Shown: piece after piece, positions 1 through 64,000 of the stretch
Numbering within the stretch: position 1 is the stretch's first letter
Layout: each line of letters starts with the position of its first letter
Assembly (NCBI RefSeq): GCF_026967985.1
Contig: NZ_JAPVBJ010000010.1
Coordinates: 124,001 to 188,000 of the forward strand
Length of the DNA: 64,000 nucleotides
Reading direction: 5' to 3'
DNA from: Modestobacter sp. VKM Ac-2984
GTDB taxonomy: Bacteria > Actinomycetota > Actinomycetes > Mycobacteriales > Geodermatophilaceae
Notes under the pieces: model-generated
Databases searched by the model: none
What the model was told of the DNA's origin: nothing
Seen by the model: only the letters and a program-made list of their open reading frames with translations
Translations under genes and position numbers: made by a program

Positions 1-130
1 CGGCGGTGCCGGTGCCGGCCGCCGGGGTGGTCGGCGGGCCGGCCTGGGCACCCACGCCGGGAGCGAAGAGCTCCCCGGCGAGGGTGGCCGAGTCGGTGGT
101 CAGGGTGGTCTGGTCGTCAGTTGCCGACAT
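1..130 (-). CDS. sufD: SufD, Fe-S cluster assembly protein (N terminus only, cut by window edge)
   Basis: The gene reads leftwards out of the window, so only about 43 codons are visible. The N terminus ([10 protein letters not shown]...) is Ala/Gly/Pro/Thr-rich and not diagnostic by itself. Its ATG at 130..128 overlaps the sufB stop by one base (TGATG), which implies translational coupling. The call rests on position: in actinobacterial suf operons (sufR-sufB-sufD-sufC-sufS) the gene after sufB is sufD, the scaffold partner of SufB. The diagnostic C-terminal beta-helix core lies outside the window. Confidence 0.7.
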   Translation of the reverse strand, partial: MSATDDQTTLTTDSATLAGELFAPGVGAQAGPPTTPAAGTGTA

Positions 131-1569
131 CAGCCGACGGCACCTTCCATCTGGAGCTCGATCAGGCGGTTGAGCTCGAGGGCGTACTCCATGGGCAGCT
201 CCCGGGCGATGGGCTCGACGAAGCCGCGCACGACCATCGCCATCGCCTCGTCCTCGGAGAGCCCTCGGCTCATCAGGTAGAACAGCTGGTCGTCGCTGAC
301 CCGCGAGACGGTCGCCTCGTGGCCCATCGACACGTCGTCCTCGCGGACGTCGACGTAGGGGTAGGTGTCCGAACGGCTGATCGTGTCGACCAGCAGCGCG
401 TCGCACTTCACCGTCGAGCGGGAGCCGTAGGCGCCCTCGTCGACCTGGACCAGGCCGCGGTAGGAGGTACGGCCACCACCGCGGGCCACCGACTTCGACA
501 CGATCGTCGAGGAGGTGTGCGGGGCGGCGTGCACCATCTTGGCGCCGGCGTCCTGGTGCTGGCCCTCGCCGGCGAAGGCGATGGACATGACCTCGCCCTT
601 GGCGTGCTCACCGGTCATCCACACGGCCGGGTACTTCATCGTCACCTTGGAGCCGATGTTGCCGTCGACCCACTCCATGGTCGCGCCCTCGTGGGCCACG
701 GCCCGCTTGGTGACCAGGTTGTAGACGTTGTTCGACCAGTTCTGGATGGTCGTGTACCGGCAGCGCGCGTTCTTCTTCACGATGATCTCGACGACCGCGG
801 AGTGCAGCGAGTCGGTCTTGTAGATCGGCGCGGTGCAGCCCTCGACGTAGTGCACGTAGGCGCCCTCGTCGATGATCATGAGGGTGCGCTCGAACTGGCC
901 CATGTTCTCGGTGTTGATCCGGAAGTAGGCCTGCAGCGGGATCTCCACGTGGACGCCCTTGGGCACGTAGATGAACGAGCCGCCCGACCACACCGCGGTG
1001 TTCAGCGCGGAGAACTTGTTGTCCCCGGCCGGGATGACCGACCCGAAGTACTCACGGAACAGCTCGGGCTGCTCGCGCAGCGCGGTGTCGGTGTCCAGGA
1101 ACAGGACGCCCTGCTCCTCGAGGTCCTCACGGATCTTGTGGTAGACGACCTCGGACTCGTACTGGGCCGCGACACCGGAGACCAGCCGCTGCTTCTCCGC
1201 CTCCGGGATGCCCAGCTTGTCGTAGGTGTTCTTGATGTCGTCGGGCAGGTCCTCCCACGAGGTGGCCTGCGCCTCGGTCGACCGCACGAAGTACTTGATG
1301 TTCTGGAAGTCGATGCCGGAGAGGTCCGAGCCCCAGTCGGGCATGGGCTTCTTGCCGAAGATCTTCAGCGCCTTCAGCCGGCGCTCGAGCATCCACTCGG
1401 GCTCGTTCTTGCGGCGCGAGATGTCGCGGACGACGTCCTCGTTGATGCCACGGGTGGCCGAGGCACCGGCGGCGTCGGTGTCGGACCAGCCGTACTTGTA
1501 ACGGCCGAGCGCGTCGATCGTCTCGTCCTGCGTCATCGGCGCGCTGGGCACCGGCTGCGTGGTGGTCAT
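130..1569 (-). CDS. sufB: SufB, Fe-S cluster scaffold protein of the SUF system
   Basis: SufB is the scaffold on which SufBC2D assembles Fe-S clusters in the cytoplasm, with sulfur supplied by SufS/SufU and ATP hydrolysis by SufC. The 479-residue product has the normal family length and the typical N-terminal segment followed by the right-handed beta-helix core. Conserved stretches include [19 protein letters not shown], an EGCTAP motif and a VKCDALL motif, the last two carrying candidate cluster or sulfur-handling cysteines. The C terminus ends in the usual [11 protein letters not shown]. The ATG start at 1569 overlaps the upstream sufR stop (ATGA), and its own stop overlaps sufD (TGATG), so sufR-sufB-sufD is one coupled operon. 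It is probably controlled by SufR from the promoter just upstream of sufR. Confidence 0.97.
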
Positions 1570-2417
1570 GCGGGGGTCCTCTCCCGGTCGATCGAGGGGG
1601 TGGTGCGAGTGCTGGCGCCGGCGTTCGGGTCCATGTGCTCCGATGCCGTGGCGCGACCAGCAGGTACAGGGCGTGCAGGGGTGGCTTTGTTCCCGGCGCG
1701 GTGCCCAGCCCGGAGGGCGAGCTGCGCGGGGATGTGGGTGGTGCAGATCCCGTCGCCGTGGGCGATCGTGGCCAGCCGCTGGACGTGCGTGCCGACCAGC
1801 CGGCTGATCACCGCGGTCTCAGCCTCGCACAGCTGCGGGAACTCGGCTGCGACGTGGGCGACCGGACAGTGGTGCTGGCACAGCTGCCCGCCGCTGGAGA
1901 TCGCCGAGGCGGTCGCGGCGTAGCCCTCGGCGGTGAGCGCGACGGCGAGCACCTGCGCCCGGTCGACGTCCGCGGACCCGGCCTCCGCCTGCGCGAGCGC
2001 GGACTCCACCGCGGTGGAGCACCGCTGCGCCAGCCCGGAGAGCTGCTGCTCGGCGACGGCGCGGACGGCGTCGGGCCCGCCGTGCTCGGCGACGAAGCGC
2101 AGCGCGGTGAGCGCCAGGTCGTCGTAGGCGTGCGGGAAGGACTCGCGGCCGGCGTCGGTGAGGGCGAACCGGCGGGCCGGGCGTCCCCTCCCCCGCTGGC
2201 CACCGGGCGCCTCGCGCTCGGTGACCCGCGCTGCCGCGACCAGGCCGTCGAGGTGCCGGCGCACCGCGGCCGGGGAGATCCCCAGCCGGGCGGCGAGCTC
2301 GGCGGCGGTCTGCGGGCCGTGCTCGAGGAGGAGGCTGCTCACCCGGTCACGGGTGCGCCCGTCCTCGGCCGGCGGGCCGGCGAGGGGGACGGCGGCTCGG
2401 GCCGCAGCGGATTCCAC
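1566..2417 (-). CDS. sufR: SufR-type Fe-S sensing transcriptional repressor
   Basis: The protein has a DeoR/ArsR-like winged helix-turn-helix at about residues 22-85 ([19 protein letters not shown]), a coiled middle and a C-terminal cluster-binding region. Four cysteines, C180, C184 (QLCQHHCPV), C197 and C225 (ICTTHIP), show the spacing of the SufR family, in which bound Fe-S represses the suf operon. The start is GTG at 2417; no Shine-Dalgarno precedes it, which suggests a leaderless mRNA. A partly palindromic element covers the start (separate entry). After the CTTHIP motif, where most family members end, there is an extra tail of about 53 residues (231-283) rich in Ala, Arg and Thr that runs into the sufB start. 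Identification is firm; the role of the tail is unknown. Confidence 0.93.
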
Positions 2418-2431
2418 AACACGATTGTGTG
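2415..2431 (-). promoter_or_regulatory. Candidate SufR operator overlapping the sufR start
   Basis: The 17 bp contain ACAC-N4-GTGT as a perfect dyad and CAAC-N6-GTGT, one mismatch region away from the CAAC-N6-GTTG motif described for SufR in other bacteria. The element covers the GTG start codon and the presumed -10 region (CACAAT on the minus strand, six bases before the GTG), with TTGCGG 16 bp further upstream as a weak -35. Binding here would block transcription of the whole suf operon. Confidence 0.5.
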
Positions 2432-2437
2432 CTTAAT

Positions 2438-2481
2438 CGGGGAGCCCGCAAGGAAGGCGGTCCTAACCTGCGGGCTCCCCG
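2438..2481 (-). terminator. Hairpin terminator of the ClpC-like gene, overlapping the sufR promoter
   Basis: A perfect 13-bp inverted repeat (2438..2450 with 2469..2481) separated by 18 nt lies 9 nt after the stop of the ClpC-like gene. It has no long U tract, as usual in high-G+C actinobacteria. The distal arm also contains the putative -35 element of sufR. Confidence 0.75.
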
Positions 2482-2490
2482 AGAGGCGCG

Positions 2491-5040
2491 TCACACCGCG
2501 GCGGGGGTCTCCACCTCGACGACCGTGTTGGCCTCGGCGACCTGGAGGTCCAGCTCACCGTCGGTGACGGTGACGGTCACCCGCTGCCCGGCGCCCAGCT
2601 GGCCGCCCAGCACCAGCCGGGAGAGCCGGTTGTCGACCTCGCGCTGGATCGCCCGGCGCAGCGGCCGCGCCCCGAACTGCGGCTCGTGCCCGCGCTCGGC
2701 CAGCCAGGCCACCGCCTCCGGGGTGAACTCGATCGCGACGTCCTGGGCGGACAGCCGCCGCCGGGTCTCGTCCAGCAGCAGGTCGGTGATCCGCGCCAGC
2801 TGCTCGGCCTCCAGCTGCCGGAACACCACGATCTCGTCGATCCGGTTGAGGAACTCCGGCCGGAAGGCCTCCCGCAGCCGCCGCATCACCTGGTCGCGCA
2901 GGTCGTCACCGGCGTTGCCGTTGGCGGTGAAGCCCAACGGGCCCCGGCCGGCGTTGACGATCGCCTCCGAGCCGAGGTTGCTGGTCATGATCACCACGGT
3001 GTTGGTGAAGTCGACCGTGCGGCCCTGCGAGTCGGTCAGCCGGCCGTCGTCCAGCAGCTGCAACAGCGTGTTGAACACGTCCGGGTGGGCCTTCTCCACC
3101 TCGTCGAGCAGCACGACCGAGTAGGGACGGCGACGCACCGCCTCGGTCAGCTGACCGGCGTCCTCGTACCCCACGTAACCGGGGGGCGAGCCGACCAGCC
3201 GGCTGACCGTGTGCCGCTCCTGGAACTCGCTCATGTCCAGCCGGACCATCCGGTCGGAGTCGCCGAAGAGCGCCTCGGCCAGCGCCCGGGCCAGCTCGGT
3301 CTTGCCCACCCCGGTCGGGCCGAGGAACAGGAAGCTGCCGATCGGCCGGTCCGGGTCGCCCAGCCCGGCCCGGGAGCGGCGGATCGCCTCGGCGACGACG
3401 TCGACGGCCTCGTCCTGGCCGACGACCCGCTCGTGCAGGACGTCCTCCAGCCGCAGCAGCCGGTCGCGTTCCTCCTCGGTCAGCTGGGCCACCGGCACGC
3501 CGGTCGCCCGGGAGACGACCTCGGCGATCTCGGCCACGCCGACCTCGGGGATGCCAGCACCCCCGCCGGAGCGGGCCCGGTCCAGCTCGGCCTGCGCCGC
3601 CCGGCACTCGTCGCGCAGCGCCGAGGCGCGCTCGTACTGCTCCGCGGCGACCGCCTGGTCCTTCTCCCGGTGCAGCCGCTGCACCTCCTGCTCCAGCGCC
3701 CGCAGGTCGGTGGTGGGCCGCCTGACCCGCAGCCGGGTGCGGGCACCGGCCTGGTCGATCAGGTCGATCGCCTTGTCCGGCAGGTGGCGGTCGGTGATGT
3801 AGCGCTCGGACAGCTCGGCCGCCGCGACCAGGGCCTCGTCGGTGAACCGGACCTGGTGGTGCGCCTCGTAGCGGTCCCGCAGCCCGCGCAGGATCTCGAT
3901 GGTGTCCGGCGTGCTCGGCTCGGGCACCAGCACGGGCTGGAAGCGCCGCTCCAGCGCGGGGTCCTTCTCGACGTTGCGCCGGTACTCGTCCAGCGTCGTC
4001 GCCCCCACGATGTGCAGCTCACCGCGGGCCAGCGCCGGCTTGAGGATGTTGCCCGCACCGGCCGAGCCCTCCGACCCACCGGCCGCGACCACGGTGTGCA
4101 GCTCGTCGATGAAGACGATCACCTCGTCGCTGTGCTCGCGGATCTCGTCCATCACCTTCTTGAGCCGCTCTTCGAAGTCACCGCGGTACCGGGTGCCGGC
4201 GACCAGACCGGTGAGGTCCAGCTCGACCACCCGGCGCCCGCGCAGGGACTCGGGGACGTCGCCCTCGGCGATCTGCGCGGCGATGCCCTCCACGATCGCG
4301 GTCTTGCCGACGCCGGCCTCACCGATCAGCACCGGGTTGTTCTTGGTGCGCCGGGAGAGGACCTCGATCGTCTGCTCGATCTCCTGCGCCCGGCCGATGA
4401 CCGGGTCGATCTTCCCGTCCCGGGCCAGCTGGGTGAGGTCGCGGCCGAACTCGTCGAGGGTCGGGGTGGACGACGGCGGCTGCTCGCCGCCGCCCCCGCT
4501 CCCGCGCACGGCGCTGGGGCCACCGGCGGCGGCCTGCTGCAACGCCTCCGGGGTGGCCCGGACCGCACCGAGCACCCGGCCGGCACCGGACTCCGGGTTC
4601 ACCGACAGCGCGAAGAGCAGGTGCTCGGGGCCGATGTAGGTGGACCCGCTGGCCCGGGACACCTGGTGGGCGTCGAGGAGGGCCCGCTTCGCGGCCGGGG
4701 TCAGCGCCACCGGCCGACCGGTGGGCTCACCCTGGCGCAGCTGTCCGGCCAGCTGCTCGCGCAGCTGCTCCGGGTCGGCCCCGGTGCGGGCGAGCAGGGT
4801 GCGGGTCGGCTCGTGACCGGCCAGCGCCCAGAGCAGGTGCTCGGTGTCCAGGTCGGCGCTGCCCCACTCGCTGGCCTGGTGGGCCGCGGTGGCCACCACC
4901 TCGCGGGAGTGCTCGCTGAGCAGCTGGGTGATGTCGACCCGCTGCATGCCCCGCCGGGCGCCGGGACCGCCGAGGAAGGCGGAGAAGAAGTCGTCGAACG
5001 GGCTGCCCCCGTAGGGGCCGCCGGGGAAACCGCTGGTCAT
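2491..5040 (-). CDS. ClpC-type AAA+ unfoldase (Clp ATPase, actinobacterial paralogue with Gly/Phe-rich N terminus)
   Basis: This Hsp100 ATPase unfolds proteins for refolding or for ClpP degradation in the cytoplasm. Starting at ATG 5040 (849 aa), the order is a Gly/Phe-rich leader (1-30), a double Clp_N domain (about 36-170), AAA+ domain 1 with Walker A GEAGVGKT (240-247), a short middle region with a UVR-like helix (about 448-490), AAA+ domain 2 with Walker A GPTGVGKT (574-581), and the ClpB D2-small domain. The short middle region argues against ClpB. An LGF tripeptide at 702-704 lies where ClpC/ClpA carry the ClpP-docking loop. An upstream in-frame start at 5079 is possible, but the conserved-looking MTSGFPGG start is preferred. 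It sits alone between the suf operon and ctaA. It is probably not the housekeeping clpC, because the N-terminal extension resembles a separate actinobacterial paralogue. Confidence 0.85.
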
Positions 5041-5197
5041 CGAAGATGGCCGCCTCTCGTGTCGGATGTGGCGGTGCACACCTACCCGCGGCGGTCACTG
5101 CCCACCGGTCGCCGGCTTCTCGGCGAGGGGCTGCCCGCGTGCGGGGTGGGGCGCCGGGCGGCTGGTCGAGCCGGGCGGCGAGGGGCACCGAGGTAAG

Positions 5198-5211
5198 TAG
5201 CATCGGTGGCG
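5198..5211 (+). promoter_or_regulatory. Candidate leaderless promoter (-10) of ctaA
   Basis: TAGCAT at 5198..5203 fits TANNNT and lies 7 nt before the GTG at 5211, so transcription would start at or next to the start codon. No clear -35 is visible. The nearest Shine-Dalgarno-like GAGG is 17 nt from the start, too far to be convincing. Confidence 0.45.
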
Positions 5212-6137
5212 TGTCAGTTCTTCCCTCGCGGGTGCGCAACTCGACGGTCTCCCGGCTGGCGCTGGCCAGCGTGGTCGCCAACGGTCTGATCGTCCTCACC
5301 GGCGGGTTCGTCCGGCTGACCGGCTCGGGGCTGGGCTGCCCCACCTGGCCCCGCTGCACCGAGGACAGCTTCACCACGACGCCCGAGCTCGCCGCCCACG
5401 GCGTCATCGAGTTCGGCAACCGGCTGCTGACGTTCGTCCTGGTGGCGATCGCCGCCGCCACCCTGGTCGCGGTCTTCCGCTCCGCCCGCCGCGACCTGCG
5501 GACGCTCGCCGTGGTGGCCTTCCTGGGCATCCCCGCGCAGGGCCTGGTGGGCGGGGTCACGGTGCTCACCGGGCTCAATCCCTACACGGTCGCCGCGCAC
5601 TTCCTGGTCTCGACCGCGCTCGTGGCGCTGACCACCGTGATGTGGCTGCGGTCCCGAGAGCCAGGGGTGGGCCAGCTCGTCGTGCGCCGGCCGCTCGCGC
5701 TGCTGGTGTACGGCATCGCCGCCACCACGGCGGTGGTCCTGGTGCTCGGCACGGTGGTCACCGGCAGCGGTCCGCACAGCGGCGACCCCGAGGCCGGCCG
5801 CACCGGCTTCGACCCGGCGCTGATGAGCCAGCTGCACGCCGACGCCGTCTTCCTGCTGCTCGGGCTGACGATCGCCCTGCTGGTGGCGCTGTACGCCACC
5901 GACTCCCCCGGCCGGGCCCGCCGGGCCGCCCGCGACCTGCTGATCGTCGAACTGGCCCAGGGGGTGGTCGGCTACGTGCAGTACTTCACCCAGCTGCCCA
6001 TCCTGCTGGTGCTGCTGCACATGGCCGGCGCGGTGCTGACCACCGCCTACGCCGCCCGGCTGGTGTGGTCGGTGCGTGGGCCGGCCTCCGAGCTGCCCGT
6101 CACCTCGACCCCGCTCACCACCACCGCCGCCCGCTGA
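5211..6137 (+). CDS. ctaA: Heme A synthase (CtaA/COX15 family)
   Basis: CtaA oxidises the C8 methyl of heme O to give heme A for the aa3-type cytochrome c oxidase. The 308-residue product is an integral membrane protein with about eight predicted helices. It begins with the TGxFVRLTGSGLGCPTWPRC signature, in which the GCPxWPxC pair forms the family's conserved external cysteine pair. Conserved histidines for heme binding recur in EFGNRLLT, VAAHFL, SQLHADAVF and LLHMAG. GTG 5211 is chosen because the signature starts about 20 residues later; upstream in-frame sequence is Arg/Gly-rich and non-conserved. ctaB, the preceding pathway step, lies 650 bp downstream on the opposite strand. Confidence 0.93.
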   Translation: MSVLPSRVRNSTVSRLALASVVANGLIVLTGGFVRLTGSGLGCPTWPRCTEDSFTTTPELAAHGVIEFGNRLLTFVLVAIAAATLVAVFRSARRDLRTLAVVAFLGIPAQGLVGGVTVLTGLNPYTVAAHFLVSTALVALTTVMWLRSREPGVGQLVVRRPLALLVYGIAATTAVVLVLGTVVTGSGPHSGDPEAGRTGFDPALMSQLHADAVFLLLGLTIALLVALYATDSPGRARRAARDLLIVELAQGVVGYVQYFTQLPILLVLLHMAGAVLTTAYAARLVWSVRGPASELPVTSTPLTTTAAR

Positions 6138-6238
6138 GGACGCCGGTCCGGACACACCCGGCCGGGCAGCCACCCCCGCTGGTGAGCCCGTGCCAGGGTG
6201 ACCGGCGTGCCGCCTGACGCCCCGCTCCGGACGCCCCG

Positions 6239-6760
6239 GTGATCACCGACGTGCTGCTCGACCATGCGGCGCTCGTGCCGGTCGCGCTGCTGGGGGTCGC
6301 GCTGGGGTGCGTGCTCCTCGGCTCCGCACTGCTGCGCAGCCGACGCGCCGGTCCCCAGGTGCTCGGCACGCTGCTCGGGCTGTCCCTGCTGCCGGTGGTG
6401 GCGCTGACGCTGGTCCCCACCGGCGTCTCGCGGGTCGACGACGCCCGCTGCACGGTGCAGTTCTCCCTGCCGACCCTCGGCAGCGTGGAACCGTTGGCGA
6501 ACCTCGCACTGTTCCTCCCGCCGGCCTTCCTCGGCACGCTGCTCAGCCGCCGTGCGCTGCGCGTGGTCGCCGTCGCGGCGGCCGCGTCCGCGCTGATCGA
6601 GGCGCTCCAGGCCGTCGTGCCGGTCCTCGGGCGGGCCTGCGACACCACCGACTGGACGACGAACACCGCAGGCGCCGTCATCGGCGTCCTGCTCGCCGTC
6701 GGGACCCGCGCCCTGACCGGCCGTCGCCGCGACGAGCGCGAACCGGCCTCGCGCGGCTGA
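6239..6760 (+). CDS. VanZ-like family membrane protein
   Basis: This is a 173-residue protein with about four hydrophobic segments. It carries the VanZ-like signatures: NLALFLPPAFLG, a Ser-x-x-IEALQ helix and, near the C terminus, DTTDWTTNTAGAVIG. VanZ relatives are small membrane proteins; VanZ itself gives low-level teicoplanin resistance, but most family members have no known function. The GTG start at 6239 has no strong ribosome-binding site. The gene lies between ctaA and the convergent ctaB, and no functional link to heme synthesis is evident. The short polar C terminus is Arg/Glu-rich. Confidence 0.75.
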   Translation: MITDVLLDHAALVPVALLGVALGCVLLGSALLRSRRAGPQVLGTLLGLSLLPVVALTLVPTGVSRVDDARCTVQFSLPTLGSVEPLANLALFLPPAFLGTLLSRRALRVVAVAAAASALIEALQAVVPVLGRACDTTDWTTNTAGAVIGVLLAVGTRALTGRRRDEREPASRG

Positions 6761-6790
6761 GCCGCCGGGCCGAGCTCCCGCCCCGCGCTG

Positions 6791-7714
6791 CTAGAGGAGG
6801 ACGTCGGCCACCAGGGCGATCGACAGCAGCGTCATGTAGGTGATCGACACCGAGAACAGCCGCATCGGACGGTCGGGGACGCCGGCCTTGATCCGCCGCA
6901 GCCAGGCGTGCGACTCCGCGACGTACCAGGCACCGAGGCCCAGGGTGGCGATGCCGGTGACCCAACCCAGCTGGGGCGTCACGGGGACCATCAGCAGCGA
7001 GGTGCCCAACGTGCCCCACGCCCAGGCCACGGACTGGCGGCCGACGGTGACCGGCCCGGCCACCACCGAGAGCATCGGCACCCCGGCGCGGAAGTAGTCG
7101 AAGCGGAACCGACTGGCCAGCGCCCAGAAGTGCGGCATCTGCCAGCAGAAGACGATGCCGAAGAAGACGACGGCCGGCCAGTCCAGCGAACCGGTGACCG
7201 CGGCCCAGCCGATCAGCACCGGCGCGGCGCCCGGCAGCCCGCCGAACACGGTGTTGTGCCGGGTCCGGCGCTTGAGCACCATCGTGTAGAGCACCGAGTA
7301 GGCCAGCACCGCGGCCGCCGCCAGCACCGTGGCCAGCGGCGTGGTGAACAGCCCGAGCACGACCAGCGACACCCACGCCAGCAGGACGCCGAAGACCAGT
7401 GCGTTGCGCGGGGCGATGACCCCGCTGGGGATCGGTCGGCCGCGGGTCCGGGACATCAGCCGGTCGATGTCCCGGTCGTACCAGCAGTTGATCGTGTTGG
7501 CGGCGCCGGCGGCGAGCATGCCGCCGACCAGGGTGGCCACGACGAGACCGGTGCCCGGCCAGCCCCCGGCCGCGAGCATCATCGCCGGCAGCGTGGTGAC
7601 CAGCAGCAGCTCGACCAGCTTCGGCTTGGTCAGCGACACGTAGGCGGCGACCGTGCCACCGGCCGAACGCATCGGCCGGACCCGGCCGACGGAACGGTCC
7701 GCGATCGCCGTCAC
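6791..7714 (-). CDS. ctaB: Protoheme IX farnesyltransferase (heme O synthase)
   Basis: CtaB transfers a farnesyl group to heme B to make heme O, the substrate of CtaA. The 307-residue UbiA-superfamily membrane protein has about eight or nine helices. The prenyl-diphosphate binding motif NCWYDRDID is present in the first loop, preceded by the conserved SLTKPKLVELLLVTT segment. A second UbiA-type motif region precedes RIKAGVPDRPMRLF. The start is GTG 7714. A candidate -10 TACAGT is at 7795..7800 on the minus strand. It converges with the VanZ-like gene and diverges from tkt. Confidence 0.95.
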   Translation of the reverse strand: MTAIADRSVGRVRPMRSAGGTVAAYVSLTKPKLVELLLVTTLPAMMLAAGGWPGTGLVVATLVGGMLAAGAANTINCWYDRDIDRLMSRTRGRPIPSGVIAPRNALVFGVLLAWVSLVVLGLFTTPLATVLAAAAVLAYSVLYTMVLKRRTRHNTVFGGLPGAAPVLIGWAAVTGSLDWPAVVFFGIVFCWQMPHFWALASRFRFDYFRAGVPMLSVVAGPVTVGRQSVAWAWGTLGTSLLMVPVTPQLGWVTGIATLGLGAWYVAESHAWLRRIKAGVPDRPMRLFSVSITYMTLLSIALVADVLL

Positions 7715-8036
7715 CGGGAGCCCAGGGGCGCAGCGTCGCGCGGGCAGCAGGGCACCACGAGGTCCTTCTCCGCCGGGGATGGGGTTGCCGACTCACTGTA
7801 GCCCCGCCCTCCCTACAGGGAATGGCCGGACACCACTAGGGTTTGATCACGTTGACTCTGCGCGTGATGCGGGTAGGGCGGACGTCGAGGACGACGGCGC
7901 GCCCACGCTCACGACCTCCGACCGCGCCGACCGGGGCGGCCGTGGTGCGCATCGTCGTCCGTCCCGGGGTGAACTGCCCCCGTGCCCCCGGGCGGGTCCG
8001 ACACCGACCGATCCCCGAGGGAGCTCCGAGCGCCAC
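7715..8036. promoter_or_regulatory. Divergent control region between ctaB and tkt (322 bp, no credible gene)
   Basis: The region holds a possible ctaB -10 (TACAGT, minus strand, 7795..7800). A CTGTAG/CTACAG dyad lies at 7796..7801 and 7813..7818 with an 11-bp spacer. A SigR/SigH-like promoter candidate (separate entry) overlaps a TAGGGT hexamer at 7837..7842. About 190 bp of leader precede tkt. A GAGGGAG at about 8017 is the nearest purine-rich stretch to the tkt ATG. Confidence 0.5.
7818..7843 (+). promoter_or_regulatory. SigR/SigH-like promoter candidate upstream of tkt
   Basis: GGGAAT at 7818..7823 and GTT at 7841..7843 are separated by 17 nt. This is close to the thiol-oxidative-stress sigma consensus of actinobacteria (GGGAAT/GGAAYA, 16-18 nt, GTT). 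The same stretch contains TAGGGT, which could instead be a housekeeping -10. Confidence 0.4.
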
Positions 8037-10268
8037 ATGACCAGCGACAACGGAACCAAGAGCACCGCGGCCGAGGCCCCCGCCGAGGCCGCCACCGACT
8101 CCTCGACCGGCTCGCCCCCCCAGCCTGACCCGACCCTCCCCCAGGGCTTCGGCGACCTGGACCGCGCGGCCATCGACACCGCGCGCGTCCTGGCGATGGA
8201 CGCGGTGCAGAAGGTCGGCAACGGCCACCCCGGCACCGCGATGAGCATGGCGCCGGTCGCCTACCTGCTCTTCCAGAAGTGGCTGAAGCACGACCCCAGC
8301 GACCCGAACTGGGCCGCCCGCGACCGCTTCGTGCTCTCCATGGGGCACTCCAGCCTCACCCTCTACGTGCAGCTCTACCTGGCCGGCTACGGCCTGGAGC
8401 TGTCCGACCTGCAGGCGCTGCGCACGTGGGGCTCCAAGACCCCGGGCCACCCCGAGGTCGGGCACACCGCCGGGGTCGAGACCACGACGGGCCCGCTGGG
8501 CCAGGGCGTCGGCAACGCGGTGGGCATGGCGATGGCCGCCCGCCGCGAGCGCGGCATGCTCGACCCGGACGCCCCCGAGGGAGAGAGCCTGTTCGACCAC
8601 ACCATCTGGGCCTTCGCCTCCGACGGTGACCTGGAGGAGGGCGTCAGCGGCGAGGCCTCCTCGCTCGCCGGCACCCAGGAGCTGGGCAACCTGGTCCTGG
8701 TCTACGACGACAACCGGATCTCGATCGAGGACGACACCACGATCGCCTTCACCGAGGACGTCGGCGCCCGTTACGCCGCCTACGGCTGGCACGTCCAGCA
8801 CGTCGACGACGGCGAGGACCTGGCCTCCGTGGACGCCGCGTTCGCCGCCGCCAAGGCCGAGACCACCCGACCGTCGATCGTCGTGCTGCGCACGGTCATC
8901 GGCTGGCCCGCGCCGAACAAGCAGAACACCGGTGCCGTGCACGGATCGGCCCTCGGCGACGACGAGGTGAAGGCGACCAAGGAGATCCTCGGCTTCGACC
9001 CGGAGAAGACCTTCGACGTCACCCCCGAGGTCATCGAGCACACCCGCAAGGCCGTCACCCGCGGCCAGCAGGCACACGCCGAGTGGCAGAAGCGCTTCGA
9101 CGCCTGGACCACCGCCAACCCCGAGGGCGCCGCGCTGCTGGAGCGGATGAGCACCCGCACCCTCCCCGAGGGCTGGGCCGCCGGACTGCCGTCCTGGGAC
9201 GCCGACCCCAAGGGCGTCGCCACCCGCAAGGCCTCCGGTGAGGTCCTCGCCGCCCTCTACCCCGAGCTCCCCGAGCTGTGGGGCGGGTCGGCCGACCTCG
9301 CCGAGAGCAACAACACCGCGGTGAAGGGCGAGCCGTCGTTCCTGCCGGCCAGCCGCCAGACCAAGATGTGGTCCGGTGGTCCCTACGGCCGCACGCTGCA
9401 CTTCGGTGTCCGCGAGCACGCCATGGGATCGATCATGAACGGCATCGCGCTGCACGGTGGCACCCGCGTCTACGGCGGCACCTTCCTCACGTTCTCCGAC
9501 TACATGCGCGGTGCAGTGCGGCTCGCCGCCCTCATGCAGCTGCCGGTCACCTACGTGTGGACCCACGACTCGATCGGTCTCGGCGAGGACGGCCCGACCC
9601 ACCAGCCGATCGAGCACTACGCCGCGCTGCGCGCCATCCCGGGGCTGGACTTCGTCCGCCCCGCCGACGCCAACGAGACCGCGGTGGCCTGGCGCACGAT
9701 CCTCGAGCACAACGACCGGCCCGCGGGGCTGGCGCTGTCCCGGCAGAACCTGCCGGTGTTCGACCGCACCGAGTTCGCCTCGGCGGAGGGCACCGCCAAG
9801 GGCGGGTACGTGCTGGCCGAGGCGTCCAACGGCGCCCCCGAGGTGGTCCTCATGGGCACCGGCTCGGAGGTCCAGATCGCGGTGGCCGCCCGCGAGCAGC
9901 TCGAGGCCCAGGGCGTGCCGACCCGCGTCGTGTCCCTGCCCTGCTGGGAGTGGTTCGCCGAGCAGGACCAGGCCTACCGCGAGCAGGTGCTGCCCCCGTC
10001 GGTCAAGGCGCGGGTCAGCGTCGAGGCCGGGGTGCCGATGGGCTGGCGTGAGTTCGTCGGCGACGCCGGGCGGATCGTCGGGCTCAACCACTACGGGGCC
10101 AGCGCGTCCTTCTCGAAGCTGTACGAGGAGTTCGGGCTGACCGAGGACGCCGTCGTCGCGGCTGCCCGGGAGAGCATCCAGGCCGCGGCCTCCGGCGCCA
10201 CCCCGCCCAGCGGTGCCGGCGTCTCCCGCGGCGGGGTCTTCGGCTCCGACGCCACCGCCGACCACTGA
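8037..10268 (+). CDS. tkt: Transketolase
   Basis: This is the thiamine-diphosphate enzyme of the non-oxidative pentose phosphate pathway, moving two-carbon ketol units between sugar phosphates. From ATG 8037 it has 743 residues. A 30-residue polar leader is followed by the TPP-binding N-terminal domain (GNGHPGTAMSMAP, and the GDLEEG of the TPP motif), the pyrimidine-binding middle domain (FGVREHAMGSIMNGIALHGG, GLGEDGPTHQPIEH) and the C-terminal transketolase domain. It is the first gene of the tkt-tal-zwf-opcA-pgl block, all on the plus strand. A hairpin follows the stop. The SigR-like promoter upstream would link it to NADPH demand under disulfide stress, but this is inference. Confidence 0.97.
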   Translation: MTSDNGTKSTAAEAPAEAATDSSTGSPPQPDPTLPQGFGDLDRAAIDTARVLAMDAVQKVGNGHPGTAMSMAPVAYLLFQKWLKHDPSDPNWAARDRFVLSMGHSSLTLYVQLYLAGYGLELSDLQALRTWGSKTPGHPEVGHTAGVETTTGPLGQGVGNAVGMAMAARRERGMLDPDAPEGESLFDHTIWAFASDGDLEEGVSGEASSLAGTQELGNLVLVYDDNRISIEDDTTIAFTEDVGARYAAYGWHVQHVDDGEDLASVDAAFAAAKAETTRPSIVVLRTVIGWPAPNKQNTGAVHGSALGDDEVKATKEILGFDPEKTFDVTPEVIEHTRKAVTRGQQAHAEWQKRFDAWTTANPEGAALLERMSTRTLPEGWAAGLPSWDADPKGVATRKASGEVLAALYPELPELWGGSADLAESNNTAVKGEPSFLPASRQTKMWSGGPYGRTLHFGVREHAMGSIMNGIALHGGTRVYGGTFLTFSDYMRGAVRLAALMQLPVTYVWTHDSIGLGEDGPTHQPIEHYAALRAIPGLDFVRPADANETAVAWRTILEHNDRPAGLALSRQNLPVFDRTEFASAEGTAKGGYVLAEASNGAPEVVLMGTGSEVQIAVAAREQLEAQGVPTRVVSLPCWEWFAEQDQAYREQVLPPSVKARVSVEAGVPMGWREFVGDAGRIVGLNHYGASASFSKLYEEFGLTEDAVVAAARESIQAAASGATPPSGAGVSRGGVFGSDATADH

Positions 10269-10282
10269 GGACGTGACCCCGT

Positions 10283-10321
10283 CCCGGGTCCCACCGCCGC
10301 ACACTCGAGGCGGGACCCGGG
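10283..10321 (+). terminator. Hairpin after tkt
   Basis: A perfect 10-bp inverted repeat (10283..10292 with 10312..10321) with a 19-nt loop starts 14 nt after the tkt stop. It may terminate or attenuate transcription before tal. Confidence 0.6.
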
Positions 10322-10400
10322 CCGGGGCCACCAACCAGTCGACAACTCGCACACGGGTCCCCCACCGAGGGGCCTGACCACACCGACAGGAGGGCATGAG

Positions 10401-11507
10401 ATGGCCCAGAACGAGAACCTGGCACAGCTGTCGAAGGCGGGGGTCGCCGTCTGGCTCGACGACCTCTCCCGGGACCGCATCCGCAGCGGCAACCTGCAGT
10501 CGCTGGTCGACGAGCAGAGCGTCGTCGGCGTCACCACCAACCCGAGCATCTTCGCCGCGGCGATCAGCGGCTCGGAGTCCTACGACGACCAGCTGCACGC
10601 GCTGGCCGTCCGCAAGGTCAGCGTCGAGGAGGCACTGCGCACCATCACCGCAGCCGACGTCCGCGACGCCTGCGACCTGCTCGCGCCGGTCGCCGCCCGG
10701 ACCGGCCGCGACGGCCGCGTCTCCCTCGAGGTCGCGCCGGGCCTGGCGCACGACGAGGACGCCACCGCCGCCGAGGCCGCCCACCTGTGGTGGCTCGTCG
10801 ACCGGCCGAACCTCTTCATCAAGATCCCGGCCACGCTGGCCAGCCTCCCGGCGATCACCACCTCGATCGCCCGGGGCATCAGCGTCAACGTGACGCTGAT
10901 CTTCAGCCTCGACCGCTACAAGGCCGTCATGGACGCCTACCTGTCCGGCCTGGAGCAGCGGCTGGCCGAGGACCCGGAGGCCTCCTTCGAGGGCATCGAG
11001 TCGGTGGCCTCGTTCTTCGTGTCCCGGGTGGACAGCGAGATCGACAAGCGCCTGGACGCCAGCGGCGCGGATGCCTCGCTCAAGGGCAAGGCGGGCGTCG
11101 CGAACGCCCAGCTGGCCTACCAGGCGTACGAGGAGGTCTTCTCCTCCGACCGCTGGAAGGCGCTGGAGGCCAAGGGTGCGAGCAAGCAGCGCCCGCTGTG
11201 GGCCTCCACCGGGGTCAAGAACCCCGACTACTCCGACACCCTCTACCTGTCCGAGCTCATCGCCCCGGACACGGTGAACACCATGCCGGAGAAGACGATG
11301 CAGGCCTACGCCGACCACGGCCAGGCCGGCACCCCGGTGCAGTCGGCCTACGCGGACGCCGAGAAGGTCATGCAGGCGGTCGCCGACGCCGGTGTCGACC
11401 TCGACGACGTGTTCCGCGTCCTCGAGGACGAGGCCGTGCAGAAGTTCGTCGACGCCTGGGACGAGCTGACCGGCTCGGTGCAGGAGCAGCTGCAGGACAA
11501 GGCGTGA
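10401..11507 (+). CDS. tal: Transaldolase
   Basis: Transaldolase transfers a dihydroxyacetone unit from sedoheptulose 7-phosphate to glyceraldehyde 3-phosphate. The 368-residue product is a TIM-barrel enzyme of the longer actinobacterial Tal type. It carries [10 protein letters not shown] near the N terminus, the Schiff-base lysine in LFIKIPAT (K141), [11 protein letters not shown] and [12 protein letters not shown]. The start is ATG 10401, preceded at 6 nt by a strong AGGAGGG. An ATG five bases earlier is out of frame. It is separated from tkt by 132 bp with a hairpin and from zwf by 146 bp with another. Confidence 0.97.
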
Positions 11508-11512
11508 CCGCC

Positions 11513-11551
11513 GGGGCCCGGGCGGCGGCACACCTGCCGCTCCCGGGCCCC
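11513..11551 (+). terminator. Strong hairpin between tal and zwf
   Basis: The 10-bp outer stem (11513..11522 with 11542..11551) encloses a 6-bp inner stem (11525..11530 with 11535..11540) and a CACC loop, beginning 5 nt after the tal stop. It lacks a U tract. It is likely a terminator or partial attenuator inside the pentose phosphate block. Confidence 0.65.
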
Positions 11552-11653
11552 GCGCTGCCCCGCCTGCGCACCACCCTCTGGACACCGTCCGTCGTCCGTT
11601 CCGGCGCCGCACCGGACGACGGGCACCCTGCGAGCTGATCGAGGACGGACACG

Positions 11654-13177
11654 ATGCCCACCAACCCGTTGCGCGATCCACGGGACCGGCGGCTGCCCCG
11701 GGTCCCCGAGCCCTGTGCCCTGGTCGTCTTCGGGATCACCGGAGACCTCTCGCGCAAGAAGCTCCTCCCCGCCGTCTACGACCTGGCCAACCGCGGCCTG
11801 CTGCCGACCAACTTCGCGCTGCTGGGCTTCGCCCGCCGCGACTGGGGCGACGTGGAGTTCTCCGAGCTGGCGCGTTCCGCCGCCCGCGAGCACGCCCGCA
11901 CACCGTGGCGTGAGGAGGTCTGGGAGCGGCTGGCCAACAGCGTCCGGTTCGTCCAGGGCTCCTTCGACGACGACAACGCCTTCGATGAGCTGGCCAGCAA
12001 CCTGGCCGAGCTCGAGGGCAGTCACGGCATCGGCGGCAACGCGGCCTTCTACCTGTCGATCCCGCCGGCCATGTTCCCCACCGTCCTGAAGCAGATGCAG
12101 CGCACCGGGATGGCCGAGAGCAGCCCGGACCGCTGGCGCCGCGTCGTCGTGGAGAAGCCCTTCGGCACCGACCTGTCCTCCAGCCGCGAGCTGAACGAGC
12201 TGGTCGACTCGGTGTTCACCGCCGACGACGTCTTCCGGATCGACCACTACCTGGGCAAGGAGACGGTCCAGAACCTGCTGGCCCTCCGCTTCGCCAACAC
12301 CATGTTCGAGCCGATCTGGAACGGCCACCACGTCGACTCCGTGCAGATCACGATGGCCGAGGACGTCGGCATCGGCGGGCGGGCCGGGTTCTACGAGAAG
12401 ACCGGCGCCGCCCGTGACGTCCTGCAGAACCACCTGCTCCAGCTCCTGGCGCTGACCGCCATGGAGGAGCCGGTCGAGTTCTCCGCGGAGGAGATCCGCA
12501 CCGAGAAGCTCAAGGTGCTCCGGGCGGTCTCCGTCCCCGCCGAGGAGGACATGGTCCAGTTCGCCGTCCGCGGCCAGTACCAGCAGGGCTGGCTGGCCGG
12601 TCAGCGGGCGAACGGCTACCGCCAGGAGGAGGGCGTCGCGAGCGACTCCAGCACGGAGACCTACGCCGCCGTCCGGCTGGGCGTGGAGACCCGGCGCTGG
12701 GCGGGCGTGCCGTTCTACCTGCGCACCGGCAAGCGGCTGCCCCGCCGGGTCACCGAGATCGCCCTGGTCTTCAAGCGCGCGCCGCACCTGCCCTTCGCCC
12801 CCACCGACACCGAGGAGCTGGGCCACAACCAGCTCGTCATCCGGGTGCAGCCCGACGAGGGCATGACGCTGAAGTTCGGCTCGAAGGTGCCCGGCAGCGT
12901 GATGGAGGTCCGCGACGTCGCGATGGACTTCCTCTACGGCGAGCAGTTCACCGAGGCGAGCCCGGAGGCCTACGAGCGGCTGCTGCTCGACGTGCTGCTC
13001 GGCGACGCCACGCTGTTCCCCCGCAACGCCGAGGTGGAGGCCTCCTGGGCGGTCATCGACCCGCTCGAGGCGTTCTGGGCCGACACGGAGCCGCACCCCT
13101 ACCGGGCGGGCGAGTGGGGTCCGCGGGCCGCCGACGCCATGCTCGAGGCCGACGGCCGGCTGTGGCGCCGACCGTGA
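11654..13177 (+). CDS. zwf: Glucose-6-phosphate 1-dehydrogenase
   Basis: Zwf oxidises glucose 6-phosphate to 6-phosphogluconolactone and is the main entry point for NADPH. The 507-residue protein has the N-terminal Rossmann motif GITGDLSRKK (27-36) for NADP and the catalytic signature RIDHYLGKE (195-203), whose His is the general base. The large C-terminal domain is complete. ATG 11654 is preceded by GAGGACGGACACG, a usable ribosome-binding site. It is followed 46 bp later by opcA, its allosteric partner, and then pgl, which takes its product. The gene order is the standard actinobacterial one. Confidence 0.97.
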   Translation: MPTNPLRDPRDRRLPRVPEPCALVVFGITGDLSRKKLLPAVYDLANRGLLPTNFALLGFARRDWGDVEFSELARSAAREHARTPWREEVWERLANSVRFVQGSFDDDNAFDELASNLAELEGSHGIGGNAAFYLSIPPAMFPTVLKQMQRTGMAESSPDRWRRVVVEKPFGTDLSSSRELNELVDSVFTADDVFRIDHYLGKETVQNLLALRFANTMFEPIWNGHHVDSVQITMAEDVGIGGRAGFYEKTGAARDVLQNHLLQLLALTAMEEPVEFSAEEIRTEKLKVLRAVSVPAEEDMVQFAVRGQYQQGWLAGQRANGYRQEEGVASDSSTETYAAVRLGVETRRWAGVPFYLRTGKRLPRRVTEIALVFKRAPHLPFAPTDTEELGHNQLVIRVQPDEGMTLKFGSKVPGSVMEVRDVAMDFLYGEQFTEASPEAYERLLLDVLLGDATLFPRNAEVEASWAVIDPLEAFWADTEPHPYRAGEWGPRAADAMLEADGRLWRRP

Positions 13178-13223
13178 CCCGCCTCCCCCGAACCGCCCGA
13201 GCGACTCCCCAGGAGGGGATCTC

Positions 13224-14465
13224 ATGACCACGCTGTGGGACACCACCGGATCCGCGGTGGTCAAGGAACTGGCCGCCCAGCGCCGCACCGGCGGCGCCGT
13301 GATGAGCGGCGTCGCGCTGACGCTGGTGGTCGTCGCCGACGAGGGCCGGGTCGCCGAGGCCGAGCAGGCCGCGTCCGCCGCGGCCGAGGTGCACCCCTGC
13401 CGGCTGCTGGTCGTCGTGCGGCGCCAGGTCGAGGCCCCGGTGCCCCGGCTGGACGCCGAGGTGCTCATCGGTGGCCGGCTGGGCCCGGGTGAGGCCGTCG
13501 TCATGCGGATGTACGGCCGCCTGGGCCTGCACGCGGAGTCCGTCGTGCTGCCGTTGCTCGCCGCCGACGCGCCGGTCGTCACCTGGTGGCACGAGACCCC
13601 GCCGGAGCTCATCGCGCGGGACGCCCTGGGCGTGATCGCCAACCGCCGGATCACCGACTCCGCCATGGCGGCCGACCCGGTCGCCGCGCTGCGGAACCGG
13701 GCGCACGACTACGCCCCGGGGGACACCGACCTGGCCTGGACCCGCAGCACGCCCTGGCGGGCCACGCTCGCCTCCACCCTCGACTCCGTCTCCGGTCGCC
13801 GCGGCGACGCGGTCCGGGTGCACGGCGGGCAGGTCGAGGGCGACCCGGCGAGCGCGACCGCCCAGCTGGTCGCCGGATGGCTGTCCGCCCGGTGCGGCTG
13901 CACCATCGAGGTGGTCCCCACCGCACGGGTCCCCGGGTCGGCCGGCATCGACAGCGTCGAGCTGCGCCTGGACCAGGACGAGGTCGTGCGGCTGCAGGAC
14001 GACCGCAAGGGCGGGGCGGTGATCAACCAGCCGTTCCGGCCGGAGGCCGTCGTCGCGCTGCCCGACCGCAGCCTCGGCGAGCTGATCGGTGAGGAGCTGC
14101 GCCGGCTGGACTCCGATGAGCCCTACAGCGAGGCGCTGGAGGCGGTGACCGGTGCGACCGGTCTCTCCGCCCGGCCGGGCTGCCGGGACCACGTCTGGTA
14201 CGACCCCATGCGGCCGCAGCAGACCTCCGAGCCGAGCAACGGCAACGGCAACGGGGACGGCGCACCCCCCAGCGCCTCCCCTGCGGCGTCGGCGGCCACC
14301 CCGGCCCCGACGGTGCCCGACGACTCGGTCGACGCCGACGAGGTGGCCGAGAGCGGGGAGCACGACTCCCCCGCCGACGACTCCGACGAGCAGCCGGTCG
14401 TGCAGTCCCCCGACGCGCCGTCGGCGGCCGGCGGCGCACCGACCAGGAAGGCGCGCACCCGATGA
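13224..14465 (+). CDS. opcA: OpcA, glucose-6-phosphate dehydrogenase assembly/activator protein
   Basis: OpcA is a non-catalytic partner that activates Zwf in cyanobacteria and actinobacteria. The N-terminal domain (LWDTTGSAVVKEL) and C-terminal OpcA domain end at about residue 330 (PGCRDHVWYDPM). They are followed by an 80-residue low-complexity tail rich in Ala, Pro, Asp and Ser, unusual in length and probably disordered. A strong AGGAGGGG lies 6-7 nt before ATG 13224. The stop overlaps the pgl start (ATGA), so the two are translationally coupled. Confidence 0.93.
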   Translation: MTTLWDTTGSAVVKELAAQRRTGGAVMSGVALTLVVVADEGRVAEAEQAASAAAEVHPCRLLVVVRRQVEAPVPRLDAEVLIGGRLGPGEAVVMRMYGRLGLHAESVVLPLLAADAPVVTWWHETPPELIARDALGVIANRRITDSAMAADPVAALRNRAHDYAPGDTDLAWTRSTPWRATLASTLDSVSGRRGDAVRVHGGQVEGDPASATAQLVAGWLSARCGCTIEVVPTARVPGSAGIDSVELRLDQDEVVRLQDDRKGGAVINQPFRPEAVVALPDRSLGELIGEELRRLDSDEPYSEALEAVTGATGLSARPGCRDHVWYDPMRPQQTSEPSNGNGNGDGAPPSASPAASAATPAPTVPDDSVDADEVAESGEHDSPADDSDEQPVVQSPDAPSAAGGAPTRKARTR

Positions 14466-15274
14466 GCCACACCTCCCCCGGCGACCGGGTCGACCAGGCC
14501 CTGACCGAGTCCGGCCGGCCCGCCCCCGACGTCGTGGTCCAGCCCGACGCCGACCAGCTCGCCCGCTCCGTCGCCTCCGCGCTGGTCGCCCGGCTGGCCG
14601 CGGCCCAGGCCGTGCACGGGACGGCGTCGGTGGTCCTCACCGGCGGGGGCATCGGCACCGCCGTGCTCGAGCGGGTCGCCGCGCTGGCCGCCGAGCCCGA
14701 GCACGCCGTCGTCGACTGGGCGGCGGTGGACGTGTGGTGGGGCGACGAGCGCTTCGTGCCGGTCGACGATCCGGACCGCAACGAGCTCGGCGCCCGGGAG
14801 TCGTTGCTGGGCAAGGTGGCGCTGGACCCCGAGCGGGTGCACCCGATGCCCTCCTCCGACGCCGGCTTCGACGAGCCGGAGGAGGCCGCGACCTGGTACG
14901 CCGAGCAGCTGGCCGCCGTCGCCGGTGCGGGCGAGACCATGCCCCGGATCGACGTGCTGCTGCTGGGGATGGGGCCGGAGGGGCACGTCGCCTCGATCTT
15001 CCCGGAGTCCCCGGCCGCCACCGACGACCGTCCGGTGGTCGCGGTCCGCGACTGCCCGAAGCCGCCGCCGACCCGGGTGAGCCTCGGCTTCGCAGCGATC
15101 ACCGCGGCCGAGGAGGTCTGGCTGCTGGTCAGCGGGGAGGGCAAGGCAGAGGCCGTCGCCCGGGCGCTGTCCGGCGCCGACCCGGTCCAGCTCCCGGCTG
15201 CCGGCGCGCGCGGCAAGCAGGCCACCCGCTGGCTCCTGGACGCCGCCGCAGCCAGCCAGCTCCCCCGAGCCTGA
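14462..15274 (+). CDS. pgl: 6-phosphogluconolactonase
   Basis: Pgl hydrolyses 6-phosphogluconolactone to 6-phosphogluconate. The 270-residue protein is of the DevB/NagB-like type. It shows the TGGGIGTAVLERV phosphate-binding loop, WGDERFVP, and LLLGMGPEGHVASIFP with the catalytic histidine region. The ATG overlaps the opcA stop by four bases. It is the last gene of the pentose phosphate block and is followed within 8 nt by a very strong hairpin. Confidence 0.96.
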   Translation: MSHTSPGDRVDQALTESGRPAPDVVVQPDADQLARSVASALVARLAAAQAVHGTASVVLTGGGIGTAVLERVAALAAEPEHAVVDWAAVDVWWGDERFVPVDDPDRNELGARESLLGKVALDPERVHPMPSSDAGFDEPEEAATWYAEQLAAVAGAGETMPRIDVLLLGMGPEGHVASIFPESPAATDDRPVVAVRDCPKPPPTRVSLGFAAITAAEEVWLLVSGEGKAEAVARALSGADPVQLPAAGARGKQATRWLLDAAAASQLPRA

Positions 15275-15282
15275 GCCCCGGA

Positions 15283-15336
15283 CAGCCGACAGCCCGGTCA
15301 CCCCAGCTGCTCATGGGGTGACCGGGCTGTCGGCTG
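15283..15336. terminator. Bidirectional terminator between pgl and rbpA
   Basis: A perfect 22-bp inverted repeat (15283..15304 with 15315..15336) with a 10-nt loop sits between two convergent genes, pgl and rbpA. It is the longest stem in the window and should stop transcripts from both sides. Confidence 0.9.
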
Positions 15337-15379
15337 GAACGGACCCGCCGCGGACCTGCCCGAGGCCCGGGTCCTGCGC

Positions 15380-15721
15380 TCAGGCGCCCCGGCGGGCGCG
15401 CAAGCGGCTCAGGGCCTCCTCCAGGAGTGCATCTCCGTCGGCGTCCGAGCGGCGCTCTCGCACGTAGGCCAGGTGCGTCTTGTACGGCTCCGTCCGCGGT
15501 GCCGGCGGCGGGTTCTGCTGGTCGGTCCCCGCCGGGAGCCCGCACCGAGGGCAGTCCCAGGTCTCCGGGACGTCGATGTCCGTCGCGAAGGCGATCCGCG
15601 ACTCGTGGTTGTTCGCGCACCAGAAGCCGATCCGGTGCCGTGGCGCTGCCTCGCCGCGCTCTGCCTCACCGATCGGTCCCGCACCGACCCGGCTCCCCCG
15701 GATCGCGTTCCCACCAGCCAC
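15380..15721 (-). CDS. rbpA: RbpA, RNA polymerase-binding transcription activator
   Basis: RbpA binds RNA polymerase and group 1/2 sigma factors and helps form open complexes. It is found only in actinobacteria. The start is taken as GTG 15721 (113 aa), which gives the conserved N terminus AGGNAIRGSRVGAGPIGE; an in-frame ATG at 15769 would add 16 unconserved residues. GGGGGG lies about 8 nt before the GTG. Next come the core domain with IGFWCANNHE and DIDVPETWDCPRCG, then PYKTHLAYVRERRS and a C-terminal helix (EEALSRLRARRG) that contacts sigma. A -10 TAGACT at 15779..15784 would give a leader of about 50 nt. Confidence 0.94.
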   Translation of the reverse strand: MAGGNAIRGSRVGAGPIGEAERGEAAPRHRIGFWCANNHESRIAFATDIDVPETWDCPRCGLPAGTDQQNPPPAPRTEPYKTHLAYVRERRSDADGDALLEEALSRLRARRGA

Positions 15722-15778
15722 GAGCGGCCCCCCTGATCGTCGCCACGTCGCGGTGACTGAGTTGATCACCGCTGGGGC

Positions 15779-15784
15779 AGTCTA
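15779..15784 (-). promoter_or_regulatory. Candidate -10 box of rbpA
   Basis: TAGACT on the minus strand fits TANNNT and is 58 bp upstream of the GTG start. No convincing -35 or SigR-type element is visible upstream, unlike the SigR-controlled rbpA of Streptomyces. Confidence 0.4.
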
Positions 15785-15944
15785 GGACCTGACCAGCTCG
15801 TCTGGGGTCACGATGTGAACACCCTGTGTGCCGCCACGCGCCCTGACGACGATGGGAACGATCGCACGACCGGACCACACCCGCGGCCCTTTCTCAGCGG
15901 CCCGCGCCGAGCTCGCGAGGCGTGGGGCGAGAGCGGGTCCTTCG

Positions 15945-16175
15945 TCAGATCTTCAGCAGCAGGCCGAGCGCCACGATGCAGACGGCCCACAGCAGGCCGG
16001 CGAAGACGGTCAGCCGGTTGAGGTTCTTCTCCACCACCGAGCTGCCGGACAGCTGGGAGGACACCGCGCCGCCGAACATCGAGGACAGGCCGCCGCCCTT
16101 GCCGCGGTGCAGCAGGATGAGCACGATCAGCAGCACGCTGGTGAGCACCAGCAGCACGTTGAGGAACAGCTCCAT
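15945..16175 (-). CDS. secG: SecG, preprotein translocase subunit
   Basis: This small accessory subunit of the SecYEG channel has 76 residues from ATG 16175, with two hydrophobic helices (about 4-24 and 52-74). They are joined by the conserved loop HRGKGGGLSSMFGG. AGGAGA lies 9 nt upstream. An in-frame GTG start at 16205 is less likely. The downstream position after tpiA is conserved in actinobacteria, but here a solute-binding protein gene intervenes. Confidence 0.92.
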   Translation of the reverse strand: MELFLNVLLVLTSVLLIVLILLHRGKGGGLSSMFGGAVSSQLSGSSVVEKNLNRLTVFAGLLWAVCIVALGLLLKI

Positions 16176-16295
16176 CAGTCGTTCGTCTCCTGTCCCGTAC
16201 ACCACGGGGTGGGTGGGCTCGCACCCGTCGGGTCGGGGGCTCTCGACGGTCCAGCCTAACGGACGACGCCGGTGTGGCGGTTCAGCCGGCGTCGG

Positions 16296-18059
16296 TCAGC
16301 GCACTCCGGCCGTCGCGACGTCGTAGCCCCCGTAGGGCTGCATGACGACACCGTTGCGCAGCCGCTGGCCGGCCAGCAGCTGCACCCGGTTCTCCACCAG
16401 CGGGACGTAGGCCGACGTCTCCTGCACCGCGTACCCGACCTGGCGCCACGCGTCGGCGGCCGCCGCCGGGTCGGTCGCCGACCGGGCGGCGTCCACCAGC
16501 CCGTTGACCGTCGGGTCGTCCAGGTGCGCGTAGTTGGTGTTGCCGACCCGGCGGATCGAGCGCCCGTCGGCCAGCGGGAGCAGGAAGGAGGCAGCGGTCG
16601 GGAAGTCCGCTGCCCAGGTGGCCAGCACCATCCCGTACCCCGCCGCGGTCACGGCCTCGGGGTTGCCGACGTCGGTGGCGTAGTAGGTCGCCGGGTCCAG
16701 GGGGCGCACCTCGACGTCGATCTGCACCTCCGCCAGGTCTGCGGCGATCGCCTCGGCCACCTCCACGCTGGAGGGCACGTCCGGCACCGCCAGCACCGTG
16801 CTGAAGCCGTCGGGCTGCCCGCAGGCGGCCAGGGCCGCCCGGGCAGCGGCCAGGTCCGCTTCGGGGTCGGACTCCTCGGGGGCGCCGGCGACCGCGCGCG
16901 GCCAGAGCACCGACGTCCGCACGGCGTTGCCCGCCCCGGACAGCGCCTGTTGCACGGCGGACCGGTCGACCGCGGCGACCACCGCAGCGCGGCACGAGGG
17001 GTTGTCCATCGGGGCCACCGTGGTCGGCAGGGCCAGCAACCGGACCGTGCCGGTGGTGACGTCGTCGATCCGGTCGGCCAGCTCCTCGTCCTCCAGCCGG
17101 CTGGTGGTGGCCTGGTGCACGCCGGTGCCGGAGAGGTCCGCATCGGCCGAGCCGGCCAGCAGGGCCTGGTCGCGGGCGAGGCTGGAGAGGCCGGTCCGCA
17201 CGACGACCTGGTCCGGGAGGGCCGTGCGGACGTCGTCGGTGGCCGGGTCCCACTCCGGGTTGCGGGAGAGCACGATCCCGGCCACCGGGTCGGCGGAGGT
17301 GATCAGGTAGGGCCCGGAGCTGACCGGGCGGGCACCGTAGTCGCCGCCGGTGTCGCTCTCCACCGGCACCGGGCTGCTCGAGGGCAGGGCCATGACGAAG
17401 GGGAAGTCCGGCGCCGGGGCGGTGAGCCGGAAGACGATCGTCCGGTCGTCGGGGGTCTCGATCGAGGCCAGCCCCAGCCGGTCGGCGCTCTCGTCCTGGT
17501 AGGGCCCGGCGTAGGGGTCCGTCGGGTCGTCGAGGAGGTCGACGACGTGCGTGGGACCGCCGACGACCACGTCGGAGGCGAAGGAGCGCTCGATCCCGTA
17601 CTTCACGTCGCGCGAGGTGATCGGCCGGCCGCTCTCGAACCGCACCCCCTCGCGCAGGGTGTACGTCCAGGTCCGGCCGCCGTCGGTGCTCGTGCCGAGG
17701 TCGGTGGCGAGGTCGGGGACGAGCTCGTCGGTGCTGCCCGGCTCGGCGGAGTAGGTGACCAGCGTGCGGGTGTACAGCCGCATCAGGTTCCACACCGACG
17801 GCATGTAGGAGCGCTGCGGGTCCAGGCTGTCGATCTCCCCGGTGACCAGCCGCAGGGTCCCACCGGGCTCCTCGGACGGCGCGCGCACGCCGTCGACCCC
17901 GCTGTCGGGCTCCGACTCCAGCGTCGGCACCGCGGCCACCCCGCTGTTGTCGCTGCCGCAGCCGGCCAGCAAGGCGACCAGGACCACGACGACGACCGAC
18001 CGCCCTGCTCCCCGGAGGGCGCGCTGGGCGATCGGTCGTCGTTCCGTGCTGTGCCTCAA
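16296..18059 (-). CDS. ABC transporter solute-binding lipoprotein, family 5 (oligopeptide/dipeptide type), orphan
   Basis: The 587-residue precursor has a signal peptide with positive N terminus and a lipobox LLAGC (Cys34), so it is anchored outside the membrane. The mature part is a SBP_bac_5 protein: GGTLRLVTGEIDSLDPQRSY, the WTYTLREGVRFESGRPITSRDVKYGIERSF block and the C-terminal half up to YDVATAGVR. Family members bind peptides, nickel or sugars; the ligand cannot be read here. No permease or ATPase is adjacent, so it must use a distant transporter or act as a receptor. The only usable start is TTG 18059, with GAGG 8 nt upstream, both inside a 14-bp tandem duplication. It is inserted between tpiA and secG. 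Confidence 0.88.
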   Translation of the reverse strand: MRHSTERRPIAQRALRGAGRSVVVVVLVALLAGCGSDNSGVAAVPTLESEPDSGVDGVRAPSEEPGGTLRLVTGEIDSLDPQRSYMPSVWNLMRLYTRTLVTYSAEPGSTDELVPDLATDLGTSTDGGRTWTYTLREGVRFESGRPITSRDVKYGIERSFASDVVVGGPTHVVDLLDDPTDPYAGPYQDESADRLGLASIETPDDRTIVFRLTAPAPDFPFVMALPSSSPVPVESDTGGDYGARPVSSGPYLITSADPVAGIVLSRNPEWDPATDDVRTALPDQVVVRTGLSSLARDQALLAGSADADLSGTGVHQATTSRLEDEELADRIDDVTTGTVRLLALPTTVAPMDNPSCRAAVVAAVDRSAVQQALSGAGNAVRTSVLWPRAVAGAPEESDPEADLAAARAALAACGQPDGFSTVLAVPDVPSSVEVAEAIAADLAEVQIDVEVRPLDPATYYATDVGNPEAVTAAGYGMVLATWAADFPTAASFLLPLADGRSIRRVGNTNYAHLDDPTVNGLVDAARSATDPAAAADAWRQVGYAVQETSAYVPLVENRVQLLAGQRLRNGVVMQPYGGYDVATAGVR

Positions 18060-18074
18060 CTGCTGTGCCTCAAC
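18047..18074. repeat. 14-bp tandem duplication spanning the start of the solute-binding protein gene
   Basis: The unit TGCTGTGCCTCAAC occurs twice without gap (18047..18060 and 18061..18074). On the minus strand each copy carries GTTGAGG. The upstream copy supplies the ribosome-binding site and the downstream copy supplies the TTG start codon. Confidence 0.85.
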
Positions 18075-18110
18075 GTGGGTGCTGCTCCGCCCGGTCAGTG
18101 CCGGCGGCGG

Positions 18111-18920
18111 TCAGCTCCCACCGGCAGCGGTACGACAGATCTGTACGAACTCGTCGGCGTCCAGGCTGGCCCCGCCGACGAGTGCACCGTCGACGTCGGC
18201 ACCGGCGAGGATGCCGGCGGTGTTGCCGGCCTTGACCGATCCCCCGTAGAGGATACGGACCGCAGCGGCCGTGTCCGCGCCGTGACGTTCGGCGAGCCGT
18301 GCCCGCAGCGCCGCACAGACCTCTTGCGCATCATCCGGCGTGGCCACCTCCCCGGTGCCGATCGCCCACACCGGTTCGTAGGCGACCACCAGCTCCTGGA
18401 GCTGTTCGGTGGGGACGCCGTCCAGGGCCCGGTCCAGCTGGTCGGTGCAGTGCGCGACGTGGGTGCCCGCCCGGCGGACGTCCAGCCCCTCCCCCACGCA
18501 CAGCAGCGGGACCAGGCCGTGCCGCAGGGCCGCCTGCACCTTGGCCGCGACCACCGCGTCGTCCTCACCGTGCAGCGTGCGCCGCTCGGAGTGGCCGACC
18601 AGGACGTAGCGGCAGGCCAACGCGGCGAGCATCGCCCCGCTGACCTCCCCGGTGTAGGCACCGGAGTCGTGCGCCGAGACGTCCTGGGCGCCGTACCCGA
18701 TCTCCAGCTTGTCGCCGGCCACCAGCGTCTGCACGCTGCGCAGCGCGGTGAACGGCGGGACGACGACGACCTCGGCGTCCTCCAGCTGCGGCTCGGTCAG
18801 CGAGAAGGCCAGCTTCTGCACCAGCCCGATCGCCTCGAGGTGGGTCAGGTGCATCTTCCAGTTGCCCGCGATGAGCGGACGGCGGCCCTCCCGGGGCGGC
18901 CTGGGCTTGGTGCGTGCCAT
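18111..18920 (-). CDS. tpiA: Triosephosphate isomerase
   Basis: TpiA interconverts dihydroxyacetone phosphate and glyceraldehyde 3-phosphate in glycolysis. The 269-residue TIM barrel includes [10 protein letters not shown] with the substrate lysine, the electrophilic His in VLVGHSERR, the catalytic Glu in [13 protein letters not shown] and the phosphate-binding [12 protein letters not shown] basic N-terminal extension of about 13 residues ([13 protein letters not shown]) precedes the core. The ATG 18920 starts 9 nt after the pgk stop, so gap-pgk-tpiA form one operon. Confidence 0.97.
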
Positions 18921-18929
18921 CGTCGCCCC

Positions 18930-20122
18930 TCAGTCCGCGAGCACCGCGAGCCCGGGGAGCTCCCGGCCCTCGAGGTACTCCAGCGACGCGCCGCCGCCGG
19001 TGCTGATGTGACCGTAAGCCGCCTCGTCCAGCCCGAGCTGGCGCACGGAGGCCGCGGAGTCGCCGCCGCCGACGACGGAGAGCCCGTCGATCGCGCCGAC
19101 GGCCTGCGCCACGCCCCGCGTGCCGCCCTGGAAGGGAGCGAGCTCGAACACGCCCATCGGCCCGTTCCAGAAGACGGTGCGCGCGCCGGCCAGCGCCTCG
19201 GCGAAGACCTCCACGCTCTTCGGGCCGATGTCCAGGCTCATCTGGTCGGCCGGGATCTCGGTGGCCGGCAGCACGGTGGTCGGCGCGTCCGCGCTGAACT
19301 CCGAGGTGCAGACCACGTCGACCGGCAGCACGATCCGGTCGCCGGCCTCGGCCAGCAGCCGGCGGCAGCTGTCGACCTGGTCGGCCTCCAGCAGCGACGT
19401 CCCGACCTCGTGCCCCTGGGCGGCCAGGAACGTGTAGGTCATCCCCCCGCCGACCAGCAGCCGGTCGACCTTGGGCAGCAGCGCCTCGATCACGCCGAGC
19501 TTGTCGCTGACCTTGGAGCCGCCGAGCACGACCACGTAGGGCCGCTGCGGCTCCTCGGTGAGCCGGGTGAGCACCTCGAGCTCGCGGGCGACCAGCCGGC
19601 CCGCCGCGTGCGGGAGCCGCTCGGCCACGTCGACGACCGAGGCGTGTGCGCGGTGCACGGCCCCGAACGCGTCGTCGACGTACAGCTCGGCCAGCCCGGC
19701 GAGCCGGTCGGCCAGCTCGCCACGGACGGCGGCGTCCTTGCTGGTCTCGGCGGCCTCGAAGCGGACGTTCTCCAGCATCAGCACCTGGCCGTCGGCCAGC
19801 GCCGCGGCCCTGGCCGTGGCGTCGGGGCCGGCGACGTCGGCGGCCAGCGGCACCTCGGTGCCGAGCAGCTCACCGAGCCGGGCGGCCACCGGGGCCAGGG
19901 AGTACCGCGGGTCGGGCTCGCCCTTGGGCCGGCCCAGGTGCGCGGCGACGACGACCCGGGCGCCGGCCTCGCGGAGGGCGCTGATCGTCGGGAGGCTGGC
20001 CCGGATCCGGCCGTCGTCGGTGATCGCGCCGCTGTCGGAGTCCAACGGGACGTTCAGGTCGGCGCGCAGCAGCACGCGCCGACCCGACACCCCGTCGGCG
20101 ATGAGCTCGTCGACGGACCGCA

Positions 20123-20123
<1 letters not shown>
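18930..20123 (-). CDS. pgk: Phosphoglycerate kinase
   Basis: Pgk transfers a phosphate from 1,3-bisphosphoglycerate to ADP. From ATG 20123 it has 397 residues. Features are the N-terminal [13 protein letters not shown] signature, the AHLGRPKGE loop, the central [12 protein letters not shown], and the nucleotide-binding [10 protein letters not shown] and [11 protein letters not shown] motifs. An in-frame upstream start at 20180 would enter gap and is rejected. The ATG overlaps the gap stop (TGATG). Confidence 0.97.
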
Positions 20124-21223
<1,100 letters not shown>

Positions 21224-21278
21224 TCGGCCTGCGGAGCGGCGCCCGACCGCGCGTCCGGGCCGTTCCTGCTGCTCCGGA

Positions 21279-21295
21279 AGACGTCGCGGACGTCT
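21279..21295 (-). terminator. Short hairpin after the diguanylate cyclase gene
   Basis: A perfect 7-bp dyad (AGACGTC/GACGTCT) with a 3-nt centre lies 5 nt beyond the stop of the GGDEF gene. It could be a weak terminator, or an operator for the gap promoter that follows. Confidence 0.35.
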
Positions 21296-21300
21296 GGAGG

Positions 21301-22959
21301 TCAACTCGGCGTGCTGGCCCCGAGCACCTCGACCGGCGCGTCGCCACCCGACCGCCCGCCGTCACCGAGGACGACGCGGTCCCGGCCCTCGGCCTTGGCC
21401 ACGTACAGCGCCGCGTCCGCGGCGGCGAGCAGCTCCCCGGGCCCCTCGTCCCCGGTCCGGACGGCGACGCCCACGCTCACCGTGACCTGCACCGAACCGC
21501 CGTCGATCCGGTGGACGACGGCTGCACAGCCCTGCCGCACCGACTCCGCCCGAGCCGCGGCCTGAGCCGGGTCGGCGCCGGGCAGCACCAGCACGAACTC
21601 CTCCCCGCCCAGCCGGGCGACCGTGTCGCCGGGCCGGGTCACCCGACCCAGCGCGCCGGCGATCCCGCGGAGCACCTGGTCGCCGGCGGCGTGCCCGAAC
21701 CGGTCGTTCACCGCCTTGAAGTGGTCGACGTCCAGGGCCAGCAGGGCGACCGGCGACCCGGCGCCGTCCGGCAGCAGCATCGTGGCCAGCACCCGGTCGA
21801 GGTGACGCCGGTTGTGCAGCCCGGTCAGGTGGTCGCGGACGGCCTCCTCGGCGAGCTCCTCCTGGAGCCGCTCGATGACCTCCAGCTGGGCCAGGAGCCG
21901 GGCGTTGAGGGCCTCGACGGCCAGGTGCCGCGCCCGCTCCTCGCTCACGTCCCGCAGCACCGACACCCGGCCGAGCAGCCGGCCGCGGCCGTCGGTCACC
22001 GGTGTGGTGCGCACGTCGCACCAGAGACCGGGCAGGAGCTCGGTCGGCCGGCCCCCGGACCGCCCGGCCACCGACTGCAGCAGGGTGGCGAGGTCCGGGC
22101 CGGCCACCTGGGCGAGCGTGGCGCCGAGCGGGTCGACGGTGCTCGTCGGCCGGACCCGGCGCAGCAGCGCACGGGCGGCCGGGTTGAGGTCGAGGACCCG
22201 GCCCGCCGGGTCCGAGACCACGACCGCGTCGGTCATGGTGTCGACGGCGTGGCTGCGGGCGACGGGGACCAGCCGCAGCAGCCCCATCCGGAGCAGGGCG
22301 TACCCGGCGACCACCCCGGTCAGCACGAACAGCACGGGGGTCAGGTCGACCGTGCCCTGGTCGGCCATGAGGCCGGTGAGGGCGGCGTTCCCGACGAAGG
22401 GGGGCAGCACCGACAGCAGCAGGACGCCGGTCTGCCGGCGCGCCAGCGTCGTGCTGGACCGCAGCCGCCAGACCAGCAGGCCGAGGGCACTGAGGACCAT
22501 CAGGTAGCTGTAGGCGGCGTGGGCCAGGAACAGCGGGCCGACCACCAGCTCCACCTGGCCCGCGGGCGCGGACAGGTCGGTGCCGCCGTAGATCCACGGC
22601 CAGGTGGCCGGCAGCACGGTCAGGACGGTGATGGTCAGCGGTTCGACGACCAGCGCCGCGCGGAGCCGACCACTGGGCCGCCAGGACGGGTCGGCGAGGG
22701 CGCGCGGCAGGCACCACAGCCCGATCACCACAGCGCCCGCACCGAGGAAGGCCACCGGCTGACTGGCCCGCCGCAGCCCGGCACCGACGTCGAGGAGCAG
22801 GACGACGTCGGCTGCCGACCAGAGCGCGATGCCCACCATCACGAGCGTCAGGCAGGTCGCGGCCGAGTTGCCGTCCCGCCGTTGCCAGCAGACCCAGGCG
22901 ACGGCGAGCGAGACCGCGATGGCGGCCACGAAGAGCGCCGCCAACGGAACCGGCTCCAC
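21301..22959 (-). CDS. Membrane-bound diguanylate cyclase (7TM-PAS-GGDEF)
   Basis: The 552-residue protein has about seven N-terminal helices (residues about 5-230) resembling the 7TM sensor region of some histidine kinases. A PAS-like domain follows (about 235-340, DAVVVSDPAGRVLDLNPAA), then a coiled linker (about 340-372) and a GGDEF domain. The active-site GGEEF is at 451-455. An intact inhibitory site RPGD sits five residues before it (442-445), so the enzyme should make c-di-GMP and be product-inhibited. There is no EAL domain. GTG 22959 has GGGAG 7-8 nt upstream. It sits between whiA and gap, where most actinobacteria have nothing. Confidence 0.9.
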   Translation of the reverse strand: MEPVPLAALFVAAIAVSLAVAWVCWQRRDGNSAATCLTLVMVGIALWSAADVVLLLDVGAGLRRASQPVAFLGAGAVVIGLWCLPRALADPSWRPSGRLRAALVVEPLTITVLTVLPATWPWIYGGTDLSAPAGQVELVVGPLFLAHAAYSYLMVLSALGLLVWRLRSSTTLARRQTGVLLLSVLPPFVGNAALTGLMADQGTVDLTPVLFVLTGVVAGYALLRMGLLRLVPVARSHAVDTMTDAVVVSDPAGRVLDLNPAARALLRRVRPTSTVDPLGATLAQVAGPDLATLLQSVAGRSGGRPTELLPGLWCDVRTTPVTDGRGRLLGRVSVLRDVSEERARHLAVEALNARLLAQLEVIERLQEELAEEAVRDHLTGLHNRRHLDRVLATMLLPDGAGSPVALLALDVDHFKAVNDRFGHAAGDQVLRGIAGALGRVTRPGDTVARLGGEEFVLVLPGADPAQAAARAESVRQGCAAVVHRIDGGSVQVTVSVGVAVRTGDEGPGELLAAADAALYVAKAEGRDRVVLGDGGRSGGDAPVEVLGASTPS

Positions 22960-23085
22960 GGCGTTCTCCCACCGTTCAGCGGCGACTCGTCTGGTCGCCC
23001 TCCTCGCGGTCTTCGGTACGCGGGCCCGATGACTGTGCCCCTGCGGCGACGACGTCCCCCGCGCGGGTGACGCGGGCCGGCGCCG

Positions 23086-24066
23086 CTACTGGGCCAGCAT
23101 GTCGTCGGTCACCACGGACTCGGTGTCCGGGATGCCGAGGTCCTTGGCCCGCTTGTCGGCCATCGCCAGCAGACGCCGGATGCGCCCTGCCACGGCGTCC
23201 TTGGTCATCGGGGGGTCGGCGCGCTGGCCGAGCTCCTCCAGCGACGCCTGACCGAACTCCAGCCGCAGCCGCCCGGCGACCAGCAGGTGCTCGGGAGCGT
23301 CGTCGGCGAGGATCTCCAGGGCGCGCTCCACCCGGGCGCTCGCGGCCACCGCCGCCCGCGCCGAGCGGCGCAGGTTGGCGTCGTCGAAGTTGGCCAGCCG
23401 ATTGGCGGTGGCCCGGACCTCGCGGCGCATCCGCCGCTCCTCCCAGGCCAGGACGGCGTCGTGGGCGCCCATCCGGGTCAGCAGCGCACCGATGGCGTCG
23501 CCGTCCCGCACGACCACCCGGTCGGTGCCGCGGACCTCCCGGGCCTTGGCCGCGATGCCCAGCCGCCGCGCTGCGCCGACCAGCGCCATCGCCGCCTCGG
23601 GCCCGGGGCAGGTGACCTCCAGGGACGAGGAGCGCCCCGGCTCGGTCAGCGAGCCGTGCGCCAGGAAGGCACCTCGCCACGCGGCCTCGGCGTCACCGAT
23701 CCCGCCGGAGACCACCGACGGCGGCAGGCCCCGGACGGGGCGGCCCCGCTGGTCGACCAGCCCGGTCTGCCGGGCCAGGCCCTCGCCGTGCTTGGCGATC
23801 CGGACCAGGTAGCGCACCCCCCGCCGGATGTTGCCGCCGGCCAGCACGCTCACGCCGCTGGTGTAGCCGTACACCTCGCTGATGTCGCGGCGCAGTCGCC
23901 GGGCCACCGAACCGGTGTCCAGCTCGGCCTCGATGACCACCCTGCCGCCCACGATGTGCAGGCCACCGGAGAAGCGCAGCAGCGCGGTCACCTCGGCCTT
24001 GCGCTCCGAGGTCTTCGTGCACTCCACGCGGGAGAGCTCGTCCTTCACCATCGCCGTCATGGCCAC
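23086..24066 (-). CDS. whiA: WhiA, DNA-binding regulator of cell division and development
   Basis: WhiA combines a LAGLIDADG homing-endonuclease-like N-terminal half (here without the catalytic residues) with a C-terminal helix-turn-helix. In Streptomyces it works with WhiB to switch on sporulation and division genes. The 326-residue protein begins [14 protein letters not shown] and ends in the HTH region [32 protein letters not shown] 24066 has AAGGGA 9 nt upstream; ATG 24060 and 24051 are alternatives. It follows yvcK by 73 bp in the conserved uvrC-rapZ-yvcK-whiA order. Confidence 0.96.
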
Positions 24067-24139
24067 CAGCTGTGTTCCCTTCCCCCTGTGTGCCGGCCGG
24101 TGTCACGGTCGTCCCCGTGTCCGGCCACTGCCCTGCCGG

Positions 24140-25093
24140 TCACCGCGCGCCGACCACGGAGGCCAGCGCGGCAGCGAGCCGGGAGGGGTCGTGCTGTGGT
24201 GCACCGTCCGGTGCAGCCACCGGTGCGAGCACCAGTTCTGCACCACATGCCTGCACAGCAGACAGCAGACCACGCCGGTCAACAACCGCAGCGGTGTCCG
24301 CGATCACCGTGTGCAGCGACACGCCCCCCAGATGTGCCAGCAGGACCCGTAGGTGCTCCTCCGGTGAGAAGCCGTCGGTCTCCCCCACCTGGGGCTCCAG
24401 GTTGAGCACCACGACCACCCGCGCCGTCGTCTCCGCCAGGGCCGTCCGCAGCCGCGGGACCAGCAGGTGGGGCAGCACGGAGGTGTACCAGGAGCCCGGC
24501 CCGAGGCTCACCACGTCGGCCGTCGCGATCGCCGCCAGCACCTCCGGAGGGACCGGGGGGTCCGCCGGGGAGACCCGGATGTCCTCGACGTGCCCGGGCG
24601 TGGAGGCGATCGCGACCTGGCCGCGGATCCGCCGGGTCTCCTGCGGGTCGTCGGGGTCGACGCTGGCCACCGTGGCCACCAGGTCCAGGGGCACCTCGGC
24701 CATGGGCAGCACCCGGCCGCGCGCCCCGAGCAGCTGCTCCAGCACGCCGAGGGCCCGGACCGCGTCACCACCGTGCATCTCGGTCAGCCCGGTCAGCATG
24801 AGGTTGCCGACGGGGTGGCCGGCGAGCACACCGCTGCCACCGAAGCGGTGCTGGAGCAGGGCGGCCATCTCCTGGGTGCGCGGGTCGTCGCCGGCGAGCG
24901 CGGCCAGCGCCATCCGCAGGTCACCGGGTGGCAGCACCGGCATCTCGCGCCGGATCCGCCCCGAGGACCCGCCGTCGTCGGCGACGGTGACCACCGCGGT
25001 CAGCTCCGTGGTGAGCCGACGCCAGGCGGCCAGGGCAGCGGCCAGGCCGTGCCCGCCACCGAGGGCGACGACCCGCAGACCGGGCGTCTCCAC
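24140..25093 (-). CDS. yvcK: YvcK/CuvA-type UDP-sugar-binding gluconeogenesis factor
   Basis: This CofD-like family protein is needed for growth on gluconeogenic carbon and for envelope morphogenesis. It binds UDP-GlcNAc in Bacillus and is called CuvA in mycobacteria. The 317-residue protein shows the glycine-rich VVALGGGHGLAAAL loop, VADDGGSSGRIR, PPGDLRMALAAL, GHPVGNLMLTGL and LGPGSWYTSVLPHLLV. GTG 25093 shares one base with the rapZ stop (TAGTG). Confidence 0.94.
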   Translation of the reverse strand: METPGLRVVALGGGHGLAAALAAWRRLTTELTAVVTVADDGGSSGRIRREMPVLPPGDLRMALAALAGDDPRTQEMAALLQHRFGGSGVLAGHPVGNLMLTGLTEMHGGDAVRALGVLEQLLGARGRVLPMAEVPLDLVATVASVDPDDPQETRRIRGQVAIASTPGHVEDIRVSPADPPVPPEVLAAIATADVVSLGPGSWYTSVLPHLLVPRLRTALAETTARVVVVLNLEPQVGETDGFSPEEHLRVLLAHLGGVSLHTVIADTAAVVDRRGLLSAVQACGAELVLAPVAAPDGAPQHDPSRLAAALASVVGAR

Positions 25094-26031
25094 TACTCGC
25101 GCCCCAGGTCACGGTGGCGCGCGGTGGCCGGGACACCCTCGGCTTTGAGCCGACGGGCGAACTCCTCGGCGATGGCGACGCTGCGGTGCTTCCCGCCGGT
25201 GCACCCCACGGCGAGGGTCAGGTACCGCTTGCCCTCGCGCCGGTAGCCGGGCAGCAGCAGCCGCAGCACCTCGCTGTAGCTGTCCAGGAAGGCACCGGCG
25301 TCGTCCTGGGCGAGCACGTAGTCGCGCACCTCGGCGTCCCGGCCGGTCATCGACCGCAGCTCCGGCACCCAGTGCGGGTTGGGCAGGAACCGGGCGTCGA
25401 CGACGAGGTCGGCGTCCAGCGGCAGGCCGTACTTGAAGCCGAAGCTGAGCACGGTCGCCACCACCTCCGGCAGCTCGCCGTCCGGCACGAACGCCGCCTC
25501 CAGGGTGGCCCGCAACTGGTGCACGTTGAGGTCGCTGGTGTCGATCCACAGGTCGGCGTCGCCGGCGACGCCGGTGAGCAGCTCCCGCTCGGTGTCGATG
25601 CCGTCGATCAGCCGGCCGTTGCCCTGCAGCGGGTGCTCGCGCCGGACCGACTCGTAGCGCCTGATCAACACCTCGTTGCGGGCGTGCACGTACACCACGC
25701 GCGGCCGGTGCCCGGCGTCGGCGAGCTGCCGGATGGACTCCTGCAGGTCGCTGGAGAAGGCCCGGCTGCGCACGTCGACGACGGCGGCGAACCGGCGCAG
25801 GTCGCCCCGGGCGCCCAGCTCGACCATCGGCTGCAGCAGGGCGGGCGGGAGGTTGTCGACCACGAAGAAGCCGAGGTCCTCCAGCACCCGGCCGGCGCTG
25901 TTCTTGCCGGCTCCGGAGAGCCCCGTCACCACCACGACGTCCAGCGGGGCGAGCTCCGTGCTCGTCCCGTCGTCCGCCGGCGGGACGTCGCTCTGCGGCC
26001 CGGCCGGCACCGGGTGGGCGGCGGCGCTCAT
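25093..26031 (-). CDS. rapZ: RapZ/YvcJ-family nucleotide-binding protein
   Basis: RapZ in E. coli is an RNase adaptor controlling GlcN6P synthase; actinobacterial orthologues are nucleotide-binding proteins of less clear role. From ATG 26031 the protein has 312 residues. After a polar 30-residue leader comes the P-loop [11 protein letters not shown] (37-47), then [34 protein letters not shown], and the C-terminal SFGFKYGLP and [12 protein letters not shown] blocks typical of the family. The P-loop has Asn44 where Ser or Thr normally follows the lysine, with Ser45 next. The ATG overlaps the uvrC stop (ATGA). Confidence 0.94.
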
Positions 26032-28094
26032 GCCCGCTGCCCGGCGGCGGGGTGGACCCGGCCGATCTCGGCCGTCTCGCCGGCGTCCGCCCCGTGCACC
26101 GGTGACGGCGGTGCGCCCGTGGCCACCGCCGGCTCCACCTCGACGGCGTCCTCGGCGACCACGTCGGGCGAGGCCCCGGCGGCCACCGGCTCGGCGACGG
26201 CGGCCAGCACCGCCTCGGCCGTGCGCCGGCCGATGCCGGGGACCGCCGTGAGCTCCTCGACCGAGGCCGCGCGCAGCCGCTTGAGGGATCCGAACTGCTT
26301 CATCAGAGCCTTCCGCCGGGTGTCGCCGAGCCCCGGGACGTCGTCCAGGAGCGAGACCAACATGGTGCTGGATCGCTTCTGCCGGTGGTAGGTGATCGCG
26401 AACCGGTGCGCCTCGTCGCGCACCCGCTGCAACAGGTAGAGGGCCTCGGAGGTGCGCGGCAGGATGACCGGGTCGGGGTCGTCGGGCAGCCAGACCTCCT
26501 CCATCCGCTTGGCCAGACCGCAGACGGCGACGTCGACGATGCCCAGCTCCGCCAGCGAGCGGCTGGCTGCGGCCACCTGCGGGGCGCCGCCGTCGACCAC
26601 CAGCAGGTTGGGCGGGTAGGCGAACCGGCGGGGCCGGCCCTCCTCGGCGGCGACGCCCTGCTCGTCCCGGCGGTCCTGCTCCTCCTTGAGGTGCCGGGCG
26701 AAGCGGCGTCGCACGACCTCGGCCATCGCCGCGGTGTCGTCGGTGCCCTGGGCGACGGAGAACCGCCGGTAGTCGGACTTCTTGGCCATGCCGTCCTCGA
26801 AGACGACCATGCTGGCCACGACGTTCGTGCCCTGCACGTGTGAGACGTCGATGCACTCGATCCGCAGTGGCGCCTCGGGCAGGTCCAGCGCCTCCTGGAT
26901 CTCCGACAGCGCCAGCGACCGGGCGGTGAGGTCGCTGGCCCGCTTCACCCGGTGCCGGGCGAAGGACTCCTTCGCGTTGCGCTCGACGGTCTCCATCAGG
27001 CTGCGCTTGTCCCCCCGCTGCGGGACGCGCAGCGACACCCGGGAGCCGCGCAGCTCGCTGAGCAGCTCGGCGTAGACCTCGGCGTCGTCGGGCAGCTCGG
27101 GCACGAGCACCTCCCGGGGGACGACCTCTCCCACCTCCCCCGTGCCGGTCTCCTCGTCCACCCCGCCGTAGACCTGCAGCAGGAACTGCTCGACGAGCTG
27201 GCCGGTGGTGACGTCCTCGACCTTGTCGATGATCCAGCCGCGCTGCCCGCGCACCCGGCCACCGCGGACGTGGAAGACCTGGACGGCGGCCTCCAGCTCG
27301 TCCTGGGCGAAGGCGACGACGTCGGCGTCGGTGCCGTCACCGAGGACGACGGCCTGCTTCTCCAGCGCCCGGCGCAGCGCGCCGAGGTCGTCGCGCAGCC
27401 GCGCGGCCCGCTCGTAGTTCATCTCCTCGGCGGCCTCGGTCATCTGCCGCTCGAGCCGGCGGATCATCTGCTCGGTGCGACCGCCCATGAAGTCGCAGAA
27501 GTCGTCGACGATCTCCCGGTGCTCCTCGGCGCTGACCCGGCCGACGCAGGGCGCCGCGCACTTGCCGATGTAGCCGAGCAGGCACGGCCGGCCGATCTGC
27601 GCCGCCCGCTTGAAGACGCCGTTGGAGCAGGTGCGGGCCGGGAAGACGCGGGTGAGCGTGTCGACCGTCTCGCGGATCGCCCAGGCGTGCGCGTAGGGAC
27701 CGAAGTACCGCACGCCCTTGCGCTTGGGGCCGCGCATGACCTGCAGCCGCGGGTACTCCTCGTTGAGCGTCACGGCGAGGCTGGGATAGCTCTTGTCGTC
27801 CCGGTACCGGACGTTGAACCGCGGGTCGAACTCCTTGATCCAGTTGTACTCGAGCTGGAGGGCCTCGACCTCGGTGCCGACGACGGTCCACTCCACGCTG
27901 GCGGCGGTGGTGACCATCTGCCGGGTGCGCGGGTGCAGCCCCCAGACGTCGGCGAAGTAGCTGTTCAGCCGCTGGCGGAGGCTCTTGGCCTTGCCGACGT
28001 AGACGACCCGGCCGGCCGGGTCGCGGAACTTGTAGACCCCGGGGCTCTCCGGGATGCTGCCGACCGCTGGGCGGTACGTGGACGGGTCGGGCAT
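26028..28094 (-). CDS. uvrC: UvrC, excinuclease ABC subunit C
   Basis: UvrC makes both incisions in nucleotide excision repair after recruitment by UvrB. The 688-residue protein has the GIY-YIG domain (about 13-95, [22 protein letters not shown]), a UVR domain (about 205-240) that binds UvrB, the RNase H-like endonuclease domain ([24 protein letters not shown]) and tandem HhH motifs ([32 protein letters not shown]). A non-conserved 60-residue tail follows. A TAACCT box six bases before ATG 28094 suggests a leaderless transcript. It is the first gene of uvrC-rapZ-yvcK-whiA. Confidence 0.97.
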
Positions 28095-28100
28095 GCACCC

Positions 28101-28106
28101 AGGTTA
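28101..28106 (-). promoter_or_regulatory. Leaderless -10 box of the uvrC operon
   Basis: TAACCT on the minus strand fits TANNNT and is 6 nt from the uvrC ATG, with no Shine-Dalgarno in between. I could not identify a LexA box around it. Confidence 0.55.
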
Positions 28107-28239
28107 GGTCTGCCCACCGACAACCCGTCGCCCGCTCCCGGCAGCCCCCCGGTGGGCGACGCAGCCGGACGGCCGAGAGGATGGGGACGGCGGCCTGAGC
28201 AGCGGGTGCCCACCGGGTCCTGACAGTGAGAGGTCTCCC

Positions 28240-29505
28240 GTGATCCCGTCCCTGACCGTGCCCGACAGCAGCCTGGCGCTGCTCCGCGAGGGCTACACGT
28301 TCATCTCCCGGCGCTGCGACCGACTCGGCTCCGACGCCTTCCGGACCCGCCTGTTGCTGCAGCCGGCGGTCTGCCTGCGCGGCGCCGAGGCGGCCGAGCT
28401 CTTCTACAGCGGCGAGCGGTTCGACCGCACCAACGCGTTCCCGCCGTCGATCGGGCACCTGCTCCAGGACCTGGGCAGCGTGCAGACGCTGGAGGGCGAT
28501 GCCCACCGGCACCGCAAGGACATGTTCCTGACCGTGCTCCAGGGCACCGGCAGCGACGCGGTCACCGAGGCGCTGGCCCAGGAGTGGCGTCGCGCCGTCC
28601 CGCGGTGGCAGCAGGCCGGCCACGTGGTGCTCCACCCGGCGGTCAACGAGGTGCTCACCCGGGCGGCGACCCGGTGGGCCGGGGTGCCGATGAGCGAGCG
28701 CGACGTGCGGCTGCGCACCCGTGAGCTCGCGGCCATGGTCGACCAGGCCGGCACCGTGGGCCCGCGGAACTGGTGGGCCCACGCCCTGCGCAACCGGTCG
28801 GAGCTGTGGGCCCAGGGGTTGGTGACCCGGGTGCGCAGCGGTGACCTGGAGGTGCCCGCCGGCAGCGCACTGTCCGTGATCGCCGGTCACCGGGACACCG
28901 ACGGCGCCCTGCTCACCGTGCCGGCCGCCGGGGTGGAGCTGCTCAACGTGCTGCGCCCGATCGTCGCGGTCAGCCGGTACGTGGTGTTCGCCGTGCTCGC
29001 CCTGCTGCAGCACCCGCACTGGCAGCAGACCTTCGCTGCGGGCAACGAGACGGACCTGATGGGCTTCGTCGACGAGGTGCGCCGGGTGTACCCGTTCTTC
29101 CCGCTGATCGCCGGCCGGGTGCGCAGGCCCTTCCGCTGGCAGGGGCACGACTTCCCGGTCGGGCTGCGGGTGCTGCTGGACATCTACGGCACCGACCACG
29201 ACGCCCGGCTGTGGCCCGAGCCGGAGGTCTTCCGCCCCGAGCGGTTCCGCGACTGGGTGGGCGACGCGTACACGCTGATCCCGCAAGGCGGCGGGGAGTA
29301 CCGGGACGACCACCGGTGCCCCGGAGAACCGATGACCCGGCTGCTCATCGCCGAGTCGGTACGGCTGCTGACCCGGTCGATGCGGTACGACGTCGGGGTC
29401 CAGGACCTCAGCGTCAGCCTGTCCCAGCTGCCCGCACTGCCGCGGAGCGGGTTCGTCGTGCACGGCGTCCAGCCGGTGGCCCCCGCAGCTGCCGTCACCG
29501 ACTGA
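28240..29505 (+). CDS. CYP152-family cytochrome P450 (H2O2-using fatty-acid peroxygenase)
   Basis: CYP152 enzymes hydroxylate or decarboxylate fatty acids using hydrogen peroxide, without a redox partner. The 421-residue protein has the ExxR motif (E279-R282 in EVRRVYPFFP) and the CYP152 heme loop GGGEYRDDHRCPGE with Cys360 as heme ligand. The I-helix carries an Arg-Pro pair (R239-P240 in NVLRPIVAVSR) in place of the usual acid-alcohol pair; the Arg anchors the fatty-acid carboxylate. Gln82 (SVQTLEGDAHRHRK) occupies the position that is Gln in the hydroxylase P450 BSbeta and His in the decarboxylase OleT. That points to hydroxylation. GTG 28240 has AGAGG about 7 nt upstream. It diverges from uvrC. 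Confidence 0.9.
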   Translation: MIPSLTVPDSSLALLREGYTFISRRCDRLGSDAFRTRLLLQPAVCLRGAEAAELFYSGERFDRTNAFPPSIGHLLQDLGSVQTLEGDAHRHRKDMFLTVLQGTGSDAVTEALAQEWRRAVPRWQQAGHVVLHPAVNEVLTRAATRWAGVPMSERDVRLRTRELAAMVDQAGTVGPRNWWAHALRNRSELWAQGLVTRVRSGDLEVPAGSALSVIAGHRDTDGALLTVPAAGVELLNVLRPIVAVSRYVVFAVLALLQHPHWQQTFAAGNETDLMGFVDEVRRVYPFFPLIAGRVRRPFRWQGHDFPVGLRVLLDIYGTDHDARLWPEPEVFRPERFRDWVGDAYTLIPQGGGEYRDDHRCPGEPMTRLLIAESVRLLTRSMRYDVGVQDLSVSLSQLPALPRSGFVVHGVQPVAPAAAVTD

Positions 29506-29551
29506 CGCGGCCGACCTGCCTGTGGACGACGCCGGCACCACACCGGCCGCG
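29506..29551 (+). terminator. Possible hairpin after the P450 gene
   Basis: An 8-bp perfect outer stem (29506..29513 with 29544..29551) encloses a GTGG/CCAC inner stem and begins directly after the P450 stop. In such G+C-rich DNA this could be chance. Confidence 0.4.
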
Positions 29552-29597
29552 GCTGCCAGGGTGGCCCTCTCAGCGACGGGCGACGGACGGGACGGGC

Positions 29598-30158
29598 ATG
29601 CGCGGGACGGCGAGCAGTGAACGGGACGGCGTGGTGGTCACCGACCGCTGGGGCGGGAGCTGGCGGGTCCGCTGCCATCGCGCGGGGGTGTTGCCGGCCC
29701 CCGTGGCCCGGCCGGACGCCGCCGCGCTCGAGCGGCTGCTGCTGCCCTGGGGCACGCCCACGGGCTCACCCCCACCTCCGCCCCGGGCCAGCTGGGTGCT
29801 GGGGCGGTCGGCTCGCTGGCAGGGCTGGGCCGCTCCCGGCGCCGGTGTGGACCCGTGGCGGGAGGAGGCCTCCGCCCTCCGCGCCATCGCGTCGACGGCC
29901 GGGATCGGTTCGGTCGCCGCCTTCGTCCTGCTGCTGCGCGGTCGCCGCATCGCGCACCTGGCGGCGGCGGAACGGACGCACCCGTGGCTGGTGGAGTTCA
30001 CGGCCTGCGCCGGGCCCACGCGGTCGGCGGTCTGGCTGGTCGAGGGGCCCGATGCGGCGCAGGCGGCTGTGGGCGAGGTGACCGGCGCAGTCCAGGCCGG
30101 GCGGCCACCCGCGCCGGCCGGCGGTCGGCTGCTCGACGTGCAGGACCGTCGCCGCTGA
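29598..30158 (+). CDS. Hypothetical protein
   Basis: This is a 186-residue protein that I do not recognise. It begins MRGTASSERDGVVVTDRWGG and contains a Pro-rich run near residues 55-60, hydrophobic stretches such as GSVAAFVLLLRGRRIAHLA, and no signal peptide or known motif. ATG 29598 has only a weak purine-rich stretch upstream. The reading frame looks more protein-like than the opposite strand, which gives Arg/Ser/Ala-rich sequence. It follows the P450 on the same strand after 92 bp and converges with the hydrolase gene. A link to the P450 is possible but unsupported. Confidence 0.5.
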   Translation: MRGTASSERDGVVVTDRWGGSWRVRCHRAGVLPAPVARPDAAALERLLLPWGTPTGSPPPPPRASWVLGRSARWQGWAAPGAGVDPWREEASALRAIASTAGIGSVAAFVLLLRGRRIAHLAAAERTHPWLVEFTACAGPTRSAVWLVEGPDAAQAAVGEVTGAVQAGRPPAPAGGRLLDVQDRRR

Positions 30159-30229
30159 ACCGTGGCCAGCTGGGGACCAGCGCACCGACGGTGTGGCCCC
30201 CGCCGGCCGGACGGCAGCGAGCTGCACTG

Positions 30230-31150
30230 TCAGGCGCCGAGGCGAGCCTCGAGCCAGCCGAGCAGGTCGGCGACGACCTCGTCGCGGTTGGTCTCGTTGA
30301 AGACCTCGTGCCGAGCCTCGGGGTAGACCCGCTGCTCGACGGGCAGCCCCCGCTCCCGGAGCAGCCCGGCGAGCGCGGTGACCTGGCCGGCGTCCCGGCC
30401 GCCGACCGGGTCGTGCTGCCCGGACAGCAGCAGCACCGGGAGCCCCTCCGGCAGCGCGGCGACCGCCTCGGGGCTGGCCGCGCGGACCGACATGCCGAAG
30501 ACCCCGGCCGCGTAGCCGTGGGTCAGCGGGACCTGGTCGCCGGCGAGCGGGTCGGCCAGGTAGGCGTCGACCTCGGCCGGGTCACGGGACAGCCAGTCGT
30601 AGGGGGTGCGGGCGGGCTCGAACGGCTCGTTGAAGGCGCCGAGCGCGTCCAGCGGCTGGTCGCCCAGCCCGGCGGCCACGGCACCTTCCAGGGCGGAGAC
30701 GGTGTCGGCCAGCTCCGGCGACACCCCGATCGGCCCGGACAGCACCAGGCCGCTCAGCTGGGCGCCGTCCCGCTGTGCGCTGGCCAGCGCGATGACCGAG
30801 CCCATCGAGTGGCCCAGCAGCACCCGGAGCACGCCTGGGTGCCCCTCGGCGGCGACCCGGTGCAGGGCCTCGACGTCGTCGAGTGCCCCGTCGGCACCGG
30901 GCGCGCCGAACCGGCCGGGGCCGGTGGCCTCGGCGGTGCGGCCGTGCCCGCGCAGGTCCATCGCGTAGACGGCCAGGCCCCGCTCGGTCAGCGCACCGGC
31001 CAGCCGCTCGTAGCGGCCGGAGTGCTCGGAGGCGCCGTGGACGACCTGCACGGTGCCGCGCACCTCGCCGGCGGGCAGCCACCGCCGGTAGGTGACGGCC
31101 ACCCCGTCGGGGCGTGGGAGCTCGGACAGGTCGCCGGACGTCGTCGTCAC
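30230..31150 (-). CDS. Alpha/beta hydrolase, monoacylglycerol lipase-like
   Basis: The 306-residue serine hydrolase is of the lysophospholipase/Hydrolase_4 type. It has the oxyanion region VVHGASEHSGRYERLA, the LRGHGRT turn typical of monoacylglycerol lipases, the nucleophile elbow GHSMG (Ser115), an acid in LSGQHDPVGG and a C-terminal His in YPEARHEVFNE. There is no signal peptide. GTG 31150 has AGAGGA 7 nt upstream, while the longer in-frame extension runs through uvrA. It follows uvrA but is separated from it by a perfect 28-bp palindrome. Confidence 0.88.
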   Translation of the reverse strand: MTTTSGDLSELPRPDGVAVTYRRWLPAGEVRGTVQVVHGASEHSGRYERLAGALTERGLAVYAMDLRGHGRTAEATGPGRFGAPGADGALDDVEALHRVAAEGHPGVLRVLLGHSMGSVIALASAQRDGAQLSGLVLSGPIGVSPELADTVSALEGAVAAGLGDQPLDALGAFNEPFEPARTPYDWLSRDPAEVDAYLADPLAGDQVPLTHGYAAGVFGMSVRAASPEAVAALPEGLPVLLLSGQHDPVGGRDAGQVTALAGLLRERGLPVEQRVYPEARHEVFNETNRDEVVADLLGWLEARLGA

Positions 31151-31173
31151 GGTGGTTCCTCTCGGTCGGGAGC

Positions 31174-31201
31174 GCGCGGGGCGGCTGCAGCCGCCCCGCG
31201 C
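31174..31201 (-). terminator. Palindromic terminator after uvrA
   Basis: A perfect 28-bp palindrome (14-bp arms, centre CTGCAG) begins 5 nt after the uvrA stop and just before the hydrolase gene. Confidence 0.8.
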
Positions 31202-31206
31202 ACCCG

Positions 31207-34101
31207 TCAGCTGGCCTTCTTCCGGGTCTTCTTCTTGACGCCGGAGGCCGCCGCGGCGACAGCCTCCGGGTCGAGGATCTTCGCCAGGAACCGGCCGGTG
31301 TGGCTCTCCGGGACCGACGCGACGAGCTCCGGCGGCCCCTCGGCGACGACCATGCCGCCGCGGAACCCGCCTTCCGGGCCCATGTCGATCAGCCAGTCGG
31401 CGCTCTTGATCACGTCGAGGTTGTGCTCGATGACGATGACCGAGTTGCCCTTGTCGACCAGGCCCTGGATCACCTGCAGCAGCTTGTTGATGTCCTCGAA
31501 GTGCAGCCCGGTGGTGGGCTCGTCGAGGACGTAGATCGTGCGGCCGTTGGAGCGCTTCTGCAGCTCGCTGGCGAGCTTGACCCGCTGCGCCTCGCCACCG
31601 GACAGCGTCGTCGCCGGCTGGCCGAGCCGGACGTAGCCCAGGCCGACGTCGGTGAGGGTGCGCATGTACCGGGCGATGGCAGGGATCGCGGCGAAGAAGT
31701 CGGCGGCCTCCTCGATCGGCATGTCCAACACCTCGGCGACCGTCTTGCCCTTGTAGTGCACCTCGAGGGTCTCCCGGTTGAACCGGGCGCCCTTGCAGAC
31801 CTCGCAGGGCACGTAGACGTCGGGCAGGAAGTTCATCTCGATCTTCAGCGTGCCGTCGCCGGAGCACGCCTCGCACCGGCCGCCCTTGACGTTGAAGGAG
31901 AACCGGCCGGGCTGGTAGCCGCGGACCTTCGCCTCCGAGGTGCTGGCGAACAGCTTGCGGACGTGGTCCCAGACCCCGGTGTAGGTGGCCGGGTTGGACC
32001 GCGGGGTGCGGCCGATCGGCGACTGGTCGACGCCGACGACCTTGTCCAGCTGGTCCAGGCCGGTGATGGTGCGGTGCCGGCCGGGGACCATCCGCGCACG
32101 GTTGAGCTCGTTGGCCAAGGTCGTGTAGAGGATGTCGTTGACCAGGCTGGACTTGCCCGAGCCGGAGACGCCGGTGACGGCGACCATCATGCCCAGCGGG
32201 AAGGCCACGTCGATGCCGCGCAGGGTGTTCTCCCGGGCGCCCTTGACGACCAGCTCCCGGCCCGGCGTCCGCTCCCGCCGGATCGTCGGGATGGTGATCT
32301 CCCGGCGGCCGGACAGGTACTGGCCGGTGATCGACCGCTCGCTGGCGAGGAGGTCCTCATAGGTGCCGCTGACCACGACCTCGCCACCGTGCTCGCCGGC
32401 GCCGGGACCGATGTCGACGATCCAGTCGGCCTGCTTGATGGTGTCCTCGTCGTGCTCGACGACGATCAGCGTGTTGCCCATGTCGCGCAGCCGGACCAGC
32501 GTCTCGATCAGCCGGACGTTGTCGCGCTGGTGCAGCCCGATCGAGGGCTCGTCGAGCACGTAGAGGACGCCGACCAGCCCGGAGCCGATCTGGGTGGCCA
32601 GCCGGATGCGCTGCGCCTCCCCACCGGCCAGCGTGGCGGCCGGACGGTCCAGGGACAGGTAGTCGAGACCGACGGAGACGAGGAAGGACAGCCGGGCCTG
32701 GATCTCTCGGAGCACCTGGACGGCGATCGCCCGCTCGCGCTCGCCGAGCTCCAGGGCGTTGAGCCACTCGGAGGCCTCGCCGATGGACAGCCCGGTGACC
32801 TCGGCGATCGACCGGCCGTTCATCTTGACGGCGAGGATCTCCGGCTTGAGCCGGGTGCCGTGGCAGACGGGGCAGGGCACGTCCCGCATGTAGCCCTCGT
32901 ACTTGTCCTTCATGAACTCGCTGTCGGTGTCCTCGTGGCGGCGCTCCAGGAAGGGCAGCACGCCTTCGAAGGCGGCGTAGTAGCTGCGCTCGCGGCCGTA
33001 GCGGTTCTTGTAGCGGACGTGCACCTGGTCCGGGGAACCGTGCAGCACCGCCTTCTGCACCTTGGCCGGCAGCTCCTCCCAGGGCGTGTTCATGGAGAAG
33101 CCGATCATGTCGGCGAGCCCGCCGAGCAGCCGCTGGAAGTACTCGTTGCTCATCGAGCCGGCCCACGGGGCGATGGCACCCTCACCGAGGCTCTTGCCCG
33201 GGTCGGGGACCACGAGGTCGGGGTCGACCTCCTTGCGGGTGCCGATGCCGGTGCACTCGGGGCAGGCGCCGAAGGGCGAGTTGAAGGAGAACGACCGGGG
33301 CTCCAGCGCCTCGAAGGACAGCCCGTCGTCGATGCAGGCCAGGTGCTCGGAGAAGGTGCGCTCACGGTGCAGGTCGTCCTCGGGGAGGTCCACGAAGTCG
33401 AGCACCACCAGGCCACCGGCGAGGCCGAGTGCGGTCTCGACCGAGTCGGTCAGCCGTCGCTTGGCGTTCTCCTTGACCGTCAGCCGGTCGACGATCACCT
33501 CGATCGTGTGCTTCTCCTGCTTCTTGAGCTTCGCCGGCTCGGTCAGCGGGTGGATGGTGCCGTCGACCCGGACCCGGGAGAAACCCTGGGTCTGCAGCGA
33601 GCTGAACAGGTCGACGTACTCGCCCTTGCGCGCCCGCACGACGGGGGCGAGCACCTGGAACCGGGTGCCCTCCTCCATGGCGAGCACCTGGTCGACGATC
33701 TGCTGGGGCGTCTGGCGGGAGATCGGCTTGCCGCAGTTGGGGCAGTGCGGCTGACCGGCCCGGGCGTAGAGCAGGCGGAGGTAGTCGTAGACCTCGGTGA
33801 TCGTGCCGACCGTGGACCGCGGGTTGCGGTTCGTGGACTTCTGGTCGATCGACACCGCCGGGGAGAGGCCCTCGATGAAGTCGACGTCGGGCTTGTCCAT
33901 CTGGCCCAGGAACTGGCGCGCGTAGGCGGACAGCGACTCCACGTACCGGCGCTGGCCCTCGGCGAAGATCGTGTCGAAGGCAAGGCTCGACTTGCCCGAG
34001 CCGGAGAGCCCCGTGAACACGATCATCGCGTCGCGGGGCAGGTCGAGGTGGACGTCCTTGAGGTTGTGCTCTCGGGCGCCGCGGACGACGAGCCGGTCCA
34101 T
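31207..34101 (-). CDS. uvrA: UvrA, excinuclease ABC subunit A
   Basis: UvrA is the damage-recognition ATPase that loads UvrB. From ATG 34101 (AGGG 5 nt upstream) it has 964 residues. It has two ABC ATPase modules: Walker [10 protein letters not shown] in the first and GVSGSGKSS in the second. Signature motifs are [19 protein letters not shown] and [19 protein letters not shown]. Zinc-binding cysteines occur in [24 protein letters not shown] and CEACSGDG. The C terminus is a Lys-rich tail. uvrB and uvrC are also in this window but at separate loci. I did not find a LexA box in the 185 bp upstream. Confidence 0.97.
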
Positions 34102-34286
34102 GTGATCCCTGTCGGTCGCAGTGGTTCGGTGCTGGTCCGGTCGCGGGGCGGCGGGGACCAGTGGTGCAGTGCGGAGCTCGAGGCCGGTGAGGTGCATCGC
34201 CCAGTGGAACGGTGGCCCGACAGGCGGGCTTCCCGGCGCGGGTGTCGGCTGGGTCTCCCCCGCCCGCGCTGGGCGACGATGCCCGG

Positions 34287-35741
34287 TCAGCCGGCGGGGC
34301 CGCCGACGCGTCCTGCCGGGGCGAAGACCGGCGCGTGCCGGCGCCAGGGCAGCCGGCCTTCGAGCTCCCCGGCCAGCCAGAGTAGCCGCGTCTCGGCCCC
34401 GGCCGGGCCGACGAACTGGACGGAGGTGGGCAGCCCGTCCCGGCCCGGGCCGGCCGGCAGGACGAGCGCCGGCAGGCCGGCCACGTTCCAGGCCGACGTC
34501 CACGGCGCCCAGCGGGCGTTGGCCGTGATGTTCGCCAGGAAGCCCCGCTCGTGCCACGGCCGGGCGGCCAGCGGCGGACCGGAGACCACCGGGCTGAGCA
34601 GGACGTCGACGTCGGCGAAGTAGTCGGCCATCCGGGCCCGGAACGCCGCCGCCGTCTGCGGGCGGACCAGGCCGGCACGGCGCACCCAGCGGCCTAGCCG
34701 GGCGTGGGTGCGGCTGCGCGGCTCCAGCGCCCGCCGGTCGAGGCCCAGCGCCTCGGCGTCGGCGTCGGCGCCGGCCAGCCACCGGGTGATGGCGCCCAGC
34801 GCCGCAGCGGGCGTGATCACCGGCTCCTTGTCGACCACGACGTGACCGGCGGCGCGCAGCTCGGCGACCACGGCGTCCATCGCCGCGCGGCCGGCGGCGT
34901 CCAGCCGGACGCCGAGCACGGGCGACCGGGTGGAGACGGCGATCCGCAGCGGCCCGGCCGGGGCCGCCGGCGGGACGGGCTCGGTGCCGGCCAGCACGGC
35001 GAAGCCGACGGCCAGGTCGGCGACGGTGGTGGCGAGGACGCCGTTCTCTGCCATCCCCGACCAGCTGTCGGCGCCGATCTGGGCCGGGACCACACCGGAG
35101 CCCGGCTTGAGCGTGACGAGGCCGCAGGCGGCGGCGGGCAGCCGGAGGGAGCCCATGCCGTCGTTCCCCTGGGCCAGCGGCACGACGCTGGCGGCCACGG
35201 CGGCGGCGCTGCCGCCGGAGGAGCCGGCGGCCGAGCGTGCGGTGTCCCAGGGATTGCGGGTGACCGTGCCCGCACCGTCGGTGGCGCAGTAGAGACACAG
35301 CTCCGGCACCCGGGTGATGCCGACCACGACCGCGCCCGCGGCCCGCAGCCGGGCCACCACCGGGTGGTCGGCGGTGGCCGGGACCGGCCGGTGGGCCCGC
35401 GACCCGTCGGTGACCGCCTCGCCGGCGACCGCGACGTTGTCCTTCACCGCGATCGGGACGCCGGCCAGCGGCAGCCGGGCCCGGTCGGGGTGTGCGTCGA
35501 CCACCGCGGCCTCGGTGAGGGCGGCCTCGGTGCGGACCACCCGGAAGGCCCCGATCCGCGCCTCGACGGCGGCCAGGTGCTGCAGATGGGCACGGACCAC
35601 GTCGACGGCGGAGAGCTCTCCCGCGCGGACCCGGGCGGCGAGCTCGGTCGCCGGCAGACCGACGACCCCGTCGAGCACCACCCCGCCGGACCCTGCTCCG
35701 GCCGGCGCAGCGGCGGGCCCGGAACCTGCACTAGCGTCCAT
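34287..35741 (-). CDS. Amidase-signature family enzyme
   Basis: The 484-residue protein belongs to the amidase-signature hydrolases. The catalytic lysine is in [14 protein letters not shown], the cis-Ser in the [15 protein letters not shown] loop and the nucleophile region in [15 protein letters not shown]. Substrates in this family range from indoleacetamide to acylamino acids and cannot be read from sequence; there are no gatB/gatC neighbours, so GatA is unlikely. ATG 35741 is preferred to an upstream GTG at 35765 because a TAGGTT box lies 7 nt before it. It is divergent from the MBL-fold gene. Confidence 0.88.
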
Positions 35742-35748
35742 GCCGACG

Positions 35749-35754
35749 AACCTA
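35749..35754 (-). promoter_or_regulatory. Leaderless -10 box of the amidase gene
   Basis: TAGGTT on the minus strand fits TANNNT and is 7 nt from ATG 35741, with no ribosome-binding site between. Confidence 0.5.
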
Positions 35755-35788
35755 GACGGCGGCACCGACAGTCCCGGACGGGAGCAGC

Positions 35789-36457
35789 ATGAGCGGGCAG
35801 ACGTACACCGGTGACGTGCAGGTCGGCGGCCCCGCCGACGTCCGGGAGCTCCCCGGGCTGACCATCCGGAAGCTGGCCGTCAGTGAGATGGCGAACAACG
35901 TCTACCTGCTCACCAGCACGGCCACCGGGGAGTCCCTGCTGGTCGACGCCGCGGCCGAGCCGGCGGCGCTGCTGGAGCTGATCGGTGACGCCGACGTCCG
36001 CACGGTCGTGACCACGCACGGGCACTGGGACCACCACCGTGCGCTCCCGGAGGTGGTCCGGGCGACCGGCGCGGAGATCGTCGCGCACCCGGCCGACGCG
36101 GCCGACCTGCCGGTGCCGGTCACCCGGCCGGTGGAGCACGGTGACACCGTCGCCGTCGGCGACCAGACCCTCGAGGTGGTGCACCTGCGCGGGCACACGC
36201 CGGGCAGCATCGCGCTGGTCTGGCGTGGTCCCGAGGGCGCCGGCACGCACGTCTTCACCGGCGACAGCCTGTTCCCCGGCGGCGTGGGCAACACCCAGTC
36301 CGACGTTGCCCGGTTCACCAGCCTGGTCGATGACGTGGAGAGCCGACTGTTCGGTGAGCTGTCCGACGACACCTGGGTCTACCCGGGACACGGGAGCGAC
36401 ACCACGATCGGCGCCGAGCGGCCGGACCTGCCGGAGTGGCGCGCCCGCGGCTGGTGA
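35789..36457 (+). CDS. MBL-fold metallo-hydrolase (glyoxalase II-like)
   Basis: The 222-residue protein has the metallo-beta-lactamase fold. It shows the THGHWDHHRAL metal-binding motif, a further ligand His in LRGHTPGSIAL, the FTGDSLFPGGVG bridging-Asp region and the C-terminal His in VYPGHGSDTT. This arrangement resembles glyoxalase II and related thioesterases. GGGAG precedes ATG 35789. Its last 16 codons and stop are copied almost exactly 493 bp downstream (direct repeat entry). A VOC-family gene follows, so the pair may act in aldehyde or thiol-adduct detoxification, which is inference. Confidence 0.88.
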   Translation: MSGQTYTGDVQVGGPADVRELPGLTIRKLAVSEMANNVYLLTSTATGESLLVDAAAEPAALLELIGDADVRTVVTTHGHWDHHRALPEVVRATGAEIVAHPADAADLPVPVTRPVEHGDTVAVGDQTLEVVHLRGHTPGSIALVWRGPEGAGTHVFTGDSLFPGGVGNTQSDVARFTSLVDDVESRLFGELSDDTWVYPGHGSDTTIGAERPDLPEWRARGW

Positions 36458-36458
36458 C
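36410..36458 (+). repeat. Direct repeat, copy 1 (3' end of the MBL gene)
   Basis: This 49-bp stretch encodes the last residues (AERPDLPEWRARGW) and stop of the MBL-fold protein. It matches 36903..36951 at 48 of 49 positions. The two copies bracket the VOC-family gene. Confidence 0.9.
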
Positions 36459-36482
36459 GGGACGGCGGTCGGCGCCATCGCC

Positions 36483-36496
36483 TACCGTGCCGCACA
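36483..36496 (+). promoter_or_regulatory. Leaderless -10 box of the VOC gene
   Basis: TACCGT at 36483..36488 lies 7 nt before ATG 36496, and there is no Shine-Dalgarno. Confidence 0.5.
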
Positions 36497-36879
36497 TGGC
36501 CGACGGTCCTCCTGTCTCGCTGGGCGCGGTGAACGTCGGCGCCCGAGATCCCCGTGCACTGGCCTCCTTCTGGGCCGGCCTGCTCGGCGGTGAGATCGCC
36601 GGCGAGCACGGCGACTTCGTGTTCGTCTCCGCCCGGGAGCCCGACGGCTTCGCGATGTCCTTCTGGCCGCACCCCGGCGATCGTCCGGAGCAACCGGCCC
36701 AGCACCTCGATCTCACGGTGCCGTGGGGGACGCGGACCGCCGCGGTGGACCGCGCGATCGCGCTCGGCGCGGTCCACCGGTGGGACGTGCTCGACGAGGT
36801 CCCCTGGGTGCAGTGGTCGACCCTCGCCGACCCGGAGGGCAACCTCTTCTGCCTTGCGGAGCACCCGCCTGCCGGGTGA
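36496..36879 (+). CDS. VOC-family (glyoxalase/bleomycin-resistance-like) protein
   Basis: The 127-residue single-domain protein has the typical VOC layout. It starts with a first beta-strand and helix (VSLGAVNVGARDPRALASFWAGLLGGE), continues through HLDLTV, and ends with LADPEGNLFCLAEH. That terminal segment carries the conserved metal-ligand Glu region of the second half. VOC proteins include glyoxalase I, dioxygenases and drug-binding proteins; the specific role is unknown. The gene lies exactly between two copies of a 49-bp repeat. Confidence 0.85.
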   Translation: MADGPPVSLGAVNVGARDPRALASFWAGLLGGEIAGEHGDFVFVSAREPDGFAMSFWPHPGDRPEQPAQHLDLTVPWGTRTAAVDRAIALGAVHRWDVLDEVPWVQWSTLADPEGNLFCLAEHPPAG

Positions 36880-36902
36880 CGCCCGACGCCGGTCGGTACG
36901 CC

Positions 36903-36951
36903 GGCGCGGAGCGGCCGGACCTGCCGGAGTGGCGCGCCCGCGGCTGGTGAC
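36903..36951 (+). repeat. Direct repeat, copy 2 (orphan copy of the MBL gene 3' end)
   Basis: This copy differs from 36410..36458 at one base and keeps the same reading frame and stop, but no MBL gene precedes it. It appears to be the remnant of a duplication or insertion event around the VOC gene. Confidence 0.9.
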
Positions 36952-36984
36952 CGACGCGGCGCAGCGCCCGATCTCGGAAGAGCT

Positions 36985-37263
36985 CTAGTCCTCGAAGAGC
37001 TCCACGAGCTCCTCCGCCGTCCCGGGCACGTGCAGTGGCACCACCGAGATCGACCAGTCCGGGCGGCGCTCGTCGAGGTCGACCGCCAGGTCCCACGCCG
37101 CCCTCGCGGTGAGCGGGCCGAAGCACGCGTCGTCCCCGTCCTCCCCCACCGCGACCTCGACCAGCCAGTTGTCGGAGAGATCGGCCGCGAGCTCGGCGAA
37201 GTCGGCCTCGCTGTCCTCGTCGGGCTCCGGGAGGTCGGCCTGGACGGGGTAGATGAGCGCCAT
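36985..37263 (-). CDS. Small acidic hypothetical protein
   Basis: The 92-residue protein is strongly acidic (Asp and Glu make up more than a quarter) and contains no lysine. It begins MALIYPVQADLPEPDEDSEADF and contains WLVEVAVGEDGDDACFGPL and WSISVVPLHVPGTAEELVELFED. I do not recognise a family. ATG 37263 has a TAGCGT box six bases upstream (37270..37275), pointing to a leaderless mRNA. It lies between the orphan repeat copy and the next plus-strand pair. Confidence 0.6.
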   Translation of the reverse strand: MALIYPVQADLPEPDEDSEADFAELAADLSDNWLVEVAVGEDGDDACFGPLTARAAWDLAVDLDERRPDWSISVVPLHVPGTAEELVELFED

Positions 37264-37325
37264 GCGGACACGCTAGACCGGCTCGCGGCCCCTGACCGCC
37301 CGCATCAGCCGCCGCTCCGGATGCC

Positions 37326-37350
37326 GGTTCACCGATGCCACACCGGGTAG
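37326..37350 (+). promoter_or_regulatory. SigB/SigF-like stress promoter candidate
   Basis: GGTT at 37326..37329 is followed after 15 nt by GGGTAG at 37345..37350. This fits the actinobacterial general-stress sigma pattern GNNT-N14-16-GGGTA. It is 88 bp upstream of ATG 37439. Confidence 0.45.
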
Positions 37351-37438
37351 TGCACAACCGGAGCCGTGGACGAACGCGCCCGCGGCACGTCCGGAAGCGC
37401 CGCGTGCCTGCGGCCACCGCCCGAGCGAGGAGAGCTCC

Positions 37439-37687
37439 ATGACCACGTCGACCAGCGACACTGCGACCGGCAAGCGCGACATCAAGTCCCACGAGGCGAC
37501 CAGCTTCGCCGACCTGGGCAAGGAGATGTGGGCCTACCTGACGGGCAAGGGCGCGGCGATCAACTACGAGTTCGTGGACATGACCGTCGAGGTCCCGCGG
37601 GAGACCGGTCCCGACGCACCCCGCGCCACCTGGAAGCTGAACGGGACGCTGCGCATCACCACCGCCGAGAACGCCAGCAAGGGATGA
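37439..37687 (+). CDS. Small hypothetical protein, first gene of a two-gene unit
   Basis: This 82-residue soluble protein has no recognised domain: MTTSTSDTATGKRD, then KSHEATSFADLGKEMWAYLTGKGAAINYEFVDMTVEVP, ending in a beta-rich WKLNGTLRITT. GAGGAG lies 7 nt upstream. Its stop overlaps the next start (ATGA), so the two genes are co-translated. The stress-type promoter upstream suggests induction in stationary phase or osmotic stress, which is inference. Confidence 0.65.
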   Translation: MTTSTSDTATGKRDIKSHEATSFADLGKEMWAYLTGKGAAINYEFVDMTVEVPRETGPDAPRATWKLNGTLRITTAENASKG

Positions 37688-38118
37688 ACCCGGAGGTGGC
37701 CCGCCTCGACGTGACGGGCGACCTGTCGATCGAGGTCGACGGCGCGCCCGTGCGGGTCACCGCCGCGGGCGGTGACGTGCACGTGGTCGCCGACGACGTC
37801 CGCGGGTTCGTGCTGGGTCTGCGGGCGGCGGCCACCGCCCGCACCGGGACCCGGCCGGGCCGCGCCGACCTCGCCCAGCTGGCCGGCGCGCTGGCCGATG
37901 CCGGGCTCACCGCCCGGCTCGACTCGCCGTCGCAGCACATCGTCACCGTGGGCTCGGGCGTCGACTCCTCACTCGGCGGCGCACTGCTGGGCACCCGACA
38001 GGCACGCCCAGACGCCGTCGGCATCATCCGCGCCAGCAGCCGGGCCCGTGCGGTCGAGACCGCGCTGGTGGCGACGCTGCTCGCCCTCGGCTATGCGGTG
38101 GTCCGCCGCCGCAGGTGA
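37684..38118 (+). CDS. Hypothetical protein, second gene of a two-gene unit
   Basis: The 144-residue protein begins MNPEVARLDVTGDLSIEVDG. An N-terminal beta-rich part is followed by helical segments (GRADLAQLAGALADAGLTARL) and a C-terminal ALVATLLALGYAVVRRRR, which could be a short hydrophobic anchor. No family is recognised. It starts within the stop of the upstream 82-residue gene and converges with the S9 peptidase gene 25 bp away. Confidence 0.65.
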   Translation: MNPEVARLDVTGDLSIEVDGAPVRVTAAGGDVHVVADDVRGFVLGLRAAATARTGTRPGRADLAQLAGALADAGLTARLDSPSQHIVTVGSGVDSSLGGALLGTRQARPDAVGIIRASSRARAVETALVATLLALGYAVVRRRR

Positions 38119-38143
38119 GCGAGGGGACAGGACAGCGCGCTCC

Positions 38144-40201
38144 TCAGACGACCCGGGTCGCCCGCACGGTCAGCGGCTCGGCCGGGTCCGGCCCGGCCGA
38201 GCCGCCGACGGACCCGGCCGGCAGCGCGCCCATCGCCGAGCTGTTCTGCGGAGTCGGCAGCCAGCGGCCCCACCAGCGCAGCACGTGCTCGAGCCGTGCC
38301 TGGCGGTGCTTCGGCCGGCCGGACCGCGACAGCTCGTGGCCCTCCCCCGGGAACAGCAGCAGCTCGGTGGGGACGCCGCGGCGCTTGAGTTCCACGTAGA
38401 GCCGGGTGCCCTGTTCCAGCGGGCAGCGCCAGTCCTCCTCCGAGTGGATCACCATCGTCGGCGTGGTGATCCGGTGCGCCGAGGCCATCGGCGACTGCGC
38501 GGCGACGCGTCCAGGATCGGTGCCCACGTACTCGTCGGGGAAGAAGAACCCGATGTCGGAGGAGCCGACGAAGCTGACCGGGTCGTTGAACCCCCGCTCG
38601 CTGATGCCGGCGACGAACCGGTCGGTGCGGCCGAGCAGCAGCGTGGTCATGAACCCGCCGTACGAGCCGCCCATCAGCCCGACGCGGGTGTCGTCCAGCC
38701 CCGGGTCGGCCAGCGCTGCGTCCAGGAAGGCGAGCACGTCGTCGGCGTCCAGCTCGCCCATGTGCTCCTTGATCACCCGCCCGTGCGCCTGGCCGTAGCC
38801 GGACGACCCGCGGGGGTTGCACATCAGCACGGCGTAGCCGGCCTCGACGTAGGCCTGGGTCTCGTCGAAGAGCGTCCACCCGTACTGGCTGAACGGCCCG
38901 CCGTGCACGGTCAGCAGCACCGGGTGCGGCCCGGGACCGGGCGGTGTGGTGACCCAGCCGTGCACCGGGTAGCCGTCCGGCGCGGTCGCCGTCGTCTCCC
39001 GCATCCGGTGCAGCCGACCGGTTTCCTGCAGCGGTGCACCGAAGCCGGTGATCAGCCGGCGGCGTCCCGGGGTGATCGCGATGAGCTCGCCCGCCGAGCG
39101 GTCGTGCGCGACGGTGGCGACGACGACGCCGCCCCCGACGGCCACCCCGCGCACCGTGTACGGCCCCTCGACCAGCGCCTCGGGCTCGCCGCCGTCGAGC
39201 GGGACCCGCAGCAGTTCGACCGCACCGCGCCGCTGGACGCCGACGAAGGCGGCGCCCCCGGCCACCACGGTCGCCGGTGTCTCGTCGCCGCGGTCGTGCT
39301 CCTCCGGATCGAGCAGCGGCACCACGGGCCCGCCGTCGGCGCTGACCTGGGCTAGGGTCGTGTTCCGGCCGACGAAGTCCCGGCCGAGCGGGCCCAGGTC
39401 GGGGATCGCCGAGAGGTAGAGGGTGCTGCCGGTGGCGTCGTCCGGGTCGTAGGCCGGGTGGGCGCAGGCGGACCGGGAGTCGGTGACCCGGCGCAGCCCG
39501 CTGCCGTCGGGCCGGACGACGTACACGTCGGTCACCCGGTCCAGGTCAGCACCCTCGTGCCGCGCGGAGACGAAGGCGAGCTCGGCGCCGTCCGGACGCC
39601 ACGTCACGTCGGTGTCGTCCACGTCGCCGCCGGTGACCTGGAACGGCGTGGGCCGCTCGTCGGCGGTCTCGGCGGTGTCGGCCGGCAGGTCGACGACGAA
39701 GACGTGACTGCGGCGGTCGTTGGTGAACCCGACGCCGTCGGCCCGGTACGTCAGCGTGGTGATCAGCCGTGGGGGCTCCGCACCCGGCGACACGTCCTCG
39801 TCGGTGCCGTACCGCCCCTGCTCGGGCACGCGCGCGGTGTAGGCCAGCCGACGGGAGTCCGGCGACCACACCGGGGTGCCCGCGCCCAGGTGGTGATCGG
39901 TCAGCCGCCGGGCCGTGCCGCCGTCCACGGGCAGCACGTGCAGCTGCGGTCGCCCCTTCGGCTCGGCCGACAGGTAGGCCAGCCAGCGCCCGTCCGGGGA
40001 GAACACCGGCGCCGAGTCCAGGTGGCCGTGGGTGAGCGGCCGGGCCGGCGCCGAGCCGTCGGTCGGGACGGTCCACAGCTGGCCGCGGTACTCGTCGGTG
40101 TCCAGGTCCAGCCGGCTGACGGCGACGACGGCGGTCGCCCCGTCCGGGGACACCGTCGGCACACCGGGCACGCGCAGCAGGGAGAGGTCGGCAGGCCGCA
40201 T
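38144..40201 (-). CDS. S9-family (prolyl oligopeptidase-type) serine peptidase
   Basis: The 685-residue protein has an N-terminal beta-propeller with repeated SPDGRWLAYLS/SPDSRRLAYTA-type blades. It is followed by a peptidase S9 catalytic domain (about 420-660). The nucleophile is in GLMGGSYGGFMTT, the Asp in HSEEDWRCPLEQG and the His in FPGEGHELSRSG. This arrangement is that of acylaminoacyl-peptidase/dipeptidyl-peptidase relatives. There is no signal peptide, so it is cytoplasmic. A TAGCGT box six bases before ATG 40201 suggests leaderless transcription. Confidence 0.92.
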   Translation of the reverse strand: MRPADLSLLRVPGVPTVSPDGATAVVAVSRLDLDTDEYRGQLWTVPTDGSAPARPLTHGHLDSAPVFSPDGRWLAYLSAEPKGRPQLHVLPVDGGTARRLTDHHLGAGTPVWSPDSRRLAYTARVPEQGRYGTDEDVSPGAEPPRLITTLTYRADGVGFTNDRRSHVFVVDLPADTAETADERPTPFQVTGGDVDDTDVTWRPDGAELAFVSARHEGADLDRVTDVYVVRPDGSGLRRVTDSRSACAHPAYDPDDATGSTLYLSAIPDLGPLGRDFVGRNTTLAQVSADGGPVVPLLDPEEHDRGDETPATVVAGGAAFVGVQRRGAVELLRVPLDGGEPEALVEGPYTVRGVAVGGGVVVATVAHDRSAGELIAITPGRRRLITGFGAPLQETGRLHRMRETTATAPDGYPVHGWVTTPPGPGPHPVLLTVHGGPFSQYGWTLFDETQAYVEAGYAVLMCNPRGSSGYGQAHGRVIKEHMGELDADDVLAFLDAALADPGLDDTRVGLMGGSYGGFMTTLLLGRTDRFVAGISERGFNDPVSFVGSSDIGFFFPDEYVGTDPGRVAAQSPMASAHRITTPTMVIHSEEDWRCPLEQGTRLYVELKRRGVPTELLLFPGEGHELSRSGRPKHRQARLEHVLRWWGRWLPTPQNSSAMGALPAGSVGGSAGPDPAEPLTVRATRVV

Positions 40202-40207
40202 GCGGGC

Positions 40208-40213
40208 ACGCTA
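40208..40213 (-). promoter_or_regulatory. Leaderless -10 box of the S9 peptidase gene
   Basis: TAGCGT on the minus strand is 6 nt from ATG 40201. The spacing and hexamer are the same as for the 92-residue gene at 37263. Confidence 0.5.
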
Positions 40214-40248
40214 GCCCAGGCGCACAGCGGCGCAGATGATGAGCCCTG

Positions 40249-41586
40249 CTAAGGGGTGAGTGCTCCCGGGTCGCGCCGTTCCGCCCGGATGCTGCGGGCC
40301 AGACCCAGCGCCCCGAACAGCGGCAGCGCGGCGAGCAGCAGGAGACTGCGGTCCAGCCCGAGGACCTCGCCCGCACCGCCGACCACCGCCGACCCCACCC
40401 CGCCGCCGACCAGGAAGACCAGGGTGGCGATGCCGAGTGCGACGCCGCGCACCTCGTCGGGGACGGCGCCGCCCACCGCGGCCATCAGGGCCGGCTGGCC
40501 CAGCCCGAAGGCGACCGTCACCAGGACGACGGCCGTCACCAAGCCGGGGGCGGAACCAGCGGTGGCGCCCAGAGCAGCGACCAGCAGCGCGACGGTCGCG
40601 GTGATCCCGGAGATGGCCAGCGACCGGGCGGGGCCGAGCCGGGCCAGCAGCGGGCCGGCCAGCCGCGGGGCGAGGAAGCCGGTGACCGCGCTGGGCACCA
40701 GCGCCAAGCCGATGTGCAGCGGTGTCCACCCCTCGCCCGCGAGCACGGCGGGGACGGCGATCAGCAGCGCGAACCAGGCGGCCGGGACGGCCGAGGCGGC
40801 CAGCGCGCTGCGCACCACCACCGGCTCCCGGAGGACGGCCCTGGGCAGGAAGCCCTCCGGCCGGCGGCGCACCTGCGCGGCGACCGCCGGGATGCCCAGC
40901 CCGAGCAGGGCAGCACCGACGGCGGCGATCACCACCCCGGAGGCCGGTGACTGCACGAGCAGCACCAGGCCGGCGGCGGTGCCGGCGACCAGGACCGCGC
41001 CCAGCACGTCCAGCCGGGCACCGGTGCCCACGGCGGGGACCGAACGCCACAGCACCGGCACGAGCAGCAACCCGAGCGCCGGCAGCACCACGACCGCCCG
41101 CCAGCTGGCGACGTCGGCCACCAGCCCGCCGACCAACGGCCCCAGCGCACTGACCGCCGCCGCGGTGCCGGTGACCTTGCCCAGCGCGGCCGTGCGCACC
41201 GCGCCCTCGTACCGTGCGCTGACGATCGCCATGCCGAGCACCGGGACCGCAGCCGCACCCAGGCCCTGGAGGATGCGGGCACCCAGCAGCACCGGGTAGC
41301 TGGGGGCCAAGCCGCCGAGCACTGCACCGGCGGTCATCAGGGCCACCCCGACGACCAGCGGCAGCCGGATGCCGGCCAGGTCGGCGACCCGGCCGTACAC
41401 GGCGGTCGCCACGGCCAGCATCAGCGCGTAGAGGCTGATCACCCAGGAGACGCCACCGGTGGTCAGGTCCAGGTCGGCGGCGATGGCCGGCAGCGTGACC
41501 GCGACCGCAGCACTGCCCATGCCGGCGAGTCCGAAGAGGAACCCGACCAGGCCGGCGACGCGGCCGGCGTCGGTCGGGGCGCTCAT
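40249..41586 (-). CDS. MFS transporter, drug-efflux type
   Basis: The 445-residue membrane protein has about 12-14 helices. It has the MFS motif-A-like loop YGRVADLAGIRLPLVVG, LDLTTGGVSWVISLYALMLA and a motif-C-like GPLVGGLVAD in helix 5. These features resemble the DHA1/DHA2 proton antiporters that export drugs. Substrate unknown; no regulator is adjacent. It reads in the same direction as the S9 peptidase downstream, but that gene has its own -10. Confidence 0.88.
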   Translation of the reverse strand: MSAPTDAGRVAGLVGFLFGLAGMGSAAVAVTLPAIAADLDLTTGGVSWVISLYALMLAVATAVYGRVADLAGIRLPLVVGVALMTAGAVLGGLAPSYPVLLGARILQGLGAAAVPVLGMAIVSARYEGAVRTAALGKVTGTAAAVSALGPLVGGLVADVASWRAVVVLPALGLLLVPVLWRSVPAVGTGARLDVLGAVLVAGTAAGLVLLVQSPASGVVIAAVGAALLGLGIPAVAAQVRRRPEGFLPRAVLREPVVVRSALAASAVPAAWFALLIAVPAVLAGEGWTPLHIGLALVPSAVTGFLAPRLAGPLLARLGPARSLAISGITATVALLVAALGATAGSAPGLVTAVVLVTVAFGLGQPALMAAVGGAVPDEVRGVALGIATLVFLVGGGVGSAVVGGAGEVLGLDRSLLLLAALPLFGALGLARSIRAERRDPGALTP

Positions 41587-41699
41587 GACCGGGAGCCAAC
41601 CACGCGCCGGCCCGACGGCGGGACGGCGTCCTGGTGGCCGCCGGCGGCTCGACGGTGGAGCCGGGGACGATCCCGCCCCGCTGACGGCCTGCCGCGCGA

Positions 41700-41729
41700 G
41701 ACGGCGGCCCGGGCGACCGGGCCGCCGTC
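41700..41729 (-). terminator. Hairpin terminator of the first TerC gene
   Basis: A perfect 13-bp stem (41700..41712 with 41717..41729) with a 4-nt loop lies 4 nt after the terC stop. Confidence 0.85.
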
Positions 41730-41733
41730 CGGC

Positions 41734-42831
41734 TCAGTTCCTGCGGGGCTGGTCCTCGCCGGTGACGGCCTGCGCGCGCCGCTCGTCCTCGGTGAGCGCA
41801 TCGGCCCGACCGGGCTCGCCGGTGTCGGTCGCGGCCGGGTCGATCGCGGCACCCTGGACATCGGGCACCTCGCCACGGGTCTTGATGAGGCTGGCCACGG
41901 TGGCGACGAGCAGGACCACCAGGATCACCGTGAGGGACAGCCAGGTCGGGATCGCCGGGATGCTCTCCAGGGGCTCGCGCTCACCGGCGAAGGGGTACTG
42001 GTTCTCGTGCAGCGCCTCGAGGATCAGCTTGACGCCGATGAAGGCGAGGATGACGGCCAGCCCCAGCGACAGGTAGACCAGGCGCTTGAGCAGGCCGCCG
42101 AGCAGGAAGTACAGCTGGCGCAGGCCCATCAGCGCGAAGATGTTCGCGGTGAAGACGATGAACGGCTCGCGGGTCAGCCCGAAGATGGCCGGGATGCTGT
42201 CCAGCGCGAAGAGCAGGTCGGTCGTGCCCAGTGCGAGGAACACCACGATCATCGGCGTCCACAGCTTCTTGCCGTTCTCGACGACCCGGATCTTGCTGTC
42301 GTGGAAGTCCTGGGTCATCGGCAGGACCTTGCGCATCCGGCGGATGAGCCCGTTCTCCTCGTAGTCCTCGTCCTCCTCGCGGTGCCGGACCAGGTTGATC
42401 GCGGTGTAGACGAGGAAGGCGCCGAAGAGGAAGAAGACCCAGATGAACCGCTCGATGACGGCGGCGCCGGCGAGGATGAAGAGGCCGCGGAGCACCAGCG
42501 CGATGATGATCCCGACCATCAGGACCTCTTGCTGGAGCTTCCGGGGCACCCGGAAGCGGGCCATGATGATCACGAAGACGAAGAGGTTGTCGACCGAGAG
42601 CGAGTACTCGGTCAGCCAGCCTGCGTAGAACTCCGTGGCGAACTGGCCGTTCGTCACCGCCAGCACGATCCCGCCGAAGGCCACCGCCAGGCCCACGTAG
42701 AAGACCACCCACAGCGTCGCCTCCTTCACGGAGGGCTCGTGCGGACGACGGACGACGAGGGCGAGGTCGGCGAGCAGCAGGACGGTGAGCCCCACGAACG
42801 TCGAGATCTCGAACCAGACGGGGAGCTCCAC
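41734..42831 (-). CDS. TerC-family membrane protein (paralogue 1)
   Basis: TerC proteins are membrane proteins that move or handle metal ions; several are manganese exporters, often helping metallate secreted proteins. From GTG 42831 the protein has 365 residues and about seven helices. Conserved acidic motifs are SVDNLFVFVIIMARF and TTDLLFALDSIPAIFGLT, and it ends in a charged tail of about 55 residues. The GTG is chosen because a TACAGT box stands 7 nt upstream. It is a tandem paralogue of the gene at 42970..44094 but has a different control region, without the riboswitch. Confidence 0.92.
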   Translation of the reverse strand: MELPVWFEISTFVGLTVLLLADLALVVRRPHEPSVKEATLWVVFYVGLAVAFGGIVLAVTNGQFATEFYAGWLTEYSLSVDNLFVFVIIMARFRVPRKLQQEVLMVGIIIALVLRGLFILAGAAVIERFIWVFFLFGAFLVYTAINLVRHREEDEDYEENGLIRRMRKVLPMTQDFHDSKIRVVENGKKLWTPMIVVFLALGTTDLLFALDSIPAIFGLTREPFIVFTANIFALMGLRQLYFLLGGLLKRLVYLSLGLAVILAFIGVKLILEALHENQYPFAGEREPLESIPAIPTWLSLTVILVVLLVATVASLIKTRGEVPDVQGAAIDPAATDTGEPGRADALTEDERRAQAVTGEDQPRRN

Positions 42832-42838
42832 GGGCGGG

Positions 42839-42863
42839 ACTGTACAAGTTGGTTGTAGCCAAC
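42839..42863 (-). promoter_or_regulatory. Promoter with inverted repeat upstream of TerC paralogue 1
   Basis: The -10 TACAGT (42839..42844, minus strand) is followed upstream by a perfect dyad GTTGG-N6-CCAAC (42848..42863) in the spacer/-35 region. This is a plausible repressor site; the cognate regulator is unknown. Confidence 0.5.
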
Positions 42864-42928
42864 ACCCGGCCAGCCGGGGCGCGCCGGGTGGGCGTCTGGC
42901 CGATGGTGCGCGGTTGCCCGCCGGCGGT

Positions 42929-42956
42929 CCCGGGGACGACGGTCGTCGTCCCCGGG
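42929..42956 (-). terminator. Hairpin terminator of the second TerC gene
   Basis: A perfect 12-bp stem (42929..42940 with 42945..42956) and a 4-nt loop lie 13 nt after the terC stop, separating the two paralogues. Confidence 0.85.
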
Positions 42957-42969
42957 GCCGCACTCGTGA

Positions 42970-44094
42970 TCAGTCGGTGTGTGTCTCCGGTCGGCTGACC
43001 GGCACCCCACGCGGGTCGGCGGGAGTGTCGGCCGTGTCGGTGTCCGGGTCACCCGGCGCACCGATGTGCCGTCCAGTGCTGTCGGCGCCGGGCTCACCGG
43101 CGTCGCGCTGCTCGCGCCGCGCCGCGTCCTTCTTGTTCTTGCGCAGGCTGGCCCAGGTGGTGATCACCAGGGTCACCAGGATGACCAGCAGCGACAACCA
43201 GGTCGGGATCTCCGGGATCAGCGTCACGTGCTCACCGCCGTTGATGAACGGCAACGTGTTCTCGTGCAGGGCGTGGATCAGCAGCTTGATGCCGATGAAC
43301 CCGAGGATGATCGACAGGCCGTAGGCCAGGTACACGAGCTTGTCGAGCAGGCCGTCGATGAGGAAGAACAGCTGTCGCAGGCCCAGCAGCGCGAAGGCGT
43401 TCGCGGTGAACACCAGATAGGTCTCCTGGGTGAGACCGAAGATCGCCGGGATCGAGTCGACGGCGAAGAGGATGTCGGCGCTGCCGATGGCGATCAGCGC
43501 GATCATCAGCGGGGTGATGAACCGCTTCCCCTTGATCTTGGTGATCAACCGGTCGGAGTGGTACTCCTCGGTCGTCGGGAGCACCTTGCGGGTCAGCCGA
43601 AGGACCGAGTTCTCCTTGAACTCCTCGTCATCGTCGTGACCGCCGCTGCGGGCCTGGGCGATCGCGGTCCAGATGAGGAAGCCGCCGAAGATGTAGAAGA
43701 CCCAGCTGAAGTTCTCGATGGCCGCTGCCCCGAGGAAGATGAAGATCGTCCGCAGCACCAGCGCGAAGGCGATGCCGAACAACAGGACCTTCTGCTGCAG
43801 CTCTCGAGGCACGGCGAAGCTCGCCATGATGAGCACGAAGACGAAGAGGTTGTCGACCGAGAGGCTCTTCTCGGTGACCCACCCGGCGAAGTACTCCCCG
43901 GAGTAGGTGCCACCCCAGAAGACGAACACCACCAGGCCGAAGAGCACGGCGATGCCGACGTAGACCGCCGACCACTTGGCGGACTCGGCAAGGGTCGGCG
44001 CGTGCGGCGTGCGCACGTGGCCGATGAAATCGAAGACGAGCATCCCGATGATCGCAGCCACCGTGATGCCCCACACCCACAGGGGGACGTCCAT
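42970..44094 (-). CDS. TerC-family membrane protein (paralogue 2, riboswitch-controlled)
   Basis: The 374-residue protein has about seven helices and the same TerC motifs as paralogue 1: SVDNLFVFVLIMASF and SADILFAVDSIPAIFGLT. The loop between them is Asp/Glu-rich (GGHDDDEEF), and a 50-residue polar tail ends the protein. ATG 44094 has a perfect GGAGG 6 nt upstream that lies in a hairpin downstream of a yybP-ykoY aptamer. Control by Mn2+ makes a manganese-export role likely for this paralogue. Confidence 0.94.
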   Translation of the reverse strand: MDVPLWVWGITVAAIIGMLVFDFIGHVRTPHAPTLAESAKWSAVYVGIAVLFGLVVFVFWGGTYSGEYFAGWVTEKSLSVDNLFVFVLIMASFAVPRELQQKVLLFGIAFALVLRTIFIFLGAAAIENFSWVFYIFGGFLIWTAIAQARSGGHDDDEEFKENSVLRLTRKVLPTTEEYHSDRLITKIKGKRFITPLMIALIAIGSADILFAVDSIPAIFGLTQETYLVFTANAFALLGLRQLFFLIDGLLDKLVYLAYGLSIILGFIGIKLLIHALHENTLPFINGGEHVTLIPEIPTWLSLLVILVTLVITTWASLRKNKKDAARREQRDAGEPGADSTGRHIGAPGDPDTDTADTPADPRGVPVSRPETHTD

Positions 44095-44100
44095 GCACTT

Positions 44101-44229
44101 CCTCCGGTCGTCTGGCTCATGTCAGCACCGGAGGTCTCTCCCACCGGCCCGCGAGCGGGTCGGCCGGCGGCGCCGGGGACCGTGGGATCCCGTGTTGACG
44201 ACACTGCCGCGAGCGGGATACTCCCCTCC
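44101..44229 (-). ncRNA. yybP-ykoY (manganese) riboswitch with Shine-Dalgarno-sequestering expression platform
   Basis: Read on the minus strand, the leader has the class-defining elements. P1 5' strand GGAGG (44225..44229) runs into GGAGUA (44219..44224). P2 is formed by AUCCCG/CGGGAU around GUGUCGUCAACAC (44192..44204), with the conserved CGUCA. P3 is CCCAC/GUGGG with two internal hairpins. The closing GAGACC (44133..44138) follows, and P1 3' strand CCUCC is at 44130..44134. CCUCCGG (44128..44134) can alternatively pair perfectly with CCGGAGG (44101..44107), which is the ribosome-binding site of the terC gene. The class binds Mn2+; the ON logic is inference from the mutually exclusive pairing. 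Confidence 0.9.
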
Positions 44230-44349
44230 ACGTGAGGCCTGCCCGGTCCGGCGCGACAGCGCACCGCCCCCTGCAGCCCAGGCCCCAGGGTCCCCTACGA
44301 ACGGCCGGGCCGCAGAGTTCCCGCAGACGGTGAGGACCTCAGAGCTGAG

Positions 44350-46473
44350 TCAGGCGTGTGCGGCGTCGAACTGCCGCAGCTCCTTCTTCAGCTCGGTCAG
44401 CTCGTCGCGCAGCCGGGCCGCCACCTCGAACTGCAGTTCGCGGGCCGCAGCCAGCATCTGCTCGTTCATCGAGGTGATCATGTCGGCGAGCTCGTTGCGC
44501 GGCAGCCCCTGGACGTCGATCGACCCGGCCTTCGCCTTGCTCCGCGACGACAGCCCCGGCACCGGCGACTTCCCCCGCGACTGCTGGCGCCCCGAACCGC
44601 CCAGCAGCTCGGTCGACGTCATGTCCTCGGCGTCCTCGGCGGCCTTGTAGATGCCGTCGAGGATGTCGACGATCTTCTTGCGCAGCGGCTGTGGGTCGAC
44701 GCCGTGCTCGGTGTTGTAGGCGATCTGCTTCTCGCGCCGCCGGCTGGTCTCGTCGATCGCCTGGGCCATCGACGGGGTGATCTTGTCGGCGTACATGTGC
44801 ACCTGGCCGGAGACGTTGCGCGCGGCCCGGCCGATGGTCTGGATCAGCGAGGTGCCCGAGCGGAGGAAGCCCTCCTTGTCCGCGTCGAGGATCGCCACCA
44901 GCGACACCTCGGGCAGGTCGAGCCCCTCCCGCAGCAGGTTGATGCCGACCAGCACGTCGTACTCGCCCTGCCGCAGCTCCCGCAGCAGCTCGACCCGGCG
45001 CAGGGTGTCGACCTCCGAGTGCAGGTAGCGGACCTTGATGCCGAGCTCGAGCAGGTAGTCGGTGAGGTCCTCGGACATCTTCTTGGTCAGCGTGGTGACC
45101 AGGATCCGCTCGTCCTTCTCCGTACGCAGCCGGATCTCGTGGACCAGGTCGTCGATCTGTCCCTTGGTCGGCTTGACGACGACCTCCGGGTCGACCAGCC
45201 CGGTCGGGCGGATCACCTGCTCCACCACGTCACCCTGGACCCGGCCGAGCTCGTAGTGGCCCGGGGTCGCCGAGAGGTAGACGGTCTGCTTGATGCGGTC
45301 GGTGAACTCCTCCCAGCGCAGCGGGCGGTTGTCCATCGCCGAGGGCAACCGGAAGCCGTGCTCGACCAGCGTGCGCTTGCGGCTCATGTCGCCCTCGTAC
45401 ATGCCGCCGATCTGCGGCACCGTCACGTGCGACTCGTCGATGACGAGCAGGAAGTCGTCAGGGAAGTAGTCGATCAGGCAGGCGCCGGCGCTGCCGGGCG
45501 CCCGGCCGTCGATGTGCCGGGAGTAGTTCTCGATGCCCGAGCAGAACCCGACCTGCCGCATCATCTCGATGTCGTAGGTGGTGCGCATGCGCAGCCGCTG
45601 GGCCTCCAGCAGCTTGCCCTGCTTGTCCAGCTCGGCCAGCCGCTGCTCGAGCTCGGCCTCGATGCCTCCGATGGCCCGCTCCATGCGCTCGGGGCCGGCG
45701 ACGTAGTGGGTGGCGGGGAAGACGAACAGCTCGTCGACCTCGCGGATGACCTCGCCGGTCAACGGGTGCAGGTAGTACAGCCGCTCCACCTCGTCGCCGA
45801 ACATCTCGATCCGGCAGGCGAGCTCCTCGTAGACCGGGAACACCTCGATGGTGTCGCCCCGGACCCGGAACGTGCCGCGGGTGAAGGCGAGGTCGTTGCG
45901 GGTGTACTGCTCGGTGACCAGGGTGCGCAGCAGCTCGTCGCGGTCGCGCTCCTCCCCCACCTTGATCTTCAGCGCCCGCTCGACGTACTCCTCGGGCGTT
46001 CCCAGGCCGTAGATGCAGGAGACCGTCGAGACCACCACCACGTCGCGCCGGGTGAGCAGGCTGTTCGTCGCGGAGTGCCGCAGCCGCTCGACCTCGTCGT
46101 TGACCGAGGAGTCCTTCTCGATGTAGGTGTCGGTCTGCGGGACGTATGCCTCGGGCTGGTAGTAGTCGTAGTAGGAGACGAAGTACTCGACGGCGGCGTC
46201 GGGCAGCAGCTCCTTGAACTCGTTGGCCAGCTGCGCGGCGAGGGTCTTGTTCGGCGCCATCACCAGGGTCGGGCGCTGCACCTGCTCGATCAGCCAGGCC
46301 GTGGTGGCCGACTTGCCGGTGCCGGTGGCGCCGAGCAGCACGGTGTCCTGATCTCCGGCGTTCACCCGCTCAGCGAGCGCCTTGATCGCCGTGGGCTGGT
46401 CGCCGGAGGGCTGGAACTCGCTGACGACACGGAACCGCCCCTGGGTGGGCCGGATGTCGGTGGATGCACGCAC
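44350..46473 (-). CDS. uvrB: UvrB, excinuclease ABC subunit B
   Basis: UvrB is the helicase-like subunit that verifies DNA damage and recruits UvrC. The 707-residue product from GTG 46473 has Walker [14 protein letters not shown] and the beta-hairpin region [21 protein letters not shown]. It also has [14 protein letters not shown], the helicase C motifs ([29 protein letters not shown]), and a C-terminal UVR domain ([20 protein letters not shown]) that contacts UvrC. A TACCGT box stands 7 nt before the GTG. The upstream in-frame extension to 46902 is Arg/Pro-rich and is rejected. Confidence 0.97.
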
Positions 46474-46480
46474 GCCGACG

Positions 46481-46486
46481 ACGGTA
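46481..46486 (-). promoter_or_regulatory. Leaderless -10 box of uvrB
   Basis: TACCGT on the minus strand is 7 nt from the GTG start. No Shine-Dalgarno and no recognisable LexA box are present. Confidence 0.5.
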
Positions 46487-46988
46487 CGACGGGCCTGTGA
46501 CAGAAGGGGCCCGCGCGTCGTCCGGGCCGCCCCGGGCCGGACGTGACCCCGTCCGGGTGCGCCGCGTGGGACCCGTGGGACGGCAGATCGACACCCCGCC
46601 GCCGTGGGGCCTTGTCGACACGCCGGAGGACCCCTAGCGTCAGCGCCCGCAGGAGCGAGCAGCACCGGTCGCCGCCAGTGCCACCCGGGGTCACCGGGCG
46701 AGGTCGGCGGCGCCGGGTTGCTGCGCCTTTCCCTGCCCGGCGCAGGCCCGCAGCGGAGCCCTCGGGTCGGCCCGGCGGGTCGTGCGGCGGGGTCGGGTGG
46801 ACCGGCCTTGGCAGACTCACCCCGAGGACCGCCCGCGATCGTCCTCCGAACGCCGACCGTGTCCTGCGCGTCACAGGTGTGCGGAGGACCGGACGCGGGC
46901 ATCCGACGACGAACCCCCCGGTTCAGCCGTGACGACCCGCGCCCCCGCCCCGAGCCCAGGGGCGACCAGCTCAGGAGGACGAACTCTC
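46487..46988 (+). promoter_or_regulatory. Long glgX upstream region (about 500 bp) with promoter and structured leader
   Basis: A good housekeeping-type promoter is visible: TTGTCG (46612..46617), a 17-nt spacer and TAGCGT (46635..46640). Transcription from it would leave a leader of about 340 nt before glgX. Within it, CGCCGCC/GGCGGCG (46670..46676 with 46706..46712) encloses CCCGG/CCGGG. An 8-bp stem GCGCCGGG/CCCGGCGC (46710..46717 with 46736..46743) shares bases with the first, so the two hairpins exclude each other. No credible gene lies in the region. Confidence 0.5.
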
Positions 46989-49097
46989 ATGACCACCCAG
47001 GTGTGGCCCGGTTCCGCATATCCCCTCGGGGCGACCTACGACGGCACGGGCACGAACTTCGCGATCTTCAGCGAGGTGGCCGAGAAGATCGAGCTGTGCC
47101 TGTTCGACGAGGCGGGCAACGAGGAGCGCATCCGCCTCCCCGAGATGGACGCCTACGTCTGGCACGCCTTCCTCCCCGGGGTCCAGCCCGGCCAGCGCTA
47201 CGGCTTCCGCGTGCACGGCCCGCACGACCCCGAGCAGGGGCACCGCTGCAACCCGAACAAGCTGCTGCTCGACCCCTACGCCAAGGCCATCGACGGCCAG
47301 GTGGACTGGGACGAGGCGGTGTTCGGCTACCACTTCAAGACCGGTGCCAAGAACGACGGCGACTCCGCGGCGCACATGCCGAAGTCCGTCGTGATCAACC
47401 CCTACTTCGACTGGGGCGTGGACCGTCCGCCGAAGACCCCGTACAACAAGACGGTCATCTACGAGGCGCACGTCAAGGGCCTGACGATGACCCACCCGCG
47501 GATCCCCGAGGACCTGCGCGGCACCTACGCCGGCGTCGCCCACCCGGCGATCATCGAGCACCTGCTGGAGCTCGGGATCACCGCGATCGAGCTCATGCCG
47601 GTGCACCAGTTCGTGCAGGACGACACCTTGCTGCAGAAGGGCCTGCGCAACTACTGGGGCTACAACACGATCGGCTTCTTCGCCCCGCACAACGAGTACG
47701 CGCAGCAGACCGACGGCCAGCAGGTGCAGGAGTTCAAGGGCATGGTCCGGGCCCTGCACGAGGCGGGCATCGAGGTCATCCTCGACGTCGTCTACAACCA
47801 CACCGCCGAGGGCAACCACATGGGCCCGACGCTGTCCTTCCGGGGCATCGACAACTCGGCGTACTACCGGCTGGTCGAGGACGACAAGCAGTACTACATG
47901 GACACCACCGGCACCGGGAACTCGCTGAACGTCCGGACGCCGCAGTCGCTGCAGCTGATCATGGACTCGCTGCGCTACTGGGTCACCGAGATGCACGTCG
48001 ACGGGTTCCGCTTCGACCTGGCGTCGTCCCTGGCCCGGCAGTTCCACGAGGTGGACCGGTTGTCGGCGTTCTTCGACCTCTGCCACCAGGACCCGATCGT
48101 CAGCCAGGTGAAGCTGATCGCCGAGCCGTGGGACATCGGCGACGGCGGCTACCAGGTCGGCAACTTCCCGGCGCTGTGGACGGAGTGGAACGGCAAGTAC
48201 CGCGACACCGTCCGCGACTTCTGGCGGGGCGAGAACGCCACCATCGGCGAGTTCGCCAGCCGGATCACCGGCTCGGCGGACCTCTACCAGCACTCCGGCC
48301 GGCGTCCGGTGGCCAGCATCAACTTCGTCACCGCGCACGACGGGTTCACGCTGAACGACCTGGTCTCTTACCACGAGAAGCACAACGAGGCCAACGGCGA
48401 GGACAACAACGACGGCGAGAGCCACAACCGCAGCTGGAACTGCGGGGTCGAGGGCAAGACCAAGGACCCCGCCATCAAGGCGCTGCGGGCCCAGCAGCGG
48501 CGCAACCTCATCACCACGCTGATGCTGTCCCAAGGTGTCCCGATGCTGCTGCACGGCGACGAGCTCGGCCGCAGCCAGGGCGGAAACAACAACGGCTACT
48601 GCCAGGACTCCGAGCTCACCTGGATCGACTGGGAGAACATCGACGAGGGCCTGCTGGAGTTCACCAAGCTGGTCACCAAGCTGCGCACCGACCACCCGAC
48701 GTTCCGCCGTCGGCGGTTCTTCCACGGCCGCCCGGTGCGCCGCGCGGAGGGCGACCCGGTCCAGGACGTCGCCTGGTTCACCCACGCCGGTGAGCTGATG
48801 AGCGAGGAGGACTGGGACGCCCACTACGCCAAGTCGATCGGCGTCTACCTCAACGGCCACGGGATCCGATCCACCGACGAGCGGGGCGAGCCCGTCGTCG
48901 ACGACTGCTTCTACCTGGTGTTCAACGCCTGGCACGAGGACATCGAGTTCACCCTGCCCAGCAGCGAGTACGCCGAGGGCTGGACGGTGGTGGTGGACAC
49001 CGCGGAGATGAGCGAGGTCGAGCCGCTGGTGATCAAGGCCGGTGACACGTTGACCGTCGCGGCGCGCGCCACCGTCGTCCTGCAGGCCGCCCCGTGA
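46989..49097 (+). CDS. glgX: Glycogen debranching enzyme GlgX
   Basis: GlgX removes alpha-1,6 side chains of glycogen, giving linear maltodextrins. The 702-residue GH13 enzyme has an N-terminal CBM48 (YPLGATYDGTGTNFAIFSEVAEKIELCLFD) and a catalytic barrel. The four GH13 regions are DVVYNHTAEG, VDGFRFDLAS (nucleophile Asp), LIAEPWDIG (acid/base Glu) and FVTAHDGFTL. ATG 46989 has AGGAGGA about 9 nt upstream. The stop overlaps the treY start (GTGA), so debranching feeds directly into the TreY-TreZ trehalose route. Confidence 0.96.
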   Translation: MTTQVWPGSAYPLGATYDGTGTNFAIFSEVAEKIELCLFDEAGNEERIRLPEMDAYVWHAFLPGVQPGQRYGFRVHGPHDPEQGHRCNPNKLLLDPYAKAIDGQVDWDEAVFGYHFKTGAKNDGDSAAHMPKSVVINPYFDWGVDRPPKTPYNKTVIYEAHVKGLTMTHPRIPEDLRGTYAGVAHPAIIEHLLELGITAIELMPVHQFVQDDTLLQKGLRNYWGYNTIGFFAPHNEYAQQTDGQQVQEFKGMVRALHEAGIEVILDVVYNHTAEGNHMGPTLSFRGIDNSAYYRLVEDDKQYYMDTTGTGNSLNVRTPQSLQLIMDSLRYWVTEMHVDGFRFDLASSLARQFHEVDRLSAFFDLCHQDPIVSQVKLIAEPWDIGDGGYQVGNFPALWTEWNGKYRDTVRDFWRGENATIGEFASRITGSADLYQHSGRRPVASINFVTAHDGFTLNDLVSYHEKHNEANGEDNNDGESHNRSWNCGVEGKTKDPAIKALRAQQRRNLITTLMLSQGVPMLLHGDELGRSQGGNNNGYCQDSELTWIDWENIDEGLLEFTKLVTKLRTDHPTFRRRRFFHGRPVRRAEGDPVQDVAWFTHAGELMSEEDWDAHYAKSIGVYLNGHGIRSTDERGEPVVDDCFYLVFNAWHEDIEFTLPSSEYAEGWTVVVDTAEMSEVEPLVIKAGDTLTVAARATVVLQAAP

Positions 49098-51442
49098 CCC
49101 AGCCGGCCGCGAGTCGCCCGGCCGAGAGCCGACGCCGGGAGGTGCCGGCGAGCACCTACCGGCTGCAGGTGACCGCCGACTTCACCCTCGACGACGCGGC
49201 GGCCGTGGCCGGCTACCTGGCCGACCTCGGCGTGACCCACGCGTACTCCTCCCCGCTGCTGCGCTCGGCGGCGGGGAGCACGCACGGGTACGACACGGTC
49301 GACCACGCGCACATCGACGAGCCGCGCGGTGGGCGGGCCGGGCTCGACCGGTTCGTGACCGCGCTGCACGAGCACGGCCTCGGCCTGGTGCTGGACCTGG
49401 TGCCCAACCACATGGGCGTCAGCGACCCGGCCGAGTCCCGCTGGTGGTGGGACCTGCTCCAGCACGGGAGGGAGTCGGCCCACGCCGACGCCTTCGACGT
49501 CGACTGGGACTTCGGCGGCGGCAGGATCCGGGTCCCGGTGCTGGGCAGTGCGGACGACGTCTCGGAGCTGCAGGTCGTGGACACCGCCGACGGCCCCGAG
49601 CTCCACTACTACGACAACCGCTTCCCGATCGCCCCGGGCACCGCGCAGGGCACGCCGCAGGAGGTGCACGACCGGCAGCACTACGAGCTGGTCGACTGGC
49701 GGCGCGCGGACGACCAGCTGAACTACCGGCGGTTCTTCGCGATCAACACCCTGGCCGGGCTGCGGGTGGAGGACCGCGACGTCTTCCGCGCCACGCACGC
49801 GCTGGTCGTCCAGCTGGTGGAGAACGGCGCAGTCGACGCCCTGCGGATCGACCACCCCGACGGGCTGGCCGACCCGAAGGGCTACCTGGACCTGCTCGCC
49901 GAGGCGACCGGGGACCGCTGGACCGTCGTGGAGAAGATCCTCGAGCCGGGCGAGGAGCTGCCGGAGGACTGGCAGACGGCCGGGACGACGGGGTACGACG
50001 CGTTGGCCGAGGTCGACGACGTGCTGGTCGACCCCGCCGGCGAGGCGGCGATCACCGCGCTGGACACCGAACTGGCCGGCGGCCGGGTCGACTACGCCCA
50101 GCTCGTGCACGACTGCAAGCGCGAGGTCACCGACGGGATGCTCGGGTCGGAGGTGGCCCGGCTGCACCGGATCGTCGGAGAGCTGCCCGGGGTGTCCACC
50201 GAGCAGGTCACCGAGGGCCTGGCCGAGCTGCTGGCCGGCTTCCCGGTCTACCGCAGCTACCTGCCCGTCGGCCGCGAGCACCTGGACGCCACGGTGGCCG
50301 CGGTGAAGCGCCGCCGGCCGGATCTCACGGCCGCCGTCGACGCCCTGCACCCGCTGCTGAGCTCGGCCGGCACCGAGCTGGCCACCCGGTTCGAGCAGAC
50401 CTCGGGCCCGGTGATGGCCAAGGGAGTCGAGGACAGCGCCTACTACCGGTGGTCGCGGTTCGTCGCGCTCAACGAGGTGGGCGGTGACCCGGCCCGGTTC
50501 GGGACGACGGTGGAGGAGTTCCACGCGGCTCAGCAGCACCGCCTGGAGGTCAAGCCGGCGTCGATGACGACGCTGTCCACCCACGACACCAAGCGCAGCG
50601 AGGACGTGCGGGCGCGGCTGGCCGTGCTCGCCGAGCTCCCGTCCGAGTGGGCCGGCCTGGTCCACGGCTGGCTGGACCGGCATCCCCTGGCCGATCGCCC
50701 GCTGGCGCACCTGGTGTGGCAGAACCTGGTCGGCGCGTGGCCGCTGTCCCGGGAGCGGGCGCACGCCTACGTGGAGAAGGCGGCCCGGGAGGCGGGCACC
50801 TCGACCACCTGGACCAACCCGGTGCAGGAGTTCGAGGACCGGTTGCACGCCCTGGTGGACGCCGCGTTCGACGACGCCACGACGCATGCGGAGATCGAGC
50901 GGTTCGTGGCGCGCATCGCGCCGTTCGGCTGGTCGAACTCGCTGTCGCAGAAGCTGCTGCAGCTGACCATCCCCGGGGTCCCGGACGTGTACCAGGGCAG
51001 TGAGCTGTGGGACTTCTCGCTGGTCGACCCGGACAACCGGCGTCCGGTCGACTACGGGCAGCGCCGCGAGCTGCTCGCCCGGCTCGACGGTGGCTGGGTG
51101 CCGCCGGTCGACGAGACCGGTGCCGCGAAGCTGCTGGTGGTCTCCCGGACGCTGCGGCACCGCCGCGACGTCCCGGAGGCGTGGTCGGGGTACGCCCCGG
51201 TGCCGGCCCGCGGTCCGGCGGCCGACTCCGTCGTCGCCTTCGACCGCGGCGGCGTGGTCACCGTGGCGACCCGGCGGCCGGTGCACCTGGCTCAGACCGG
51301 CTGGGGCGACACCTCCGTCGGCTCGCGGACCGGCGCCTGGCGGGACCTGCTCACCGGCACCCGGCTGGTCTCCGACTCCGGCGGCATCCGGCTGAGCGAG
51401 CTCTGCGCCCAGCTGCCGGTCGCCCTGCTCGTCCGGGACTGA
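49094..51442 (+). CDS. treY: Malto-oligosyltrehalose synthase
   Basis: TreY isomerises the reducing end of maltodextrins into a terminal trehalose unit. The 782-residue GH13 protein shows the TreY hallmark N terminus (STYRLQVTADFTLDDAAAV, YLADLGVTHAYSSPLL, GSTHGYDTVDH). It also has DLVPNHMGV, ALRIDHPDGLADP with the nucleophile Asp, a Glu in TVVEKILEPGE and STHDTKRSEDVRARL. GTG 49094 overlaps the glgX stop. treZ is 3.2 kb further on the same strand rather than adjacent. Confidence 0.96.
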   Translation: MTQPAASRPAESRRREVPASTYRLQVTADFTLDDAAAVAGYLADLGVTHAYSSPLLRSAAGSTHGYDTVDHAHIDEPRGGRAGLDRFVTALHEHGLGLVLDLVPNHMGVSDPAESRWWWDLLQHGRESAHADAFDVDWDFGGGRIRVPVLGSADDVSELQVVDTADGPELHYYDNRFPIAPGTAQGTPQEVHDRQHYELVDWRRADDQLNYRRFFAINTLAGLRVEDRDVFRATHALVVQLVENGAVDALRIDHPDGLADPKGYLDLLAEATGDRWTVVEKILEPGEELPEDWQTAGTTGYDALAEVDDVLVDPAGEAAITALDTELAGGRVDYAQLVHDCKREVTDGMLGSEVARLHRIVGELPGVSTEQVTEGLAELLAGFPVYRSYLPVGREHLDATVAAVKRRRPDLTAAVDALHPLLSSAGTELATRFEQTSGPVMAKGVEDSAYYRWSRFVALNEVGGDPARFGTTVEEFHAAQQHRLEVKPASMTTLSTHDTKRSEDVRARLAVLAELPSEWAGLVHGWLDRHPLADRPLAHLVWQNLVGAWPLSRERAHAYVEKAAREAGTSTTWTNPVQEFEDRLHALVDAAFDDATTHAEIERFVARIAPFGWSNSLSQKLLQLTIPGVPDVYQGSELWDFSLVDPDNRRPVDYGQRRELLARLDGGWVPPVDETGAAKLLVVSRTLRHRRDVPEAWSGYAPVPARGPAADSVVAFDRGGVVTVATRRPVHLAQTGWGDTSVGSRTGAWRDLLTGTRLVSDSGGIRLSELCAQLPVALLVRD

Positions 51443-51453
51443 TCCGGCCCGGT

Positions 51454-51480
51454 CCCCACCACCAGGCCCTGGTGGTGGGG
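51454..51480. terminator. Bidirectional terminator between treY and the ABC permease
   Basis: An 11-bp perfect stem (51454..51464 with 51470..51480) and a 5-nt loop lie between the convergent treY and ABC permease genes. Confidence 0.85.
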
Positions 51481-51489
51481 GCCGGACGG

Positions 51490-52701
51490 TCAGAACCGGA
51501 TCGCGTCGATCACCTTCACCCGGACGGCGATCAGCGCGGGCACCAGGCCGGCCAGCGCGCCGACGGCGGTCGCCGCGACCAGCCCCTCGACCGCCGCCGA
51601 GACCGGGAAGCCTGGTGCGTCGACCAGCGGGACGCCGCCGGCCAGCCACCGCTCCAGCGGCAGGTTCCGGACGATCGCCACCGACAGCGCGACAGCGGCG
51701 AGCCCCGCCAGTGCGGTGGCCACGACGCTCTCCAGCACCACCGCGGAGAAGACCCGCGCCGAGGTCGCCCCGAAGCTCCGCCGGACGCCGATCTCCCGGA
51801 TCCGCTGGCGGACGGTGACCAGCCCGATGTTCAGCACCCCGAGCCCGCCGAGGGCCAGCACCACCAGCCCGGCGGCGCGGACGGCGAGCCGGAGCGTGGC
51901 GATGGTGTCCTCCAGGTTCTCCGGGTCCTGCCGGTAGGCCTGCACCTCCGCACCGGGCAGCAGCCGGGCCAGGTCTGCCTGGACTGCGGTGACGACTGCG
52001 TCGGCCTGCGCGGAGGGCACCCAGAGCTCCAGCGTGGGCGGCGACCAGAAGCCCGGGGCCCCGGCCGCGGTGACGGCGTCCCCGGCCGAGGAGTCGATCC
52101 GGTAGGCGCTCGGGAAGCCCTCGTTCCAGTCGAGCACCCCGACGATCGTGGCCAGCACCGGCTGCGAGCCGCCGATCACCACGGTCGGCCGGGAGCTGAG
52201 GTCCGGGACGCCCAGCAGCGTGAGGAAGTCCCGGTTGACCACCAGGGCGGGCGACAGGCTCTGCCGGTCACCGGTGCGGAACCAGCGGCCCTCGACCGGC
52301 TGGATGCGGTGCAGCGGACCGTAGGACGGCGAGACGCGCCTGGTCTCCACGGCCTGCGTGTCCCCGGGGAACCGGTAGAGCCCGTTCTCCTGGGCGAGGG
52401 TGGCCACCGCCTCCTCCGGCAGCCCGTAGCGGGTCACCAGCGCGTCGACCCCGGCGTCCCACTCCTGCTGCGGCACGTTCCCGGTCATCGGGTCGTAGGC
52501 GGAGACACCGATGGTCGCCGTCCGCCCGCCGCTGGCCTCGGCCTGCTCCTGCTGCACCTGCGCGGCGATCTGGCCCAGCGCCGTCACCGTGGTCATCGCC
52601 AGCACGGCCAGGAAGACCCCGACCAGCGACAGCAGGACCCGGGCCTTGTGCACCCGGACCTCGCCCCACGCCTCGCTGAGCGTGCCCAGCAGCCCGGTCA
52701 T
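51490..52701 (-). CDS. ABC transporter permease, MacB/FtsX family
   Basis: The 403-residue protein has one N-terminal helix (KARVLLSLVGVFLAVLAM), a large extracytoplasmic MacB-type domain (about 45-270) and three C-terminal helices of the FtsX domain (GLVVLALGGLGVLNIGLV with RQRIREIGVRRSFGAT). This mechanotransmission-type permease acts with an ATPase and an adaptor rather than moving substrate through its own pore. The ATG overlaps the ATPase stop (ATGA). The cargo is unknown. Confidence 0.9.
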   Translation of the reverse strand: MTGLLGTLSEAWGEVRVHKARVLLSLVGVFLAVLAMTTVTALGQIAAQVQQEQAEASGGRTATIGVSAYDPMTGNVPQQEWDAGVDALVTRYGLPEEAVATLAQENGLYRFPGDTQAVETRRVSPSYGPLHRIQPVEGRWFRTGDRQSLSPALVVNRDFLTLLGVPDLSSRPTVVIGGSQPVLATIVGVLDWNEGFPSAYRIDSSAGDAVTAAGAPGFWSPPTLELWVPSAQADAVVTAVQADLARLLPGAEVQAYRQDPENLEDTIATLRLAVRAAGLVVLALGGLGVLNIGLVTVRQRIREIGVRRSFGATSARVFSAVVLESVVATALAGLAAVALSVAIVRNLPLERWLAGGVPLVDAPGFPVSAAVEGLVAATAVGALAGLVPALIAVRVKVIDAIRF

Positions 52702-53426
52702 GCGTCGGTCCGGTCACTGGTTGCCGCAGCGAGCGCGTCCCCGGCGGGAACGGGGGTGAGCCGACCGTGGTCGAGCCGGAACCGGCGGCCGGCCAGCGCG
52801 GCCACCGAGAGGTCGTGGGTGATCGTCACCAGGGCGGCACCGTTCTCGGCGGTCACCTCGGCCAGCAGCGCCATCACCGCGGCCCCGGTCTCGACGTCCA
52901 GCGCACCGGTCGGCTCGTCGGCGAGCACCACCCGGGGCCCGCGGACCAGTGCCCGGGCGATCGCCACCCGCTGCTGCTCACCACCGGAGAGCTTCTCCGG
53001 CACCGACAGCGCACGGGGGCCCAGGCCGACCCGGTCGAGCATCGCCCGGGCGGCCCGGTTGCGGGTGAGGAAGTCCCGGCCGCGGGCGTAGAGCAGCGGC
53101 GCGGCGACGTTCTCCTCCGCGGTGCGCCGCGGCAGCAGGTTGAACTGCTGGAAGACGAAGCCGAAGGTCTCTCCCCGCAGCCGGGACCGTCGCCGTCCAC
53201 CGAGGGCGTCGGTCGGCTGCCCGTCCAGCAGGTAGGTGCCGGCGGTCGGGCTGTCCAGCAGGCCCAGCACGTTGAGCAGCGTGGACTTCCCCGAACCGGA
53301 CCGGCCGACGATCGACACGTGCTCGCCGGCCGCGATGCTCAGGTCGACGCCCGCCAGCACCGGCAGCAGGCTCCCGTCGGGCAGCCGCACGTCCCGGCCG
53401 ATCCCGGAGAGCTCCAGCAGGCTCAC
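52698..53426 (-). CDS. ABC transporter ATP-binding protein, MacB/LolD type
   Basis: The 242-residue ATPase has Walker [12 protein letters not shown]-loop [10 protein letters not shown], the signature [16 protein letters not shown], Walker [13 protein letters not shown] and the H-loop THD. The FQQFNLLP and DEPTGALD wording is typical of the MacB/LolD subfamily. GTG 53426 overlaps the adaptor stop (GTGA) and its own stop overlaps the permease start, so the adaptor, ATPase and permease are one tightly coupled operon. Confidence 0.93.
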
Positions 53427-54448
53427 CCGTACGGCCCGCCCATGCCGTAGGGGTCGGCGGCCGCGTCGTCGGGCACCGGGACGAACTCCAGCACCGACTC
53501 CCCCTCGGTCAGACCGCCGGTGATCTCCACCTGCTGCCCGTCGGTGAGCCCCAGCGTGACCGGTCGCTCCTCGGGGGTCCCGTCGGCGCCGGGCACCCAG
53601 ACCACCCCGTTCTGCACCGAGCCCTGCACCGCGGTCACCGGCACCACCAGCGCGTCGGCGACCTCGCCCGCCTGCACGGCCACCGTCGCCGCCATCCCGG
53701 AGAAGACGGTCACCTCGGCCGGGACGGCGCACCGGGCGGTGGTGGTGGCGGTGATCGGCATGCCGGTCATCGGGTCCACCCCGGCGCTGGCCTGGTCCTC
53801 CCCGCTCGGCGGGGCACCGAGGGTGAGCCCCGTGCAGGTGAACGGCGCCGGGCCGCCGGTGACCGTGACCTCGGCGGTGGCGGGCGGGCTCAGCAGCCGG
53901 AACTGGTCGGCCTGGGAGAGCGACGCGGTAACCGAGAGGGTGCCCGGGGAGATGGTGCCCACGGCGTCCCCGACGGCGACCACCTGGTCCTTCAGGACGT
54001 CCAGGGTGGCCAGCCGGCCGGCCGCCGTCGCGGTGACCGTCACCACCTTCACCAGCGGGTCGCGCGGCGTCGAGGTCGGGTTTCCCTCGGCGTCCGTGCC
54101 GACGACCGGGTCGCGCTCCTCCTCGAACCGGACGTCCAGCAGCTTGTCCCCGACCGCCACCGGAGCCCCGGCGCTGACGTGCAGCCGGCTCACCGTCCCG
54201 GCGGCGGTCGCCTTGACCGGCACCGCGGGGTCGGCGGCGATGGAGCCCTGCACGGAGACGGTGTTGGTCACCGTGCCGCGGGTGACCGGGATCGACGGCG
54301 ACCCCAGGTCCACGCCGGGGGCGCTGGTGACGCCGGTCGGGTCGGCCCCGCCGCTGCCGCGGAAGGCCAGGACGACGAGCGCCACCGCGATCACCGCCCA
54401 GATCAGGATTCGCAGCACGGGCAGGACCCAGGTCCGGACCACCGTCAT
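53423..54448 (-). CDS. HlyD/MacA-family membrane-fusion (adaptor) protein
   Basis: The 341-residue protein has an N-terminal membrane anchor (residues about 9-29). A lipoyl/barrel-sandwich region follows ([17 protein letters not shown]... [26 protein letters not shown] and [26 protein letters not shown]), then beta-barrel and membrane-proximal domains ending with [18 protein letters not shown]. An Asp/Pro/Gly tail closes it. It is the first gene of the exporter operon. A -10 TAGGTT is visible at 54486..54491 (minus strand), with a GGAGGCCTCC palindrome upstream at 54499..54508. Confidence 0.88.
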
Positions 54449-54664
54449 GTCGGCTCTCTTCGTCGCGCGGAACGGAAGCGTGCAGAACCTAGCGGGCCGG
54501 AGGCCTCCCTGTGGTCATCCCGGAGACGGAATCGCGGCCCTGAGCAGGTCGTCCTCGCGGTGGACGCCGCCCGGCCCGAGACGTGCCCACCGGCGACGGT
54601 TGACGGCCGGGTGCCCGGGCATGATCCACCTGCCCGTCCCCCGCACCGCCCTGGAGGCCCCCGC
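54449..54664. promoter_or_regulatory. Divergent control region between the exporter operon and treZ
   Basis: The 216 bp hold the exporter -10 TAGGTT (54486..54491, minus strand) and the perfect palindrome GGAGGCCTCC (54499..54508), which falls in its spacer and could be an operator. For treZ only the ribosome-binding GGAGG about 9 nt before ATG 54665 is clear. Confidence 0.4.
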
Positions 54665-56416
54665 ATGTCCGAGCCCGTCGAGTTCACCGTCTGGGCGCCG
54701 CTGCCTGCGCGGGTCCGCCTGCAGGTGGACGGCGAGGTGCACGACATGCAGCGGGACGACGCCGGCTGGTGGCACGCCACGGTCCCCGCGTCCCCCGAGG
54801 CCGACTACGGCTACCTGCTCGACGACAACCCGACGCCGCGCCCCGACCCGCGCTCCCGCCGTCAGCCCGACGGCGTGCACGGTCTCTCCCGCCGCTTCGA
54901 CCCGTCCGGGTACCGCTGGGGCGACGGCGCCTGGACCGGGCGCCCCCTCGCCGGCGGGGTGGTCTACGAGCTGCACATCGGCACCTTCAGCCGCGAGGGG
55001 ACCTTCGACGCGGCGATCCGGAACCTGGACCACCTGGTCGACCTGGGCGTCGACTTCGTCGAGCTGCTGCCGGTCAACGGCTTCAACGGCACGCACAACT
55101 GGGGCTACGACGGCGTCGCCTGGTACGCGGTGCAGGAGACCTACGGCGGCCCCGCGGGCTACCAGCGCTTCGTCGACGCCTGCCACCAGCGAGGGCTGGG
55201 CGTCATCCAGGACGTCGTCTACAACCACCTGGGCCCGTCGGGCAACTACCTCCCGGAGTTCTTCCCGGTCTTCGCCGAGGGCGCGAACACCTGGGGCAAC
55301 TCGATCAACCTCTCCGGCCCGGACTCCGACGAGGTGCGGCGCTACATCTTGGACAACGCCCTGATGTGGCTGCGCGACATGCACGCCGACGGCCTGCGGC
55401 TGGACGCCGTCCACGCGCTGGTCGACGAGCGGGCCACGCACGTGCTCGAGGAGATGGCCGCCGAGGTCGCCCGGCTCTCGGTCGCCGAGGGCCGCCCGCT
55501 GTCCCTGATCGCGGAGAGCGACCTCAACGACCCGCGGATGGTCACGCCCCGGGTGGCCGGCGGCACCGGCCTGGACGCGCAGTGGAGCGACGACTTCCAC
55601 CACTCCCTGCACACCCAGCTGACCGGCGAGGGGCAGGGCTACTACGCCGACTTCGAGGCGGCCGGGCTCGGCGGGCTGGCGAAGGTCCTCACCAGCGCGT
55701 TCTTCCACGCCGGCGACTGGTCCAGCTTCCGCCGGCGGCACCACGGCCGCCCGGTGGACACCGCGGCCCTGCCGGGCTGGAAGTTCCTCGCCTACCTGCA
55801 GGACCACGACCAGATCGGCAACCGCGCGGTCGGCGACCGGATCTCCGCCTCGCTCTCCCCCGGTCTGCTCGGCGTGGGCGCCACTCTGGTGCTGACCAGC
55901 CCGTTCACCCCGATGCTCTTCATGGGCGAGGAGTGGGGCGCGGCCACCCCGTGGCAGTTCTTCACCAGCCACCCGGAGCCGGAGCTGGGCCGGGCCACCG
56001 CCGAGGGCCGGATCGGCGAGTTCGCCGAGCACGGCTGGGACGCCGCCGTGGTGCCCGACCCGCAGGACCCGGAGACCTTCACCCGCTCGAAGCTGGACTG
56101 GTCGGAGCTGGACCGGGAGCCGCACACGCACGTGCTGGCGGTGCACAAGGCGCTGCTCGCGCTGCGCCGCCGGCACCCGGAGCTGGTCGACCCCGACCTC
56201 TCCGCGGTGCAGGTGCACTGGGACGACGCGGACCGGTGGCTGGTCGTGCACCGCGGCTCGTTGCGGGTGGTCGCCAACCTGTCCGACCAGCCGCGGGAGA
56301 TCGACCTGGACACGGCGGCCACCCAGGTGCTGTTCGCCAGCGGCGAGCTGCCCGAGCTGGACGGGGCGCAGGTGACGGTGCCGGCGGAGAGCGCCGCGGT
56401 CCTGGCCACCCACTGA
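54665..56416 (+). CDS. treZ: Malto-oligosyltrehalose trehalohydrolase
   Basis: TreZ releases free trehalose from the end product of TreY. The 583-residue GH13 protein has an N-terminal CBM48-like domain ([22 protein letters not shown]) and a catalytic barrel ([66 protein letters not shown]). The SDLNDPR context is characteristic of TreZ. GGAGG lies 9 nt before ATG 54665. It is separated from glgX-treY by the three-gene exporter on the opposite strand and is followed after 2 nt by a RibD-like gene. Confidence 0.96.
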
Positions 56417-56418
56417 GC

Positions 56419-57129
56419 GTGGCGTCGCTGCCGCACGACCCGGCCGAGCTGGCCGACGCCTATCGGGTGTCGGCCGGCCGGCACCTGCGGGTCAACTTCG
56501 TCGCCTCGCCGGACGGGGCGATCAGCGTCGACGGCCGCAGCGGCGGGCTGGGGTCGGACGGCGACCGGCGGGTGTTCCGCACGCTGCGCGCGCTCTCCGA
56601 CGCGGTGCTGGTGGGTGCCGGCACGGCGGCGGCCGAGGGCTACCGGCCGGTGCTCCCCGACTCCGCCGTCGGCCGGCTGCGGGCGGAGCTCGGCCGCCCG
56701 ACGGTCGCGCCGATCGTGGTCGTGTCCCGGCGGGCGTCCCTGCGACCGGACGACCAGCTGGTCACCGCCGCCGTCACGCCGACCCTGCTGGTCACCTGCG
56801 CCGCGGCCGACGCGGACCAGCGGGCGGCGCTCACCGGCGCCGGCGTCGAGGTGCTGGTCTGCGGCGACGACGACGTGGACCTGCCGACCGCGCTGGACGC
56901 CCTGGCCGAACGCGGTCACGAGCAGGTGCTGTGCGAGGGCGGTCCGGCGCTGTTCACCGCCGCCCTGGCCGCCGGGGTGGTCGACGAGCTGGACCTGTCG
57001 ATCGCCCCGCTCCTGGTCGGCGGCGGCCCCGGTCTGCTGCCGCAGGCCCTCCCGTCGCCCGTGCCCGCCGAGCTGCGGCAGGTGCTGGAGGAGGACGGCG
57101 TCCTGTTCACCCGGTACGCCCTGCGCTGA
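56419..57129 (+). CDS. RibD C-terminal-domain (dihydrofolate-reductase-fold) reductase
   Basis: The 236-residue single-domain protein has the RibD_C reductase fold. It includes RVNFVASPDGAISVDG, LRALSDAVLVGAGTAAAEGYRP as the NADPH-site region, CEGGPALFTAAL and SIAPLLVGGGPGLL. It lacks the deaminase domain of bifunctional RibD, so it may be a stand-alone pyrimidine reductase or another NADPH reductase. GTG 56419 is only 2 nt after the treZ stop without a good ribosome-binding site, so translation is probably coupled to treZ. Confidence 0.88.
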   Translation: MASLPHDPAELADAYRVSAGRHLRVNFVASPDGAISVDGRSGGLGSDGDRRVFRTLRALSDAVLVGAGTAAAEGYRPVLPDSAVGRLRAELGRPTVAPIVVVSRRASLRPDDQLVTAAVTPTLLVTCAAADADQRAALTGAGVEVLVCGDDDVDLPTALDALAERGHEQVLCEGGPALFTAALAAGVVDELDLSIAPLLVGGGPGLLPQALPSPVPAELRQVLEEDGVLFTRYALR

Positions 57130-57213
57130 GGCCTCGCCCCTGGACGACCCCGTCGTGCTCGACCGGCTCGGAGGGGCTGCCCGGCGTCGTCGGCGACTGC
57201 TTGACTGGCCGGC

Positions 57214-58287
57214 ATGGACCTGCCCGTGAACCCGCCGGTCAAGCCGATGCTCGCCAAGCCCGTGGCGAAGCTCCCCACCGGCGACGGCTGGTTCTACGAG
57301 CCGAAGTGGGACGGGTTCCGGTGCATCGTCTTCCGGGACGGCGACGAGGTCGAGCTGGGCAGCCGCAACGAACGCCCGCTGACCCGCTACTTCCCCGACG
57401 TCGTCGAGGCGGTCAAGGCCCAGCTGCCCGAGCGCTGCGTGGTCGACGGGGAGATCGTCGTCCCGCGCGGGGACCGGCTGGACTTCGAGTCGCTGCTGCA
57501 GCGGATCCACCCGGCCGCCTCCCGGGTGACCCGGCTGGCCGCCGAGACCCCGGCGTCCTTCGTCGCGTTCGACCTGCTGGCACTGGGCGAGGAGTCGCTG
57601 CTGGCGACGCCCTTCGCCGAGCGGCAGGCCCGGCTGCGCGAGGCGCTGGCCGGTGCGCAGGCACCGGTGTACGTCACCACGGTCACCTCCGACGCCGAGG
57701 TCGGGCAGCGCTGGTTCGCCGAGTTCGAGGGCGCCGGCCTGGACGGCGTCATCGCCAAGCGGGGCGACCAGCCCTACTCCCCCGACCAGCGCGTGATGAC
57801 CAAGGTCAAGCACGTCCGGACGGCGGACTGCGTGGTGGCCGGCTTCCGCTGGCACAAGAGCGGGCCGGTGGTCGGCTCGCTGCTGCTGGGCCTCTACGAC
57901 GACGCCGGCGCCCTGCAGCACATCGGCGTCGCGGCGTCGTTCTCGATGAAGCGCCGGGCCGAGCTGGTCGAGGAGCTGGCCCCCCACCGGGCCGAGGCGC
58001 TGGACGGACACCCCTGGCAGGACTGGGCGAACGCCCAGACGGACACGGACGGCGAGCGCCGGATGCCGGGGGCCACCAGCCGCTGGAACGCCGGCAAGGA
58101 CCTGTCCTGGGTGCCGCTGCGGCCGGAGCTGGTGGTGGAGGTCAAGTACGACCAGCTGGAGGGCCGCCGGCTGCGGCACACCGGTCACTTCCTGCGCTGG
58201 CGCCCCGACCGGGACCCGCGGTCGTGCACCTACGAGCAGCTGGAGGTCCCGGTCCGCTACGACCTCGCCGAGGTCCTCGGCGGCTGA
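57214..58287 (+). CDS. ligC: ATP-dependent DNA ligase, LigC type
   Basis: LigC seals nicks in DNA using ATP. In mycobacteria it works with PrimC in a repair route separate from Ku/LigD end joining. The 357-residue protein contains the nucleotidyltransferase motif I EPKWDGFR with adenylated K31, SRNERPLTRYFP, DGEIVV, LDGVIAKR, MTKVKHVRTADCVV and a C-terminal OB domain with VEVKYDQLEGRRLRH. It has neither polymerase nor nuclease domains, so it is not LigD. It lies 84 bp after the RibD-like gene and one gene before primC. No Ku gene is in the window. Confidence 0.93.
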   Translation: MDLPVNPPVKPMLAKPVAKLPTGDGWFYEPKWDGFRCIVFRDGDEVELGSRNERPLTRYFPDVVEAVKAQLPERCVVDGEIVVPRGDRLDFESLLQRIHPAASRVTRLAAETPASFVAFDLLALGEESLLATPFAERQARLREALAGAQAPVYVTTVTSDAEVGQRWFAEFEGAGLDGVIAKRGDQPYSPDQRVMTKVKHVRTADCVVAGFRWHKSGPVVGSLLLGLYDDAGALQHIGVAASFSMKRRAELVEELAPHRAEALDGHPWQDWANAQTDTDGERRMPGATSRWNAGKDLSWVPLRPELVVEVKYDQLEGRRLRHTGHFLRWRPDRDPRSCTYEQLEVPVRYDLAEVLGG

Positions 58288-58325
58288 GGAGCAGCCGGGT
58301 CCGCGGGGACTGAGCGCATCCTCAC

Positions 58326-58356
58326 GCCGAACCTGGCTGCCGCTCCCAGGTTCGGC
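58326..58356. repeat. Inverted repeat between ligC and the secreted peptidase (terminator or operator)
   Basis: A perfect 11-bp stem (58326..58336 with 58346..58356) and a 9-nt loop lie 38 nt after the ligC stop. They end only 3 nt before the TACCCT box of the next gene. It could stop ligC transcripts or bind a regulator over the peptidase promoter. Confidence 0.6.
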
Positions 58357-58359
58357 TCC

Positions 58360-58365
58360 TACCCT
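58360..58365 (+). promoter_or_regulatory. Leaderless -10 box of the secreted peptidase gene
   Basis: TACCCT fits TANNNT and lies 8 nt before ATG 58374, with no ribosome-binding site between. Confidence 0.45.
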
Positions 58366-58373
58366 TGCCGATC

Positions 58374-59936
58374 ATGACCGCGCACCGCCGCCTGGCCACC
58401 GCCGGAGGAGCGTTCCTCGCCCTCGCCCTGACCCTCGCCGGGTGCACCTCCTCGGGCGAGGAGGAGACAGCCGCGGCCGTCTCCTCCTCGGAGGCCCCGC
58501 CGGCCGAGCCGGAGCCGCAGCTGATCGAGTGGACCGACTGCGACGACCAGATCGACCCGATCATCGCCGGGCGACCCGGGTCGGAGCGCGACCTCGTCTT
58601 CTCCTGCGGGACGACGACGGTGCCGGTCAGCTACGAGGACCCCGAGGGCGGCACCCTGCAGCTGTTCCTGGTGCGGGCCAGCCTCGCCGGGCAGACCTAC
58701 CCGATCGGCTCGCTGATGGTGAACCCCGGTGGCCCCGGGCAGTCCGCCGCCGATGCGGCCATCCAGGCGGCGCTCACCCTCCCCGAGGCGGTCGTCAACC
58801 AGTTCGACATCGTCGGCCTCGACCCGCGGGGGACGGGGCTGAGCACCCCGGTCGAGTGCATCTCCGACGAGCAGAAGGACGAGCTCTTCGCGGCCGATCC
58901 CCGGGTCACCGACACCGCCGCGCAGGACGCCCTGTTCAGCCAGGTCGAGGAGGTCGCGGCCGGCTGCAGCGAGGAGTACCAGGAGGCGCTGGGCGCCTTC
59001 TCCACGGCGGACGCGGCCCGCGACCTGGACCTGGTCCGGCGGTCCCTCGGTGACGACCAGCTCAACTACCTGGGTTACTCGTACGGCACCACGCTGGGCT
59101 CCACCTACGCCGAGCTGTTCCCCGAGCAGGTGCGGGCGATGGTGCTCGACGGCGCGGTCGACCCCGACGCCACCCCGCAGGAGGCGGCGGAGGCGCAGGC
59201 GCAGGGCTTCGAGGCCGCCTTCGACGCCTTCGCCGCCAACTGCCTGTCGCTGATCAGCGGCTGCCCGCTGGGGCCCGACCCCCGCGCGTTCCTCGACGAG
59301 CTGCTGGCCCAGGCCGCCGCGGCCCCGATCCCGAGCAGCCGGGAGGGCGAGACCCGGCAGGCGACGCCGGGCCTGATCCTGGGCGGCGTGCGCTCGGCCC
59401 TCTACCAGCCCTCGGCCTGGCCGCAGCTGGCCCAGTCGCTGGCTGCCGCCCGGAACGGTGACGCCGCCGGCATCCTGACCCTGGCCGACACCTACACCGG
59501 CCGCAATGACGACGGCACCTACAGCAACGTGGTCGACGCCAACCTGGCGGTCAACTGTGCCGACACCGACGAGGAGTTCAGCGCCTCGGACGTGCAGGCC
59601 CTGGCCGCGGACTGGAACGCGCGCTACCCGCTCTTCGGCGCCGACGCCGCACTGAGCCTCTACACCTGCTCGGCGTGGGAGGCCCCGCGCACGCCCCTGC
59701 CCGAGCGGGACGCCGCGGGCAGCGCGCCGATCCTGGTCATCGGCACGCAGGGCGACCCGGTGACCCCGGTGACCGGCGCGGTCGACCTCGCGGAGGACCT
59801 GGAGAACGGGGTGCTCCTCACCTGGCAGGGCAGCGGGCACACTGCCTACCCCAAGACCGAGTGCGTGACGGCGGCCGTGAACGCGTACCTGATCGACCTC
59901 GCCGTCCCGCAGGACGGGACGACCTGCCCCGCGTGA
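58374..59936 (+). CDS. Secreted tripeptidyl aminopeptidase-like lipoprotein (S33 family, TAP-like C-terminal domain)
   Basis: The 520-residue precursor has a signal peptide with lipobox LAGC (Cys24), followed by an acidic, low-complexity linker. The alpha/beta hydrolase core includes the oxyanion loop MVNPGGPGQSA, the nucleophile elbow GYSYG (Ser236), the Asp in VIGTQGDPVTP and the His in GSGHTAYP. The C-terminal TAP-like domain places it with SlpD/SlpE of Streptomyces and Hip1/CaeA of mycobacteria, which trim peptides outside the cell. It separates ligC from primC and has its own -10 box. Confidence 0.92.
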   Translation: MTAHRRLATAGGAFLALALTLAGCTSSGEEETAAAVSSSEAPPAEPEPQLIEWTDCDDQIDPIIAGRPGSERDLVFSCGTTTVPVSYEDPEGGTLQLFLVRASLAGQTYPIGSLMVNPGGPGQSAADAAIQAALTLPEAVVNQFDIVGLDPRGTGLSTPVECISDEQKDELFAADPRVTDTAAQDALFSQVEEVAAGCSEEYQEALGAFSTADAARDLDLVRRSLGDDQLNYLGYSYGTTLGSTYAELFPEQVRAMVLDGAVDPDATPQEAAEAQAQGFEAAFDAFAANCLSLISGCPLGPDPRAFLDELLAQAAAAPIPSSREGETRQATPGLILGGVRSALYQPSAWPQLAQSLAAARNGDAAGILTLADTYTGRNDDGTYSNVVDANLAVNCADTDEEFSASDVQALAADWNARYPLFGADAALSLYTCSAWEAPRTPLPERDAAGSAPILVIGTQGDPVTPVTGAVDLAEDLENGVLLTWQGSGHTAYPKTECVTAAVNAYLIDLAVPQDGTTCPA

Positions 59937-59992
59937 CCGGCTCCGGCAGGATCGACCCCGCACCCGGTCCTGCCTGACCCGAACGGAGCCTC

Positions 59993-61060
59993 ATGGCCAG
60001 CAGCAAGGACGCCGTCGTCCTGGAGCTCGACGGCCATGAGGTGCGGGTGAGCAACCCGGAGAAGCCCTACTTCGGGGACAAGGGCATCCGCAAGATCGAC
60101 GTCGTCGAGTACTTCGTCGCCGTCGGCGAGGGCATCCTGTTCGCGCTGCGCGACCGGCCGACGACGCTGGAGCGCTGGCCGGGCGGGGTGTTCGAGGGCG
60201 CCCGGCTCTCCACCAGGGTCGACAACACCGGCGACGCGTTCTACCAGAAGCGGGTGCCGAAGAACGCCCCCGAGTGGGTGCCGACGGCGCACATCAGCTT
60301 CCCCAGTGGCCGGACCGCCGACGAGATCGCCCCGGACTCGGTCGCCGTCGTCGCGTGGTGCGCGAACCTCGGGACGCTGACCTTCCACCCGTGGCCGGTG
60401 TCCAAGGGCGACGTCGAGTCGCCCGACCAGCTCCGGATCGACCTCGACCCGCAGCCGGGCACCGACTTCTCCGACGCCGTGTGGGTGGCCCCGCACGTGC
60501 GCGAGCTGCTGCACGAGTTCGGCATGGAGGGCTGGCCGAAGACCTCCGGCGGCCGGGGCGTGCACGTCTACGTCCCCATCCAGCCGCGCTGGACCTTCCC
60601 GGAGGTGCGCCGGGCGGTGATCGCGTTCGGCCGGGAGCTGGAACGCCGCATCCCCGACCGGGTCACGATGAACTGGTGGAAGGAGGAACGCGGCGAGAAG
60701 ATCTTCATCGACTACAACCAGATGGCCCGGGACCGCACGATCGCCAGCGCCTACTCGATCCGGCCGAAGCCCCATGCGCCGGTGAGCGCCCCGGTCGACT
60801 GGGACGAGCTGCCCGACGTCTCGCCCTTCGACTTCGACGTCCGCACCATGCCGGCCCGCTTCGCCGCCGTCGGTGACAAGCACGCCGGCCTCGCCGACCA
60901 CGCCTTCGACCTCACTCCCCTGGTCGAGCTGGCCGACCAGCAGGAACGGGACCTGGGACTGGGCGAGATGCCCTATCCCCCCGACTACCCGAAGATGCCC
61001 GGCGAGCCGATGCGGGTGCAGCCCAGCCGCGCGAAGAAGGTCCCCGCCGCGCAGGACTGA
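59993..61060 (+). CDS. primC: PrimC/LigD-polymerase-domain family primase-polymerase
   Basis: These archaeo-eukaryotic primase-type polymerases fill short gaps, preferring ribonucleotides. The 355-residue stand-alone domain has VRVSNPEKPYFGDKGIRK, PTTLERWPGGVFEG, FYQKRVPKNAPEWV, the catalytic DxD in LRIDLDPQPG, TSGGRGVHVYVPI and IDYNQMARDRTIASAYS. The lack of fused ligase or nuclease domains matches PrimC, the partner of LigC. ACGGAG lies 7-8 nt before ATG 59993. ligC is one gene upstream on the same strand, consistent with a LigC-PrimC repair pair. Confidence 0.92.
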   Translation: MASSKDAVVLELDGHEVRVSNPEKPYFGDKGIRKIDVVEYFVAVGEGILFALRDRPTTLERWPGGVFEGARLSTRVDNTGDAFYQKRVPKNAPEWVPTAHISFPSGRTADEIAPDSVAVVAWCANLGTLTFHPWPVSKGDVESPDQLRIDLDPQPGTDFSDAVWVAPHVRELLHEFGMEGWPKTSGGRGVHVYVPIQPRWTFPEVRRAVIAFGRELERRIPDRVTMNWWKEERGEKIFIDYNQMARDRTIASAYSIRPKPHAPVSAPVDWDELPDVSPFDFDVRTMPARFAAVGDKHAGLADHAFDLTPLVELADQQERDLGLGEMPYPPDYPKMPGEPMRVQPSRAKKVPAAQD

Positions 61061-61078
61061 GCCGAGGGCTCGCCGCGC

Positions 61079-61091
61079 TAGCGTCGCACCG
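61079..61091 (+). promoter_or_regulatory. Leaderless -10 box of the two-TM repeat protein gene
   Basis: TAGCGT at 61079..61084 lies 6 nt before GTG 61091. Confidence 0.5.
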
Positions 61092-62074
61092 TGGCCGATC
61101 ACCCGACGCAGGCCTGGGACCTGGTGGCGGAGGGGCGCCGGCACCGGGTGGAGGCGACCGGTTCGGTGTCGCGGACGGTCCGGTGGAGCGTCGACGGGCG
61201 GGTGGTGGCGGCCAAGAAGTCCGCTGAGGACACCGTGCGGCTCAAGCCGGGTGACCGGCTCAAGGGCGAGGACGACGTCAGCCCGGACGACCAGCCGGCC
61301 GACGTGGAGCCGGACGTCGGCTCGGTCACTGTGCAGTACACCGGCCTCGGCAAGCCGAAGCGGGCCACCTGGTACCCGCCTGCAGACGGCGCCGCCGTGC
61401 GTGCGGCGCTCGGCACCGGCGGGATCGACCTGGAACCGGAGACGGGGTCCCCAGCCGCGCTCCGGGAGGAGCGGATCCGTCAGCACCCCCGCCGGTACGC
61501 CGTGCTCGCCGTCGCCGGCGGCGTGGCGAAGGTGGTCCTCCCGCTGCTGCTCGGGCTGCTCGCCGTCCGACTGACCGTCGCACTTCCCTGGCCCGACTGG
61601 GACCTGCCGTCGATCCCGTGGCCGGACGTCGACCTGCCGTCGATCCCCTGGCCCGACGTGGACCTGCCCGACGTGGACCTGCCGGACTGGCAGGCCCCGG
61701 CCTGGGTGCGGTGGATCGCCGACAAGGCCCAGTTCGTCTGGCCCGTCCTGCTGGCCGCCTACCTGGCCCGGCGGGAGATCCGCCGCCGGCGAGAGCAGGA
61801 CGCCCTGCGGGCGCAGCGCAGGGCGGAGCAGCAGTCCCAAGCCGGGCACGAGGCCGGTCACGAGGCGAGCCGCGAGGACGACGACCGGCCGCCGTCCCCT
61901 GACGGGCCGCCGCGGACGCCGGTGGCGCTCAGCCGGCCGGGCGACGGGCGGGCAGCTGACCGGCGACGTTGGCGCCGACGATCGCGGCGATGGCCAGCCA
62001 CGCGTCCCACGGCTGCCCCTGGCCGAGCACGATCAGGCCGACCACGGTGGCGATCACCGGGTGGATGCTCATGA
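61091..62074 (+). CDS. Membrane protein with WPDxDLPSIP decapeptide repeat, function unknown
   Basis: The 327-residue protein starts with a soluble beta-rich domain (about 1-120, AWDLVAEGRRHRVEATGSV). A first hydrophobic helix (about 136-160) is followed by an extracytoplasmic linker of tandem WPD(W/V)DLPSIP units, a second hydrophobic helix (about 214-234) and a charged coiled segment (RREIRRRREQDALRAQRRAEQQ). The last 48 residues (from about 280) are Arg/Pro-rich and run antisense through the 3' end of the convergent eamA gene. The natural stop may therefore have been lost. GTG 61091 has a TAGCGT box six bases upstream. I do not recognise the family. Confidence 0.65.
   Translation: MADHPTQAWDLVAEGRRHRVEATGSVSRTVRWSVDGRVVAAKKSAEDTVRLKPGDRLKGEDDVSPDDQPADVEPDVGSVTVQYTGLGKPKRATWYPPADGAAVRAALGTGGIDLEPETGSPAALREERIRQHPRRYAVLAVAGGVAKVVLPLLLGLLAVRLTVALPWPDWDLPSIPWPDVDLPSIPWPDVDLPDVDLPDWQAPAWVRWIADKAQFVWPVLLAAYLARREIRRRREQDALRAQRRAEQQSQAGHEAGHEASREDDDRPPSPDGPPRTPVALSRPGDGRAADRRRWRRRSRRWPATRPTAAPGRARSGRPRWRSPGGCS
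61591..61680 (+). repeat. In-frame 30-bp tandem repeat
   Basis: Units start at 61591, 61621 and 61651, the last being shortened. Each encodes WPDxDLPSIP or a variant (then DLPDVDLPDW). The repeat lies between the two hydrophobic segments of the membrane protein and forms a rigid Pro/Asp-rich linker. Confidence 0.85.
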
Positions 62075-62858
62075 ACACCCCGTAGGCGCCGGCGGGCACC
62101 CGGCGCAGCGCCAGCAGGTCGAGGAACAGCGGCACCGCCGAGGCCAGCACGCCCGCGGTGACGGCGTACCCCACGGTCACCAGCGACGGCGGGTGTGCGA
62201 CCAGCACGGCGATGCCGATGGGGAGGAACACCAGCGCCGACAGCCCCGCCGCAGTGGCCGGGCCGGTACCGCCGGGCACCCGGGCACCCAGCTGCCGGTT
62301 GACCAGGATGTAGCCGGCCCAGCAGGCGGCGGCCAGCAGGCCGAGGGCGATCCCGGCGTGGTCGGTCGTCGGGTGCGGCCGGCTGAGCGCGACCACCCCC
62401 GCCAGGGCCACCAGCGCGCAGCCCAGGTCGCGCCGCCGCCGCGAGGCGGCCAGCGCCACACCGAGCGGGCCGAGGAACTCCAGCGTCACCGCCAGGCCCA
62501 GGCCGATCCGCTCGATGGCCGCGTACAGCGACAGGTTCATCGTCGCGAACACCACGGCCAGCAGCAGGATCGGCCGCCACTGGGCGGCCGTGAGCCGCCA
62601 CGGCCGGGGCCGGACGACGCCCACCAGCACGATCCCGGCGACCCACTGCCGCACGGCCACCACCCCGACCGCTCCGATCACCGGGAAGGCCAGCGCCCCG
62701 ACCGCCGCGCCGACCTGGTTGGCCAGCGCACTGCCGAACATCAGTGCCACGCCGGCACCCGCGCCCGGGGCACCGCCGGGGAGGTGGCTCGCCGGGCGGG
62801 CGACGACCGGGGCTGCCCCTCCCGCCGCGGGCTGGTCGATCCGCCGGGTACTGGTCAC
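61929..62858 (-). CDS. EamA/RhaT-family (DMT superfamily) exporter
   Basis: The 309-residue protein from GTG 62858 has about ten helices in two EamA repeats. It shows VVAVRQWVAGIVLVG, FATMNLSLYAAIERIGLGLAVTLEFLGPLGVAL in repeat 1 and VPLFLDLLALRRVPAGAYGVFMSIHPVIATVVGLIVLGQ in repeat 2. The wording is close to RhtA-type threonine/homoserine exporters. An ATG start at 62915 would add 19 residues and overlap the operator region; GTG 62858 with AGGG 8 nt upstream is preferred. It is divergent from a LysR gene that probably controls it. Its last 146 bp overlap the convergent membrane protein gene. Confidence 0.9.
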   Translation of the reverse strand: MTSTRRIDQPAAGGAAPVVARPASHLPGGAPGAGAGVALMFGSALANQVGAAVGALAFPVIGAVGVVAVRQWVAGIVLVGVVRPRPWRLTAAQWRPILLLAVVFATMNLSLYAAIERIGLGLAVTLEFLGPLGVALAASRRRRDLGCALVALAGVVALSRPHPTTDHAGIALGLLAAACWAGYILVNRQLGARVPGGTGPATAAGLSALVFLPIGIAVLVAHPPSLVTVGYAVTAGVLASAVPLFLDLLALRRVPAGAYGVFMSIHPVIATVVGLIVLGQGQPWDAWLAIAAIVGANVAGQLPARRPAG

Positions 62859-62880
62859 CGGTCGACCCTGACCTCCGCGG

Positions 62881-62899
62881 GTGCATGCACAAAATGCAC
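62881..62899. promoter_or_regulatory. Operator candidate in the eamA-lysR divergent region
   Basis: GTGCAT-N7-ATGCAC is a perfect dyad (62881..62886 with 62894..62899), with the size and spacing of a LysR-type binding site. A further TGCATAC half-site at 62911..62917 overlaps the lysR -10 TACGCT (62915..62920), which is 6 nt from the lysR ATG. Autoregulation is likely. Confidence 0.65.
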
Positions 62900-62926
62900 A
62901 CACCGGCTCATGCATACGCTGAGCGC

Positions 62927-63781
62927 ATGAGCGTTGAGCTGCGGCACCTGCGGTGCCTGGTCACGATCGTGGACACCGGTACCTTCACCGACGCCGCGAT
63001 CGAGCTGGGCGTCTCCCAGGCCGCCGTGTCCCGCGGCCTCGCCGCCCTCGAGGCCGAGCTCGGCACCCGGCTCCTGCGGCGCACCGCGCGCGAGGTCTCC
63101 CTCACCGCCGCCGGGCAGCGGGTGCTCGACCGCGCCCGCCGGGTCCTGGCAGAGGTCGGCCAGCTGGTCGAGGAGGCCGGTGGCACCGCGACCCGGCTGC
63201 GGATCGGCCACGCCTGGTCCGCGATGGGCCGGCACACCCTGGACTTCCAGCGCCGCTGGGCGACCCAGCAGCCGGGCACGGAACTCCGTCTGGTGCGCAC
63301 CAACTCCCCCACCGCCGGTCTCGCCGAAGGCGCCTGTGACGTGGCCGTGCTCCGGGTGCCGCCGGACCCACAACGCTTCGGCAGCGTGCTGGTCGGGGTG
63401 GAGCGGCGCGTGTGCGCGGTCGCGGCCGACGACCCCTGGGCCCGCCGCCGTTCGCTGCGGATGGCCGAGATCGCCGAGCGGACCCTGCTGGTCGACCGCC
63501 GGACCGGGACGACGACCCCGGAGCTGTGGCCGGAGGACGCGCGCCCGGTGATCGCGCACACCCAGGACGTCGACGACTGGCTCACCGCGATCGCCACCGG
63601 CCGCTGTGTCGGGGTCACCGCGGAGGCGACCGGCGCCCAGTACGGACGCCCCGGGGTCGCCTACCGGCCGATCCGGGACGCCGAGCCGGTCGCCGTCCGG
63701 TTGGCCTGGTGGCGCGACGACCCGCACCCGGCGTCCCCGGCCGCCGTCGCCCTGCTCACCGAGCTCTACCGGCGCACCTGA
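62927..63781 (+). CDS. LysR-family transcriptional regulator
   Basis: The 284-residue protein has the N-terminal LysR winged helix (ELRHLRCLVTIVDTGTFTDAAIELGVSQAAVSRGLAALE). A linker helix and the type-2 periplasmic-binding effector domain follow (about 90-284, ATRLRIGHAWSAMG, GACDVAVLRV, RLAWWRDD). ATG 62927 is 6 nt from a TACGCT box, so the mRNA is probably leaderless. It is transcribed away from eamA, and the shared palindrome suggests control of the exporter by a small-molecule ligand, perhaps an amino acid. Confidence 0.93.
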   Translation: MSVELRHLRCLVTIVDTGTFTDAAIELGVSQAAVSRGLAALEAELGTRLLRRTAREVSLTAAGQRVLDRARRVLAEVGQLVEEAGGTATRLRIGHAWSAMGRHTLDFQRRWATQQPGTELRLVRTNSPTAGLAEGACDVAVLRVPPDPQRFGSVLVGVERRVCAVAADDPWARRRSLRMAEIAERTLLVDRRTGTTTPELWPEDARPVIAHTQDVDDWLTAIATGRCVGVTAEATGAQYGRPGVAYRPIRDAEPVAVRLAWWRDDPHPASPAAVALLTELYRRT

Positions 63782-63821
63782 CGCCGGCCGGCTCACCCGC
63801 AGGGGTGAGCCGGCCGGCGTC
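63780..63821 (+). terminator. Strong terminator after the LysR gene
   Basis: A perfect 19-bp stem (63780..63798 with 63803..63821) and a 4-nt GCAG loop. The left arm begins within the stop codon of the LysR gene. Confidence 0.9.
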
Positions 63822-63896
63822 GGCTGTCGCGTGGGGCGGTTCCTGTCGTTGAGGAGGCGTTCGGTCCACGGTCAGACAGGCGACAGGAGCGGGGTC

Positions 63897-64000
63897 ATGC
63901 GGGTCGCGTTCCTGGTGTACGGCGTGCTGTACGTCGTCATCGAGGTCGTCGGGTACCAGCTGGAGCAGGTCAGCTGGCCCGAGCTCACGGCCCTGGACGT
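63897..64000 (+). CDS. Start of an unknown gene with hydrophobic N terminus (cut by window edge)
   Basis: ATG 63897 with AGGAG about 8 nt upstream opens a frame that stays open to the window end. It encodes about 34 residues beginning MRVAFLVYGVLYVVIEVVGY, which looks like a signal anchor or first membrane helix. The family cannot be determined. Confidence 0.5.
   Translation, partial: MRVAFLVYGVLYVVIEVVGYQLEQVSWPELTALD

Follow-up and report, generated by a model that had tools for sequence, protein, structure and literature searches.

The leader of a terC gene on the minus strand of the window (the 64-kb stretch of DNA analysed here) is, with a probability that we put at about 0.88, an Mn2+ riboswitch of the yybP-ykoY class that acts in cis, which lacks the P2 hairpin as does the alx leader of E. 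coli, and which would turn translation of TerC ON by strand exchange. Its folded part extends from 44229 to 44101, upstream of a gene (42970..44094, minus strand) for a TerC-family membrane protein of 374 aa. The assignment of this protein (PF03741, E=3e-50) agrees with the initial annotation, which had named a terC gene downstream of the leader. The ribosome-binding site is spaced 6 nt from ATG 44094. The gene upstream of the leader, also on the minus strand, is uvrB (UvrB domains, frame ending at 44350); next on the minus strand is a second TerC gene (open frame 41734..42963), before which neither a search with the covariance model R1, described below, nor inspection by eye found an aptamer. 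Shortly past the stop of the first terC lies a GC-rich inverted repeat, GGGGACGACGACCGTCGTCCCC (42932..42953, minus strand), which may serve as a terminator separating the two TerC genes. For TerC-family proteins, roles in Mn2+ detoxification or in the metalation of exported enzymes have been described (PMC10550928, PMC12096827, PMC13274385).

Read from its 5' end, with all features on the minus strand, the aptamer begins with GGAGG (44225..44229), the 5' strand of the switch helix P1.1, which pairs with 44130..44134 in the sensor-closed form. GGAGUA (44219..44224) constitutes the 5' side of L1 and is identical in 74/74 actinobacterial rows of alignment A2, described below, and in alx. It is followed by UCCC (44215..44218), which pairs with GGGA (44142..44139) in P1.2, and by a junction linker at the site of the P2 hairpin (44210..44214). 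This linker has 5 nt, which is too short for a hairpin; its length is 3-6 nt in 74/74 actinobacterial A2 rows, and alx has 5 letters here. The 5' strand of P3.1, CGGCAGUGUC (44200..44209), pairs with its 3' strand (44174..44165, i.e. 44165..44174). L3, GUCAACAC (44192..44199), lies between P3.1 and P3.2, and the P3.2 hairpin (44176..44191) is formed by GGGAUC / GGUCCC with the loop CCAC. A P4 hairpin of two helix segments with 8 pairs (44143..44164) precedes the 3' strand of P1.2, GGGA (44139..44142), and the 3' side of L1, GAGA (44135..44138); the latter belongs to the motif GAGACC, which ends at 44133, and reads GAGA in 72/74 and AAGA in 2/74 actinobacterial A2 rows. L1, consisting of GGAGUA and GAGACC, is flanked by P1.1 and P1.2, which is the arrangement of yybP-ykoY RNAs. 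The element that links the aptamer to the gene is the shared strand CCUCCGGU (44127..44134): its first five bases close P1.1, and all eight pair with the strand of the ribosome-binding site GGAGG, ACCGGAGG (44101..44108), in the OFF form. Within it, CCUCCGG (44134..44128) is the partner of either GGAGG at the aptamer's 5' end or CCGGAGG (44107..44101). The strand (44134..44127) can pair with the aptamer GGAGG or with ACCGGAGG, never with both. The initial annotation had listed the correct letters and coordinates for GGAGG, GGAGUA, GAGACC, CCUCCGG, CCGGAGG, the 6 nt spacing and ATG 44094. In the nomenclature of the literature, its helices P1, P2 and P3 correspond to P1.1, P1.2, P3.1, P3.2 and P4. 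A P2 hairpin in the published sense is absent, with only 5 nt between P1.2 and P3.1. The predicted junction is three-way and not the four-way junction with P2 of the crystal structures; P2 was not taken as defining, because alx is also devoid of it.

The helices were assessed by comparison with relatives. At the DNA level, 30 of the 39 genomes searched, own genome included, had a match; 28 of these yielded a leader, and two (L028, L030) were short and free of the motif. The resulting alignment A1 contains 28 distinct leaders, the window's and 27 relatives, with a structure of 33 pairs in P1.1, P1.2, P3.1, P3.2 and P4. In A1, 96.0% of the cells are paired and 21/33 pairs have changes on both sides (28 distinct rows); the covariation score is 0.360 versus 0.145 in shuffles, and 0/500 shuffles reach any of five measures. 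Sliding the structure by 1-3 columns lowers the paired cells to 33.7-50.1%. Alignment A2 consists of 75 aligned matches, which come from 70 class loci, from E. coli alx and from three of the sister loci; 30 of the class loci came from the class search and 40 were hand-picked for family spread, and two are from the own genome. Note that the A2 loci are high-scoring matches, not a random sample, and that A2 leans towards the structure because the alignment was fitted to the model. With 74 distinct rows, A2 has 95.8% paired cells, both-side changes in 29/33 pairs and a score of 0.633 versus 0.202 for shuffled alignments. For the individual helices in these 74 rows, both-side changes were found in 3/5 pairs of P1.1 (98.1% of cells paired), 4/4 of P1.2 (98.6%), 8/10 of P3.1 (97.7%), 6/6 of P3.2 (93.6%) and 8/8 of P4; in the own genome, P3.1 and P4 contain one A.C mismatch each. 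Covariation supports all five predicted helices. Folding of the single sequence was dropped as evidence for the leader: with z = -0.27 and 72/200 shuffles as good, the fold is ordinary, and its minimum-energy form holds a hairpin over the ribosome-binding site. The evidence for the structure is comparative, not thermodynamic.

From this architecture we propose the following mechanism. At high Mn2+, L1 and L3 would dock around the ion and stabilise P1.1 (GGAGG/CCUCC); with P1.1 closed, the ribosome-binding site would be free and TerC would be made. At low Mn2+, CCUCCGGU would quit P1.1 and form an eight-pair hairpin with ACCGGAGG, which would hide the ribosome-binding site and keep TerC translation off. 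Mn2+ as the ligand and ON as the direction are most likely by analogy to alx and mntP of E. coli. In the 229 nt leader of mntP, as in the switch proposed for the window, the ribosome-binding site is inaccessible without Mn2+ and is freed with Mn2+ (PMC11647493); unlike the window, mntP has, by our own reading of its sequence, the L3 AACAUACU and a hairpin where P2 is expected. With the aptamer core fixed, the computed secondary-structure energies, which exclude the docking energy, are -46.5 kcal/mol for the ON form and -51.1 kcal/mol for the OFF form, i.e. OFF is favoured by 4.6 kcal/mol. When the ensemble is left unconstrained, the pairing probability of CCGGAGG is 0.99-1.00, and that of the tested P1.1 pair is 5e-7. 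Since the OFF form is favoured, Mn2+ must pay about 5 kcal/mol or act during RNA synthesis; under this energy model, it would take docking energy or timing to reach the ON form. The choice between ON and OFF would presumably be made during transcription, before the ribosome-binding site emerges.

In order to be counted as a shared-strand platform, a locus had to offer at least 6 Watson-Crick pairs between the shared strand and a second strand whose end lies 4-15 nt ahead of an in-frame start. We considered 94 distinct actinobacterial loci of the terC/alx type, namely 26 near relatives and 68 class-wide loci, with downstream genes placed by tblastn; L086, L094, L107, L033, L037, L032 and L040, which are non-terC loci or controls, were left out. 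The platform is present in 85/94 loci, and in 59/67 when class-wide loci are taken alone. Nine loci missed it: L091 and L027 show the pairing, with no in-frame start suitably spaced from it, L089, L092 and L105 have five pairs only, L087 and L099 have no good pairing of the shared strand, and L072 and L100 complete the list. The platform was also found when it was used as the sole query. A search of genome contigs for the platform pattern gave at least 117 stretches, of which 80 loci were examined. Among the matches listed, 75 of these 80 are preceded by GGGGAGTA and the L3 motif, and in 74 of the 75 TerC/Alx follows; the sequence of the last one (L202) breaks off after about 110 further bases; the remaining 5/80 show neither the upstream motifs nor TerC/Alx. 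Named hosts among the matches listed are Streptomyces, Mycolicibacterium, Amycolatopsis, Corynebacterium, Blastococcus and Modestobacter. The match nearest to the window among those listed for the 80 loci is from Modestobacter (82.6% over 1123 bases), the next one from Blastococcus (81.2% over 1197 bases), which makes Geodermatophilaceae the probable family of the window. Judged from these sequences, the shared-strand platform is the rule among actinobacterial terC leaders. The characterisation of the platform as unusually compact in the initial annotation therefore fails among these leaders, 85/94 of which share it. A similar logic is moreover at work in the add adenine riboswitch of Vibrio vulnificus, where the 3' strand of P1 hides the ribosome-binding site and the ligand closes P1, turning translation on; aptamer and ligand differ from those of the window, and the strand exchange is alike.

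The frequency of the platform bears on the most serious alternative, which is nevertheless improbable: the same aptamer could act mainly on transcription, through Rho-dependent or intrinsic termination, with the hairpin over the ribosome-binding site being secondary. Rho does terminate in the riboswitch region of E. coli mntP (PMC11647493), and in the leader of a GDT1 gene of the own genome (L037) the strand that competes for P1.1 is not the ribosome-binding site, because it ends 43 nt before the start. In the window, however, a simple pattern scan of the leader strand over 43950..44420 gave no terminator-like site, and an alternative partner ending 4-15 nt before an in-frame start, as in the 85/94 loci, is what a translational switch needs.

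The relation to known Mn2+ riboswitches was examined with two covariance models. The check put forward in the initial annotation, a search with Rfam RF00080 in which a missing hit would count as refutation, found no match for the window's leader: the whole 64-kb window gave no match to Rfam at the gathering threshold, and RF00080 gave none in a 501-base segment containing the leader, with E allowed up to 10. None was reported in 13 near-relative loci, own included (E up to 5), or in 20 class-wide loci (E up to 1), all 33 of which carry the aptamer by motif scan or by R1. Across 39 genomes, own included, no match exceeded the cut-off. In this search, a terC-type locus of G029 (L072) was matched weakly (18.5 bits versus a cut-off of 45), and the better matches (21-28 bits) fell on a sister aptamer (G000:C18 and like loci); the two matches listed for the own genome (G000) do not include the window's locus. 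E. coli alx and mntP are reported Mn2+ riboswitches (PMC9603457). The alx leader, which served as positive control, was likewise not reported by RF00080 (E up to 10 on 351 bases); mntP scored 41.6 bits at a cut-off of 45. As alx is also negative, RF00080 is a poor test for the P2-less form, and we rejected it as uninformative for this purpose. R1, in contrast, was built from A1, i.e. from the window's leader and its 27 relatives with no proteobacterial sequence included, and matches the alx leader with 37.5 bits (E=1e-6 in one search and 1.1e-7 in another). This independent model hence establishes homology to a reported Mn2+ riboswitch. R1 also matches 7/8 sister loci brought in by RF00080, the exception being L036; E. 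coli mntP (L039) was not reported in the R1 search. The current RF00080 model has a detection gap for P2-less actinobacterial leaders, which is a new point here. For C. glutamicum, the leader of cg2157 (terC) has been called with RF00080 at 49.13 bits, and its 5' UTR is transcribed according to RNA-seq (PMC3890552). We observed that a terC leader from a Corynebacterium MAG (L152) has the same platform and an insertion at the P2 site that is able to form a hairpin; such an insertion may explain why RF00080 finds the C. glutamicum leaders and not the others.

The similarity between the window and alx extends to details: both have GGAGUA in L1, GAGACC, the invariant A in L3 (GUCAUUAC in alx), a short linker replacing P2 and a TerC-family target. 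They differ in the strand that competes for P1.1, which ends 68 nt before the start codon in alx and is the ribosome-binding site itself in the window. The fourth base of L3 is A in 74/74 actinobacterial A2 rows, as expected for a metal-contacting adenosine. Alignment to alx, combined with the L. lactis numbering, identifies 44196 as the predicted counterpart of the Mn2+-contacting adenosine. In the structures as described, Mn2+ is held between phosphates of L1 and L3 and the N7 of an invariant adenosine, which is A41 in L. lactis and A48 in X. oryzae, and it stabilises P1.1, the switch helix (PMC6754395, PMC9190785). The L. lactis yoaB and X. oryzae aptamers share with the window the L1/L3 metal site and the switch helix P1.1; they have four helices in a four-way junction and act by transcription antitermination, whereas the window's leader is without P2 (PMC6754395, PMC9190785). 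These findings make it quite unlikely, and less probable than transcriptional control, that a structured leader of the same shape senses another ion or a proton instead of Mn2+. This idea draws on the response of the alx leader, which has the same form, to alkaline pH as well (PMC9603457), and on the L3 letters of the window, which are unlike those of E. coli mntP. Yet alx reporters do respond to Mn2+ (PMC9603457), the invariant adenosine is kept in all 74 rows, and the targets include TerC, GDT1 and a Na/Ca-exchanger-family gene.

The three strands of the platform were finally compared with each other. Over the 93 of 94 loci that have a placed start, the strands of one and the same locus reach a mean pairing score of 7.42, versus 6.45 when strands are swapped between loci (maximum 6.68 in 300 swaps, the pairing search being repeated for each swap) and 3.33 when they are shuffled. 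The value for swapped strands signals that part of the CCUCC/GGAGG likeness is to be expected anyway, GGAGG being a preferred ribosome-binding sequence. Nine loci have a shared strand that is not CCUCC but CCUUC, CUUUC, CUUGU or CCUUG. All nine keep the first 6/6 pairs of the helix with the ribosome-binding site; P1.1 retains 5/5 pairs in eight of them and 4/5 in L025. In 6/9 (L048, L070, L097, L098, L093, L108) all three strands have changed together, the ribosome-binding site having moved to GAAGG, GAAAG, ACAAG or CAAGG along with the 5' strand; in L101, L106 and L025 the site is still GGAGG, and one of its pairs is G.U. It is hardly credible that the ribosome-binding site is covered by a constitutive hairpin and that the complementary upstream GGAGG reflects the usual CCUCC/GGAGG likeness: swapped strands do pair fairly well (6.45 versus 7.42) and single-sequence folding prefers the hairpin, but P1.1 itself covaries in A2, in six loci the 5', shared and ribosome-binding-site strands all differ from the usual letters and are still complementary, and in three further loci with GGAGG the pairing is preserved via one G.U. 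The central proposal of the initial annotation, an Mn2+-type aptamer with the 3' strand of P1 as anti-Shine-Dalgarno, is thus supported by covariation, the R1 match to alx, the letters of the metal site and the co-variation of the shared strand.

Searches with R1 indicate how far such leaders extend. At a cut-off of E up to 0.01 per genome, which lets about four chance matches be expected in the class sample and about three in the phylum sample, R1 has matches in 248/394 class genomes, own included, and in 88/138 genera; in the phylum sample, 62/296 genomes have matches, with 40/62 outside the class. R1 would favour P2-less matches, because it was built from P2-less rows. The own genome contains a third aptamer of the window's kind (G000:C15:262741-262847; L071:442-548) before a TerC gene (PF03741, E=1.3e-53). 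A relative from the same family (L043) has two aptamers 1.3 kb apart (L043:210-320 and L043:1501-1602), the first being followed by a clear TerC, at 69.9% identity; for the second, the match to TerC is weak (29.8%) and lies close to where the locus ends. In the window, by contrast, only the first of the two adjacent TerC genes has an aptamer. Related aptamers also occur in front of other genes. In the own genome, a sister Mn2+-type aptamer (G000:C18:95432-95517; L037:1485-1586, minus strand) with the L3 GACAUGCU precedes the GDT1 gene mentioned above (PF01169, E=4.1e-40) and is matched weakly by RF00080 (24.5 bits). At L033:1485-1587 an aptamer lies before a Na/Ca-exchanger-family gene (PF01699), and at L107:370-471 one lies before a PGPGW membrane protein (PF09656). 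With TerC, and with GDT1 and Na_Ca_ex at sister sites, the aptamers are positioned upstream of Mn2+ export or metalation genes. Aptamer and platform were furthermore observed before a small open frame at L086:340-447 and L094:387-487 (76 and 63 codons, respectively, from the likely start), and in both cases the next gene encodes a protein whose C-terminal domain is of the GreA/GreB type; such a unit is not known to be an Mn2+ target.

Already known are the riboswitch class, its actinobacterial members, the P2-less form (alx) and the strand-exchange logic (add); new are the spread across the class, the gap in detection and the finding that the three strands of the platform co-vary. In titles, abstract openings and passages of the literature on yybP-ykoY/Mn2+ riboswitches, TerC, alx and mntP, we found no description of the actinobacterial terC platform as a rule or of the blind spot of RF00080. 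Taking all results together, we lean, with some reserve, towards a wider reading: the leader would belong to a very large, mostly unrecognised actinobacterial lineage of P2-less Mn2+ riboswitches with a three-way junction that current Rfam misses. The three strands of their platform would co-evolve, the 5' strand of the aptamer copying the ribosome-binding site, and closing the sensor and masking the site would be one and the same strand exchange. Throughout the class, this lineage would be the chief means by which TerC is controlled under Mn2+ overload; in some genomes, relatives would act on GDT1, on a Na/Ca-exchanger-family gene and on a unit of a small ORF and a GreA-like gene. Being short and having a strong pattern, the three-strand platform is a clean test case for the competition of a metal-docked aptamer with a thermodynamically stronger ribosome-binding-site hairpin, and it would offer ready-made Mn2+ sensors for high-GC hosts. 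If the proposed explanation is right, Mn2+ homeostasis in most sampled actinobacteria (248/394 class genomes) has an RNA-level arm acting on translation, which annotation with the current Rfam model would omit.
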